A stretch of DNA of 42,512 nucleotides from an archaeon. GTDB lineage: Archaea; Nanobdellota; Nanobdellia; Woesearchaeales; GW2011-AR9. The translations under genes were made by a program, and so were the position numbers. The stretch spans positions 1 to 42,512 of the forward strand of contig JAUYKZ010000008.1 of the NCBI GenBank assembly GCA_030704845.1, written 5' to 3'. This document shows, in pieces, positions 1-42,512 of this stretch. Every line of letters begins with the position of its first letter. The stretch's first letter is position 1. The notes beneath the pieces were generated by a model that was not told where the DNA came from, made no database searches, and was given only the letters and a program-made list of their open reading frames with translations.

Positions 1-141
1 ATTTTTGTGAACTTTTCGTTGGTATATACAAACGCTAAATGAATTAAGTTCCAAATTTCATTTAGCGTTGAGTATATATTAACGCATTTTATATATATAA
101 AGTGCCAAAAATAAGTTCGAAAGCTTTGGCACTTTAGTATA
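1..141. repeat. Left-end hairpin array
   Basis: This noncoding stretch is a string of inverted repeats separated by TATATA-like spacers. Bases 1-20 are the loop and 3' arm (ACTTTTCGTT) of a hairpin whose complete copy is at 42471-42500. A second hairpin has arms 31-43 and 57-69 (13-bp stem, loop 44-56). The segment 79-90 equals the 3' arm of a hairpin at the right end, but its 5' partner is missing here. A third hairpin has arms 99-109 and 125-135 (AAAGTGCCAAA / TTTGGCACTTT, 11 bp). Bases 74-142 repeat exactly at 42398-42466, and 1-32 repeat exactly at 42481-42512. Two loops share AAGTTC followed by C or G and AAA. The function is unknown. Confidence 0.85.
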
Positions 142-696
142 TCAAAATCTGGAATAGATTTTCTCTCCAAGTATATCAGCCTTAGTGATTACACCAACAA
201 TTTTTCCATTATTTAATACTAAAACAATTGGATCGTGTCTCAACAGTTCTCTTATGCTTGATAATGGAGTTTTTTCGTTTACTAATGGCGGAGCATCTGA
301 CATAATATAGCCTGCCTCAATCCTTTTGAAATCATTTCTAGAACTAGCTTCAAGTATTGCAGATTCAGTTACAAGACCAATTACTACTTGGCTATCAATA
401 ATAGGTATCTGAGATATTGAATGAGTAGTCATTATCTTTATTATACTAAGTATTAGACTGTTTTTTTTTGAGAAAATAACCTTTTTGTTCATTATTTGAG
501 AAGCAGTTTTTTCAGAATTTGTTGAAAGCTGAGATATTGCATTATCAATCTTTTTCATACGGGAAAAGGTTGGATCTAAGATTCCAGCCTCTATTTTTGC
601 AATAAGTGACTGTGAAACTCCAGATTCCACCGCGAGTTTTTTCTGGGTGATACCTATCGTTATTCTTGCTTTATGTAACATTGATGGTTCTAACAT
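142..696 (-). CDS. XRE-family HTH regulator with paired CBS domains
   Basis: The protein has 184 residues. An N-terminal Cro/CI-type helix-turn-helix (about residues 5-58, with the signature SGVSQSLIAKIEAG) is followed by two CBS motifs (about 65-122 and 128-184). This is a common archaeal regulator architecture in which CBS pairs usually sense adenine nucleotides; the ligand here is unknown. The ATG start at 696 gives the usual short lead-in to the HTH. It diverges from the alarmone hydrolase/synthetase pair across a 106-bp gap. Its stop codon touches the terminal hairpin array, whose palindromes could be binding sites, but that is only a guess. HTH and CBS assignment is secure; the target is not known. 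Confidence 0.85.
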   Translation of the reverse strand: MLEPSMLHKARITIGITQKKLAVESGVSQSLIAKIEAGILDPTFSRMKKIDNAISQLSTNSEKTASQIMNKKVIFSKKNSLILSIIKIMTTHSISQIPIIDSQVVIGLVTESAILEASSRNDFKRIEAGYIMSDAPPLVNEKTPLSSIRELLRHDPIVLVLNNGKIVGVITKADILGEKIYSRF

Positions 697-802
697 CCCA
701 AGAAAAATTGTAACTGTAGTTAAAAACTTTACGAATCATTAAATTCTTATTGGAATATTTTTATCAAAAATAATTATTAAGAGAATCAAACAACTTAAGA
801 TT

Positions 803-1552
803 ATGCACCATCAACCAACAATTGAACAAAAATTTATTGACAGTATCAAAAATAGTAATATTGCACAGAATCATGTAATGAAATCTCTTGCCGGAGATGA
901 TGAATACATCCAAGCAGTAAGCACGTATAAAGAGTTTTTGTTTAAAATTGATTACAACAAAACAATTACGGAAGCATTTCTGTTTGCACTAGAGAAACAT
1001 GAAGGCCAGTACTACGTATGGAAGAAAGGCAGGAAACTACCATATACCTACCACCTATGCAAATGCGCCCTAAACACAGCTACCTTGTCTTATGAAGATA
1101 AAACGATAGTAATCGCATTATGGCACGATTTACTCGAAGATGAAAGAGCAACTAAAAAAGATCTTACTAATCAAATTAAAAAATCTTATTTCGATGCCAA
1201 TGAGATTATAAACGCATTGATTCTATTAGACAAAGGAAACTCAAGTTCTTCAAAAGAATATTTCAGCAATATTTTACAAAATAAAGATGCTAGTCTAATA
1301 AAAACCGCAGACCTAATCGCTAATCTTGATGAGTGTATTGATCGTTTTGATGAAATGATTGGTAATGAGCAACGTTTTTGGATCTATGATTATCTTATTG
1401 AGATCCCTCAGTTCTTCCTAAATTCAAAACATCTACCGAGAACATACAATAAAATTATTTCATCTAAAATCTCAAAGCTACACAGTTTATTGTCAGATAA
1501 AAATCAAAAAGAATTCAAAAGATATTCAAGAGAGGTGAAGATGCATGGATGA
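803..1552 (+). CDS. RSH-type HD hydrolase, probable alarmone hydrolase (SAH)
   Basis: This 249-residue protein carries the HD-hydrolase half of a RelA/SpoT protein. The metal and catalytic signature is complete: H84 (in YTYH), H108-D109 and E112-D113 (in WHDLLED), and D170 with N174 (in KTADLIANL, matching the KLADRxxNL motif of Rel). It has no synthetase domain. The last 8 bp overlap the downstream synthetase gene in another frame, so the two are almost certainly co-translated. By family knowledge it should remove the 3' pyrophosphate from (p)ppGpp or related alarmones. In toxSAS toxin-antitoxin pairs such a small hydrolase is the antitoxin, and the order here would fit. RSH proteins are rare in archaea. 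Upstream sequence is AT-rich, with no obvious ribosome binding site before the ATG. Confidence 0.85.
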   Translation: MHHQPTIEQKFIDSIKNSNIAQNHVMKSLAGDDEYIQAVSTYKEFLFKIDYNKTITEAFLFALEKHEGQYYVWKKGRKLPYTYHLCKCALNTATLSYEDKTIVIALWHDLLEDERATKKDLTNQIKKSYFDANEIINALILLDKGNSSSSKEYFSNILQNKDASLIKTADLIANLDECIDRFDEMIGNEQRFWIYDYLIEIPQFFLNSKHLPRTYNKIISSKISKLHSLLSDKNQKEFKRYSREVKMHG

Positions 1553-2294
1553 AAAGTTATTAGAAGAGATCATACAAAAATACCCCGCGTTTAAATGTTT
1601 ATTAGATGATAATGGCGCACTTGGAATTGCCCAAAATAGCTATGAAAAAATAATCGGCATCCAGAGAGATTATGAAATCGATGTTAAGAGAGACTTACAA
1701 CGCGTGATTAATAGATGTAGGGAAAGGTCATTAATTACAAATGAACTATCACATCTTGACAAGCATTATGCACCGCAGATCGTCAGTAGAGTTAAATCGC
1801 TCGATAGCGTATACCCTAAGATTGCTAAAAAAGAGATAACTTGGAAGGATTTGCCTCTGGATGATACTATTGGCTATAGACTCATTTGCAGATTTTTAGA
1901 TGAAGCACTGGAACTGCGTACTATCCTTGATGATGAGTTAAACAAACCACCTTTTACAATAACAAGCCGATTTCCAAGAACAAATTCTGGCGAATGGTCC
2001 GAAAAAGAAATCAATTCTGGATATAGGTCATATGATTTTGCATTTGTTTACAAAAGACAAGAATTAGGAATCGAGCTTGAAGGTGAATTGCAAGTTAGGA
2101 CCGTGCTTCAACATGCCTGGGCAGAGGTATCTCATGATACCTTCTATAAAAATGAATCCTTAGCAGCTGCTTCTGAAGATTATTTGCAGAACCTTGTTAA
2201 GCAGATGCATGCTTTATCTGATATGTTATTTGCAGTAGATACCTGTTTTGTTCAATTAAGGAAATTAACTGGTCTAGCAAAATTATTTATTTAA
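1545..2294 (+). CDS. RelA/SpoT-domain small alarmone synthetase (toxSAS-like)
   Basis: This 249-residue protein has a RelA/SpoT nucleotidyltransferase domain. Visible motifs are RVKSLDSVYPKI (82-93, the RxKxxxSixxK element), DxxGxR at D107/G110/R112, GYRS (159-162), ELQVRT with the catalytic-type Glu181 (181-186), and HAWAEVSHD (190-198) followed by YK (201-202). It would transfer pyrophosphate from ATP to GTP, to another nucleotide, or to tRNA as some toxSAS enzymes do. The usual His after GYRS-aromatic is Asp164 here, which may alter substrate choice. ATG 1545 is preceded by its own ribosome binding site GAGGTG (1532-1537), so this is a separate gene and not a frameshifted half of one long Rel. 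The stop is followed by a convergent argS. Confidence 0.87.
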   Translation: MDEKLLEEIIQKYPAFKCLLDDNGALGIAQNSYEKIIGIQRDYEIDVKRDLQRVINRCRERSLITNELSHLDKHYAPQIVSRVKSLDSVYPKIAKKEITWKDLPLDDTIGYRLICRFLDEALELRTILDDELNKPPFTITSRFPRTNSGEWSEKEINSGYRSYDFAFVYKRQELGIELEGELQVRTVLQHAWAEVSHDTFYKNESLAAASEDYLQNLVKQMHALSDMLFAVDTCFVQLRKLTGLAKLFI

Positions 2295-2326
2295 AAAAAA
2301 AGAATCATTGAAATGACGGATAAGAA

Positions 2327-4006
2327 CTACATTCTCTCAGGAGCATGAATTCCAAGTACATCCAAACCGTTAGCTAGAACTTGTCTAGTAGCATCAACCA
2401 ATGCTAACCTAGCATTCTGAAGTCTTGTATCTTCACTAATAACCTTACAGGAATGATAAAATTCGTTAAAAGCTTGAGATAATTCAATCAGATAATGGCA
2501 AACTAAAGATGGTTTATACGTCTCAGCAGCTTGAGAGATTACTGATGAAAATTTTTCTAATAAAACAACTACTTGTTTCTCCTGCGGTTCTTGTAATAAA
2601 TCATAATGGACAGTTCCAGCTAATTTTTCTTTCCTTAGAATTGAAGATGCACGAGCATGAGTATATTGTATGTAAGGTCCAGTTTCGCCTTCAAAATTTA
2701 ATGATTCTTCAGAATTGTAAACCATGTCACGAACGGCATCATTCTTAAGCATGAAAAATTTTAACGCTCCTAACGCAATGAATTCTGCCCTTTCTTTCTT
2801 TTCTTTTGTTGATATTTCAGGATAACGTGCATTAACTTCTTTTACAGCTAAATCTGATGTTTCATCCATGATATCATCAGCATCTACGACAGTTCCTTCC
2901 CGAGATTTCATTCTTCCTGTTGGTAGATTTACCAGACCGTAACTTAAATGAAATAAATTTCTTGCAAATGGCCTTTTAAGTAATTCCAAAATTTTAAACA
3001 ATTGTTGAAAATGGGTTTTTTGTTCAGATGCTACAACATAAATCATTTTATCAAACGAAAAATCTTTATATCTTTCTTCAGCGAGGTACATATCCTGAGT
3101 TATATAAACACTAGTACCATCTCCCCTTAGAAGAACTTTGTTTGGCAGTCCGAATTTTTCTAATTCAGCTATGATTGATTTATTATCATCTTTAACAAAG
3201 ATTTTTTTCTTTAATCCCTCAAATACTACCTCTTTACCCTGCTCATATAATTCCGACTCAAAATATTCTTTCTCGAATGAAATCCCAAATCGCTTGTATG
3301 TTTCTGCAAAACCTTTCAATACCCATGCGTTCATCTTTTTCCATAATGCTCGCACTTCCGGATCTTTCATTTCCCATTTAAATAATAATTCTTGGGCTTC
3401 ATCTTTTAAAGATGGATCTTCTTTTAATTTCTTAGCAAATTGAACATAATAATCACCCACGAAATGGTCTCCTTTTTTATCTGGTTTTTTTTCTTTAGCC
3501 CATTTCTTATATGCCGTCATTGATTGACAGATATGAATTCCTCGATCGTTGATTATGTTTACCGGATGGATCTTATTTCCTGCAAAAGAAAGAATTCTGC
3601 AAACACTATTTCCCAAAGCCATATTTCTGACATGACCTAGATGTAATGGCTTATTTGTATTTGGACCACAATATTCAACAACGATATTTTTTTTACTATT
3701 TCCTTTACCATATTTATTTTTCTGTTTTCTGATAGAAGACAGAACCTCTTTAGTTAGAACTTTCTGATCAAGAAAAAGGTTAAGATATGGTCCGGCCACT
3801 TCAGTTTTTTCAATGAACGGCGACAGAGATAATTTTTTCTTAAGTTTTTCTGCAGCCTCTTTAGGATTGCCGCCTAGTTTAAAGCAAGGAAAAGCATAAT
3901 CCCCCATAGCTGAGTTCGGCGGATTAGTTAGAAGAGTCGAAACTTCTTCGTGTGACAACTTTGTTGCTTTCTTTAAATCTTTAACTAATTCTTCTCTGAA
4001 ATCCAT
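2327..4006 (-). CDS. argS: Arginyl-tRNA synthetase
   Basis: This class I synthetase charges tRNA-Arg. The 559-residue protein has an N-terminal Add-1-like domain, the HIGH motif as HLGH (122-125), a KMSKS equivalent reading MKSREG, and a C-terminal DALR anticodon-binding domain ending in HAPERM. I chose ATG 4006 over an upstream ATG at 4081. The protein then begins MDFREELV as in relatives, and a TATA box at 4028-4037 lies 22-31 nt before it, consistent with a leaderless transcript. It diverges from pyrBI, and its 3' end faces the alarmone synthetase 32 bp away. Confidence 0.96.
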   Translation of the reverse strand: MDFREELVKDLKKATKLSHEEVSTLLTNPPNSAMGDYAFPCFKLGGNPKEAAEKLKKKLSLSPFIEKTEVAGPYLNLFLDQKVLTKEVLSSIRKQKNKYGKGNSKKNIVVEYCGPNTNKPLHLGHVRNMALGNSVCRILSFAGNKIHPVNIINDRGIHICQSMTAYKKWAKEKKPDKKGDHFVGDYYVQFAKKLKEDPSLKDEAQELLFKWEMKDPEVRALWKKMNAWVLKGFAETYKRFGISFEKEYFESELYEQGKEVVFEGLKKKIFVKDDNKSIIAELEKFGLPNKVLLRGDGTSVYITQDMYLAEERYKDFSFDKMIYVVASEQKTHFQQLFKILELLKRPFARNLFHLSYGLVNLPTGRMKSREGTVVDADDIMDETSDLAVKEVNARYPEISTKEKKERAEFIALGALKFFMLKNDAVRDMVYNSEESLNFEGETGPYIQYTHARASSILRKEKLAGTVHYDLLQEPQEKQVVVLLEKFSSVISQAAETYKPSLVCHYLIELSQAFNEFYHSCKVISEDTRLQNARLALVDATRQVLANGLDVLGIHAPERM

Positions 4007-4027
4007 TATTGGTAAGAATTTGGCATA

Positions 4028-4037
4028 CTTTAAATAG
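4028..4037 (-). promoter_or_regulatory. TATA box for argS
   Basis: On the minus strand this reads CTATTTAAAG and lies 22-31 nt upstream of the argS ATG, as expected for a leaderless archaeal message. It shares the 80-bp intergenic region with the pyrBI promoter. Confidence 0.6.
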
Positions 4038-4053
4038 ATTCTGTTCAGAAACC

Positions 4054-4063
4054 TTTTTATATC
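4054..4063 (+). promoter_or_regulatory. TATA box for pyrBI
   Basis: TTTTTATATC lies 24-33 nt before the chosen pyrBI ATG (4087). This supports both that start and leaderless transcription. Confidence 0.6.
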
Positions 4064-4086
4064 CCTGCCATTATAATCCATCTTTA

Positions 4087-5697
4087 ATGCAAGACCTTAT
4101 ATCCATGCGAGATATTTCTAAGGAAGAAATCCTTAATATTCTTGAAGTTGCTGGAGATATTAAAAGAGTAATTCATGGCCCAACAACTGATTCTTTTTCA
4201 AAAAAGTATGGAACAGAATGGTCAAAGATTTTGGAAGGTATTTCCGTAGCAACATTATTTCTTGAAAATAGTACCAGAACCAATTATTCATTTAGAGCAG
4301 CTGTAGTAAAAGCAGGTGGAACCGTAGATGGATTTCCTACCCAAGATCACACTTCACTTAAGAAAGGGGAAACCTGGGCTGATACTGCTAGCATGTTCGC
4401 AGGATATGGTTACGATGCTCTAGTAATTAGAAGCACAGAAGAAGGATTACCAAGATGGACAAAAGAAATTCTAACTCAAAATAATCAACAATTATCAAAT
4501 CAACACCAAGAATTTGGTATACCTTTTAGTTATAAAGTCCCCTCAATAATTAATGGAGGAGACGGAAAAAATCAACATCCTTCTCAGTGTTTACTTGATT
4601 TGTTTACAATGCAAGAAATCGCTAGATCCCAAGGTAAAGAATTAGATGGTTTAGATCTTGCTCTCCTTAACGATATTAAACATGGAAGAACAATTTCATC
4701 ATTAATATCGGTTGCTAATCTGTTCAATTTCAGATTACATTTTGCATATCCTAACAGATTTGGTCCTACAGAAGATGTTGTGAAAGAACTTCGAGAGAAA
4801 GGAGTTAAAGTCCAGGATTACGAAACTGATTTTACTGAAGCATTAAGAAATTCGTCTATAGCTTATCATTCAAGACCACAGAAAGAAAGAGTTGGTCAAG
4901 GAGAAGATTTTGAAGCTATTAAAAGAATTGGACAAATAAACAGATCTATTTACGATTCCTTAGGAAAGAATGCTCCTTTTTTAATGCATCCCTTACCTAT
5001 CGATGCAGAAACTTTTGCTGAAATTTCTGAAGATATGAGGGATCATCCAAAAAATGTTACCAAATATCAATCTTCAAATGGATTATATGTTCGCATTGCT
5101 TTACTTGGAATATGTGCTGGAAGGATAGATTCGGAAATAAAAACAGAAACTGCTTCCATCGGAACAACATTAGAAGAAATTGCTCTCCATGAACACAGAC
5201 AAAAGTTAGATAATCCTGTTTCGGGATATATTCGAAATAGTGGAATTGTCATTGATCATATTCCGCCCGGGATGGGAAGAAGACTTGCGGGAGTACTAGG
5301 ATTAGAAGCGCAAGAAGTACGTAAAGTTATTTCGGATTATCTTCCATCTTCAAAACAGGGTGGATTGAAAGATCTTGTTAAAATTCATGGGAATTATGAA
5401 CTGACTTCTGAACAACACGATGCTATTGCTTTAATTGCACCTCATGCAACAATAAATGTTATCGATGAAAATGTAGTAACTAGAAAATATCAAATAAGAT
5501 TGGGCCAAAACGTTACCGGAAGAATAGTTTGCGTCAATGACGGATGTATTTCAAACGTTGAAAAAGAGGGAATTCAACCAAAGCATTACATCGAACAAAC
5601 TGGAGAAAATACCAAGTTGCGTTGTCAATATTGTGAAGTTCCAGATACTGTAGATAAAGCTTATAAGCAGAATCGGTTTGTTTATATCGGGGAATAG
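4087..5697 (+). CDS. pyrBI: Fused aspartate carbamoyltransferase (PyrB-PyrI)
   Basis: This single 536-residue chain joins the catalytic and regulatory subunits of aspartate transcarbamoylase, the first committed step of pyrimidine synthesis. The catalytic part (about 1-350) shows STRT (62-65), the 80s-loop SLKKGET (90-96), HPSQCLLD, DIKHGRT, SRPQKER and HPLP. The regulatory part (about 380-536) includes the nucleotide-binding fold region and a four-cysteine zinc site at C482, C487, C513 and C516. The Arg that normally follows HPLP is Ile here. ATG 4087 is chosen because of the TATA spacing; upstream in-frame codons have no similarity to PyrB. Fused PyrB-PyrI chains are known in some lineages such as Thermotoga. 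No other pyr genes are in the window. Confidence 0.93.
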   Translation: MQDLISMRDISKEEILNILEVAGDIKRVIHGPTTDSFSKKYGTEWSKILEGISVATLFLENSTRTNYSFRAAVVKAGGTVDGFPTQDHTSLKKGETWADTASMFAGYGYDALVIRSTEEGLPRWTKEILTQNNQQLSNQHQEFGIPFSYKVPSIINGGDGKNQHPSQCLLDLFTMQEIARSQGKELDGLDLALLNDIKHGRTISSLISVANLFNFRLHFAYPNRFGPTEDVVKELREKGVKVQDYETDFTEALRNSSIAYHSRPQKERVGQGEDFEAIKRIGQINRSIYDSLGKNAPFLMHPLPIDAETFAEISEDMRDHPKNVTKYQSSNGLYVRIALLGICAGRIDSEIKTETASIGTTLEEIALHEHRQKLDNPVSGYIRNSGIVIDHIPPGMGRRLAGVLGLEAQEVRKVISDYLPSSKQGGLKDLVKIHGNYELTSEQHDAIALIAPHATINVIDENVVTRKYQIRLGQNVTGRIVCVNDGCISNVEKEGIQPKHYIEQTGENTKLRCQYCEVPDTVDKAYKQNRFVYIGE

Positions 5698-5708
5698 ACA
5701 AAAGAAGA

Positions 5709-6398
5709 TTAAATTTGAACCATTTTTTTATTCTTATCAAGCAAAAATACTTTAGATGTTCCTCCACAGAAAACTTTAACCAAACTTTGTAATTCTCTGG
5801 TTACTTGGTGTAATTTTTTGCTAGTAATTGGAGGTAATGATTCAATGTGAATTAAAGCATCAGTTGTTTTCGCATCGACCATTGTTCGTCTATTTTTCCA
5901 AGAATCTAGTTTTTTTCCAATAATTATCGAATTGTCTCTATAATAAACATCCCCTTCATGTAATGACTGTAAAGCACTTATTCTTTCTTTTTTCTTAGCT
6001 ACAGTTATAGTTAAATCTCCATGAATCTTTGAGGTATCATCGACACTAAGAGGCATGATATGTTTCAATGATAAATATCTTACCAGATTCTCGAGAGTAT
6101 TGCCGGAAACAATACTTTGGTTTCTCAAAACCTTACGGATTAATTTTTCTGTTGAAGTTTGGTAATGCCGTGCTTTCGAACCATATTCTTGCCTAGCAGC
6201 AAGCCATGGTTGAATTAAAGAATGATTTTCCACAGTATCTTTGTTAAAAGTTAATTTCACTAATTGTTGAATCTCTTTAAGGAGATGTTTAGATTCTTTA
6301 GCTTTATCACTATTATCCATCCCTTTAATAGAAATAAAAACTATTAAGAAATCTTTATTAAATTTCTGAAAAACATCTGGGGTTATTGTAATTTTCAT
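5709..6398 (-). CDS. B3/B4 tRNA-binding domain protein
   Basis: This 229-residue protein matches the stand-alone B3/B4 family, which resembles the editing module of PheRS beta (COG3382 type). Diagnostic stretches are YGSKARHYQTS (about 72-82), ENLVRYLSLKH, GDVYYRD and WKNRRTMVDAKTT near the C-terminus. Free-standing members are thought to bind or proofread tRNA or amino acids, but the substrate is not established. It begins with an ATGA overlap on the small membrane protein upstream (6395-6398), so the two are co-translated. It converges with pyrBI 11 bp away. Confidence 0.8.
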   Translation of the reverse strand: MKITITPDVFQKFNKDFLIVFISIKGMDNSDKAKESKHLLKEIQQLVKLTFNKDTVENHSLIQPWLAARQEYGSKARHYQTSTEKLIRKVLRNQSIVSGNTLENLVRYLSLKHIMPLSVDDTSKIHGDLTITVAKKKERISALQSLHEGDVYYRDNSIIIGKKLDSWKNRRTMVDAKTTDALIHIESLPPITSKKLHQVTRELQSLVKVFCGGTSKVFLLDKNKKMVQI

Positions 6399-6742
6399 GA
6401 TTTTTTCTTTTTAGGACTATCTTCTTTTTTTTTGAATGAAGTGATTATTTTATTAAAAAAACCATCTTTATGCCTAGCGGGAACTCCAAAATGGTTTGTA
6501 AGTTTCTCAAGATCGGAATGAATATTTTTTAAAATTTTAACTTTTTTTCTCTCATAATGAACCCTAACTAAAATTAGAATGAAATATAATCCAAAGATTC
6601 CACCTACTACCAAACTTGCTTTCTGGAAAAATGGCTGAAAAGTGTTAATTAACGGGTCTAAAATAATCGCTTCTTCTGGTTGAATAGCTAAAACCGAAGG
6701 CAAAGCTATAAGCAAAGATGCCAGTAATGTCTTTATTTTCAA
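6395..6742 (-). CDS. Small two-helix membrane protein
   Basis: I do not recognise this 115-residue protein. A TTG start at 6742 is proposed because it is preceded by GGTGAT and begins a good hydrophobic signal or anchor (KIKTLLASLLIALPSVLA). The longer ATG at 6901 would run backwards through the tRNA-Gln gene and is implausible. A second membrane helix lies near residues 40-62 (ASLVVGGIFGLYFILILV), followed by a very basic lysine-rich tail ending KKKKS. A TATA-like element on the minus strand covers 6774-6781. It overlaps the B3/B4 gene by 4 bp. It is probably membrane-bound with a positively charged cytoplasmic tail. Confidence 0.6.
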   Translation of the reverse strand: MKIKTLLASLLIALPSVLAIQPEEAIILDPLINTFQPFFQKASLVVGGIFGLYFILILVRVHYERKKVKILKNIHSDLEKLTNHFGVPARHKDGFFNKIITSFKKKEDSPKKKKS

Positions 6743-6804
6743 TCTATCACCAAGTAGAAGTAAGATGAAGGTGTTTTTATAGGTTTCTCCTTGTAAGCCA
6801 AAAA

Positions 6805-6814
6805 TTTTATAAAC
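6805..6814 (+). promoter_or_regulatory. TATA box for tRNA-Gln
   Basis: TTTTATAAAC is centred about 30 nt upstream of the first tRNA base (6840), the canonical archaeal spacing. The same palindromic box could also work on the minus strand. Confidence 0.6.
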
Positions 6815-6839
6815 GTCCCCTTGAACTAAGCTGATAAAC

Positions 6840-6930
6840 AGCCCCGTGGTGTAGTGGACTATCATAGTGCCCTTTGGTCCCTTTTTGGGAAAGAGAGGCA
6901 TTGACCGCGGTTCGAATCCGCGCGGGGCTA
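6840..6930 (+). tRNA. tRNA-Gln (anticodon TTG) with an 18-nt intron
   Basis: The acceptor arm AGCCCCG (6840-6846) pairs perfectly with CGGGGCT (6923-6929), and A6930 is the discriminator base. The T arm CGCGG-TTCGAAT-CCGCG is complete. The anticodon loop is C-T-TTG-G, then an intron at 6878-6895, then A. The intron lies at the canonical 37/38 site. It forms a bulge-helix-bulge: exon GCC/GGC helix, 3-nt bulge AGA, 4-bp helix CTTT/AAAG, 3-nt bulge GGT, and CCC/GGG with a TTTTT loop. Cleavage after GG and after AG follows the archaeal splicing-endonuclease rule. CCA is not encoded. A T-rich run (6932-6940) follows. Confidence 0.95.
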
Positions 6931-8166
6931 CTTTTTTCTTAATATCTCTTCCCCATTAACCAAATCCACCAATAATTTCGTGAAATAGAAATCTATGGCA
7001 TCTTGAGTATCCGTTTTTATGACCATACTTGAATTATTTGGAATAAATCTATCTACGGAAGAAAACTCCGTATTTGATAAAGGCATGAAATGGTGTGCTA
7101 CTAATTTTCCCTGCCTTTTCGCATTTTCTAAGATAAATTTGCAAGAATTAAGAAATTTAAAGAATGTGTCTCCCGGCAAACCATACATCAAATCAACTTT
7201 ATATTTTAAAGAAGAATTGTCTAAAAGAACCAAGGTATCTCTCACTTTCTCCAAATTCGTAGGTCGATTAGATTTCTTTAAAACATCTGGATCTGAAGAT
7301 TGAAATCCTAACTCGGCAGAAATCTTGAAAGGATAACTATCTAACTTCTTAACCATATCCTCATCAACCAATTCCGGTCTTAATTCGATGTGAACCGATA
7401 GATTTTTTGGAGCATACTTTTTAACAATATCAAGTATCTCAAACATTCTTTCTCGTTTAGTGTTAAAATTGGCATCTAAAAAGGTCAAATTTAAGAAGGT
7501 ATAATTCTCAAAAAGATATTTCAGATTATTTGAAACATAATCTACTGAGAAATTTCTTAATGCGGGTTTAGCATAATGGCAGAAATTACAATTAAATAAA
7601 CAACCTCGCGTAGTTTCTACCCTCACAACATCATGTTCCTCATGATGAAATTTGTAAGGAAAGGGAATTTCATCCAGATTGTCTATAATAATCTGTGAAT
7701 TCTTAATCATTTTTCCATGAGAAAAATACATCACATTATGAATATCTTCCAATGCTCTTTTTCCAGCATAATAATCAAGGACTTCCTTAAATGCGATTTC
7801 TCCTTCACCATAAATTGCAAAATCAACAAATTCTGACAGAGAATTATCGTCAACTTCTACTCCTCCCAGGATTACTTTTATTTCTGGATTAATTTTTTTG
7901 ATTGCCCTTGCAAAATTTTGAGCTGTTTCGCCACTCCAGATATAACAACTTAAAGCCACTATCTCCGGCTTCTGTAGAATAATATATGATAATGCTTGTA
8001 ACTCTACAGTTTTATTAGTTTCATAACGGAATCTATTGCCAAAAGAAAATTCTTTTATTTGTATATCTGCATCGGGGTAATATTGTAAAGCATAACCCTT
8101 TAAGTAAGCTAAACCTAATGGATAAATTCCGGATTGTACATTAAACCCTAACAACAAAATTTTCAT
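6928..8166 (-). CDS. Radical SAM protein with a B12-binding-like N-terminus
   Basis: This 412-residue protein has an N-terminal Rossmann-type domain (about 1-140) like those of cobalamin-dependent radical SAM enzymes, including VILGGVEV and YGEGE. A radical SAM core follows with the cluster motif C189, C193, C196 (CLFNCNFC). Later elements are the GFQSSDPDVLKKSNRP stretch and YGLPGDT. The usual cobalamin DxHxxG motif is not evident, so B12 may not bind. Its start overlaps the preceding gene by ATGA (8163-8166), so the two form one unit. The substrate cannot be told; methylation or sulfur insertion are typical of the family. The stop touches the 3' end of tRNA-Gln on the other strand. Confidence 0.85.
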   Translation of the reverse strand: MKILLLGFNVQSGIYPLGLAYLKGYALQYYPDADIQIKEFSFGNRFRYETNKTVELQALSYIILQKPEIVALSCYIWSGETAQNFARAIKKINPEIKVILGGVEVDDNSLSEFVDFAIYGEGEIAFKEVLDYYAGKRALEDIHNVMYFSHGKMIKNSQIIIDNLDEIPFPYKFHHEEHDVVRVETTRGCLFNCNFCHYAKPALRNFSVDYVSNNLKYLFENYTFLNLTFLDANFNTKRERMFEILDIVKKYAPKNLSVHIELRPELVDEDMVKKLDSYPFKISAELGFQSSDPDVLKKSNRPTNLEKVRDTLVLLDNSSLKYKVDLMYGLPGDTFFKFLNSCKFILENAKRQGKLVAHHFMPLSNTEFSSVDRFIPNNSSMVIKTDTQDAIDFYFTKLLVDLVNGEEILRKK

Positions 8167-8615
8167 TCAAGAAACCTCAATAAATCTTTATCTGCTTCAA
8201 GAATTGGTTTCGATTTAAATTTCCCATTAAAAGAACAATATTTATGTAACACGCACCCAGTACATTCTTCTGGTTTCTCACTCTCAATCCTCTGAAATAT
8301 TTCGATAGTGTGTTGAATCCTGCTATGACATAAAGGTATTCCTTTAGTCAATGGATATCTTTTATTAAGAACAAAATCAGAGAATATTTCATCTAATTTC
8401 ACCAACTGCGATTCTTCTGAAAATAAGATAATTATTCTGTTTGCTGAACAATTTAAAAGAGACGAATTATATAACTCAATTGGGATCACTAGTTCCACGT
8501 AAGAAGCCTTTGACAGAAGCGATAAATGAGCTTGATCTTCCAGTAATACTGAAACATTCCTTTTCTCAGATAATGGCAATTCTGAACTTCTTAATTGGGG
8601 TAATGATTGTAACAT
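8163..8615 (-). CDS. Small cysteine-motif partner of the radical SAM enzyme
   Basis: This 150-residue protein is not confidently assigned. The N-terminal 90 residues are alpha/beta-like. The C-terminal part has C96 (IPLCHSR) and then ECTGCVLHKYC (C118, C121, C127). This spacing resembles the auxiliary Fe-S (SPASM/twitch-like) ends of radical SAM proteins, but there is no CxxxCxxC motif. It lies immediately before, and overlaps by 4 bp, a radical SAM gene. It could therefore supply an auxiliary cluster or act as a substrate-recognition subunit. The start is ATG 8615. The function is inferred from context only. Confidence 0.6.
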   Translation of the reverse strand: MLQSLPQLRSSELPLSEKRNVSVLLEDQAHLSLLSKASYVELVIPIELYNSSLLNCSANRIIILFSEESQLVKLDEIFSDFVLNKRYPLTKGIPLCHSRIQHTIEIFQRIESEKPEECTGCVLHKYCSFNGKFKSKPILEADKDLLRFLE

Positions 8616-8660
8616 ATAGCTTGATTAAGTAGCTAATTTAAAAGAATTCCCTTCAGAAAA

Positions 8661-9629
8661 TCACAATTCTCTAACCGTAATCCTAAACGGATATTTCTTT
8701 AATTGATGAGAAGCTTCAACAAAAGTTAGTAATTTATTTTTTGTGCCAACATATTGTACAATTGAAGTAGCGTTCATTTGACCAACTTGAAGAGATTCAA
8801 GAAAAGATTTTCCTTTTATAATCCCAGCTAGAAAACCTGCCGTAAAAGCATCTCCCGCTCCCGCGGTATGTTTTCTGGGTGCATTTGGAGGCACATAAGA
8901 ATATAACAAATCTCCATCTATCGCGTGAAGTTTCTTTATGGAATTAGTGATTATAACTCGTTTAGGTCCAAGCTTTTGGATACCTCGCAACAATTTAAAC
9001 ACGTCTTTACTCTTTATTCCAAGTAAAGCTTGAGCTTCTTCCAGATTACAGACTAAGATATTACAAGCTTTTAATACTGGAGCTAAATACCGTTTACCTT
9101 TCTGAGCTAAATATAATGAAGGATTAAACAACAGATTAATTTTTTTTCTTTTAGCTATCTCAGCAACATCTTTCGCCGTAGAAAATGAGCTCCCGATAAG
9201 AGTTGATAGATATATCCATTTTGCTCTTACGCTAGATTTCTTGAAATCCGTTCCACGTAATTCTTGAGATGCTCCTTTCTGAACAAAAATAACCCTATCC
9301 TTCTCTTTCAACGAAGTAACAATGAATGCTAAATCAGTTTTCTTATGGCTACGATGCTGACAAAGATTTTTAACCCCATAATCCACTCTCATCTCTCTTT
9401 CAACAAAATCGCCTTCTTCATCATCACCAACTTTAGTTACCACTGCCGTTCTTAATCCAAGAACTGAGAATGCGGCTGCTGAATTTGTTGCACCACCACC
9501 CGAAAACTTTTCTACCGTATCCAATAAAATTTTATCACCTAACTTAACTGAAGAGAATGACCCATTCATCGTTAAGATTCTATCTACAGTGGCAGATCCA
9601 ACGGTTATCACATCATATTTACGTAACAT
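8661..9629 (-). CDS. PfkB-family carbohydrate kinase
   Basis: This 322-residue ribokinase-fold kinase transfers phosphate from ATP to a sugar or nucleoside. Visible are the substrate-binding GGGATNSAAAFSVLG (about 44-58), VTKVGDDEEG, and the anion-hole/catalytic-base motif TAGAGDAFTAGF (PfkB signature 2), where the Asp is the base. The substrate cannot be read from sequence; ribose, adenosine, fructose-6-phosphate and 2-keto-3-deoxygluconate kinases all belong here. It is last in a minus-strand run with glycerate kinase (17 bp upstream) and 2-hydroxyacid dehydrogenase, so a role in sugar-acid or triose metabolism is plausible. Confidence 0.9.
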   Translation of the reverse strand: MLRKYDVITVGSATVDRILTMNGSFSSVKLGDKILLDTVEKFSGGGATNSAAAFSVLGLRTAVVTKVGDDEEGDFVEREMRVDYGVKNLCQHRSHKKTDLAFIVTSLKEKDRVIFVQKGASQELRGTDFKKSSVRAKWIYLSTLIGSSFSTAKDVAEIAKRKKINLLFNPSLYLAQKGKRYLAPVLKACNILVCNLEEAQALLGIKSKDVFKLLRGIQKLGPKRVIITNSIKKLHAIDGDLLYSYVPPNAPRKHTAGAGDAFTAGFLAGIIKGKSFLESLQVGQMNATSIVQYVGTKNKLLTFVEASHQLKKYPFRITVREL

Positions 9630-9646
9630 AGTTTTCCATTCAATTT

Positions 9647-10516
9647 TTATTTAATTAATTTGAAATATACTTGGTTCCCTTTTATCATTATCCTTGCATC
9701 TGGATGTATCTTCTCATAACACACGTAAGTAAAAGGTAAAAATGGTTCCACGAAATGTTTTATTTCTTTGCTAGACATCCCTCGACCTTTCTTTTCTTTC
9801 AATTTTCTTTCTTGCTTATATCTCCATCTTTTATGTAAATCGGAGGATATCGGTTGTAACATGACTAAATAATCCAAATCTCTCCATAAAGATTTGTATT
9901 TTGGTATCTCTTTAAGAACTGCTTTATGTGAATTTAAATTTGGGTCCATCCGAGCAAGATCAATTTTATTTTTCTTAGAGATCTCAAGAAATTCATTTGA
10001 ACTAACCGGGGGTATCCCCACGCACCAACCTTCAAAGAAAACAAAATCCTGTTTTTTATTAACTTTAATTGTTTTTCTAGAAACATCTCCTTGAGCATGA
10101 TGTAATGATTTGTCAAATACAGGTAAAGTAAATGGTTTTCCTTTTCTAATCAAATCGAGAGTCTTCTTAAGTTCCTTTACTCTATGCGTTCCAGGCATTC
10201 CTCGAGAGATTTCATAGTAAGGATTACCTTTAAACTTAGTTCTGATTTTCTGTCTTTCTTGATATGTCTTATAGAAATCATCAATCGAAAAATATTGAAC
10301 TTCGTATTGTAGATATTGTAAACATTTTGTAAATAATTCGGCCACCGTAGTTTTTCCTGTTCCTTGGCCACCCTGAATACCAATTATTTTAGTTTTGCCT
10401 TTTCTATGCCGAGAAAGAATTTCATCAAACAAAGGTGCGAGCGTAGTCTTTATTTCTTTAAGTGAAAAAACTTTTCTTTCCGAAAATCGAGCCAGTAATT
10501 GTTCTATTTCTCTCAT
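9647..10516 (-). CDS. Probable D-glycerate 3-kinase (P-loop, GLYK/YggC type)
   Basis: This 289-residue P-loop kinase has a Walker A at GGQGTGKTT (about 49-57). It then shows FSIDDFYKTYQER, NPYYEISRGMPGTH, LPVFDKSLHHAQGD and FFEGWCVG, the ordered motifs of plant-type glycerate kinases and the related uridine-kinase-like proteins YggC/Tda10. The predicted reaction is D-glycerate plus ATP to 3-phosphoglycerate. The gene directly upstream (9-bp gap) encodes a hydroxypyruvate/glyoxylate reductase that would make its substrate. This is strong contextual support, although substrate identity within the family is not proven by sequence alone. Confidence 0.82.
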   Translation of the reverse strand: MREIEQLLARFSERKVFSLKEIKTTLAPLFDEILSRHRKGKTKIIGIQGGQGTGKTTVAELFTKCLQYLQYEVQYFSIDDFYKTYQERQKIRTKFKGNPYYEISRGMPGTHRVKELKKTLDLIRKGKPFTLPVFDKSLHHAQGDVSRKTIKVNKKQDFVFFEGWCVGIPPVSSNEFLEISKKNKIDLARMDPNLNSHKAVLKEIPKYKSLWRDLDYLVMLQPISSDLHKRWRYKQERKLKEKKGRGMSSKEIKHFVEPFLPFTYVCYEKIHPDARIMIKGNQVYFKLIK

Positions 10517-10525
10517 TTTAGAAAA

Positions 10526-11494
10526 TTATCTCCCCTTAACCGGTGTTAATGGTTTTTTTCCTTTCAATACATTGACTATATTTTTTGCAGCAAGAACCGA
10601 CATTGCCGATCTCGCTTCAATTGTTGCAGAAGCGATATGAGGAGTTAATACAACATTCTTTAATTTAGCAAGACCTCTAGCCAGTTTTGGTTCATTCTCA
10701 AATACATCTAAAGCTGCTCCCCGAATTCCTCCTTTCTGTAATACTTTAACTAATGCTTCCTCGTCAATCACTTGACCTCTGGAAGTATTAACAAGATATG
10801 CTGTTTTTTTCATCATCGATAATTGTTTAGCTCCAATTAGATGTTTAGTTGAAGGTAACAATGGAACATGTAAAGTAATAAAATCTGATTGTTTGAGTAA
10901 AGAATTTATCGGCAAAAATTTTGCTTTATTTTTTTTCTCAAATCCTTTATCTCTGTTAATATCGTGGTATAAAACATCCATACCCATTCCTTTATGAGCT
11001 ATCTCCGCAACACCAGAACCAATTCTTCCCAACCCAATTATCCCTAACGTCTTACCTTTAAGTTGAGTCCCAAGAAGTAATAATGGTTCCCAGCCGTGAT
11101 ATTTGCCTTTTCTGGTAAAAGTATCTGATTCAACAATTCGTTTGGAAATAGCTAGCATCAATCCGAATGTATGTTCAATAACAGCATCCGTAAGAACACC
11201 AGGAGTATTAGTAACAATAATTCCTTTTTCTTTAGCATATTTGATATCGATATTATTGAATCCCACAGCATAATTTGCAACAACTTTCAAATTAGGATTT
11301 GCATCTAAAATTTCTTTATCAATTTTATCAGTAAGTAAACAAAGAAGTCCATCACACCATTTAACTCCATTAATCAGTTCTTTCCTTGAAATTACTCTAT
11401 CTTTAGGATACACCCGCACTTCAAAATGTCTTTTTAACAGGTTTATTCCAGACTCAAGAATCTTACGACTAACAAAGACCCTCTTTTTTGACAT
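10526..11494 (-). CDS. D-2-hydroxyacid dehydrogenase (glyoxylate/hydroxypyruvate reductase type)
   Basis: This 322-residue NAD(P)-dependent enzyme has the Rossmann motif GLGRIGSG, the signature LVNTSRGQVIDEEAL, the catalytic Arg/Glu region DVFENEP and the catalytic His in LTPHIASAT. It resembles archaeal GyaR-type glyoxylate reductases, and phosphoglycerate dehydrogenase is the main alternative. It lacks the C-terminal ACT domain of long SerA proteins. It leads an operon with glycerate kinase and a PfkB kinase, which favours reduction of hydroxypyruvate to D-glycerate. A TATA box at 11514-11524 (minus) lies 20-30 nt before ATG 11494, so the operon is probably leaderless. Confidence 0.88.
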   Translation of the reverse strand: MSKKRVFVSRKILESGINLLKRHFEVRVYPKDRVISRKELINGVKWCDGLLCLLTDKIDKEILDANPNLKVVANYAVGFNNIDIKYAKEKGIIVTNTPGVLTDAVIEHTFGLMLAISKRIVESDTFTRKGKYHGWEPLLLLGTQLKGKTLGIIGLGRIGSGVAEIAHKGMGMDVLYHDINRDKGFEKKNKAKFLPINSLLKQSDFITLHVPLLPSTKHLIGAKQLSMMKKTAYLVNTSRGQVIDEEALVKVLQKGGIRGAALDVFENEPKLARGLAKLKNVVLTPHIASATIEARSAMSVLAAKNIVNVLKGKKPLTPVKGR

Positions 11495-11513
11495 GTTTTT
11501 AGTAAGAATTGTT

Positions 11514-11524
11514 CCTATATAAAT
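11514..11524 (-). promoter_or_regulatory. TATA box for the glycerate operon
   Basis: On the minus strand this reads ATTTATATAGG, 20-30 nt before the dehydrogenase ATG. A second box, ATTTATAG at 11563-11570 on the plus strand, serves the divergent hydrolase gene (ATG 11596). Confidence 0.6.
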
Positions 11525-11595
11525 GTTATTGAGATAAAGATTGGAAGAATGGGATTAGTAACATTTATAGTCTTATCTTTCTTTCATTAATCATC

Positions 11596-14034
11596 ATGAA
11601 AAAAAGACTAGTTTCCTTTTGGAAAGAACATCGTAAAATATCTATTTTCATACTCATCGTAATTACAATTCTGCTATCTCTCTTTAGCACGCAAATTTAT
11701 TTGTATATTAACTTCTTACTTGGCAATAATGTTGTTGTAAAATTAGATGTTTCACCGCAACTACTTCAAATTACGCGGGGAGAGACAGATTCACTTAAAA
11801 TTGAAGCCAGCGTTACTACAAACCCTTTTTGTAGTGCCGCCTGTGGCCTGCGGGTAGTTAATCTTGCGAGCGGTGAAATACTCATTCAAGAAAATGCAAC
11901 ACTACGTCCCGGACTTGATCTTAATCGAGAAATCAAAATTACTGCTCCTGAAAACAAGCATGGTACAATACCCCTCAGAGTGGAACTTCAATGCAACGGG
12001 ATTAAAACATTTTTCTGTCACACTGATGGAAAACCAACTACACGTAATTTACTCGTTATGGAAGAATACCAATTAAGCAGTGAAGAAACGCAATCCAAAC
12101 AAAATTTAGCTGAAGATCTTGCTACAAGAACGGAATTACTTAATTCTATAAAATACAATATTTCCCTAGAAAGCGCAGCATTAAAAGAAATTAACGACTC
12201 ACTCGAAACTGAATCGCTACTTATAAAAATCCAAGAAACAAATCAAACTTATAACGTCGTTCTTACTGAATACCAACTTTATCGCAATCTATGGTTAAAT
12301 GAAGAATACAATCAATTAAACGCTATATTAATCACAACCCCGTTCGAACAACAAACAGATACAATTACAACCTCGCTAATTAAAGTACGAGATGAGATTT
12401 TGAGGTATACTGATTCTGTAAAGAAAATGGAAAATTCTGGACTGATATTAGCATCAATTAGCAATACATTTGTCATAAATAAAAATTTACTCACAGAAAT
12501 TCAACTACTTATTCAAGAATATAACAACGCAACTAAACAGTTCAACAATAGGACATCACTCTTTACCAAGCAATCTCTCACACAAGAGTATGACTTAAAA
12601 ATAACCACCTTGTATAATAAAACTAGAAACCAGAACGATTTTGACGCTCTCTCTCTAGCGGTAAAGAACAGAATTATTGCTACCATTCTTTGTGAAGAAG
12701 TCGGTACCTGCATACCAACCAAACAGATTATAGACCTTGCTACAGAATCGCCTGCAAATCTTAGTTCTGCTTGCGCTACAGTTCAGAAGTTAAAAACATC
12801 TGCAACAATGATAACACCAGGACTTCAACAAGACGCCACTCTGCAGAATTACCCTAATACCGCTGAATTTATACAAACGATAGAAACATTATCAAACAAT
12901 TATCGACAGAAACAGATTAATAATATGATTTCTGAGATTCCATTAAAATCGCCAAATACCACATTATTACAACGACTGTTGCAAGAACATAACCTAGTTA
13001 AAACAAAAGAGTTCCAAATATACGATTTAAAACCAGCCATCATGCTAAAAATATTAGAAAACATACCCGAGGCATGTGATCTCACGAAACCGGAAATGAT
13101 TGTCCTACCACTAACAGTGAAAACAGTTACCACCTTAAACGTTACTTCCCCTACGGAACCAGCGATTTCATTTCCCGAACCACCAGCCCAATGCTGTATT
13201 GATAAAATATGCCAACCATGTTGTACAGAAAAAAGTTGTCGCGAAAATGCTTCATTCTATCCAGTAATTTTTATCCATGGCCATGCGTTCAATAAAGACG
13301 CCTCGTTTGAATATAGTCTTGATGCGTTTAATGGTATTCAGCAAAAATTAGAACTAGATGGCTACCTTAATGCCGGCGCAGTTTCGCTCTATACAAAAAA
13401 AGATCTTCCTTTGGGAGAATTTGGCTTATTCAATGTTCCTTTGTCTATGAAAGCTAGTTATTACGTCGACCTCTTCCAAACACCAGAAAATTATATCACC
13501 GTTCAAACTAAAAGTGAAAACATTGATGTTTATGCCTTACGATTAAAAGAGATTTTAGATACTGTCAAGTATCAAACAGGAAGACCTAAAGTGATTATTG
13601 TTGCCCATAGTATGGGCGGTTTAGTGACACGCAGATATATGCAAATTTTTGGTTCAGAAAATGTAGCAAAACTTATCACTATTGGCACACCACATCAGGG
13701 AATTCAAGGAAGTGTTGCAAGTTACTGCGATATCATCGGTGAGCAGCGGGAATGTAATGATATGAATGCAGATAGTGTATTCATGAATAAATTAACTAAT
13801 GGCGAATTACCTTCCATTCCCATTGTCACGATTATTGGCGTAGGTTGTGATATGGATGGTGAACAAGGCGACGGTATTGTTACAGAGAGTAGAGCACAAC
13901 TAACAGGAGCAAAAAAATATGTTATTACTGGAACCTGCAATACATTCACCCCATTACATACAGAAATGTTAGACATTAATTCTTTCCCAGAAGTATATTC
14001 TGCAATTAAAACAGAAGTGGCTTCTATTAAATGA
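11596..14034 (+). CDS. Membrane-anchored lipase-like alpha/beta hydrolase
   Basis: The protein has 812 residues. A basic start and one N-terminal membrane helix (about 17-38) are followed by a long extracellular region rich in Asn-X-Ser/Thr, with predicted helical stretches (about 170-480) and a Cys-rich linker near 533-548 (QCCIDKICQPCC). The C-terminal alpha/beta hydrolase starts at PVIFIHGH and has a nucleophile elbow AHSMGG with Ser672. Likely catalytic partners are D759 (in QGDGIV) and H788 (in LHTEM). Similar cores occur in triacylglycerol lipases and PGAP1-like esterases. The substrate is unknown; extracellular lipid or ester cleavage is likely. It appears to be transcribed alone, and codon use does not look foreign. 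Confidence 0.82.
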   Translation: MKKRLVSFWKEHRKISIFILIVITILLSLFSTQIYLYINFLLGNNVVVKLDVSPQLLQITRGETDSLKIEASVTTNPFCSAACGLRVVNLASGEILIQENATLRPGLDLNREIKITAPENKHGTIPLRVELQCNGIKTFFCHTDGKPTTRNLLVMEEYQLSSEETQSKQNLAEDLATRTELLNSIKYNISLESAALKEINDSLETESLLIKIQETNQTYNVVLTEYQLYRNLWLNEEYNQLNAILITTPFEQQTDTITTSLIKVRDEILRYTDSVKKMENSGLILASISNTFVINKNLLTEIQLLIQEYNNATKQFNNRTSLFTKQSLTQEYDLKITTLYNKTRNQNDFDALSLAVKNRIIATILCEEVGTCIPTKQIIDLATESPANLSSACATVQKLKTSATMITPGLQQDATLQNYPNTAEFIQTIETLSNNYRQKQINNMISEIPLKSPNTTLLQRLLQEHNLVKTKEFQIYDLKPAIMLKILENIPEACDLTKPEMIVLPLTVKTVTTLNVTSPTEPAISFPEPPAQCCIDKICQPCCTEKSCRENASFYPVIFIHGHAFNKDASFEYSLDAFNGIQQKLELDGYLNAGAVSLYTKKDLPLGEFGLFNVPLSMKASYYVDLFQTPENYITVQTKSENIDVYALRLKEILDTVKYQTGRPKVIIVAHSMGGLVTRRYMQIFGSENVAKLITIGTPHQGIQGSVASYCDIIGEQRECNDMNADSVFMNKLTNGELPSIPIVTIIGVGCDMDGEQGDGIVTESRAQLTGAKKYVITGTCNTFTPLHTEMLDINSFPEVYSAIKTEVASIK

Positions 14035-14152
14035 GTTAATTCTTATAAAGACGCCCGACAACCCAACTCAATAATAAAATGAATTAGTACGTCCTAAAAA
14101 TAGAATGATTTAAATAATTATTTTCTTTAATGTCATAAAAAGAGGAGATAGA

Positions 14153-15511
14153 TTGAAAACTTTCGATTTAATCGTTATTGGTTCTGGAGCAGGGCTTAAT
14201 GTTGCTGTTGGAGCTGCCGAAGCTGGATTAAAAGTAGCTTTAATAGAAGAAGGCCCCATGGGTGGAACTTGTTTAAATCGAGGTTGTATCCCTTCAAAAA
14301 TTATTATTCATTCTGCCGATGTTGCTGAAACAATTAAAAATTCTAATCTTTATGGTTTGCATTCTTCATTAAAGAAAGTCAACCTGAAAACTGTAACTGA
14401 AAGAGCAAATAAAATTGTAGATAGCGATGCTAGATCTATTGAAAAGAATATTTCATCTGGAAGAAATCCCGTTCTTTTCAAAGGTTATGGCAAATTTATT
14501 GATAAATATATCATAGAAGTAAATAACGAAAAAATAAAAGGAAAAAAGATTCTTATTGCTACCGGTGCACGAACATTTATCCCGCCGATTGATGGGATTA
14601 AAGAAACGCCGTTTATGACAAGTACAGAAGCATTGCGGCAAACAAATCTTCCTAAAAGTATGATTATCATTGGTGGCGGATATATCGGTGCAGAATTAGG
14701 TTATTTTTATGCTGCTATGGGATGTAAAATTACCGTTATCCAAAGAGCATCTCTACTTTTGCCACGAGAAGACCATGAAATCGCTAGTTTATTTACCAAA
14801 ATATGGAAAGATAAATATAATGTAATCACAAATGCTGCCGTTACAAAAGTAGAGAAGAAACGAAAAGGGATTGTAGCAACCGTTAAAATTGGAACTAAAA
14901 CTAAAAGATATTCTGCAGAAAAACTTTTAGTTGCTACTGGCGTTCAACCGAACTCTGATTCTCTTAATCTAAAAAAAGCAAACGTAAAGGTGAACGAGAG
15001 AGGTTTTATCAAAGTTAACAGATTCATGGAAACGAACGTAAAAAATGTTTGGGCTCTCGGAGATGTAGCAGGAATTTTCATGTTTCGCCATAGCGCTAAT
15101 TTAGAAGCAGATTATGTTTTAAATAACATCCTTAGAAAGAAAAAGGCTATTGATTATTACCCTATGCCTCATGCTGTATTTACTAATCCACAAATTGCGG
15201 GAGTTGGATTAACTGAACAAGAAGCGGCTGCACAAAAGAAAAATTATGTTATCGGAAAAGCATTCTATAAAAATACGGGGATGGGAGCTGCTTTAGCTGA
15301 GAAAGATGGATTCATGAAGTTAATTGTTGAAAAAAGAACTAAGAAAATTCTGGGCTGTCAAATACTTGGCCCACATGCATCCATTTTATTACATGAAGTG
15401 TGCGTAGTAATGAAGGCTAGGAACGGCTTAGATTTGTTAAGAGATACTATCCCTGTTCATCCTGCCTTAAGTGAATTAGTACAAAGAACTGCGTTGAATG
15501 TTCCGTTATAA
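14153..15511 (+). CDS. Dihydrolipoamide-dehydrogenase-family flavoprotein
   Basis: This 452-residue FAD/NAD disulfide oxidoreductase shows the FAD GSGAGL motif near the N-terminus, the redox-active disulfide in GGTCLNRGCIPSK, an NAD-binding GGGYIGAELG, the second FAD motif ending ALGDVAG, and the C-terminal HPALSE carrying the catalytic His-Glu. The start is TTG 14153, preceded by a strong AGAGGAGA ribosome binding site (about 14141-14148). The family includes dihydrolipoamide dehydrogenase, mercuric reductase and coenzyme A disulfide reductase-like enzymes. No 2-oxoacid dehydrogenase subunits are nearby, so the partner substrate is uncertain. Confidence 0.88.
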   Translation: MKTFDLIVIGSGAGLNVAVGAAEAGLKVALIEEGPMGGTCLNRGCIPSKIIIHSADVAETIKNSNLYGLHSSLKKVNLKTVTERANKIVDSDARSIEKNISSGRNPVLFKGYGKFIDKYIIEVNNEKIKGKKILIATGARTFIPPIDGIKETPFMTSTEALRQTNLPKSMIIIGGGYIGAELGYFYAAMGCKITVIQRASLLLPREDHEIASLFTKIWKDKYNVITNAAVTKVEKKRKGIVATVKIGTKTKRYSAEKLLVATGVQPNSDSLNLKKANVKVNERGFIKVNRFMETNVKNVWALGDVAGIFMFRHSANLEADYVLNNILRKKKAIDYYPMPHAVFTNPQIAGVGLTEQEAAAQKKNYVIGKAFYKNTGMGAALAEKDGFMKLIVEKRTKKILGCQILGPHASILLHEVCVVMKARNGLDLLRDTIPVHPALSELVQRTALNVPL

Positions 15512-15580
15512 GATTTAAGCGATTCAAATGGTAATTGAAAAAAAAGGATATAAATGGATATTGTACTCTACAGATAAATC

Positions 15581-15734
15581 AAAATCCCAATCGCAGCAAG
15601 CTGCGGGGTATTTTTAATCTTAACTGGATAATTGATTTAATAGTCGTTGCAGAGCAACGGGGTACATGAAAATTAGGAATTTTCAGTACTGAAGGGAAAA
15701 CTATCCCTTCATGTATTAGACCCAGTTAAGAAAT
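15581..15734. repeat. 154-bp structured dispersed repeat, copy 1
   Basis: This is a noncoding element present twice in the window (second copy 28909-29062) with 3 differences in 154 bases. It contains CGCAG-CAAG-CTGCG followed by GGGGTA, then outer arms CTTAACTGG and CCAGTTAAG. Inside the arms are CGTTGC-AGA-GCAACG (again followed by GGGGTA), an 8-bp TGAAAATT/AATTTTCA hairpin flanked by GTAC on both sides, and TGAAGGGA/TCCCTTCA. The paired hairpins with GGGGTA tails resemble REP or MITE-like elements. A structured RNA is the alternative. Confidence 0.85.
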
Positions 15735-15739
15735 CAAAA

Positions 15740-15820
15740 ATTCTGGGAGAATTTAAGACAAAAAAGGAAGCCGTAAAAAGAGAAAGACAGATTCAATATT
15801 TTAAACATGTGAAAAGCTAA
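15740..15820 (+). pseudogene. Possible C-terminal remnant of a GIY-YIG nuclease
   Basis: The open frame directly after repeat copy 1 reads 26 residues, including EFKTKKEAVKRERQI, and then a stop. It resembles the KxEAxxREKxIK helix at the C-terminus of small GIY-YIG (UvrC-URI type) proteins. The N-terminal catalytic GIY-YIG part is not recognisable upstream, where the repeat sits instead. It looks like the stub of a gene lost or displaced when the repeat arrived. The match is short and only suggestive. Confidence 0.4.
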
Positions 15821-15876
15821 AGAAAAACCAATATTAATTTAATCTAAACTAATATTTAAAAACTAACCTTCTTTCC

Positions 15877-17154
15877 ATGGATGAAATGCCTGAAAAACTA
15901 ATTCCATTAACTAAATCACAAATAGAAAAAATAATTGAAACTTACCCCACGCCAGTTTATATTTATGATGAAAAAGGTATCATAAATAGTGCCAGAAGAT
16001 TACAAGAAGCATTTTCTGGAATTTCTTCATCCATCTTCAAAAATTATTTTGCGATGAAAGCCAATCCTAACCCCTACCTCTTAGAGTTATTAAAGAGGGA
16101 AGGTTTTGGTGTTGATTGTAGTTCTCTAACAGAATTGATGCTTGCCGAGATGGTAGGATTTGTTGATAAAGATATTATGTTCACATCCAACAATACACCC
16201 TTAGAAGAATTTAAGAAAGCAATTGAGCTTAATGCCATAATTAATCTTGACGATATAACCTACATAGAATTCTTAGAACGCCATGTAAGAATCCCTGAAC
16301 TGATTTGTTTCAGATATAATCCCGGTCCATTAAAAACAGGAAACGCTATTATAGGAAACCCAGTTGACGCAAAATACGGGTTAACCAAGGAACAAATCTT
16401 TGAAGCATATAAAATTATGAAAAATAAAGGAGTTAAAAGATTTGGTCTTCACACTATGGTTGTTTCCAATGAACTAAATCCAAAATATTTTATAGATACA
16501 GCAAAAATAATTTTCGATTTGATTGTCGAAATATCTAAACAGGATCCCATTAAATTTGAATTTGTAAATTTAGGTGGGGGTATTGGCATCCCGTATAGGC
16601 CAGATCAAGAAGAAGTAGATCTTAAATTAATTTCTGACGGAATCAGGAAAATTTATGAAGATAAAATAGTCGCAAACGAACTTCAGCCATTAAAACTGTT
16701 CATGGAATGTGGAAGACTCATCACCGGCCCGCATGGATATTTAGTCACAACAGTAAGACATGTTACAAGTAAACATAAAGAATACGTTGGCGTTGATGCC
16801 AGCATGAACAATTTAATGAGACCAGGGATGTATGGAGCTTATCATCATATTTCCGTCTTAGGAAAAGAACATCTTCCACCGGATAATACTTATGATGTCA
16901 CCGGATCATTATGTGAAAATAATGATAAATTCGCAATTGATAGAAATCTTCCAAAAATTGAACCGGGAGATATACTTGTTCTTCATGATACCGGAGCACA
17001 TGGACATTCCATGGGATTTCAGTATAATGGGAAATTACGTTCAGCAGAAGTTTTAGTACGAACAGATGGGACCTTCGAATTAATAAGAAGAGCCGAGACC
17101 ATTCAAGATTATTTCCAAACCTTAAATTTTCCTAATTCTAGATTTAAAATATAA
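15877..17154 (+). CDS. lysA: Diaminopimelate decarboxylase
   Basis: This 425-residue PLP fold-III decarboxylase makes L-lysine from meso-diaminopimelate. It shows the PLP lysine K61 in YFAMKANPNP, the glycine-rich phosphate loop LGGGIGIPY, the ECGR motif, and the C-terminal GSLCENNDKF region with the cysteine that completes the partner active site in the dimer. Ornithine/arginine decarboxylases of the same fold are less likely given CENND. A TATA-like ATATTTAAAA at 15853-15862 lies 15-24 nt before ATG 15877. A second Met at codon 4 is an alternative start. No other lysine-pathway genes are in the window. Confidence 0.88.
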   Translation: MDEMPEKLIPLTKSQIEKIIETYPTPVYIYDEKGIINSARRLQEAFSGISSSIFKNYFAMKANPNPYLLELLKREGFGVDCSSLTELMLAEMVGFVDKDIMFTSNNTPLEEFKKAIELNAIINLDDITYIEFLERHVRIPELICFRYNPGPLKTGNAIIGNPVDAKYGLTKEQIFEAYKIMKNKGVKRFGLHTMVVSNELNPKYFIDTAKIIFDLIVEISKQDPIKFEFVNLGGGIGIPYRPDQEEVDLKLISDGIRKIYEDKIVANELQPLKLFMECGRLITGPHGYLVTTVRHVTSKHKEYVGVDASMNNLMRPGMYGAYHHISVLGKEHLPPDNTYDVTGSLCENNDKFAIDRNLPKIEPGDILVLHDTGAHGHSMGFQYNGKLRSAEVLVRTDGTFELIRRAETIQDYFQTLNFPNSRFKI

Positions 17155-17178
17155 CCCATTTTTATTAAAAATTAAATG

Positions 17179-18165
17179 TTATCTTTTCATAACTCTTCCG
17201 ACTGCTTTAATTATCTCTGGAGAACTTAACCCAAACTTAATCAATAATTCATCCGGTTCGCCAGATTCACCAAACCTATCTTTAATTCCGACTCTTTGAA
17301 TCGGTACCGGACATTTCTCTGAAAGTAATTCTGCTACCGCTCCACCTAAGCCACCAATTATTTGATGTTCTTCCGCTGTAACAACCCGTTTACATTTTCT
17401 TGCAGCTGCAACTAATGTTTTTTCATCCAACGGTTTAATTGTGTGACAATTGATAACCATTGCATTAATTCCTTGTTTTTGTAATTCTAAGGCAGCAATT
17501 AAACACTCTTGAACTAAAGGACCAGCGGCAATCAAAGCCACATCCTTTCCATCTTTGAGAACTTGAGCTTTTCCAATTTCGAATGGAGTTTTTGAAGTTG
17601 TTACTTGGTCTGTTTTTTCTCTTGCAAAACGCATGTACGTGGGACCTTTGTAAGCCGCAATAGCTTTAGTAGCTTTCTTAGTTTGTTCATAATCTACGGG
17701 AACAATCACAATCATGTTAGGTAAAGCTCTCATGAGTGTAATATCTTCTAAAGCTTGATGAGTTGCTCCATCTGGACCAACAGAAATTCCTGAATGAGCT
17801 CCAATAATCTTTACATTTTGATTATTATAACAAATTGTTGTTCTTATTTGTTCCCAACATCTTCCTGGACAAAACATTGCGTAAGAAGATACAAAGGGTA
17901 TTTTTCCAACAGCTGCTAAACCAGAACCGACAGTAACTAAATTTTGCTCAGCAACCCCCATTTCTATAAAGCGATTAGGAAATTTTTCTTTGAATTGCTG
18001 GACTCTAGTAGACTCAGTTAGATCTGCACATAAAACTACGATGTTCTTATTTTTTTTACCTAATTCAACTAATGCGTCACCATATCCATTTCTGGTAGGA
18101 ATTCTCTCTCGGAAGAAATTTAGAGCCATCTTCTTATTTAATCCTTTCAATGAAAGTAAACTCAT
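17179..18165 (-). CDS. Transketolase, C-terminal subunit
   Basis: This 328-residue protein supplies the pyrimidine-binding and C-terminal domains of transketolase, an enzyme split into two genes in most archaea. Motifs include FIEMGVAEQNLV with the catalytic Glu that activates thiamine diphosphate, the HSGISVGPDGATHQALED stretch, and the C-terminal TAEEHQIIGGLGGAVAE. The start overlaps the stop of the N-terminal subunit (ATGA, 18162-18165), giving one subunit of each per message. An internal Met at codon 13 is possible, but the overlap favours the first ATG. It works in the non-oxidative pentose phosphate pathway. Confidence 0.93.
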   Translation of the reverse strand: MSLLSLKGLNKKMALNFFRERIPTRNGYGDALVELGKKNKNIVVLCADLTESTRVQQFKEKFPNRFIEMGVAEQNLVTVGSGLAAVGKIPFVSSYAMFCPGRCWEQIRTTICYNNQNVKIIGAHSGISVGPDGATHQALEDITLMRALPNMIVIVPVDYEQTKKATKAIAAYKGPTYMRFAREKTDQVTTSKTPFEIGKAQVLKDGKDVALIAAGPLVQECLIAALELQKQGINAMVINCHTIKPLDEKTLVAAARKCKRVVTAEEHQIIGGLGGAVAELLSEKCPVPIQRVGIKDRFGESGEPDELLIKFGLSSPEIIKAVGRVMKR

Positions 18166-19097
18166 TTTTTCTTCCCCCTCAAAGTATGTAGTGGTTTCAG
18201 TTTTAAATGATCAAGATACCACTTTCCCCTTTCTTGAGCTTCGTGAGCATGAATATGTTCTAATGCCAAATCGGCTTGATCTTCAGAAGGAGGAGTTCTT
18301 TCCGTTGTGATTTTTCCAGGTGGAGCACCATGCCATCGATAATCGTTCTCCATGAATTCAACACCTTTACCAGGAATTGTATTTGCGATAATCATTAACG
18401 GTTTACTTTTATTTTTCCGTGCTTTAGTTAGTACCGAAAGAATTTGTTTAAAATCATTCCCATCAATTACTTCAACGTTCCAATTAAAAGCTTTATATTT
18501 CTCATCTAAAGGGTCTAATGGCATAACTTGCTCAGTGTTTCCATCAATTTGAATATAATTTCGGTCGGTAATTGCAACCAAATTATTTAATTTATTTTTA
18601 GCAGCAAACAATACTGCTTCCCAATGATTACCTTCATCTTGTTCTCCATCACCACATAAACAGAAAACTGTATTTTTCTTTTTATCAATCTTAAACCCAT
18701 ACGCCATCCCTGACGCCTGACTTAATCCTGATCCAAGAGGACCGGAAGTCGTTTCCAATCCAGGAAGAGCTTCTCGGTGGGGATGTCCTTGTAATCGAGT
18801 ACCCAATTTTCTTAAAGTAAACAATTCTTTTTTAGGGAAATATCCCGCATTGGCCATGGTTGAATATAATATTGGACAAATATGGCCGTTTGAAAGAACT
18901 AGCCTATCTCGGCCATCCCAAGAAGGTTTTTTAGGATTATGTTTAAGAATGTTAAAATAAAGAACGGTAAAAATATCTGCCATCCCCAAAGGACCTGCAG
19001 AATGCCCGGATTGAGCTTCTTGTAATGAAGTAATTGTATCTTCTCTGATTATATCGGCCATAATCTGCAAATCTTTAATTTTTGTTAGCCGTTTCAT
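18162..19097 (-). CDS. Transketolase, N-terminal subunit
   Basis: This 311-residue protein binds the diphosphate of thiamine diphosphate. The GDGEQDEGNHWEA to N motif (TPP signature) is clear, as are GHSAGPLGMAD, LSNGHICPILYS and GPLGSGLSQASGMA. It pairs with the downstream C-terminal subunit through a 4-bp gene overlap. Together they exchange two-carbon units between xylulose-5-phosphate and aldoses. This is probably the main pentose route in a small genome, although other pathway enzymes are not in the window. Confidence 0.93.
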   Translation of the reverse strand: MKRLTKIKDLQIMADIIREDTITSLQEAQSGHSAGPLGMADIFTVLYFNILKHNPKKPSWDGRDRLVLSNGHICPILYSTMANAGYFPKKELFTLRKLGTRLQGHPHREALPGLETTSGPLGSGLSQASGMAYGFKIDKKKNTVFCLCGDGEQDEGNHWEAVLFAAKNKLNNLVAITDRNYIQIDGNTEQVMPLDPLDEKYKAFNWNVEVIDGNDFKQILSVLTKARKNKSKPLMIIANTIPGKGVEFMENDYRWHGAPPGKITTERTPPSEDQADLALEHIHAHEAQERGKWYLDHLKLKPLHTLRGKKK

Positions 19098-19152
19098 AAT
19101 ACCTCTTTTTAGATAGAATAAAAGGATAAAAGTTAATAAAGGTTATGGCCAA

Positions 19153-19710
19153 TCAAGAACAGATTTCATTAATTTCTTTCAAAGTTGCCGTAAATTTAAC
19201 CCTTTCAATCGTCGGATGAATAATTAATTTACTTGTTTCTTCCTTAGCTAAAGTAACTACCTGAGTCTCGAGAATCTTTCCTGCACTCTTTTTAAGAATC
19301 TTTATTGGTATTCTTAATTTATCATTTGGACAATAATCTGGAAAACTTTCTATTTTCCATTCAATTGCTCCAGCGAAAGTGAATGAACCTTGGCCTTTCT
19401 TCAATGTATAGGTTTCTCCATCACTAGTTCCGATTACAACGTTGTCTAAAGAACACTTGTTAACACAATTAGTATCATACAATGACGCAATAGATTTACA
19501 AGAACCGTCAATACACAATAAATTTTCACATTCTTCACTAGTGGTACAAGCTTTAATTTGAGTGTCCACTTGCTCAACTACTTCTTCCGGCTGTTCTGAT
19601 ACTGCTTGTTCAACTTCTTCTACTGGTTTTTGTAACCAACTACAACCCACAATAAGAACAACTAGAATTAACGATAATAAAATAGTTAGTCGTTTGATTA
19701 ATTTCTTCAT
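19153..19710 (-). CDS. Predicted secreted lipoprotein
   Basis: I do not recognise a family for this 185-residue protein. It has a signal peptide with a lipobox-like LIVGC (cysteine near residue 23), an acidic Glu/Val-rich linker (about 30-50), a cysteine-rich segment (CTTSEECENLLC and nearby, about 54-90) and a beta-rich C-terminal half. It would be anchored outside the cell membrane. Archaeal lipobox use is inferred from motif only. It lies 4 bp after the polX stop on the same strand, so they may be co-transcribed. Confidence 0.7.
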   Translation of the reverse strand: MKKLIKRLTILLSLILVVLIVGCSWLQKPVEEVEQAVSEQPEEVVEQVDTQIKACTTSEECENLLCIDGSCKSIASLYDTNCVNKCSLDNVVIGTSDGETYTLKKGQGSFTFAGAIEWKIESFPDYCPNDKLRIPIKILKKSAGKILETQVVTLAKEETSKLIIHPTIERVKFTATLKEINEICS

Positions 19711-19714
19711 TAAT

Positions 19715-21427
19715 TCACCTTTTCAACATTTTTTCAATTCTTGGAAAAGTCCAACTGTTTAATACATCTTTCGTTTCCAGCCATCCTCTTCGAGCCATCA
19801 ATATCGAAGATTTCTTGCTAAATTCTAAATGATTTAAATCATGAGCATCTGAACCAAATGCAAATTTGCATCCGATATCTTTCGCTTGTTTAATTAATTC
19901 TCCCGATAAATCCATTCTTGATGGAGAACCATTAACTTCCAGAAACACACCACTTTTCTTTGCCGTTTCAAAAACTGTTTCCAAATTAAATTGTAACGGT
20001 TGTCTTTCATTAAGAAGTCTGTCGGTTGGATGTCCCAGAATATTTATCGGATAATTTTCTAAGGCTGAACATATCCGTTTAGTCATCTCTGATGAGGACA
20101 TTTTTAATGAAGTATGGACAGAAGCTATCACCACATCCAATTCTTTAAGTTTTTTAGCCGGTAGAGGCAAAGTCCCATCTTTTAAAATGTCAATCTCAAC
20201 TCCCGAAAAAACCTTTAATCCCACTTTTTTACGAACCTTTTCAATCTCTGCAAGATATTTAACTAATCTTCTTTCATCTAAGGGCTTAGTAATTCCCACA
20301 TTCCCAAAATGATCATTGAATGAGATAAATTTCCATTTAAGACTCTCAGCTTTTTTTGCCATCTCCAAAAGAGAATTTGCACCATCGCTCCAGATAGTAT
20401 GATTATGAAACATCCCTTTAACGTCTTTTTCTTCAATCAAAGTTGGAATTTTTTTCTTGAGAGCCGCATCAATTTCACCTTGATCTCTTCTTATTTCGGG
20501 AGGGATATATTGCAATTTTAACTTTTTGTAAACTTCTTCTTCCGTTTTTCCGGCAACCCATTTCTTTTCTTTTACGGTGAAAAGACCATATTCACTAAGA
20601 CTATATCCCCGTTTCAAAGCAAGTTTACGCAAGGCAACGTTATGTTCTTTGTTACCAATGAAATAAAGTAAAGCCGAACCAAATTCCCCGGGGTGAACAA
20701 TTCTTAAATCAACTTGCATTCCATTTGATAAGATAACTGAACCTTTGGTAAGACCTTTAGCTAAGACTTTTTTCACGTCCGGTATCGACGTGAATATGTT
20801 CATTACTTTTTCTGGTTGTGATGAAACAACTAAAAAATCTAGATCGCCGATAGTTTCTTTACCTCTTCTAAAAGAACCAGCAACCTCAACTTTTGAAATA
20901 AATGGTTGCTTCTGAAGAATAATTTTAATTTCTTCAACAATCGGCATGGCATGAATGTATAAGAATCTTTTAGGTCGATGTTTTACAATCTCAATTCCTT
21001 CCAAGAGAGATTGTTCTATTTTTTCTCCAAAGCCTTCCAGTCTTTGAAGAGCTTTATTTCTAATAGCTTTTTCTAAATCTTTAACGGTCTTGATTCCTAG
21101 TTTTTTGTAAAGAATTTTAATCCTCTTTGGACCTAAAGAAGGGATCTCATTCAATCCTTCAATATCAACCTTAACTTGTTTCTTTAATTGATCATAATAT
21201 TGGAGCTTACCCTTTTCCAAAAACTCGGCAATTTTCTCGGCAATATTTTTCCCTACACCCGGAATCTGTTCTAATTTCCCCTTTTTATGAATTTGAGCTA
21301 TATCTTCACCCAACGATTCTATCGATTGAGCTGCTTTTCTGTAAGCTTGAGGTTTCCACTGGACGTCTTGTAATTCCAAAATATCTGCTATGTTATACAG
21401 CAGTTTAGCAACTTCCAAATTTTTCAT
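19715..21427 (-). CDS. polX: DNA polymerase X family protein with PHP domain (PolX)
   Basis: This 570-residue repair polymerase has helix-hairpin-helix elements in the N-terminal 8-kDa domain (IPGVGKNIAEKI, 55-66) and fingers (IPSLGPKRIKIL, 95-106). The nucleotidyl-transfer motif GSFRRGKETIGDLDFLV (184-200) contains metal-binding D195 and D197, with the third Asp in QVDLRIV. A C-terminal PHP phosphoesterase begins at MFHNHTIWSDG (about 340). PolX-PHP enzymes fill short gaps and can have exonuclease or phosphatase activity. The TATA-like CTTTATATAGG on the minus strand (21453-21463) is 26-36 nt before the ATG. Confidence 0.95.
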   Translation of the reverse strand: MKNLEVAKLLYNIADILELQDVQWKPQAYRKAAQSIESLGEDIAQIHKKGKLEQIPGVGKNIAEKIAEFLEKGKLQYYDQLKKQVKVDIEGLNEIPSLGPKRIKILYKKLGIKTVKDLEKAIRNKALQRLEGFGEKIEQSLLEGIEIVKHRPKRFLYIHAMPIVEEIKIILQKQPFISKVEVAGSFRRGKETIGDLDFLVVSSQPEKVMNIFTSIPDVKKVLAKGLTKGSVILSNGMQVDLRIVHPGEFGSALLYFIGNKEHNVALRKLALKRGYSLSEYGLFTVKEKKWVAGKTEEEVYKKLKLQYIPPEIRRDQGEIDAALKKKIPTLIEEKDVKGMFHNHTIWSDGANSLLEMAKKAESLKWKFISFNDHFGNVGITKPLDERRLVKYLAEIEKVRKKVGLKVFSGVEIDILKDGTLPLPAKKLKELDVVIASVHTSLKMSSSEMTKRICSALENYPINILGHPTDRLLNERQPLQFNLETVFETAKKSGVFLEVNGSPSRMDLSGELIKQAKDIGCKFAFGSDAHDLNHLEFSKKSSILMARRGWLETKDVLNSWTFPRIEKMLKR

Positions 21428-21452
21428 CTATCGTTAAATAGTAAGAAAATCT

Positions 21453-21488
21453 CCTATATAAAGATGGCGTTTAATTTGGATATAAAAG
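21453..21488. promoter_or_regulatory. Divergent TATA boxes for polX and the U32 gene
   Basis: The minus-strand box TTTATATAGG (21453-21462) serves polX, and the plus-strand GATATAAAAG (21479-21488) serves the U32 gene at 21519. Both spacings are near 26-40 nt. GGCGT/ACGCC inverted arms flank the plus-strand box and may be an operator, but this is weak. Confidence 0.5.
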
Positions 21489-21518
21489 TTTATTAAAAAC
21501 ACGCCAAATTCTAACAAA

Positions 21519-23735
21519 ATGAATAAATTAATCCTCCTTGCTCCCGTTGGAGATTTTGAATCATTAGTTGCAGCTATACATAACGGTGCTGATGCTGTTT
21601 ATCTTGGTCCTAAATTATTCAATGCCAGAAGATTAGCTGGAAACTTCACCATAGACCAACTAAAGAAGGTAATCCAATATGCTCATCTTTACCAAGTTAA
21701 GGTTTATCTTACATTGAACACGCTTATTAAAAACAATGAAATCGGTGCATTTCTTAATCAGGTTAGTATCGCTCAACAATTTGGAGCCGATGCAATCATT
21801 TTACAAGACCTTACTTTTGCCCCATTAATCAAAAAACATTTTCCAAATTTAGAAATTCATGCTTCAACTCAAGCAACTATTATGAATTCTTCATCCATAA
21901 AATATTGGCAGAAGTACGTTGACCAATTTGTCTTAACTAGAGAATTAACCAAAAAAGAAGTGCGAACTATTTTTGATAAAACCAAAGCTAAACTAGAAAT
22001 ATTTGTTCATGGACATCTATGTAGCTCTTATTCGGGACAATGTTTAATCTCTTCGCTAATTGGTAAACGTTCAGGTAATCGGGGGATGTGTGCCAGTTCC
22101 TGTCGTAAACAGTATAATGGTGAGAATTATCTTCTATCTGCAAAAGACTTGTGCATGATTGGAAATATCAAAGATATTGTTGATAGTGGTGCTACAACCG
22201 TGAAAATTGAAGGACGAATGAAACCTGCAGAATATGTCGCTACAACTACCAAAGCATACCGCGAACAAATTGACAGTTTAATTAGCGGACATAATAAACC
22301 AATCACCAACGAAAAGATTAATGAATTAAAAATGGCATTTAATCGTGAATTTACTCCCGGATATTTCAATGATGAAACTAAAATTATCGATCAAACGTAT
22401 TCAGCAAAAAGGGGGGTATTTTTAGGAACTGTCCGTAATGGACTTCTACATTTAGAAGAAAATTTAGAGTTGCATGATGGCGTAGGAATTATTGAAAAAG
22501 GGAAACGTGTTGGAGATTATGTCAAAAAAATAATTGTTAATGGTGCTGAGATTAATACCGCTAAAAAGGGAGAAGATGTTAAACTCTCGATCAATGGTTT
22601 CCGCAACGGAGCAAAAATTTATTTAATGACTAAAAATCAAGGTAATGGCCTTTTAATTAATAAAAAAATCCCTCTTAAAATCGTTGTCTCAGTTCGAGAA
22701 ACAACGCCGGTTATAATTAATGTTGTTGCTCGTGATAAAGAACTGGAGATTGTTCTTTCGACCATAGCAAAAAAACCAGAAAGACATCCATTAACAGAAG
22801 AATTGTTATCTAAAGAAATGGAAAAATATGAAAGTGATATTTTTATAATTGACAAATTAACCATCGATACGGATAACTCTTTTGTTGCAAAGAGTGCATT
22901 AACAACCTTTCGTAAAGAACTGGATCAAAAGATATTAGATTTTCTTTATCCAATTAATCTAGAAAAAGAAACCATTACCCACCCCTCATTTATACCTCTA
23001 AAAGGAACAAATAAAATTATCCACGTCAAAGTGTACTCTGTAAATGATGTACGTGAAGCGGTGAACGCCGGAGCAGATATTATTTATTATGATGCTTTCG
23101 CAAAGGATTTAGAAGATGCAATGACAATCGTACACGGAACTAAATCTAAACTATATCTCCACACACCGATGGTTATGACTGATAAACATATTGAACAACT
23201 TCAAACAATCATCAACAAAAATAAACCTGATGGTGTCGTTGCTAACAATGTAGGAGTATTGGGGATGGGATTAAAAATTCCGATTATTCTTGGTTATCAA
23301 ATGAATATTTTTAATGACAATCAACTACAGGTTTATAATTGTCTCGCAGTTATTTCAATTGAATTGAATTTAAAAGAATTGCAAGAATTTCAAAATAAAA
23401 AAGATTTAATTTTTTACGCACACGGTTATCCAACCGTGATGACCTTCAAAGAACATTTTGACGCCAGTTCATTGACAGACAAAAAAGGTTACACATTCAG
23501 GTTACGTAAAACTAGCACTGGAACAACTGAAATGTTATATTCAAAAGCTATTGGTACTTTACAACATACCCCTAAAGTAATCAGGGTGGGAGTTACACAA
23601 TTCTTTCTAGATTTAGAAAAGGACGTGTTTAATACAATTTCATTATATAATCGATTAATAGCCGGAGAATCCGTTTCAGTAGCTAGTTTTAAGCGAGATG
23701 TAACTATTGGAAATTTAGAGAAAGGAGTTATGTAA
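21519..23735 (+). CDS. U32 peptidase-family protein (RlhA/TrhP-like RNA hydroxylation)
   Basis: This 738-residue protein belongs to the U32 (former collagenase) family, whose studied members hydroxylate RNA bases: RlhA on 23S rRNA and TrhP on tRNA. The N-terminal TIM-barrel region carries LAPVGDFESLVAAIHNGADAVYLG. The U32 signature with Fe-S-type cysteines spans about residues 165-196 (LCSSYSGQC followed by GMCASSCR). KIEGRMKPAEYVA and a C-terminal extension resembling the RlhA long form follow. Which RNA it modifies cannot be told. A protease role is the older annotation and is less likely. Confidence 0.88.
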   Translation: MNKLILLAPVGDFESLVAAIHNGADAVYLGPKLFNARRLAGNFTIDQLKKVIQYAHLYQVKVYLTLNTLIKNNEIGAFLNQVSIAQQFGADAIILQDLTFAPLIKKHFPNLEIHASTQATIMNSSSIKYWQKYVDQFVLTRELTKKEVRTIFDKTKAKLEIFVHGHLCSSYSGQCLISSLIGKRSGNRGMCASSCRKQYNGENYLLSAKDLCMIGNIKDIVDSGATTVKIEGRMKPAEYVATTTKAYREQIDSLISGHNKPITNEKINELKMAFNREFTPGYFNDETKIIDQTYSAKRGVFLGTVRNGLLHLEENLELHDGVGIIEKGKRVGDYVKKIIVNGAEINTAKKGEDVKLSINGFRNGAKIYLMTKNQGNGLLINKKIPLKIVVSVRETTPVIINVVARDKELEIVLSTIAKKPERHPLTEELLSKEMEKYESDIFIIDKLTIDTDNSFVAKSALTTFRKELDQKILDFLYPINLEKETITHPSFIPLKGTNKIIHVKVYSVNDVREAVNAGADIIYYDAFAKDLEDAMTIVHGTKSKLYLHTPMVMTDKHIEQLQTIINKNKPDGVVANNVGVLGMGLKIPIILGYQMNIFNDNQLQVYNCLAVISIELNLKELQEFQNKKDLIFYAHGYPTVMTFKEHFDASSLTDKKGYTFRLRKTSTGTTEMLYSKAIGTLQHTPKVIRVGVTQFFLDLEKDVFNTISLYNRLIAGESVSVASFKRDVTIGNLEKGVM

Positions 23736-23807
23736 AAATATAAATAACCCATCTTAAGAATGATTATATTCTAATCTGAATTTTAAACACCACACATCGA
23801 TAACAAG

Positions 23808-23817
23808 CTTTAAAAAG
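23808..23817 (+). promoter_or_regulatory. TATA box for leuS
   Basis: CTTTAAAAAG lies 22-31 nt before the leuS ATG at 23839, consistent with a leaderless transcript. Confidence 0.5.
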
Positions 23818-23838
23818 AATCTTTCTCTCTTATTTAAA

Positions 23839-26655
23839 ATGACTATTGACTGGAACAGAATCCAAGACAAATGGCAGAATGTCTGGGAGAAAGAAGAATT
23901 AGGTAAAGCCATATTCCATAAAGATAAACCAAAGTTCTATATGATTTTTGCTTATCCCGGTCCGTCAGGATTTCTTCATGTAGGTCATATGAGAGGATAT
24001 TCTTATACCGATGCAATTTGTAGATATGAACGCTTATTAGGAAAGGAAGTTCTTTTTCCAGTCGGGATGCATGCTTCAGGGCTCCCCGCAGTTGCCTTTT
24101 CAGCTAAAGTTGTAAAAAAAGATCCAACGATGATTGATTACTTGAAAAGAAATGGCTGTTCTGAAGAAGATATCACAAAATTAAGTAAACCAGAAGGAGT
24201 TGTTAGTTTCTTTAACGATGTTTACGTAAATCAGTACTGGAAAAAATTTGGTTTCCTTTGTGATTGGGATCGTTTTACTTGCACCACTAATCCAGATTAT
24301 CAAAAGTTTATTCATTGGCAATTTAAAAAATTACAACAAAGAAATCTATTAATCCAAAAACCATACTTTGCCACGTCTTGTATAAAATGTGGACCGGTAG
24401 CCGTCGATCCTTCCGAAACAGATATTTCTAAAGGAGGTAATGCAGAAAAGGTAGAATATACTCTTTTAAAATTCAAATTCAATGACGTTTATCTTGTAGC
24501 CGCAACATTACGACCAGAAACTATCTACGGTCAAACTAATCTTTGGATTAACCCGGATGGTGAATATGTTAAAGTTCAAGTTGAAAATGAAGATTGGATT
24601 ATCAGTAAAGATGCTGCCGATAAACTTCAGTACCAAAAAGATGATGTTCTATTAAAAGAGGATATTGATCCGAAGAAACTTCTCGGAGAAAAAGCAGAAG
24701 CTCCCGGAATTAACAGAAAAATAATCATTCTTCCTGCTTCATTTGTCGATCCTTCTATTGGAACGGGCATTGTAACGTCAGTTCCGAGTGATGCGCCTAA
24801 AGATTACGTTGCTTTAAGACACTTACAAACAAATCCAAAAGAATGTAGCAAATATGGTATTGATTCTGAAATTGTCCAAGCGATAAAACCCATTGCGATA
24901 ATCCACTCAAAAGGTTTCGGTGAATTTCCTGCAAAAGAAATTGTAGAAAAAATGAATATTAAATCCATGGATGATCCAAAACTAGAAGAAGTCACAAAAG
25001 AAATTTACAAGACCGGCCACCATACCGGCGTAATGATGGAAAATGCGGGTAAATATTCTGGAAAGAAAACCGAAGAAGCAAAAGAATTGATGAAAGCTGA
25101 ATTGATTGAGAATAAACTAGCTGACGTTTTCCATGATTTAAGTGAAGAAGTTCTTTGTAGATGTGGAGAAAAAGTGATTATTACCAGAATCGATGACCAA
25201 TGGTTTATCCGCTACTCTGATCCAGAATTAACTGAAAGAAGTAAAGAACAAGTTAAAGAGATGAAAATTCATCCGCAAGAATATCATGATAATCTTCCTA
25301 GCATTTTAGACTGGTTTGGAGATAGAGCATGTGTCAGATTAGGTAATTGGCTTGGCAGTAAATTTCCGTTTGACGATAGATGGATTGTTGAACCAATTAG
25401 CGATTCAACTTTATATCCAGTATATTATATTGTATCAAAATTCATCCATAATAAAACAGTTTCCGTAGAAGATCTTTCGGAAGAATTTTTTGATTATGTC
25501 TTCCTTAACGAAGGTAAAGGCAAACCAGAATGGGAACAAATTAGAGAAGAATTCAATTATTTTTATCCGCTAGATATGAATCTTGGCGGTAAAGAACATA
25601 AAACCGTTCATTTTCCAGTATTTATCATGAATCATGTTGCAATACTCCCGGAAGAAAAATGGCCGAGAGGAATCTTTGTTAATTGGTGGGTTACCGGAAA
25701 AGGTGGAAAAATTTCAAAGAGTAAAGGTGGAGCAGAACCTATTCCGAATGCTATCGAAAGATATGGCGTAGATGCCATGAGGTTATATTATTGTCATATC
25801 GGAAATCCACACACAGATATTATCTGGGAAGAACATGTTGTTCTAAATTATAAGAATGCTCTCGAAAGAATTAATTCATTAATTGAAGAAGCCAGAACTA
25901 AAGATGGAAAATCAAGATCTATTGATTGCTGGCTACTTACTAGATTACAACATCATTTAACTGAGATTGATAATTCAATGAACACATATAATTTGCGTGA
26001 ACTATCCTCAAGCGTATATTATTCAATGTATGACGATTTAAGATGGTACCTTAGAAGGGGCGGTAACCACAAAAAAACAATTAACGAATTTGTTAATACT
26101 TGGTGCGTATTAATGAATCCAGTAACACCTCACCTTAGCGAAGAACTGAATAATGAAGATCATCTTATTTCTAGTTCTAATTGGCCAGAATTAGAGAAAA
26201 ATAAACACAGCAGAACAGCTGAAGCCGGTGAAGAGCTTGTAAGAACGGCTTTAGAAGGTATGCGTAATGTGATAAAACTAGCCAATATTGAGAAACCTAA
26301 AAAATTCACTCTGTTTGTTGCCCAAGATTGGTTATATAATCTATTTACAATTCTTGGCCACGAAATTAATGTTACCAGAAATCTTGGTGAGATTCTTAGA
26401 AAAGTTCTTGAAGATGAAATTTTAAAAGAGAAAGGGAAAGAAGTAAGTAAAATTGTTCAAGGTGTCCTTAAAGATGTAAGTAAACTTCCTTCAATGGTTA
26501 CATCACAAGAAGATGAACTTAATATTATCAATGATGCCAAAGAATTTTTAGAAAAAGAGTTTGAATGTTCGGTAGAAATAATTCTTGCTGAAAACAGCGA
26601 TCACCCTAAAGCTAATGCTGCTATGCCTGGGAAAGTAGGAATTTTGGTTGAATAG
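23839..26655 (+). CDS. leuS: Leucyl-tRNA synthetase, archaeal type
   Basis: This 938-residue class I synthetase charges tRNA-Leu. The HIGH motif is HVGH (47-50), followed by YSYTDAICRYERLLGKEVLFP and GMHASGLPAV, which are typical of archaeal/eukaryotic LeuRS. A zinc-type CIKCG lies near residue 185, the CP1 editing domain follows, and KMSKS is KISKSKGG (about 624). The long helical C-terminal part with WYLRRGG fits the archaeal anticodon/C-terminal domains. It converges with the kinase gene, whose 3' end is only 2 bp away. Length and motifs are normal. Confidence 0.95.
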   Translation: MTIDWNRIQDKWQNVWEKEELGKAIFHKDKPKFYMIFAYPGPSGFLHVGHMRGYSYTDAICRYERLLGKEVLFPVGMHASGLPAVAFSAKVVKKDPTMIDYLKRNGCSEEDITKLSKPEGVVSFFNDVYVNQYWKKFGFLCDWDRFTCTTNPDYQKFIHWQFKKLQQRNLLIQKPYFATSCIKCGPVAVDPSETDISKGGNAEKVEYTLLKFKFNDVYLVAATLRPETIYGQTNLWINPDGEYVKVQVENEDWIISKDAADKLQYQKDDVLLKEDIDPKKLLGEKAEAPGINRKIIILPASFVDPSIGTGIVTSVPSDAPKDYVALRHLQTNPKECSKYGIDSEIVQAIKPIAIIHSKGFGEFPAKEIVEKMNIKSMDDPKLEEVTKEIYKTGHHTGVMMENAGKYSGKKTEEAKELMKAELIENKLADVFHDLSEEVLCRCGEKVIITRIDDQWFIRYSDPELTERSKEQVKEMKIHPQEYHDNLPSILDWFGDRACVRLGNWLGSKFPFDDRWIVEPISDSTLYPVYYIVSKFIHNKTVSVEDLSEEFFDYVFLNEGKGKPEWEQIREEFNYFYPLDMNLGGKEHKTVHFPVFIMNHVAILPEEKWPRGIFVNWWVTGKGGKISKSKGGAEPIPNAIERYGVDAMRLYYCHIGNPHTDIIWEEHVVLNYKNALERINSLIEEARTKDGKSRSIDCWLLTRLQHHLTEIDNSMNTYNLRELSSSVYYSMYDDLRWYLRRGGNHKKTINEFVNTWCVLMNPVTPHLSEELNNEDHLISSSNWPELEKNKHSRTAEAGEELVRTALEGMRNVIKLANIEKPKKFTLFVAQDWLYNLFTILGHEINVTRNLGEILRKVLEDEILKEKGKEVSKIVQGVLKDVSKLPSMVTSQEDELNIINDAKEFLEKEFECSVEIILAENSDHPKANAAMPGKVGILVE

Positions 26656-26656
26656 A

Positions 26657-27715
26657 TTAAAATAAACCAAATGTTCTTTTTCTACGAGGTTTAGTTTTTT
26701 TAGCTAATTTTGCTATTTCTTGTTGTAATGGTGTTCCTTCCCTTTTTTGATATTCTGGATGAAGAGATATTTCTAATGCTTCTAAAAATCTGCTGGGGAG
26801 AACTTGTTGATATACAAGAAGAGATTTTTCTCTGGTATCCCCTACAATATTTGCTGCATCAGATTCAGAATAAGAATCTCTTAGCCAAAGCATATGATTT
26901 AATACTGCATTGTCAATGAAACTTCCATCAGGATTTCTATATCTTCCAGAAAAGAAATTAGTTCCAGTGAGTGCTTCGTGAAGAGAAAGACCAAAAGCCA
27001 TATCATCAATCTGTGGAACTAACCAGCCATGAGCATGTTCTGGAGAAGCATACTCGGGAGTAAATATGAATTTATCAACTACTGTATATTGTGTTCTGCT
27101 AGTTCCAAAATCTATCACATAAGACTTGATATTCCTGCCTTCTCCAGAAATAATAGCATTTCCAGGTTTAATATCGCCATGAGTAAATCCCTTTAAGTGA
27201 ATATTTTCAATGGCCAGCCCAATTCCAGAAAGAATTTTCATAATTACATGAAATGGCATCTTTGTTCTAATTAGATCTTGAAAATTATTTCCGAGAATAT
27301 ATTCCTGTGAATGAACAGCATAAAGATTACTTACTCCTTCAACTCCAAGGGGTGCTATCGCCATAAAATGATAACCTAACCTTCGGGGAATATGTGGTTG
27401 ACCAGAAATATCTTTATGAACCTCATCCTCCCGCAAGGAATTCTTAAATGCTTCCGGATTAATTTCTTGAATTACGGTGTCAAGAGAATCAGTATAAATT
27501 ACTGTATCTGGACCGGATAAAGGTATATTTAAATATGTTCTAGTAGCTCTTTTAACTAAAATTCTACCAACAGGAATTAGTTTTTCGACTATATCACCAA
27601 CCTTATAAACGCTGCCAAACCCTCCTCTACCTACCAGATTACCCCTATAATCATCCATAGAAGGTTTTACAAAAAGTGGTACTTTTTCAATATCCTGAAC
27701 TACATCTCTAGCCAT
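26657..27715 (-). CDS. Hanks-type Ser/Thr protein kinase
   Basis: This 352-residue eukaryotic-like kinase has the glycine loop GRGGFGSVYKVG (29-40), a likely ATP lysine K45 (VEKLI), the catalytic loop HGDIKPGN (D181, N186; HGD in place of HRD), DFG (202-204), a PEYASPEH activation end, and DDMAFGL for subdomain IX. All key residues are present, so it should be active. ATG 27715 is chosen over an upstream start at 27775 because a TATA box (27734-27745, minus) lies 19-30 nt before it. No transmembrane sensor is attached. It diverges from a membrane protein across 80 bp, which may be its partner. Confidence 0.88.
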   Translation of the reverse strand: MARDVVQDIEKVPLFVKPSMDDYRGNLVGRGGFGSVYKVGDIVEKLIPVGRILVKRATRTYLNIPLSGPDTVIYTDSLDTVIQEINPEAFKNSLREDEVHKDISGQPHIPRRLGYHFMAIAPLGVEGVSNLYAVHSQEYILGNNFQDLIRTKMPFHVIMKILSGIGLAIENIHLKGFTHGDIKPGNAIISGEGRNIKSYVIDFGTSRTQYTVVDKFIFTPEYASPEHAHGWLVPQIDDMAFGLSLHEALTGTNFFSGRYRNPDGSFIDNAVLNHMLWLRDSYSESDAANIVGDTREKSLLVYQQVLPSRFLEALEISLHPEYQKREGTPLQQEIAKLAKKTKPRRKRTFGLF

Positions 27716-27733
27716 ATTTACTACGGGGGGGGA

Positions 27734-27773
27734 GTTATTTATAAACCTTTCTCCCTCCACAAGATTTATAATC
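27734..27773. promoter_or_regulatory. Divergent TATA boxes for the kinase and membrane protein
   Basis: The minus-strand TTTATAAATAAC (27734-27745) precedes the kinase ATG (27715). The plus-strand GATTTATAATC (27763-27773) precedes the membrane protein ATG (27796) by 23-33 nt. Both genes appear leaderless. A run of eight G (27725-27732) lies between the kinase box and its ATG. Confidence 0.55.
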
Positions 27774-27795
27774 AAATTTGATCTTTTTATTATTA

Positions 27796-28296
27796 ATGAT
27801 TAAAAAGAATTTTATAATTGTTATAGGAATAGCTATTCTATTTGCGCTCTTCGTAGGGTATGGAATAGAAGTCTTCGACCCGGCTCCAAAGAATGAAGAA
27901 TTCTGCCGACAAGACCTTTATGAAATTCAAGAACAAGCAGATTGTGAAGAAGCAGGTGGTCTTTGGCAAGGTTACGAAGAAGTAGCGCCGGTAACAAGAC
28001 CAAAAGGTTTCTGTAACGCCCCATACAAATGTTATGATGAGTTCTCACAAGCACAAGCTAAGCATGATAAAATCGTTTTCATTGTAGCTATCATAATTGG
28101 GATTCTTGGAGTAATAACTGGAGTTATCCTTAAGAAAGATGTAGTTAGTACAGGAATTACTGCAGGATCAGTGTTATTAATCTTATATGGAACTATTAGA
28201 TACTGGCAATATGCAAATAATACCCTTAAATTCATTCTTCTTGGGATTGCCTTGGCTGTATTAATCTGGCTAGCATATAAGAAATTGACGGATTAG
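27796..28296 (+). CDS. Membrane protein with a four-cysteine loop
   Basis: I do not recognise this 166-residue protein. It has an N-terminal membrane helix (about 5-24), an outer loop of about 65 residues with four cysteines (near EEFCRQ, ADCEE, GFCN and YKCYDE) that could form two disulfides, and then three membrane helices in the second half. ATG 27796 is preferred over a TTG at 27778 on TATA spacing. It shares a bidirectional promoter region with the Ser/Thr kinase, which suggests a sensor or substrate relationship, but this is inference. Confidence 0.65.
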   Translation: MIKKNFIIVIGIAILFALFVGYGIEVFDPAPKNEEFCRQDLYEIQEQADCEEAGGLWQGYEEVAPVTRPKGFCNAPYKCYDEFSQAQAKHDKIVFIVAIIIGILGVITGVILKKDVVSTGITAGSVLLILYGTIRYWQYANNTLKFILLGIALAVLIWLAYKKLTD

Positions 28297-28318
28297 ATTT
28301 TATTAATGTGTTATTTTT

Positions 28319-28891
28319 ATGATAATTTCAAATAAAGATAAATTAATTGAAATCATGCACCAAGATTGGTTAATTGATAGTTTGAGAGATGTCAGAAGTT
28401 TAAATTTACCAGACTGGTATATTGCTGCTGGTGCTATAAGAAATACTATTTGGAATTACTTCCATGATTATCCAACTAAATCTAATCAGAATGATATTGA
28501 TGTAGTGTATTTTGATCCAAAAAATATGAACGAAGACAAAGAAAAGATATATGAAGAAAAATTAAAACAGATGAACTCTGATTTAGATTGGGAAGTCGTT
28601 AATCAAGCTAGAGCTCACTTATTTAAACAGAGTCCAAACTTTACTCGTACACCTGCAAGATCATCTTGTGAAGCAATTGCTTATTGGAGTGAAACGCTAA
28701 CTTGTATTGGTGTTAGATTGGAAGATAATGATTCATTAACTATTTGTTCGCCCCATGGATTAGCTGATTTAATGGATTTAGTTGTTCGTCCAGTACCAGA
28801 ACCATATCGCGATTTATTTCTTTACAGAAAAAGGATAGCTGAAAAAGATTGGAATAAAACCTGGCCACATTTGAAAATACTCTTCATATAA
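28319..28891 (+). CDS. Nucleotidyltransferase family protein (COG3575/PF06042 type)
   Basis: This 190-residue protein shows WYIAAGAIRNTIWN (33-46), DIDVVYFD (about 59-66), WEVVNQARAH and the ending DWNKTWPHLKI. These are the ordered signatures of a small nucleotidyltransferase-like family found in bacteria and scattered archaea. The DID pair would bind metal. The substrate is unknown. It follows the membrane protein by 22 bp on the same strand and is followed by repeat copy 2. Its patchy family distribution makes horizontal transfer possible. Confidence 0.8.
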   Translation: MIISNKDKLIEIMHQDWLIDSLRDVRSLNLPDWYIAAGAIRNTIWNYFHDYPTKSNQNDIDVVYFDPKNMNEDKEKIYEEKLKQMNSDLDWEVVNQARAHLFKQSPNFTRTPARSSCEAIAYWSETLTCIGVRLEDNDSLTICSPHGLADLMDLVVRPVPEPYRDLFLYRKRIAEKDWNKTWPHLKILFI

Positions 28892-28908
28892 AATTAATTA
28901 CTAAAATA

Positions 28909-29062
28909 AAAATCCCAATCGCAGCAAGCTACGGGGTATTTTTAATCTTAACTGGATAATTAATTTAATAGTCGTTGCAGAGCAACGGGGTACATGAAAA
29001 TTAGGAATTTTCAGTACTGAAGGGAAAACTATCCCTTCATCTATTAGACCCAGTTAAGAAAT
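28909..29062. repeat. 154-bp structured dispersed repeat, copy 2
   Basis: This is the second copy of the element at 15581-15734, in the same orientation, with 3 differences. One change (CTGCG to CTACG) breaks a base pair of the first hairpin; another lies in the spacer after the left outer arm and the third lies just outside a stem. The outer arms CTTAACTGG/CCAGTTAAG and the other three hairpins are preserved exactly. It sits between the stops of two convergent genes, 17 bp after the nucleotidyltransferase and 8 bp before the next stop. No GIY-YIG-like tail follows this copy. Confidence 0.85.
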
Positions 29063-29070
29063 AAATTAAA

Positions 29071-29724
29071 TTAACAATCCTCAGTATCTAAACTAACATC
29101 ACCGGTTCTTCTGTCAACTAGAAATAACTTCTCAGAATCCTGAGTACAAACAAATTCACCATACTCATTAAGGAATGTATGCCTTAGAACAACATAAGAC
29201 CATTTGTCTTTTTTAGTACAACTTTGATAAGATAAATCTGAAGCAAGAACAGTAGTATAACTACCTAAACGACCAAAATTACTACCAATTCTTTTAAGAC
29301 AAGTTGAATCAGTATCAAAATTGATAGATTTAGCTGCGCCTTCCTTTATTTTTTCTAAATCATCCACCTCGGATGAAGCTAATGGATTACTAGTGTAAAG
29401 ATTAACAACATTTTTAGAATAATCAGTACTTTGTCGAATAACTTCAGTAGCTTCAACTCTTCCAGATTCTTCCCTTAATTTAAGTAATAACGGCTGATTA
29501 AACTCTATTAATGTTTGAATTTTTCCAATCTGTGCAGCTAATGGTTCATCAGAAATACCATAATACTTAACTGAAATTGAAGCTCCAGTAAGAGATGAAA
29601 TCTTAAAGCCAGCTGAACTGATTATTACCAAAAGAGTTATTATGCCAATTAAAACTAGAGCCTGTCTTTTATCTAACCAAACTTTAGAACTTAATCTTTT
29701 TTTTATTCTAGATTTTCTGGCCAT
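29071..29724 (-). CDS. Single-pass membrane-anchored protein of unknown function
   Basis: This 217-residue protein has a strongly basic cytoplasmic N-terminus (RKSRIKKRLSSKVWLDKR), one membrane helix (about 22-42) ending SLTGASI, and an extracellular domain with four cysteines. The SxTG-type sequence after the anchor is common among secreted proteins of Woesearchaeota and relatives, from general familiarity. Near the C-terminus, LFLVDRRTGDVSLDTEDC suggests a beta-rich fold. There is no recognised family. Its stop lies 8 bp from repeat copy 2. Confidence 0.65.
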   Translation of the reverse strand: MARKSRIKKRLSSKVWLDKRQALVLIGIITLLVIISSAGFKISSLTGASISVKYYGISDEPLAAQIGKIQTLIEFNQPLLLKLREESGRVEATEVIRQSTDYSKNVVNLYTSNPLASSEVDDLEKIKEGAAKSINFDTDSTCLKRIGSNFGRLGSYTTVLASDLSYQSCTKKDKWSYVVLRHTFLNEYGEFVCTQDSEKLFLVDRRTGDVSLDTEDC

Positions 29725-29813
29725 GCTTTATTAGTAATATTTTAAAGTTATTAAATGTTTCTTAAATCCCATCAAAAAATTAATAAGCCAAGTAACAGAA
29801 TCAGAATTAATAA

Positions 29814-30254
29814 ATGAAATTAAAACAATTACGTAGCAAAGATGTTAACAAAGAACTAGAACCATTCAACATTTCTTTAAATAAGAAAGATTCAGTTCAA
29901 TTAAGAGAAGACGGAATAATTCTGGTCAATAACAAACCGCAATTTTTCTATTATGAACAAAAGATAGTCCCAACTCTTCATCTTCTTCAGGAAAGAATTG
30001 TTCTTCCAACAATTACCGTAGATATGGGAGCAATCAAATTTGTGATTAATGGAGCTGACATAATGCGGCCGGGAATTACTGAGATTTCCGAAGGAATTAA
30101 GAAAGATGACTTCATTGTAATAATTGATCAAAACAACCACAAACCTCTCGCGGTTGGAATTGCTTTACTTGAAACTGATGAGATAAAATCGGCTAAATCC
30201 GGAAAAGTGATTAAAAATATCCATTATATCGGAGATTGGATTTGGAAAACATGA
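29814..30254 (+). CDS. PUA-domain RNA-binding protein (COG2016/MCT-1 type)
   Basis: This 146-residue protein has an N-terminal pre-PUA region and a C-terminal PUA domain (about 65-140) with VDMGAIKFVINGADIMRPGI and the KPLAVGIALLETDEI stretch. It matches the archaeal relatives of MCT-1/Tma20, which bind ribosomes and assist initiation or recycling in eukaryotes. Its stop overlaps the start of the DUF192 gene (ATGA at 30251-30254), so the pair is co-translated. The archaeal role is inferred. Confidence 0.85.
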   Translation: MKLKQLRSKDVNKELEPFNISLNKKDSVQLREDGIILVNNKPQFFYYEQKIVPTLHLLQERIVLPTITVDMGAIKFVINGADIMRPGITEISEGIKKDDFIVIIDQNNHKPLAVGIALLETDEIKSAKSGKVIKNIHYIGDWIWKT

Positions 30255-30595
30255 TTATAAACAAATCTAACAATGAACTTATTTCTGAAAAAGAAATAGT
30301 ATGTAAAACTCCTTTATCCTGGACTTTAGGATTAATGTTTCAACCAAAAAGAAACGCCCTATTTTCTTTTCCAACAAAAAGAAGAATCTTTCTCCATAAC
30401 TGGTTCGTATTCTATCCTTTAGATTTGATAATTCTTGATGAAAATAAACAAGTTATAGAATATAAAGAAAACTTCAAACCCTTTTCTCTTTGGAATTCTA
30501 GAACGGAAGGGAAATATCTGATAGAATTAGGGAAAGATAGGATTAAAAATAAAATCAAAATAGGACACTGTCTAGAATTTAAGAAAAATAATTAA
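30251..30595 (+). CDS. DUF192-family protein (COG1430)
   Basis: This 114-residue protein contains the DUF192 core: TLGLMFQPKRNALFSF (RGLMFR-type motif), the NWFVFYPLDLIILDENK stretch (normally WMKNTxxPLDIIF), and a conserved GKYLIELG near the C-terminus. The biochemical role of the family is unknown. ATG 30251 is preferred over a TTG at 30236 because it gives the standard 4-bp overlap with the PUA gene. Confidence 0.8.
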   Translation: MIINKSNNELISEKEIVCKTPLSWTLGLMFQPKRNALFSFPTKRRIFLHNWFVFYPLDLIILDENKQVIEYKENFKPFSLWNSRTEGKYLIELGKDRIKNKIKIGHCLEFKKNN

Positions 30596-30650
30596 TAAAA
30601 AATAAAATTAAAAAAAATCTAAGCTCATGAAAATAAGAAGTATTCTTATT

Positions 30651-32849
30651 TTATGCTCCCAATTCTCCTTGACTTAGACCTTTCCTTTGAATAATCAAAT
30701 TTTTCACTTTCTCCTGTAATTCTCCTGGAAGTCTCTCGAAAGCCTGATCAATTAATGAGCTGTTTCCTCTTCCTCCAGTTGCTGAACGTAAAGAGTTACT
30801 CCATCCGAAAAGTTCTCCTACCGGAAGTTTTGCTACAACAACAGTTATGTCTCCTTCTTGATTCATTTCCTGTAATTGACCTCGCCTAGAAGATACCAAT
30901 TTTGAAATTTCTCCAACATATTCACTTGGTGCTTCGATACGCATAACTTGCATTGGCTCAAACAAAATTGGGCCAGCTTGCATCATTGCTCCACGAATAC
31001 CTTCCCTTACTGCTGGGTACATTTGAGCTGGACCACGATGAATCGCATCCTCGTGAAGAGTACAATCCATTAAGCTAACCATTACATTAACACACGGTTC
31101 TTTTGCTAAAGGACCTGCTTTCATCACAGTTTCAAATGTATCCAAAACTAATTCTATAATTTCATTAATTTGGACGATACCTCTAGTTTGATCAAGGAAA
31201 ATATTTCCATTGCATTCTGCTTTAACATTACCGGCTGCTTTGGTATCCCAACCGCAAACATCACGGAAGAAACTGATAACTCGATCATCTTTCTTCTTGT
31301 ACCTACCATTTGGAAGTTTACCCTCCTTGATACCTGCCGCAATTTCTACAGGTAACGGTTCAACAACAAAGAATAATTTGTTATGTCTATTTGGAGACTT
31401 TCCTTCTATCTCGGGACTAGTTTTTGTTACAGTTTCTCTATAAACCACAATTGGTGGAGAAGTTTTTACTTCTACTCCTTTTTCTCTGATTATCCTATTC
31501 TCGATAACTTCCAGATGCAATTCTCCCATACCGTGAAGTAAATGTTCGCCAGTCTCTTCGTTAATCTCAACTACAATTGTTGGATCTTCTTTCTGTACTT
31601 GACGAAGAACTTCAATAAGTTTTGGTAAATCTCCCGGTCTTTTTGCTTCGATAGCTTTAGTAACCACTGGATCAAAAAGATGTTTGATTTTTTCAAATGG
31701 TTCTGCTCTGCCACCAGTAGTAACAGTTTCTCCTGGAACTCCAGCTTTCAAACCACCTACCCCGATAATATTTCCTGCAGGAACATTGTCAACAATTTCT
31801 CTTTTTGCGCCATTGTAAACGTATACTTGCTGAACTCTTCCAGGAGAATTAGCTAAGTTTAAGAAAACTTCATCTCCTCTCCTCATAGTTCCACCAAACA
31901 ATCTGCCTGCTGCAATTTCTCCTGCTTGTGGATCAACAACTACTTTAGTAATAACAAAAAATGTTCTTCCGTTCGGATCACATCTCATTAATGCTTTACC
32001 GTCAACACTTTCCAAATCTCCGTGCCATAAGCGAGGAATCCTATATTCCTGAGCTTTTATTGGATCTGGATGATGAAGGATAACCATATTTAGGACAACT
32101 TCATGCAGTGGAGCTTTCTTCGCAAGCGCTTTTGTTTTTGCTTTAATTTCGTCATCGCTACCTTGATATGCTTCAATTACTTCAGCAAAAGTTATGCCCT
32201 TTTTTTGCATGTATGGAAGACTAATAGCCCAGTTATGGAATGCGCTTCCAAATGCTACTGTTCCTTTCTCAACGCTTACCTGCCATAATTCTTTATATTC
32301 ATCAGGAGCAACATTTCTAATAATTCTGTTAACTTCGGCAATCTGTTTAACAAATCTTTCCTGCATTTGTTGAGGAGTTAATTTTAATTCTTTAATCAGT
32401 CGATCAGTTTTATTGATAAATAAAACTGGTCTAACTCTTTCTTTTAAAGCTTGACGAAGAACTGTTTCAGTTTGAGGCATTGGCCCTTCAGATGCGCAAA
32501 TTAAGGTGATTGCTCCGTCTACAGCTCTCATTGCCCTAGTTACGTCACCACCAAAGTCTACGTGACCAGGAGTGTCAATTAAATTAATAAGATATTCTTC
32601 GCCTTCATTAGTATGTACCATAGATACTGCAGCAGAATCAATAGTGATACCTCTTTCCTGTTCATCTTCATGAAAATCTAATTGTCTTGCTTTACCAGCT
32701 AATTCCTCGGACATCATACCTGCTCCTTGCAAAAGATTATCAGAGAATGTTGTCTTTCCGTGATCAATATGAGCACAAACACCGATGTTTCTAATTTTTG
32801 TAGGGTGTTTCATTAACCGGGTTATTTTATCAACCATTTTTTCTGCCAT
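30651..32849 (-). CDS. fusA: Translation elongation factor aEF-2
   Basis: This 732-residue translocase GTPase has G1 AHIDHGKTT (26-34), the switch II DTPGH (92-96) and NKTD (146-149), followed by EF-2 domains II-V. The diphthamide loop reads LHEDAIHRGPAQ; His604 would be the modified residue. ATG 32849 is chosen because GAGG lies 10 nt upstream; a TTG at 32858 is less likely. It ends a co-directional run with L7Ae, S28e, L24e and Ndk (15-bp gap after ndk). In many euryarchaea this slot is held by aIF5B, so aEF-2 here is a notable variant order. Confidence 0.96.
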   Translation of the reverse strand: MAEKMVDKITRLMKHPTKIRNIGVCAHIDHGKTTFSDNLLQGAGMMSEELAGKARQLDFHEDEQERGITIDSAAVSMVHTNEGEEYLINLIDTPGHVDFGGDVTRAMRAVDGAITLICASEGPMPQTETVLRQALKERVRPVLFINKTDRLIKELKLTPQQMQERFVKQIAEVNRIIRNVAPDEYKELWQVSVEKGTVAFGSAFHNWAISLPYMQKKGITFAEVIEAYQGSDDEIKAKTKALAKKAPLHEVVLNMVILHHPDPIKAQEYRIPRLWHGDLESVDGKALMRCDPNGRTFFVITKVVVDPQAGEIAAGRLFGGTMRRGDEVFLNLANSPGRVQQVYVYNGAKREIVDNVPAGNIIGVGGLKAGVPGETVTTGGRAEPFEKIKHLFDPVVTKAIEAKRPGDLPKLIEVLRQVQKEDPTIVVEINEETGEHLLHGMGELHLEVIENRIIREKGVEVKTSPPIVVYRETVTKTSPEIEGKSPNRHNKLFFVVEPLPVEIAAGIKEGKLPNGRYKKKDDRVISFFRDVCGWDTKAAGNVKAECNGNIFLDQTRGIVQINEIIELVLDTFETVMKAGPLAKEPCVNVMVSLMDCTLHEDAIHRGPAQMYPAVREGIRGAMMQAGPILFEPMQVMRIEAPSEYVGEISKLVSSRRGQLQEMNQEGDITVVVAKLPVGELFGWSNSLRSATGGRGNSSLIDQAFERLPGELQEKVKNLIIQRKGLSQGELGA

Positions 32850-32864
32850 GAATATCAAACCTCG

Positions 32865-33353
32865 CTAAAATACATGTGCCTCATGCACAGTCTTATATGA
32901 ATGTAATTCTTCTTCTTTAAACCACAAACTAACTTCTACTTTCGATTCTTCAACACTACCGGAAGCATGAATCAAATTTTCAATAGCTTTGTCTGCTTGA
33001 TCAGCATGATCAAAACTAACATGTGAAAAATCTCCTCGAATTGTCCCGGGTTGAGCTGATTTTGGTTCAGTTCCACCAACCATTTTACGAATATTTTCTA
33101 CAGCATTGACACCTTCAATACAAAAAACCATTACTGGACCAGAAGTCATAAATTTTAACATGCTGTTAAGAACTTTTTCTCCTCTTCTCTCACCAAGATC
33201 AGAATAATGTTTCCGACCAAATTCTTCGGAAACCCACACCATTTTAGATCCAACCAATTTAAAACCAGCATCCTCAAAACGGGATAAAATTCTCCCGATT
33301 AATCCTCGTTTAACTGCATCAGGTTTTAGTAATACCAAACTCCGTTCAATCAC
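32865..33353 (-). CDS. ndk: Nucleoside diphosphate kinase
   Basis: This 162-residue enzyme equilibrates NTP pools. ERSLVLLKPDAVKRGLIG at the start, GTIRGDF and the phospho-acceptor His129 in NLIHASGS are diagnostic. The usual sequence after the histidine is GSDS, so the Asp and flanking Gly are changed (ASGS). The acidic residue normally helps hold the active site, so activity could be altered. It is longer than most Ndk proteins by a C-terminal extension (HSYKTVHEAHVF). The start overlaps the rpl24e stop by ATGA (33350-33353). Confidence 0.93.
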   Translation of the reverse strand: MIERSLVLLKPDAVKRGLIGRILSRFEDAGFKLVGSKMVWVSEEFGRKHYSDLGERRGEKVLNSMLKFMTSGPVMVFCIEGVNAVENIRKMVGGTEPKSAQPGTIRGDFSHVSFDHADQADKAIENLIHASGSVEESKVEVSLWFKEEELHSYKTVHEAHVF

Positions 33354-33556
33354 TTGGTACCACCTTTACTTTTACCTTTCTTTTTCTCGTCCTGAGCAAA
33401 TTTTGTCCATTGAGTTCTCACTGGTTTTCGTTTAAGTTTCAATAAATTTTTCATACATTTTGAATTCTTAAACCAAAGAATCTTACCGTCTTTTAAAACA
33501 TACATTACCCCAGTACCGGGAGTAATTTGTTCGCCTGAAAAACTACACTTTGCCAT
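33350..33556 (-). CDS. rpl24e: Ribosomal protein L24e (eL24)
   Basis: This 68-residue large-subunit protein has CSFSGEQITPGTG, MYVLKDGKI, FKNSKCMKN and the RKPVRTQWT region typical of the family. The canonical zinc site has four cysteines; only C4 and C34 remain here, so this version probably lacks zinc. It lies 12 bp after rps28e and overlaps ndk by 4 bp. The lysine-rich C-terminal tail is suited to rRNA contact. Confidence 0.93.
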   Translation of the reverse strand: MAKCSFSGEQITPGTGVMYVLKDGKILWFKNSKCMKNLLKLKRKPVRTQWTKFAQDEKKKGKSKGGTK

Positions 33557-33568
33557 TGTATCTCACCT

Positions 33569-33865
33569 TTATCGGCGTCCCCCACGTCGGCCACCGCCTA
33601 AGCGATGTGCTTCAATTTCTGTTTCTAAGAGCATGAGTAAATCGCCAATTTGTACCGGACCTTTTACATTCCGGCGAATTGCTTTATTCTTGTCACGTCC
33701 ATCTAGAACTTGACACATAACTTGAGTTAGTTCGCCACGGCTTCCCGCACGACCAATGATTTCCTTTACCCGAGCTGGAATTCCAGGAGTGAAACTAATT
33801 GCACCTTCTCCACCGCTAGTTTTTGCTTCTCCTTTTCCTTCCTTTTGCTCAATTTTTTTAGCCAT
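33569..33865 (-). CDS. rps28e: Ribosomal protein S28e (eS28)
   Basis: This 98-residue small-subunit protein contains the S28e core PARVKEIIGRAGSRGELTQVMCQVLDGRDKNKAIRRNVKGPVQIGDLLML-type sequence (about 30-80) and the characteristic C-terminal LGGGRRGGRR region. The N-terminal 28 residues (KIEQKEGKGEAKTSGGEG) are an extra low-complexity extension compared with typical 70-residue archaeal S28e. It follows rpl7ae by 10 bp. Confidence 0.93.
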   Translation of the reverse strand: MAKKIEQKEGKGEAKTSGGEGAISFTPGIPARVKEIIGRAGSRGELTQVMCQVLDGRDKNKAIRRNVKGPVQIGDLLMLLETEIEAHRLGGGRRGGRR

Positions 33866-33875
33866 AGTAAATCAC

Positions 33876-34193
33876 CTAATCACGTGCTAGTGCTTCAATT
33901 GCCGCTTTTGCATCTCCTTCTTTCACAATTGCAACTGCTGCAGTTGCTACTGGAAGACCTGCAGCTGCTCCAAGATCTTCTTTCTTTGATATTTCTATGC
34001 AAGGAATACCTTTTTCTTTTGCAAGAAGAGGTAAATGCATCACAATCTCTTTAGGAGTAACATCTCTCGCATAAACTACCAGTTTTGCTTGCCCTTTTTC
34101 AAGAGCTTTAGTTGCTTCATTTGCACCTTTTCGGATTTTTCCAGATGTACGTGCAACTTCCACAGCTTCCAACACTTTTGCTTCATCAGCCAT
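33876..34193 (-). CDS. rpl7ae: Ribosomal protein L7Ae (eL8), kink-turn binder
   Basis: This protein of about 105 residues is part of the ribosome, of box C/D and H/ACA RNPs and of RNase P in archaea. [25 protein letters not shown] and the [12 protein letters not shown] and [16 protein letters not shown] motifs are diagnostic. There are two in-frame ATGs, 34199 and 34193. The GGAGG ribosome binding site is 3 nt from the first and 9 nt from the second, so 34193 is preferred. It heads the operon. An inverted repeat in its leader (34221-34249) could be a regulatory hairpin; L7Ae autoregulation through leader kink-turns is known in other archaea. Confidence 0.95.
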
Positions 34194-34220
34194 TTTCATA
34201 ATCCTCCGTTATAGTGAAAG

Positions 34221-34249
34221 CAGTAAATTCCCGTGGGAATTTATTACTG
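34221..34249 (-). promoter_or_regulatory. Hairpin in the rpl7ae leader
   Basis: On the minus strand, CAGTAA, then a 3-nt bulge TAA, then ATTCC pair with GGAAT and TTACTG. A three-nucleotide bulge between two helices recalls a kink-turn, but the tandem G-A pairs expected for L7Ae binding are not evident. It lies about 25 nt upstream of the GGAGG. It could be a protein-binding leader or an operator palindrome. Confidence 0.45.
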
Positions 34250-34652
<403 letters not shown>

Positions 34653-34901
34653 ATGAATTTAAGAAATAAATTAATCGGATTAACAATTGGATTAGCCGGA
34701 ATAGTATCTACAGCTTGTGAAAGAAATACTGAGACCAAATGTTATGATATAAATGATTATGGTAAAAATTGCCAGGTCTGTTTTGATGTTAATAATGGTG
34801 AAGATGCACTCGTGAAAGTTAACGGAATATATCAGCCGATTGCTAAATACGCTACTGCTTTTTACGAACAAAGAGATGAATGTAGAAAGAAATCAAACTA
34901 A
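34653..34901 (+). CDS. Small predicted lipoprotein
   Basis: This 82-residue protein has a positively charged start, a hydrophobic signal (LIGLTIGLAGIVSTAC) with a lipobox cysteine at residue 22, and a short mature part of about 60 residues with four more cysteines (KCYD, NCQVC and DECR). No family is recognised. A clear ribosome binding site (GGAGG, 34638-34642) precedes ATG 34653 by 10 nt, which supports it as a real gene. It sits downstream of the AAT microsatellite and upstream of the Mre11 gene on the same strand. Confidence 0.7.
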   Translation: MNLRNKLIGLTIGLAGIVSTACERNTETKCYDINDYGKNCQVCFDVNNGEDALVKVNGIYQPIAKYATAFYEQRDECRKKSN

Positions 34902-34953
34902 CCCTTTTACATTACAATAATCAATATAAACTTCAATTTTACTAGAATTTTCT

Positions 34954-36183
34954 ATGAAATATGCTCACTTAGCGGATCTTCATCTCGGTTCTTGGCGAGA
35001 TCAGAAGATGCGCGATCTTTCAACACAATCTTTCCTTAAAGCCATTGATACTTGTGTAAGCGAGAATGTGGATTTCATCTTATTTGCGGGTGATCTCTTT
35101 AATACTTCCCTTCCAGCCTTGGATACTCTTAAAATAGTTACAAAAAAACTTAAAGAGTTAAGTGAACAAAATATTCCGGTCTACATAATTGCTGGGTCGC
35201 ATGACTTCTCACCTAGCGGAAAAACTATGATTGATGTTCTTGAAAATGCAGGATTATTAGTCAATGTTTGTAAAGGTTCGATAAACCCAGAGACACAAGA
35301 ATTACATTTGAATTTTATTATCGATCCTAAAACCCAAACAAAAATTACCGGAATTCTCGGAAGAAAAGGTCAACTGGACCAAGGATATTACCAATCGCTT
35401 CATCGATTAAATCTTGAACAGGAAAATGGATATAAAATTTTCATGTTCCATACAACCATAGCTGAACTTCTTCCAAATGATATGGCTATGATAGATTCTC
35501 AACCGGTAACATTTCTACCACAAACCTTTAATTATTATGCGGGTGGACATATTCACCACCCCAACTTAATTTCTCTTCCAGGATATCAAGCAGTTACTTA
35601 TCCCGGAGCTCTATTTCCAAATAATTTCCAGGAATTTGAGAAATATAGTAAAGGAGGATTTTATATTATCGATTATGACCCAAACACAAACAAGCAGGAA
35701 GAAAAATGGATTCCTCTTGAGATGATTAAACATGAAGGATTGAATTTATCTTGCAACAACAAATCTCCGGAAGTAATCACGTATGAAATATTAAACCATT
35801 TCTCAAACAAAGATTTACATGAAACAATAATAACCTTACGCCTTAAAGGAACTCTTAGTTCTGGAAGAGTTTCTGACATTAATTTTAAACATATTGTTGA
35901 ACAACTTTATTCTCAAGGCGCATATTTTGTAATGAAAAATACAGCTAAACTTCAATCTGAAGAATTTGAAGAGATTCAACTTTCAACAATGGATCCAGAA
36001 GTTATTGAAGATACCATTATCAAAGAGCATCTTCAACAGATAAAAATATTTGATTATGATACTGAATTAAATCTTACAAAAAATTTGATAAGTTCTCTTA
36101 ACACGACCAAAAAAGAAGGCGAGACAATCACTGACTTTCAGAAAAGGATAGAAAGCGAAATTGCCAAGAATTTAGGTATTTAG
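34954..36183 (+). CDS. Mre11/SbcD-like DNA repair nuclease
   Basis: This 409-residue calcineurin-type phosphoesterase shows motifs DLHLG (8-12), GDLFN (46-50), GSHD (81-84), FHTT and GGHIHHP. Most metal ligands of Mre11 are present, but motif III is GSHD where GNHD is usual, so the conserved Asn ligand is Ser. The C-terminal region is long enough for the capping domain and a Rad50-binding helix. Rad50 is not in the window. It would process DNA double-strand ends. The helical C-terminus (KEGETITDFQKRIES) fits a Rad50 contact, by inference. Confidence 0.88.
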   Translation: MKYAHLADLHLGSWRDQKMRDLSTQSFLKAIDTCVSENVDFILFAGDLFNTSLPALDTLKIVTKKLKELSEQNIPVYIIAGSHDFSPSGKTMIDVLENAGLLVNVCKGSINPETQELHLNFIIDPKTQTKITGILGRKGQLDQGYYQSLHRLNLEQENGYKIFMFHTTIAELLPNDMAMIDSQPVTFLPQTFNYYAGGHIHHPNLISLPGYQAVTYPGALFPNNFQEFEKYSKGGFYIIDYDPNTNKQEEKWIPLEMIKHEGLNLSCNNKSPEVITYEILNHFSNKDLHETIITLRLKGTLSSGRVSDINFKHIVEQLYSQGAYFVMKNTAKLQSEEFEEIQLSTMDPEVIEDTIIKEHLQQIKIFDYDTELNLTKNLISSLNTTKKEGETITDFQKRIESEIAKNLGI

Positions 36184-36206
36184 GTTAAATATAAATTTCT
36201 AGAAAA

Positions 36207-36328
36207 ATCATGAAAAATCTGCAGCAGATTTTTGTGATACCAAAAATTTCAACCTAAAGGTCAGAATATTGTACCTCACTAAAAATTCCTATCGAAATTT
36301 TTTAGTACAAGAAGAATAAGATATTCTA
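36207..36328. repeat. Hairpin pair downstream of the Mre11 gene
   Basis: The first hairpin (36207-36238) is ATCA, internal loop TG/G, then AAAAATCTG pairing with CAGATTTTT across a 3-nt loop, closed by TGAT. The second (about 36270-36314) has CTAAAAATT pairing with an AATTTTTTAG-like arm and is flanked by GTAC on both sides, as is one hairpin of the 154-bp repeat. The function is unknown; the first could help end transcription. Confidence 0.6.
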
Positions 36329-36346
36329 AAAAAGATAAGAAAAAAA

Positions 36347-36624
36347 GTCATGAGAAATTCGCCGAAAGCGTCTCACCCCGCTATATCCGCAGAAGCAATA
36401 GCTTCTGGGACCCCAAAAATGCTTCGGCATTTTTCAGGGAATGGACTGGACTTGAACAGAGACGCTTTCTTTGATAGGCGAATTTCTGTGACAGCAAAAA
36501 GCCAGAAGATAATGCAAAGCCATTCATCCCAGCACTAAAGCCCTGAGAAATCACGTTGATTTCTGGGGCACAAGAAAAGTAGTTGCTTTTCTTTGTGTAC
36601 TGGGCTTTCTGGCTTTTTTACTGT
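36347..36624 (+). ncRNA. Candidate structured RNA or folded repeat, two domains
   Basis: This noncoding 278-nt segment folds almost completely. Domain I pairs GTCA (36347-36350) with TGAC (36489-36492), AGAAATTCGCC (36353-36363) with 36477-36487, and GAAAGCGTCTC (36364-36374) with 36459-36469. Inside it are CAGAAGC-AATA-GCTTCTG and an 8-bp stem with a C(TTCG)G loop (36415-36434), the very stable RNA form only on the plus strand. Domain II closes ACAG/CTGT (36491-36494 and 36621-36624) plus a 12-bp helix (36496-36507 with 36607-36618) around two more hairpins. I found no RNase P or SRP consensus. It may instead be a DNA-level repeat. Confidence 0.5.
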
Positions 36625-36654
36625 AAAAAAAATAATAAAAAGAAGATAAACTTC

Positions 36655-38367
36655 TTATCGTCTACTCCACGACCACCAGAGAACTCCTCCAAGGGCAAGT
36701 AAGACTAACACAACTACAATTGCTGTTGTTGGACTATTCTGTAAGTCTTCAGCCACCATTGCGTCACCACTATCTGCTGCAGGTTGTTCTGAAGGAGCTG
36801 CTTGTTGTCCTTCTGTTGCAGTTGTAGTAGGAGCTACTACAGCTGATTCTTTTTGCCCGATTACAAAGTAACTGAATCCCGGTGTTTGCGCAGTAAAATG
36901 AGTGTATGTTCCGTCATCTTCTCCTGCCGTTGTTTCAAGTTGAGTCCATACTCCATCTACATTTCTGAAAAGAGCAACACCACTTTTGGTAAGTCCATTT
37001 TCTTTAAGCCAAGAGTTTTCTACTTTGAAAGCTACAGTTACTGATCCGTCAAGAACTTTCTTGACATTATTCTCAGTTATTTGTAATTTTCTGTAAACTT
37101 CTCCACTAAATGTACTTACAGTACTTGGGAATTCTTCAACTTTCAATACTTTAACCCATGCACCAAATGTTTTATCAGCAACAGCGAAACTTACTTGAGT
37201 TACACCGATAGCTCCATTTGTTACATCAACCGTAGCTGTTTCACCTTGAGCGATTGAACTCCAAGTTTTCTGAGATGATTGACCTTGTGTACCAGATGAT
37301 TGGCCACCACCAGATCCACCACTTCCACCACCATTACTTGAACTGGTTGTAAAACTTACCGATGTTGAAGTAGTCATGGCATTTCCAGCAGTATCTTGAC
37401 ATAATACATAATAAGTGTATGCTGTGCTTGCTGATAAACTTCCAAAGCTTTTAGAATGACTCGCTGTACCTGCTCCATCTATGTCCGCCATCGCACCATA
37501 AGCATCAGTTGAAGATGCACTGTATTTACAAGTAGCAGCTTCATTAGTAGTAACTGATATCGATCCAGTACTTGAAGATGATGCTGATCCGGAAGATGCT
37601 GAGATCGTAGGAGCACTATCATCGGTAGTTATGGTAACCGTTTCAGAATCATTCATATTTCCGGCTGTATCATTTGCGTAAATGGTTATTATTTGGGTAC
37701 CATCAGTAAGAGTAGATATCGCTATAGAAGCATTCCATAAAGTCCCGTTAGTTGCACTTGATGTTACATTAAAAGCTGTACCCGAACTATTTGAAACTTG
37801 GAAAATTACAGTTTCAATCGCAGTAACCCTGGAATCGTTATTTAAACTCACATTAATCAAAATGCTTCCAGAAGTTGTCGTCGAGCTAGCAGTTGGAGAA
37901 ACGATTGATACAACTGTAGGAGCGGTATTATCAATCACAATCAAATCTGAAGGGGTTTTAAAAACTGTAAAGTTATTCAAGATTGCACCATCACTTGCGT
38001 TAGTAGCATTTATTGTAAGATTATAAACGCCATCAATTAATCCTAATGCAACTGTGTTAATAGTTTTGTTAAAAGTTAAGTTAACAGCCAAATCATCATC
38101 AACCAAAACTGTGGAATTTAATACGGTAGGATTAGTTGCATCAGAAATATTCAAGAAATTAACCGTTACATTAGTTATATTTCCATCTCCACCGGCAATG
38201 TGGGCAGCAGTCACATTAATAAACAAGTTTCCACTAATGTTCTGATTAGCAATTGGGGCTGTAACATTAACGTTACTTACAGAAGTGTCAGTTCCCAATG
38301 CATAAACAATAATCGCAAATAATGCAATAATTGCTACAAAAATGATTGTTAATAAATTTTTTCTCAT
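36655..38367 (-). CDS. Secreted surface protein with PGF-pre-PGF-like domain
   Basis: This 570-residue protein has a signal peptide (about 5-24), an Asn-rich N-terminal half with many N-X-S/T sites and Ig/fibronectin-like repeats, and a Ser/Gly-rich linker (about 345-362). A domain of about 145 residues (IAQGETATVDVTNGAIGVTQ to FSYFVIGQ) then resembles the archaeal PGF-pre-PGF domain. A C-terminal membrane helix ending WWSWSRR follows. It is probably a heavily glycosylated cell-surface protein. A ribosome binding site GAGGCGG lies 8-9 nt before ATG 38367. The palindrome TGTTCTAGAACA (38410-38421) is in its upstream region. Confidence 0.85.
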   Translation of the reverse strand: MRKNLLTIIFVAIIALFAIIVYALGTDTSVSNVNVTAPIANQNISGNLFINVTAAHIAGGDGNITNVTVNFLNISDATNPTVLNSTVLVDDDLAVNLTFNKTINTVALGLIDGVYNLTINATNASDGAILNNFTVFKTPSDLIVIDNTAPTVVSIVSPTASSTTTSGSILINVSLNNDSRVTAIETVIFQVSNSSGTAFNVTSSATNGTLWNASIAISTLTDGTQIITIYANDTAGNMNDSETVTITTDDSAPTISASSGSASSSSTGSISVTTNEAATCKYSASSTDAYGAMADIDGAGTASHSKSFGSLSASTAYTYYVLCQDTAGNAMTTSTSVSFTTSSSNGGGSGGSGGGQSSGTQGQSSQKTWSSIAQGETATVDVTNGAIGVTQVSFAVADKTFGAWVKVLKVEEFPSTVSTFSGEVYRKLQITENNVKKVLDGSVTVAFKVENSWLKENGLTKSGVALFRNVDGVWTQLETTAGEDDGTYTHFTAQTPGFSYFVIGQKESAVVAPTTTATEGQQAAPSEQPAADSGDAMVAEDLQNSPTTAIVVVLVLLALGGVLWWSWSRR

Positions 38368-38409
38368 GTTATACCGCCTCTTTTATTTCTTTTAATTAAA
38401 AATGAACTT

Positions 38410-38421
38410 TGTTCTAGAACA
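38410..38421. promoter_or_regulatory. Perfect 12-bp palindrome between surface protein and pgk
   Basis: TGTTCTAGAACA lies 43 bp before the surface protein ATG in a divergent intergenic region. It could be an operator for a dimeric regulator. No second copy was noticed in the window. Confidence 0.35.
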
Positions 38422-38493
38422 TAAACACCGTTTATATTATTTGTGTTCCACTCAGGAGTAGTCCTCGTACCAAAACAATTTATTTAACAACAA

Positions 38494-38503
38494 TTTTATA
38501 TAG
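38494..38503 (+). promoter_or_regulatory. TATA box for pgk
   Basis: TTTTATATAG-type sequence lies 22-31 nt before the pgk ATG (38525), consistent with a leaderless message. Confidence 0.55.
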
Positions 38504-38524
38504 GTAAAGATAGAAACTTTCTTT

Positions 38525-39769
38525 ATGCAACTGAATAATAAAAGACGGTTCTCTATTCACAATTACCCTTTAGAGGACAAAGTAATCTTCTTAAGAACAG
38601 ATTACAATCTTGAAATCGCAGAAAAATCTAAACAAAAAGAAGAAATCAATCTAAAAATAAAAGAATCTTTGCCAACGATTAATTTTTTGCTTGATAAAAA
38701 TTGCAAAATCATTATTGCAACTCATCTTGGAAGACCAAATGGAAAAATTGTTCCTGAACTTTCCGTTCAACCATTGATCAAAGAACTCAAACAACAAATT
38801 AACAGAGAAGATGTCAAGACTATCCAAAAAATAGATTTAAATGAACCAGTTATTGAAAAAATTCATAATGCAAAGAAAACAAAAATATTCTTTTTAGAAA
38901 ATCTTCGATTTGATTCTGGAGAAGAAAAAAATAGCCCCATTTTCGCCAAGAAATTATCTTCCTTAGCTGATATTTACGTTAATGATGCTTTTGGAGCAAG
39001 CCACAGAAAACATGCTTCAATTGATGCCATTACTCAATTTCTCCCATCCATGCCTGGATTTTTAATTGAGAAAGAAATTAACCAATTAAATAAAGCATTA
39101 AAACCAAAACATCCTTTAGCCTGGATTTTAGGTGGAGCAAAATTAGATAAAATTGAGTTAATTAATCAAGCTTTACAAAAAGCAGATTATGTTCTTGTCG
39201 GAGGAGCTTTAGCTTTTCCATTCCTTAAAGCAAAAGGTATTCCAATCGGGATGTCTAAAGTAGACCAAAATTCTATAAATTTGGCTAAAGAAATATTAAA
39301 TCATAAAAATTCGGCTAAAATTATTCTTCCCGTTGATTTCATAGCTTCTGAAGAATTCTCAGTTAAAGCAAAAGGTTTTGTGGTTCCATTTAACCACATC
39401 TTACCAAAACAAATCTGTTTAGATCTCGGACCACAAACGATTAATTTATTTAAACAATATTTAAGAAAAACCCACACCATCGTTTGGAATGGACCGCTTG
39501 GTTATTTTGAATGGACCCAATTTGCAACTGCAACGAGAGAAATTGCCAGATATATCTCAAATCTTACCGCAACAACAATTTGTGGTGGCGGAGAAACAAG
39601 TAAAGCTTTACAAAAATATCATCTTGCAGATAAAATGACTCACGTTTCAACTGGCGGTGGAGCTTCCATTGCTTTCCTCAGTGGTAAAAATTTACCAGGA
39701 TTAGATGCATTTTATTCTAATTATAAAAAATTTGGCAAAATTAAAAAAAGATTGAAACATTTCTATTAA
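38525..39769 (+). CDS. pgk: Phosphoglycerate kinase
   Basis: This 414-residue enzyme interconverts 1,3-bisphosphoglycerate and 3-phosphoglycerate. Motifs are LRTDYN (23-28, RxDxN), ATHLGRP, LENLRFDSGEE, VNDAFGASHRKHAS, GGAKLDK, the ATP-site WNGPLGYFE, CGGGETS and STGGGAS. The N-terminus has a short basic extension, and residues 30-42 form a lysine-rich loop in place of the usual VP segment. The gene product links to the glycerate kinase upstream in the window, since both feed or use 3-phosphoglycerate. Its last 29 bp overlap the 3' end of the convergent coiled-coil gene. Confidence 0.95.
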   Translation: MQLNNKRRFSIHNYPLEDKVIFLRTDYNLEIAEKSKQKEEINLKIKESLPTINFLLDKNCKIIIATHLGRPNGKIVPELSVQPLIKELKQQINREDVKTIQKIDLNEPVIEKIHNAKKTKIFFLENLRFDSGEEKNSPIFAKKLSSLADIYVNDAFGASHRKHASIDAITQFLPSMPGFLIEKEINQLNKALKPKHPLAWILGGAKLDKIELINQALQKADYVLVGGALAFPFLKAKGIPIGMSKVDQNSINLAKEILNHKNSAKIILPVDFIASEEFSVKAKGFVVPFNHILPKQICLDLGPQTINLFKQYLRKTHTIVWNGPLGYFEWTQFATATREIARYISNLTATTICGGGETSKALQKYHLADKMTHVSTGGGASIAFLSGKNLPGLDAFYSNYKKFGKIKKRLKHFY

Positions 39770-41054
39770 GTCCTATTCGAACCATATCCTGAAACAATTC
39801 CCTCTCCTGATTTCTTCTTAGAGATTCTTCCCCGATTGCCTCTTCAATTGTTGCTATTTGTTCGCTTACCGTTTCAGTTTGACTTCTAAAATGCTGTAAA
39901 CGATATTCAGCTTCTTCAATTCTCAAAACTAAATCCTTATCCAATAATGGAGATCTTGGCTTTTTCTTAAGAGAAAATCTTTCCCTATGTAATTTTTCTA
40001 ACACCCCATTACAAGCATTTTCAATCAACGGGATTATAACTGATAAGTGTTGCAATGGCATTTCCATCTTACCACTCGATAAGATTGCTTTCAAATGGTC
40101 TAATACATGAAGAATAGATAAATTATCATCATCAATAAAAGCTTGCAAAGGGTCATTAATATAACTTCCAATTAATTCTTTGTCTTCAGTTAATCCTCGG
40201 TATTTTTCCAAAACCGGTTTTATTGTTGAAAAGAAATCTAAAATTTCTTGAGAATTTTTTCTTCGATGTTCTTCTTGTTTTTTTCGTTCTCTCTGTTCAT
40301 ATTCAATTTCCCCATATTGTGGATCTTTCTTTAAATCTTCTAAACTTGCTTCTTTCTCGCTTAATTTATTTTGAGTTAACTTCAACCGTTCAATCTTCTC
40401 TTCCAATACTTTCTGTAATTGATCTATTCTGGATGAATGATTCTGTAATCTTTCACTACTTAAAGCAATAGATTCTAATTTTTGAACTCCACTTTGGATT
40501 AAAATGCGATGAAATTCTTCAACCATTTGCTGAACCTCAGTTAGTAATAATTGTAACGGGTTACCCCCATTCAGTCCACCAGAGCTATTTGAATTCTCAT
40601 CTTTCCCATCTTCCCTATCTAACAAAAAGTGATAATTCTGCGCAAAAGAACTTTTAGATATTCGTTCTAGAACAATTGGAAGATTTTTTCTGAATTTTTG
40701 ATTAAGAGATATTATTTGCCAGATATCTAATTCATTAGAGATATCTATTTCTCTAACAAGACTTCTTGATTGTACTAATAATAGATGGATATCATCTTTA
40801 CCAAATAAACCATCACAATTTTGAAGAGTAACAAGCCACCGATCAACCTTGTCTTCCACAACCCACCTGAAATCTTTTAATTTATTGAAATGACTTGATG
40901 AAATAGACTCAAGGGATGCTTTATTGATCAGATCTAAATGAATATTTTCAAGCCAAGTATGGACCTCATTTAAATTAAGATTTATTGGAGGTGTGTTCGC
41001 AGCATTAACCTTCTTATTAAATAAGTCCAAAAAACGCTGTAAAATTGTCTTCAT
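39741..41054 (-). CDS. Coiled-coil protein of unknown function
   Basis: I do not recognise this 437-residue protein. It is predominantly helical and charged. Strong coiled-coil propensity lies at about 195-275 (SSRIDQLQKVLEEKIERLKL region, then KKDPQYGEIEYEQRERKKQEE) and near the C-terminus (about 380-425). A flexible SNSSGGLNGGN linker occurs near residue 155. There is no signal peptide or membrane helix. It overlaps the pgk 3' end by 29 bp tail to tail. A GGTGGGG-like site precedes ATG 41054. Structural or nucleic-acid-associated roles are possible but unsupported. Confidence 0.7.
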   Translation of the reverse strand: MKTILQRFLDLFNKKVNAANTPPINLNLNEVHTWLENIHLDLINKASLESISSSHFNKLKDFRWVVEDKVDRWLVTLQNCDGLFGKDDIHLLLVQSRSLVREIDISNELDIWQIISLNQKFRKNLPIVLERISKSSFAQNYHFLLDREDGKDENSNSSGGLNGGNPLQLLLTEVQQMVEEFHRILIQSGVQKLESIALSSERLQNHSSRIDQLQKVLEEKIERLKLTQNKLSEKEASLEDLKKDPQYGEIEYEQRERKKQEEHRRKNSQEILDFFSTIKPVLEKYRGLTEDKELIGSYINDPLQAFIDDDNLSILHVLDHLKAILSSGKMEMPLQHLSVIIPLIENACNGVLEKLHRERFSLKKKPRSPLLDKDLVLRIEEAEYRLQHFRSQTETVSEQIATIEEAIGEESLRRNQERELFQDMVRIGLNRNVSIFF

Positions 41055-41131
41055 CTCTACCCCACCTTAATTAAACCGGCAAGTATCAGTATTTAATTAT
41101 TTCTATAAGAAAATAGATAGATTTAGAGAGA

Positions 41132-42331
41132 TTACCTTCCAGCAACAATCTCAATTACATCACAATGCTTCAGTAAATGGTCTCTACCAACTGTTCGTTT
41201 AGTTCGCACATCTTTGGCACAAATGAAATTATTCCCCAGATCAGTATGTAATTTGTAAGCAAAATCTAGCGCAGTTGAATCTGGAGGTAACAGAAAACAA
41301 TCCGGTAATCTATTTCCATCTTTATCTTCTAACTTAGATATGCCTCCCGGAAAAATAGCCATATAACCTAATACGTTAAATACGGCAGCATCCAAAACTT
41401 TCTGTACTCCCGTAGAACCATAAACGTCAAGAATATTAGTTTGAATAAAACCTAATGCCACTTTCTGTTTTTCAGTAAGCTTATCGTTAGGAGTTATTTC
41501 AAAACGATTATCGCCAGGAACATAAGATATTAACTCGGCTCGCGTTGCTTCTTTTAAAGCAAGTTCGGCATCGCCACAACAGGCAATAAAAGTATAAGTA
41601 GAAAAATCACGAATTAGCCGTTCAAAATTTTCTTTTGCTCCAGGTAAATCAATCTTGTTACATGCAAATATCATCGGCTTGGTTTTATGGCGCAAAAATC
41701 TTGCCAATAATAATAATTGTTCGTCTGTCCAAGAAAGTGGTTTCTGTGCCTCAAGCTTTAGTATGTCGATTGCTTCTTCAATCATTGGTTCAGTAACTTT
41801 AAGGCCAGATAATTGTTTAGCCAACGCAATGTGAATAGCAGATTTATCCTGCGTAACCATCCGTGCAAACTTTTCCCATCCTTTTCTTAGAATCCCCAAA
41901 TACCACATATCTAATTCCACTTCTAAAAATCTAACATCATCTGCTGGATCATGCCCACCTATGGTAATTGGTTCGCCCCGTTCATTAGTTGATCCAGCCA
42001 CATCAATAACATGAATTAAAACATCTGCTTGCCGTAAATCATCCAGAAATTGATTCCCCATCCCTTTTCCTTCATGTGCCCCGGCAACTAAACCAGCTAC
42101 ATCTAACAGTTGAATAGGTACAAATCGAAAATGATTTACGCAAAAACCCGTACGAGGATTACATTGCGTATTAAAATCTTTGTCAGCACAAGCAAGACGT
42201 ACATAACCTACCCCTTCATTAGGTTTAATTGTCGCGAAAGGATAATTAGCAATTTCAGCTTCCGCTAAAGTTGCGGCTTTAAAGAAGGTACTTTTTCCTA
42301 CGTTTGGTTTTCCAACAATTCCAACTAACAT
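41132..42331 (-). CDS. YchF/OLA1-type TGS GTPase, archaeal form
   Basis: This 399-residue GTPase has G1 GKPNVGKST (7-15), the switch II DVAGL, G4 NKID and a C-terminal TGS domain with the FAYKLHTDLG and VGRDHLLKHCDVIEI sequences. Archaeal and eukaryotic relatives bind ribosomes. Bacterial YchF has NMxE at G4 and uses ATP, but NKID here predicts GTP. Six cysteines are present. It is transcribed away from the right-end hairpin array, whose TATATA spacers overlap its probable promoter region. Confidence 0.9.
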   Translation of the reverse strand: MLVGIVGKPNVGKSTFFKAATLAEAEIANYPFATIKPNEGVGYVRLACADKDFNTQCNPRTGFCVNHFRFVPIQLLDVAGLVAGAHEGKGMGNQFLDDLRQADVLIHVIDVAGSTNERGEPITIGGHDPADDVRFLEVELDMWYLGILRKGWEKFARMVTQDKSAIHIALAKQLSGLKVTEPMIEEAIDILKLEAQKPLSWTDEQLLLLARFLRHKTKPMIFACNKIDLPGAKENFERLIRDFSTYTFIACCGDAELALKEATRAELISYVPGDNRFEITPNDKLTEKQKVALGFIQTNILDVYGSTGVQKVLDAAVFNVLGYMAIFPGGISKLEDKDGNRLPDCFLLPPDSTALDFAYKLHTDLGNNFICAKDVRTKRTVGRDHLLKHCDVIEIVAGR

Positions 42332-42370
42332 AAGACGCTGGAGTTGGGGTTACTTTTTAATCTTTACTAT

Positions 42371-42512
42371 TATATACTAAAATGCGTTAGATTTCGAATA
42401 TATTAACGCATTTTATATATATAAAGTGCCAAAAATAAGTTCGAAAGCTTTGGCACTTTAGTATATACTGAACGAAAAGTATTTTTGTGAACTTTTCGTT
42501 GGTATATACAAA
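42371..42512. repeat. Right-end hairpin array
   Basis: Three complete hairpins in TATATA-type spacers: AAAATGCGTTA with TAACGCATTTT (42379-42389 and 42404-42414), AAAGTGCCAAA with TTTGGCACTTT (42423-42433 and 42449-42459) and AACGAAAAGT with ACTTTTCGTT (42471-42480 and 42491-42500). Bases 42398-42466 equal 74-142, and 42481-42512 equal 1-32. If the ends were joined on the 32-bp overlap, the array would read as five or more hairpins with one unit repeated at a period of 156 bp. It lies directly upstream of the YchF-type gene. Confidence 0.85.

Follow-up and report, generated by a model that had tools for sequence, protein, structure and literature searches.

Both ends of the window, i.e., the entire 42,512-nucleotide contig analysed here (contig C10 of genome G000, a 97% complete assembly of 1,015,533 bases in 24 contigs), very probably represent copies of a double-hairpin transposable element of Woesearchaeota, 93 bp long and non-coding, which exists as two families (DC and AB), inserts at TA, nests within itself and would be mobilised in trans by means of its ends and its fold. 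The window is thus cut at both ends within dispersed repeats and is not a small circle. The elements are best read as non-autonomous and MITE-like, with a REPIN-like architecture, and they make up a widespread, Woesearchaeota-centred group of TA-inserting double-hairpin elements.

DC and AB share the same plan and the same length (93 bp) but differ in their stems: two hairpins in inverted orientation surround a palindromic linker, either TTTATATATATAAA or TTTGTATATACAAA. Near the right end of the window, a complete DC element (42373..42465, + strand) is composed of TA-TACTAAAA, hairpin D, the TATATATA linker, hairpin C and TTTAGTA-TA. It is followed, at the TA just outside it, by the left part of an AB element (42466..42512, + strand), i.e., TACTG, hairpin A (arms 42471-42480 and 42491-42500, + strand) and the start of the linker, the rest being missing at the contig end. 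At the other extremity, the window opens with the right part of an AB element (1..74, + strand), delimited by sequence, hairpin and nesting comparison, the left part of which is missing at the contig end; it comprises the 3' side of hairpin A (1-24), the linker GTATATAC, hairpin B (arms 31-43 and 57-69, + strand) and the outer end AGTA (71-74). Next to it lies the right half of a DC element (75..141, + strand) that AB has split within the hairpin D loop, with the TA duplicate (75-76), the 3' arm of D, the TATATATA linker, hairpin C (arms 98-109 and 125-136, + strand) and the outer end AGTA-TA (136-141). Full 93-bp AB copies occur elsewhere (e.g., L015:1484-1576). DC-type copies have the outer ends TACTAAA...TTTAGTA, and the terminal inverted repeats TATACTAAA/TTTAGTATA are present in all 35 rows of our alignment A1, one exception having TTTACTATA at the right end, while some hairpins carry an inverted loop (L133). 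As single-stranded DNA, both DC (z -6.6) and AB (z -7.2) fold into two hairpins much better than shuffled sequences do. The covariance model R1, derived from A1, matches positions 47-141 with an E-value of 1.9e-9 and the complete DC element (42373-42465) with an E-value of 6.3e-17, the latter being expected by construction, since this sequence type was included in A1. No Rfam family reaches its gathering score within the window.

The preliminary description of this DNA had reported that positions 1-32 are identical to 42481-42512 and positions 74-142 to 42398-42466, both of which were confirmed by our repeat comparison of the window. Its further remarks, that overlapping the window ends by 32 bp results in a 156-bp spacing and that hairpin A is split, the window beginning at its loop while the 5' arm lies at 42471-42480, also proved accurate. 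From these, it had envisaged either a 42,480-bp circular molecule or a contig stopping in a multi-hairpin array present elsewhere in the genome. A search of the source assembly, as it had advised, revealed other copies beyond what chance would give, with 90 and 87 matches for the two ends, many of them at 95–100% identity. Hence, the stop and the dispersal are borne out, but the supposed array turns out to be nested copies of separate 93-bp elements. Altogether, double-hairpin repeats contain 14 of the assembly's 48 contig ends (counted from match lists), i.e., both ends of C10, C18, C22 and C23, the left end of C20, C8, C24 and C19 and the right end of C1 and C12. Contigs stop at these repeats because short-read assembly is unable to traverse identical nested copies.

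The matching halves of both window junctions are supplied by other contig ends. At the left junction, AB sits inside the loop of hairpin D, which implies that the missing neighbour must bear the first half of D followed by AB, as do C22, C18 and C8; correspondingly, the left end of the window overlaps the right ends of C22 and C18 by 97 bp and the left ends of C22 and C8 by 95 bp. At the right junction, AB comes after a complete DC, so that the neighbour must bear C, AB and a flank, as do C19 and C1; here, 96 bases of the window recur identically in C19 (left end) and C1 (right end). Consequently, a 42,480-bp circle carrying housekeeping genes is scarcely conceivable: even though the window ends share 32 identical bp and complete a hairpin on joining, they overlap six other contig ends by 95–97 bp, the junction types at the two ends do not match, the first 140 bp recur almost unchanged at the start of at least two other contigs (C18 and C20) and the window encodes aEF-2, LeuRS, YchF and Mre11. 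Moreover, joining the window to itself would yield the order D-C-A-B-half D-C, which is unobtainable by any single insertion. The double-hairpin elements account for where the G000 assembly breaks, which calls for caution before such contigs are declared circular. A contig from a MAG labelled Pacearchaeota (L091; JAUYJY010000011.1) breaks off within the repeat at the very base where the window does, and has the same 96-bp overlap with C19 and C1. Its other end, too, matches an end of a G000 contig (C17:1-149, 98%), so that L091 is probably misbinned and derived from this assembly or one very similar to it.

Insertion at TA is apparent from the flanks, from nested copies and from interrupted genes. 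In the loci examined, DC-type copies are flanked by TATA in 75 of 76 cases (38 of 39 on the left, 37 of 37 on the right), and A and T predominate around 97 distinct sites, position -1 being A in 67% (symmetrised). Within the loop of D, AB copies occupy two adjacent TA positions (L004, L005 and L008-L011) and are also found in reverse orientation (L012); other copies have entered a linker, either that of DC (L007, L017, L079) or that of a third double-hairpin element (L020). Every nested AB is explained by insertion at a TA, with TA on both sides, the sequence of the DC host being known from intact copies; such self-insertion follows from the richness of linkers and loops in TA. Two genes are broken by DC (L038, L033), and their frame resumes only when the element and one TA are removed: the pieces of a methyltransferase gene match Methyltransf_25 at 1-35 and 50-97 of 97, and both pieces of the second gene match adjoining stretches of TPR repeats. 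Empty sites were deduced from these nested copies and reading frames, in which a duplicated TA and a TA target joined to an element bearing one TA look alike. At L014 (G000:C21:43030), a gene is interrupted by an AB copy; it presumably resembles a RelE/ParE-family toxin of a toxin–antitoxin pair.

Pairing within the stems is conserved, while their sequence varies freely and the outer ends, the linker and the loop motif are retained. Alignment A1 was made without structure and holds 35 of 54 distinct double elements, 19 having been removed by hand (mostly near-identical variants); its rows stem from few genomes overall, 5 from G000 and 17 from a single MAG. Across 20 stem pairs, 96.6% of the 700 cells are standard pairs, compared with 69.7% in shuffled and at most 55.1% in slid alignments. 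Two-sided changes affect 14 of the 20 stem pairs and amount to 171 cells versus 9 one-sided cells, these counts being inflated by the relatedness of the rows. The AB family, absent from A1, matches R1 at 50–52 bits. The near absence of G-U intermediates points to pairing in DNA rather than RNA, or to template-switch correction; stem covariation could reflect such correction of imperfect palindromes instead of selection on the fold.

A strict pattern identifies 24 distinct DC places, and the commonest DC form occurs 23 times in the loci examined (overlapping loci included). Across our genome collection (which may exclude G000), the strict plan pattern retrieved 70 stretches in 8 MAGs, by title six Woesearchaeota, one Pacearchaeota (that of L091) and one Nanoarchaeota, with 45 stretches in the MAG RIFCSPHIGHO2_02_FULL_33_21 and 16 in NC_groundwater_1388; a second pattern search of the 70 stretches gave 75 copies. 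Of 371 genomes sampled from the phylum, 42 have R1 matches at E <=0.001 (16 of the same family, 25 of the same order and 1 of the same class), the best match reaching E <=1e-5 in 20 of the 371; these E-values are rough, and copy numbers are lower bounds because just 11 candidates were scored per genome. The pattern scan of IMG/VR gave 0 matches, and the phage and plasmid records searched gave none either. Judged by title or abstract, none of the openly licensed PMC papers brought up by our literature searches deals with elements of this kind in Woesearchaeota.

With respect to genes, 8 of the 24 DC copies have tandem neighbours, 5 convergent and 4 divergent ones, while 6 lie inside an ORF and 1 at a contig edge; these classes rely on simple ORF calling and cover strict-pattern DC copies (to the exclusion of diverged and interrupted ones and of all AB copies). 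The flanking genes show no orientation preference of the sort that a terminator role would lead one to expect. An action at the RNA level, as transcription terminators or processing signals under selection at gene ends, is very unlikely: strong hairpins adjoining T-rich linkers would fit it, as would the CBS-domain gene abutting the element (position 142 of the window is its last base), but convergent gene pairs are not enriched (5 of 24), G-U type changes are nearly absent (9 of the 700 cells) and the elements insert within genes and nest in themselves.

No autonomous transposon sharing the ends of the elements was found via the profiles PF13358, PF01797, PF01609 and PF00589, ends being inspected at L194-L198. 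IS630-type transposases (PF13358) were detected in 0 of 10 and 2 of 11 genomes (2 of 21), and neither in G000 nor in the two pattern-richest genomes (G388 and G389); the intact copy in G013 has the probable ends TATAGAYAATTCTG, unlike those of the elements, and the copy in G009 is cut by a contig end. IS200/605-type transposases (PF01797) occur in 22 of 60 relatives and in 3 of 6 genomes of a second set. The profile PF01609, which we take to be the IS4/IS5-type transposase grouping, has a single, broken copy in G000 (G000:C8:4144-4578, L195), and the probable ends of its copies in G000 (GGCTCTGTCCAGAA), G270 (TATAGAGAG) and G388 (GTCCCATAATTC) are not TACTAAA. Tyrosine recombinases (PF00589) yielded 5 matches in G000 and are also present in 14 of 14 control genomes. 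Two of the five genes in G000 (C6:68952-71396 and C21:86315-86773) lie within about 1–3 kb of double-hairpin copies, those at C6:68150 and C21:87533, respectively, being no more than about 1 kb away, which is a weak association. Single hairpins considered as ends of a gene-bearing autonomous element appeared instead to be copies that other palindromic repeats had interrupted or cut short; for the underlying hairpin scan, a simple 200-base block-shuffle control gave 0 matches. The mobilising enzyme may belong to a family other than those searched, be encoded elsewhere or have been lost.

In the mechanism that we favour, a transposase or recombinase supplied in trans would recognise the outer ends plus the hairpin fold of the DNA, excise or copy the element and then join it at a TA, which is seen on both sides of the copies; elements have also entered older copies of themselves, thereby building the hairpin ‘arrays’. 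If the enzyme does read the fold, the many stem variants with preserved pairing represent a natural experiment in structure-guided archaeal DNA transposition, and covariation makes the recognition rule directly testable. The most specific version of this reading, in which a Woesearchaeota-specific class of TA-inserting elements is recognised by its folded double-hairpin DNA and not by its stem sequence, with a recombinase from neither the IS630 nor the IS200/IS605 family moving it in trans, is possible but rather doubtful. An ordinary MITE driven by a DDE transposase is a credible, though not a probable, alternative; it would follow an RUP-like (IS630/Tc1) logic in which nothing but the TA target and the inverted outer ends would count, the hairpins being incidental or kept perfect by template switching in replication. 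Like MITEs, DC and AB are short (<100 bp), AT-rich and non-coding, exist in many near-identical copies, end in short terminal inverted repeats, show a TA target site duplication and nest in themselves. According to an extract of PMC2229807, RUP also inserts at TA-containing targets and, compared by description, RUP of Streptococcus pneumoniae and Correia/NEMIS are likewise non-coding elements of about 100 bp with TA termini and short inverted ends; furthermore, pneumococcal repeats cluster and insert into themselves (PMC10969869, in part), as do DC and AB. In contrast to RUP and Correia, DC and AB are made of two separate hairpins, and no IS630-type transposase with matching ends was found for them in the genomes searched, this type being absent from G000 and from the two pattern-richest genomes. 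Besides, hairpins, linker and loop motif are retained across genera while the stem sequence turns over.

HUH transposases read hairpins and act on single-stranded DNA. A REPIN-like element moved in this way by an IS200/IS605-type Y1 (HUH) transposase, in which case the apparent duplication would be the TA target plus the element's own TA, is an unlikely option. In the part of PMC3116915 covered here, REPINs are bacterial REP doublets mobilised with RAYT, of which the mobile unit is an inverted palindrome pair and the spacer also has compensatory changes. DC and AB resemble them as non-coding units of two inverted palindromes, with compensatory changes and insertion into or beside one another, and PF01797 is indeed present in G388 and G389, the richest genomes by pattern. 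However, this profile (RAYT/Y1) has no match in G000, despite 97% completeness, nor in G209 or G121, and is found in just 5 of 10 element-positive genomes. The ends of DC and AB lack the GTAG or CGTC tag (those of the DC type read TACTAAA) and are both equivalent inverted ends, TA stands on both sides, the stems vary freely between conserved outer ends, linker and loop motif and the host group is another one. Finally, the double hairpin elements of fungal and sponge mitochondria, as presented in a portion of PMC2800124, are similar in combining single and double hairpins, tandem hairpins and few complementary substitutions between types; those of Allomyces are reported there without flanking duplications, whereas DC and AB are archaeal and have TA on both sides.

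Other repeats were observed as well. Within the window, positions 15576-15737 and 28904-29065 hold 97% identical copies of a second, unrelated dispersed repeat (162 nt), which contains a CGCAGCAAGCTGCG palindrome and has 11 matches in G000; in L146 and L105, a palindrome similar to CGCAGCAAGCTGCG takes the place of hairpin loops in double-hairpin elements. The MAG RIFCSPHIGHO2_02_FULL_33_21 (L109, L131, L134, L153) contains further single-hairpin families of about 47–53 bp bounded by TATA (e.g., starting with TATAGTAAGTGAC or TATAATGTCGGACAT), which are possibly additional TA-inserting elements. Beside double-hairpin copies, L102:6150-6260, L107:3400-3530 and L125:4550-4640 have in common a structured-looking stretch, possibly a repeated RNA, with ATGCTGCTGCC-like and GTTTTCGG-like motifs.

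Follow-up and report, generated by a model that had tools for sequence, protein, structure and literature searches.

The window analyzed here, a 42,512-nt stretch of DNA from an archaeon of the order Woesearchaeales (genome G000), carries near its left end two open reading frames in different frames that overlap by 8 bp. They encode a small alarmone hydrolase (SAH) and a small alarmone synthetase (SAS), and a gene for a regulator with a helix-turn-helix and two CBS domains (HTH-CBS) is oriented divergently from them, with 106 bp between it and the SAH gene. The features of the locus are:

142..696, minus strand: divergent regulator with HTH_3 and two CBS domains (HTH-CBS)
743..756, unstranded: 14-bp palindrome ATTCTTATTGGAAT, putative HTH-CBS operator, midway between the divergent starts
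803..1552, plus strand: SAH, HD fold, 249 aa; H84, H108-D109, E112-D113, D170 and N174 intact
about 1533..1538, plus strand: GAGGTG, Shine-Dalgarno-like by sequence, ahead of the SAS start
1545..2294, plus strand: SAS, RelA_SpoT fold, 249 aa; E181 intact, Asp164 in the G-loop

This anatomy agrees with an earlier description made from the letters of the DNA (the sequence-only reading), which had noted the two overlapping frames, every RSH hydrolase metal residue in the first, a complete RelA/SpoT synthetase motif set including Glu181 in the second and a ribosome binding site for the latter; a GAGGTG does precede its ATG. The metal residues are conserved in three of three orthologs and the synthetase motifs are invariant over 28 relatives. 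The proposal that core translation genes surround the pair stood in part: such genes are not absent, but the neighbors are mixed and include ArgRS, aspartate carbamoyltransferase and a B3/4 protein. The catalytic and regulatory (PyrI) chains of the aspartate carbamoyltransferase form one fused ORF (window positions 4009-5697). The window also holds a palindromic element at positions 81-142 and 42405-42466, with ends ATATACTAAAATGC.../...GCACTTTAGTATAT, whose left copy directly adjoins the stop codon of HTH-CBS. This element (62 bp as searched, about 95 bp in full) has about 39 copies across the 1.02-Mb genome that are 94-100% identical, some of them joined to further hairpin modules and with several contig ends nearby, and by its sequence may be a MITE-like element or a hairpin array. 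The two contig ends (window positions 1-33 and 42480-42512) share about 32 bp (ATTTTTGTGAACTTTTCGTTGGTATATACAAA), which is most simply read as an assembly break within the repeat array rather than as circularity because an internal copy exists at C8.

The synthetase belongs to the RSH synthetase superfamily, scoring 49.1 bits against Pfam RelA_SpoT (PF04607; cut-off 27). Family models and structure-sequence comparison place it nearest to RelQ/YjbM by sequence; its 42.5 bits against the RelQ/YjbM equivalog model NF053588 fall far below the 320 bits required for that assignment. An AlphaFold2 model (pLDDT 90.5) has Bacillus subtilis SAS1 and Staphylococcus aureus RelP as its top fold matches, with CapRel ranking lower. 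In the alignment of 28 relatives, 22 positions are invariant, including R82, K84, K92, D107, R112, G159-Y160-S162, E181, Q183 and R185. The replacement of GYRS-x-H by GYRS-x-D that had been remarked upon is genuine and limited to the SAS proteins of three genomes, G000, G133 and G091 (the trio): all three have Asp at position 164, where the remaining readable synthetase domains of a survey of about 110 have His; an automatic motif search left some rows of this survey unreadable. All viral rows of the 28-relative alignment also carry His there. A second peculiarity of the trio is an insertion between F137 and G159. The three proteins form their own clade (support 100/99) in the synthetase tree, on a stem of 1.76; they are a separate deep lineage in a tree whose sole toxSAS reference is CapRel SJ46. 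The synthetase described here is not a CapRel, as its 249 aa lack the C-terminal domain and it lies outside the CapRel clade. Three other woesearchaeal SASs (L016, L080 and L081) cluster with CapRel SJ46 at 100/99, at a point where long branches meet, and because of this clustering CapRel-like toxSAS may occur in archaea.

The SAH ORF has no Pfam match and stays under the cut-off of HD_4, as do its orthologs (15 bits against PF13328, threshold 27). Its HD and ED motifs and its fold nevertheless place it in the RSH hydrolase superfamily (HD_4/SAH), and the HD region matches RelA/SpoT family models and solved small alarmone hydrolases. The AlphaFold2 model, built from three sequences (pLDDT 85.9), matches Corynebacterium glutamicum RelH, a Bacteroides (p)ppApp hydrolase, Pseudomonas aeruginosa SAH (PaSAH) and MESH1. 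In the hydrolase tree, the SAH proteins of the trio form one clade (100/99); this tree contains several long branches, and its support stops short of the deeper placement of that clade.

The proposed check of whether the two genes are conserved together in related archaea was positive for G133 and G091, both Woesearchaeota MAGs of a different family from G000, so that the pair spans three genomes and two families. In each, SAH lies directly upstream of SAS, with overlaps of 23 bp and 4 bp, respectively. A SAS search of 242 genomes of the order gave 13 matches at E<=0.001, among which G133 (55% identity) and G091 (52% identity) hold the only orthologs. A sample of the phylum added no further SAS ortholog, and an order-wide search with the SAH profile found only G000, G133 and G091 above 50 bits. 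A motif scan of 85,000 genomes, with patterns strict enough that distant members could escape, likewise returned only G091 and G133, both labelled Candidatus Woesearchaeota. The pair is thus sporadic, occurring in three of about 350 genomes searched, which resembles an accessory or toxin-antitoxin gene more than a housekeeping gene. Carriage by mobile elements was considered and rejected, since plasmids and phages have no close relative of SAS or SAH; in the bacterial plasmid regions inspected that carry annotation, no adjacent HD gene is annotated. Within the trio, the hydrolase is the faster-diverging partner (33-44% identity, versus 52-74% for SAS); dN/dS is uninformative for the pair, as synonymous sites are saturated.

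The sequence-only reading had held RSH proteins to be rare in archaea. This does not apply to the order studied here, in which PF04607 is present in 155 of 338 genomes, and RelA/SpoT has been reported in 41.7% of Woesearchaeota (PMC8407392). G000 itself also encodes, on contig C6 (L002:814-2697), a long Rel of 627 aa that combines HD, RelA_SpoT and TGS domains. The HD motif of this protein is degenerate, as it is in the long Rels of twelve sampled relatives of the same family (f1) and of G091: HG, HN, LR, LN or similar residues replace HD, ED is missing farther downstream, and the synthetase G-loop is retained. Long Rels of other families have HD and ED intact. Judged by these motifs, the f1 and G091 proteins look like RelA-type, hydrolase-dead enzymes. 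SAH is the only hit of the SAH profile in G000 and, because of the degenerate HD motif of the long Rel, the only intact RSH hydrolase found in this genome. The apparently hydrolase-dead long Rels of the f1 family mostly have no recognizable partner hydrolase; as these relatives mostly lack SAH, a hydrolase would be either dispensable there or supplied by another family.

The presence of a long Rel in the same genome bears on the idea that the two ORFs arose from one long Rel by a recent frameshift or split, for which the hydrolase-then-synthetase order and the 8-bp overlap could be taken as signs. A tree joining the halves to long Rels of close relatives had been named as one observation that would overturn the pair. 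Such a tree was not obtained: long Rels form one clade in the synthetase tree (100/100) that excludes SAS, the long-Rel HD domains form a clade (96/94) with the SAH trio outside it, and the two small proteins therefore do not qualify as a long Rel of the HD-SYNTH-TGS-ACT type, being separate and nested in neither clade. The split layout is moreover kept in three genomes. With the trees, the conservation and the separate long Rel all against it, this explanation can be dismissed for practical purposes, and the data support a genuine hydrolase/synthetase pair that is kept together and is distinct from a frameshifted long Rel.

The divergent regulator offers a further handle on the function of the pair. 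In G091, HTH-CBS is likewise divergent from SAH, in the order HTH-CBS | SAH SAS MTHFR metK, the last two being named from their sequences. In G133, the HTH-CBS and SAH genes each start at a contig edge, which is consistent with the same layout, and we infer that they are linked across the contig break. HTH-CBS is not an exclusive partner of the pair, since it was found in 18 of 24 Woesearchaeales genomes, usually without SAH and SAS. Neither is a joint recent transfer of HTH-CBS, SAH and SAS supported: in a weak tree, the G000 regulator clusters neither with f9 nor with the other f1 sequences. HTH-CBS adjoins metK in five f1 relatives; metK as an operon partner was rejected for G000, whose genome contains neither the bacterial nor the archaeal type. 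Six loci (L116, L117, L118, L122, L126 and L021) carry HTH-CBS beside metK with a conserved 14-bp palindrome, and the regulator that adjoins metK is a candidate SAM/methionine regulator.

The palindrome family ATTCYNATNRGAAT has a single match in the 1.02-Mb G000 genome, which is the site at 743-756. G171 also contains one site, which has the corresponding position upstream of HTH-CBS, and G150, G222, G235, G190 and G091 contain 2 to 7 sites each, one of which is upstream of HTH-CBS. Because the pattern was derived by inspecting these sequences, five fresh HTH-CBS upstream regions served as an independent test: ATTCYNNNNRGAAT was found in four of the five, three of these four with the strict form, versus 0.14% of shuffled regions. 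In G151, the strict copy is located farther from the start than a looser copy. Since the fresh regions carry the site far above the shuffles, the palindrome is assigned to the HTH-CBS regulator. The regulator is thus divergent from the SAH-SAS operon with its own palindrome between them, and from this position HTH-CBS would regulate the operon through the putative operator.

Several characterized systems resemble parts of this arrangement. FaRel/ATfaRel of Cellulomonas marina, a toxSAS with a SAH antitoxin, provides the precedent for a SAH that acts enzymatically as the antitoxin (PMC11782079). As in the archaeal pair, SAS and SAH genes are adjacent, and the SAH of the FaRel system can erase the SAS product; the FaRel system differs by a second, type II antitoxin gene, whereas the archaeal pair, which is known from sequence, has a divergent HTH-CBS with a putative operator, an archaeal host and Asp where the G-loop usually has His. 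Tde-SAS (DsRel) and Tde-SAH (ActSpo2) of Treponema denticola provide the precedent for a non-toxic pair (PMC10434055), in which separate SAS and SAH proteins are thought to run alarmone metabolism. There, however, the genes are non-adjacent (TDE1711 and TDE1690), the genome has no long RSH, and Tde-SAS is a 410-aa protein with an extra C-terminal domain. The nearest solved folds to the archaeal SAS, RelQ/SAS1 and RelP/SAS2 of Firmicutes (5ded and 6ewz), are only about 20% identical to it and have a GYRSxH G-loop. To our knowledge, neither RelQ/SAS1 nor RelP/SAS2 has a partner hydrolase gene. CapRel SJ46 (7ztb), a fused toxSAS, shares the synthetase superfamily but combines toxin and antitoxin in a single protein, and its tree partners are L016, L080 and L081 instead of the SAS described here. 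For SAH, the nearest solved folds are RelH, PaSAH, MESH1 and the (p)ppApp hydrolase 7smg (16-22% identity), from which it differs by extra N- and C-terminal helices and a length of 249 aa versus about 140-195.

The interpretation that we favor, at roughly an even chance, is an alarmone module that limits its own signal and is controlled by HTH-CBS. SAS would use ATP to pyrophosphorylate a purine nucleotide at its 3' hydroxyl, with GDP/GTP or an adenine nucleotide as the most likely acceptor. SAH, co-translated and made first from the shared mRNA, would remove the pyrophosphate added by SAS, so that the signal would accumulate only when synthesis exceeds hydrolysis. CBS domains bind adenosyl ligands, and HTH-CBS is a likely sensor of such a ligand (ATP/AMP or S-adenosylmethionine) that would bind the palindrome at 743-756 and set transcription of its own gene and of the SAH-SAS operon. 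As the hydrolase motif of the G000 long Rel is degenerate, SAH probably clears the product of that enzyme too. The retention of the overlapping pair in three genomes, the fit of both models to alarmone enzymes, the divergent HTH-CBS with its palindrome and the degenerate HD motif of the long Rel argue for this module. Against it stand the sporadic occurrence of the pair and the absence of SAH from most f1 relatives with such a long Rel, and the G-loop His-to-Asp exchange could shift the substrate away from free nucleotides. A more specific version, in which a CBS-type sensor of an adenosyl ligand from the methionine/SAM branch controls, via the conserved operator, a dedicated pair whose synthetase, with Asp164 in its G-loop, has an unusual 3'-pyrophosphorylated product, alongside a synthetase-only long Rel, is unlikely, though conceivable.

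The sequence-only reading had suggested a toxin-antitoxin or stress-alarmone module. The main competitor is a toxin-antitoxin or antiviral system, with SAS as a toxSAS-like toxin acting by tRNA CCA pyrophosphorylation or (p)ppApp synthesis and SAH as its enzymatic antitoxin, comparable to ATfaRel/FaRel. We regard it as a real possibility of clearly less than even weight. The overlapping, hydrolase-first operon, its sporadic distribution and the HTH regulator alongside all fit such a system, and among viral contigs, the SAS profile matches (pro)phage synthetases best. Fast divergence is frequent among antitoxins, and SAH is the less conserved partner here. The products of toxSAS, tRNA modification included, are removed by SAH enzymes (PMC11782079, PMC11559606). 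However, the profile search that had been proposed recovered RSH synthetase and hydrolase families and no toxSAS family: no PADLOC toxin-antitoxin or NCBIfam toxSAS model exceeded its cut-off, and only the candidate model PDC-S33 responded (45 bits). The structural proximity of SAS to RelQ/RelP rather than CapRel, its distance from CapRel in the tree, the lack of close relatives of the pair in phages and plasmids, and a chromosomal regulator adjoining it in two families also count against a toxin. The link to HTH-CBS and its putative operator points to a regulated physiological module at least as much as to a toxin-antitoxin system. Still less probable, and in our view rather doubtful, is a synthetase fold repurposed to an acceptor other than GDP/GTP or tRNA CCA, or inactive on nucleotides, with Asp164 and the insertion marking the new specificity. 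The fixation of Asp164 in the trio and its absence from the other readable domains of the survey, the long stem and the trio-specific insertion before the G-loop would be expected in that case, but the remaining catalytic residues, G-loop Tyr160 and Glu181 included, are invariant, and the partner SAH has a standard 3'-pyrophosphate hydrolase fold.

The pair is a variant of known bacterial systems in a so far unseen form, found in an archaeon with a tiny genome. In an order in which many genomes have long Rels, those of one family have apparently become RelA-like proteins with a dead hydrolase, and a few members of the order carry a compact pair of alarmone maker and breaker tied to a regulator with a recognizable DNA site.
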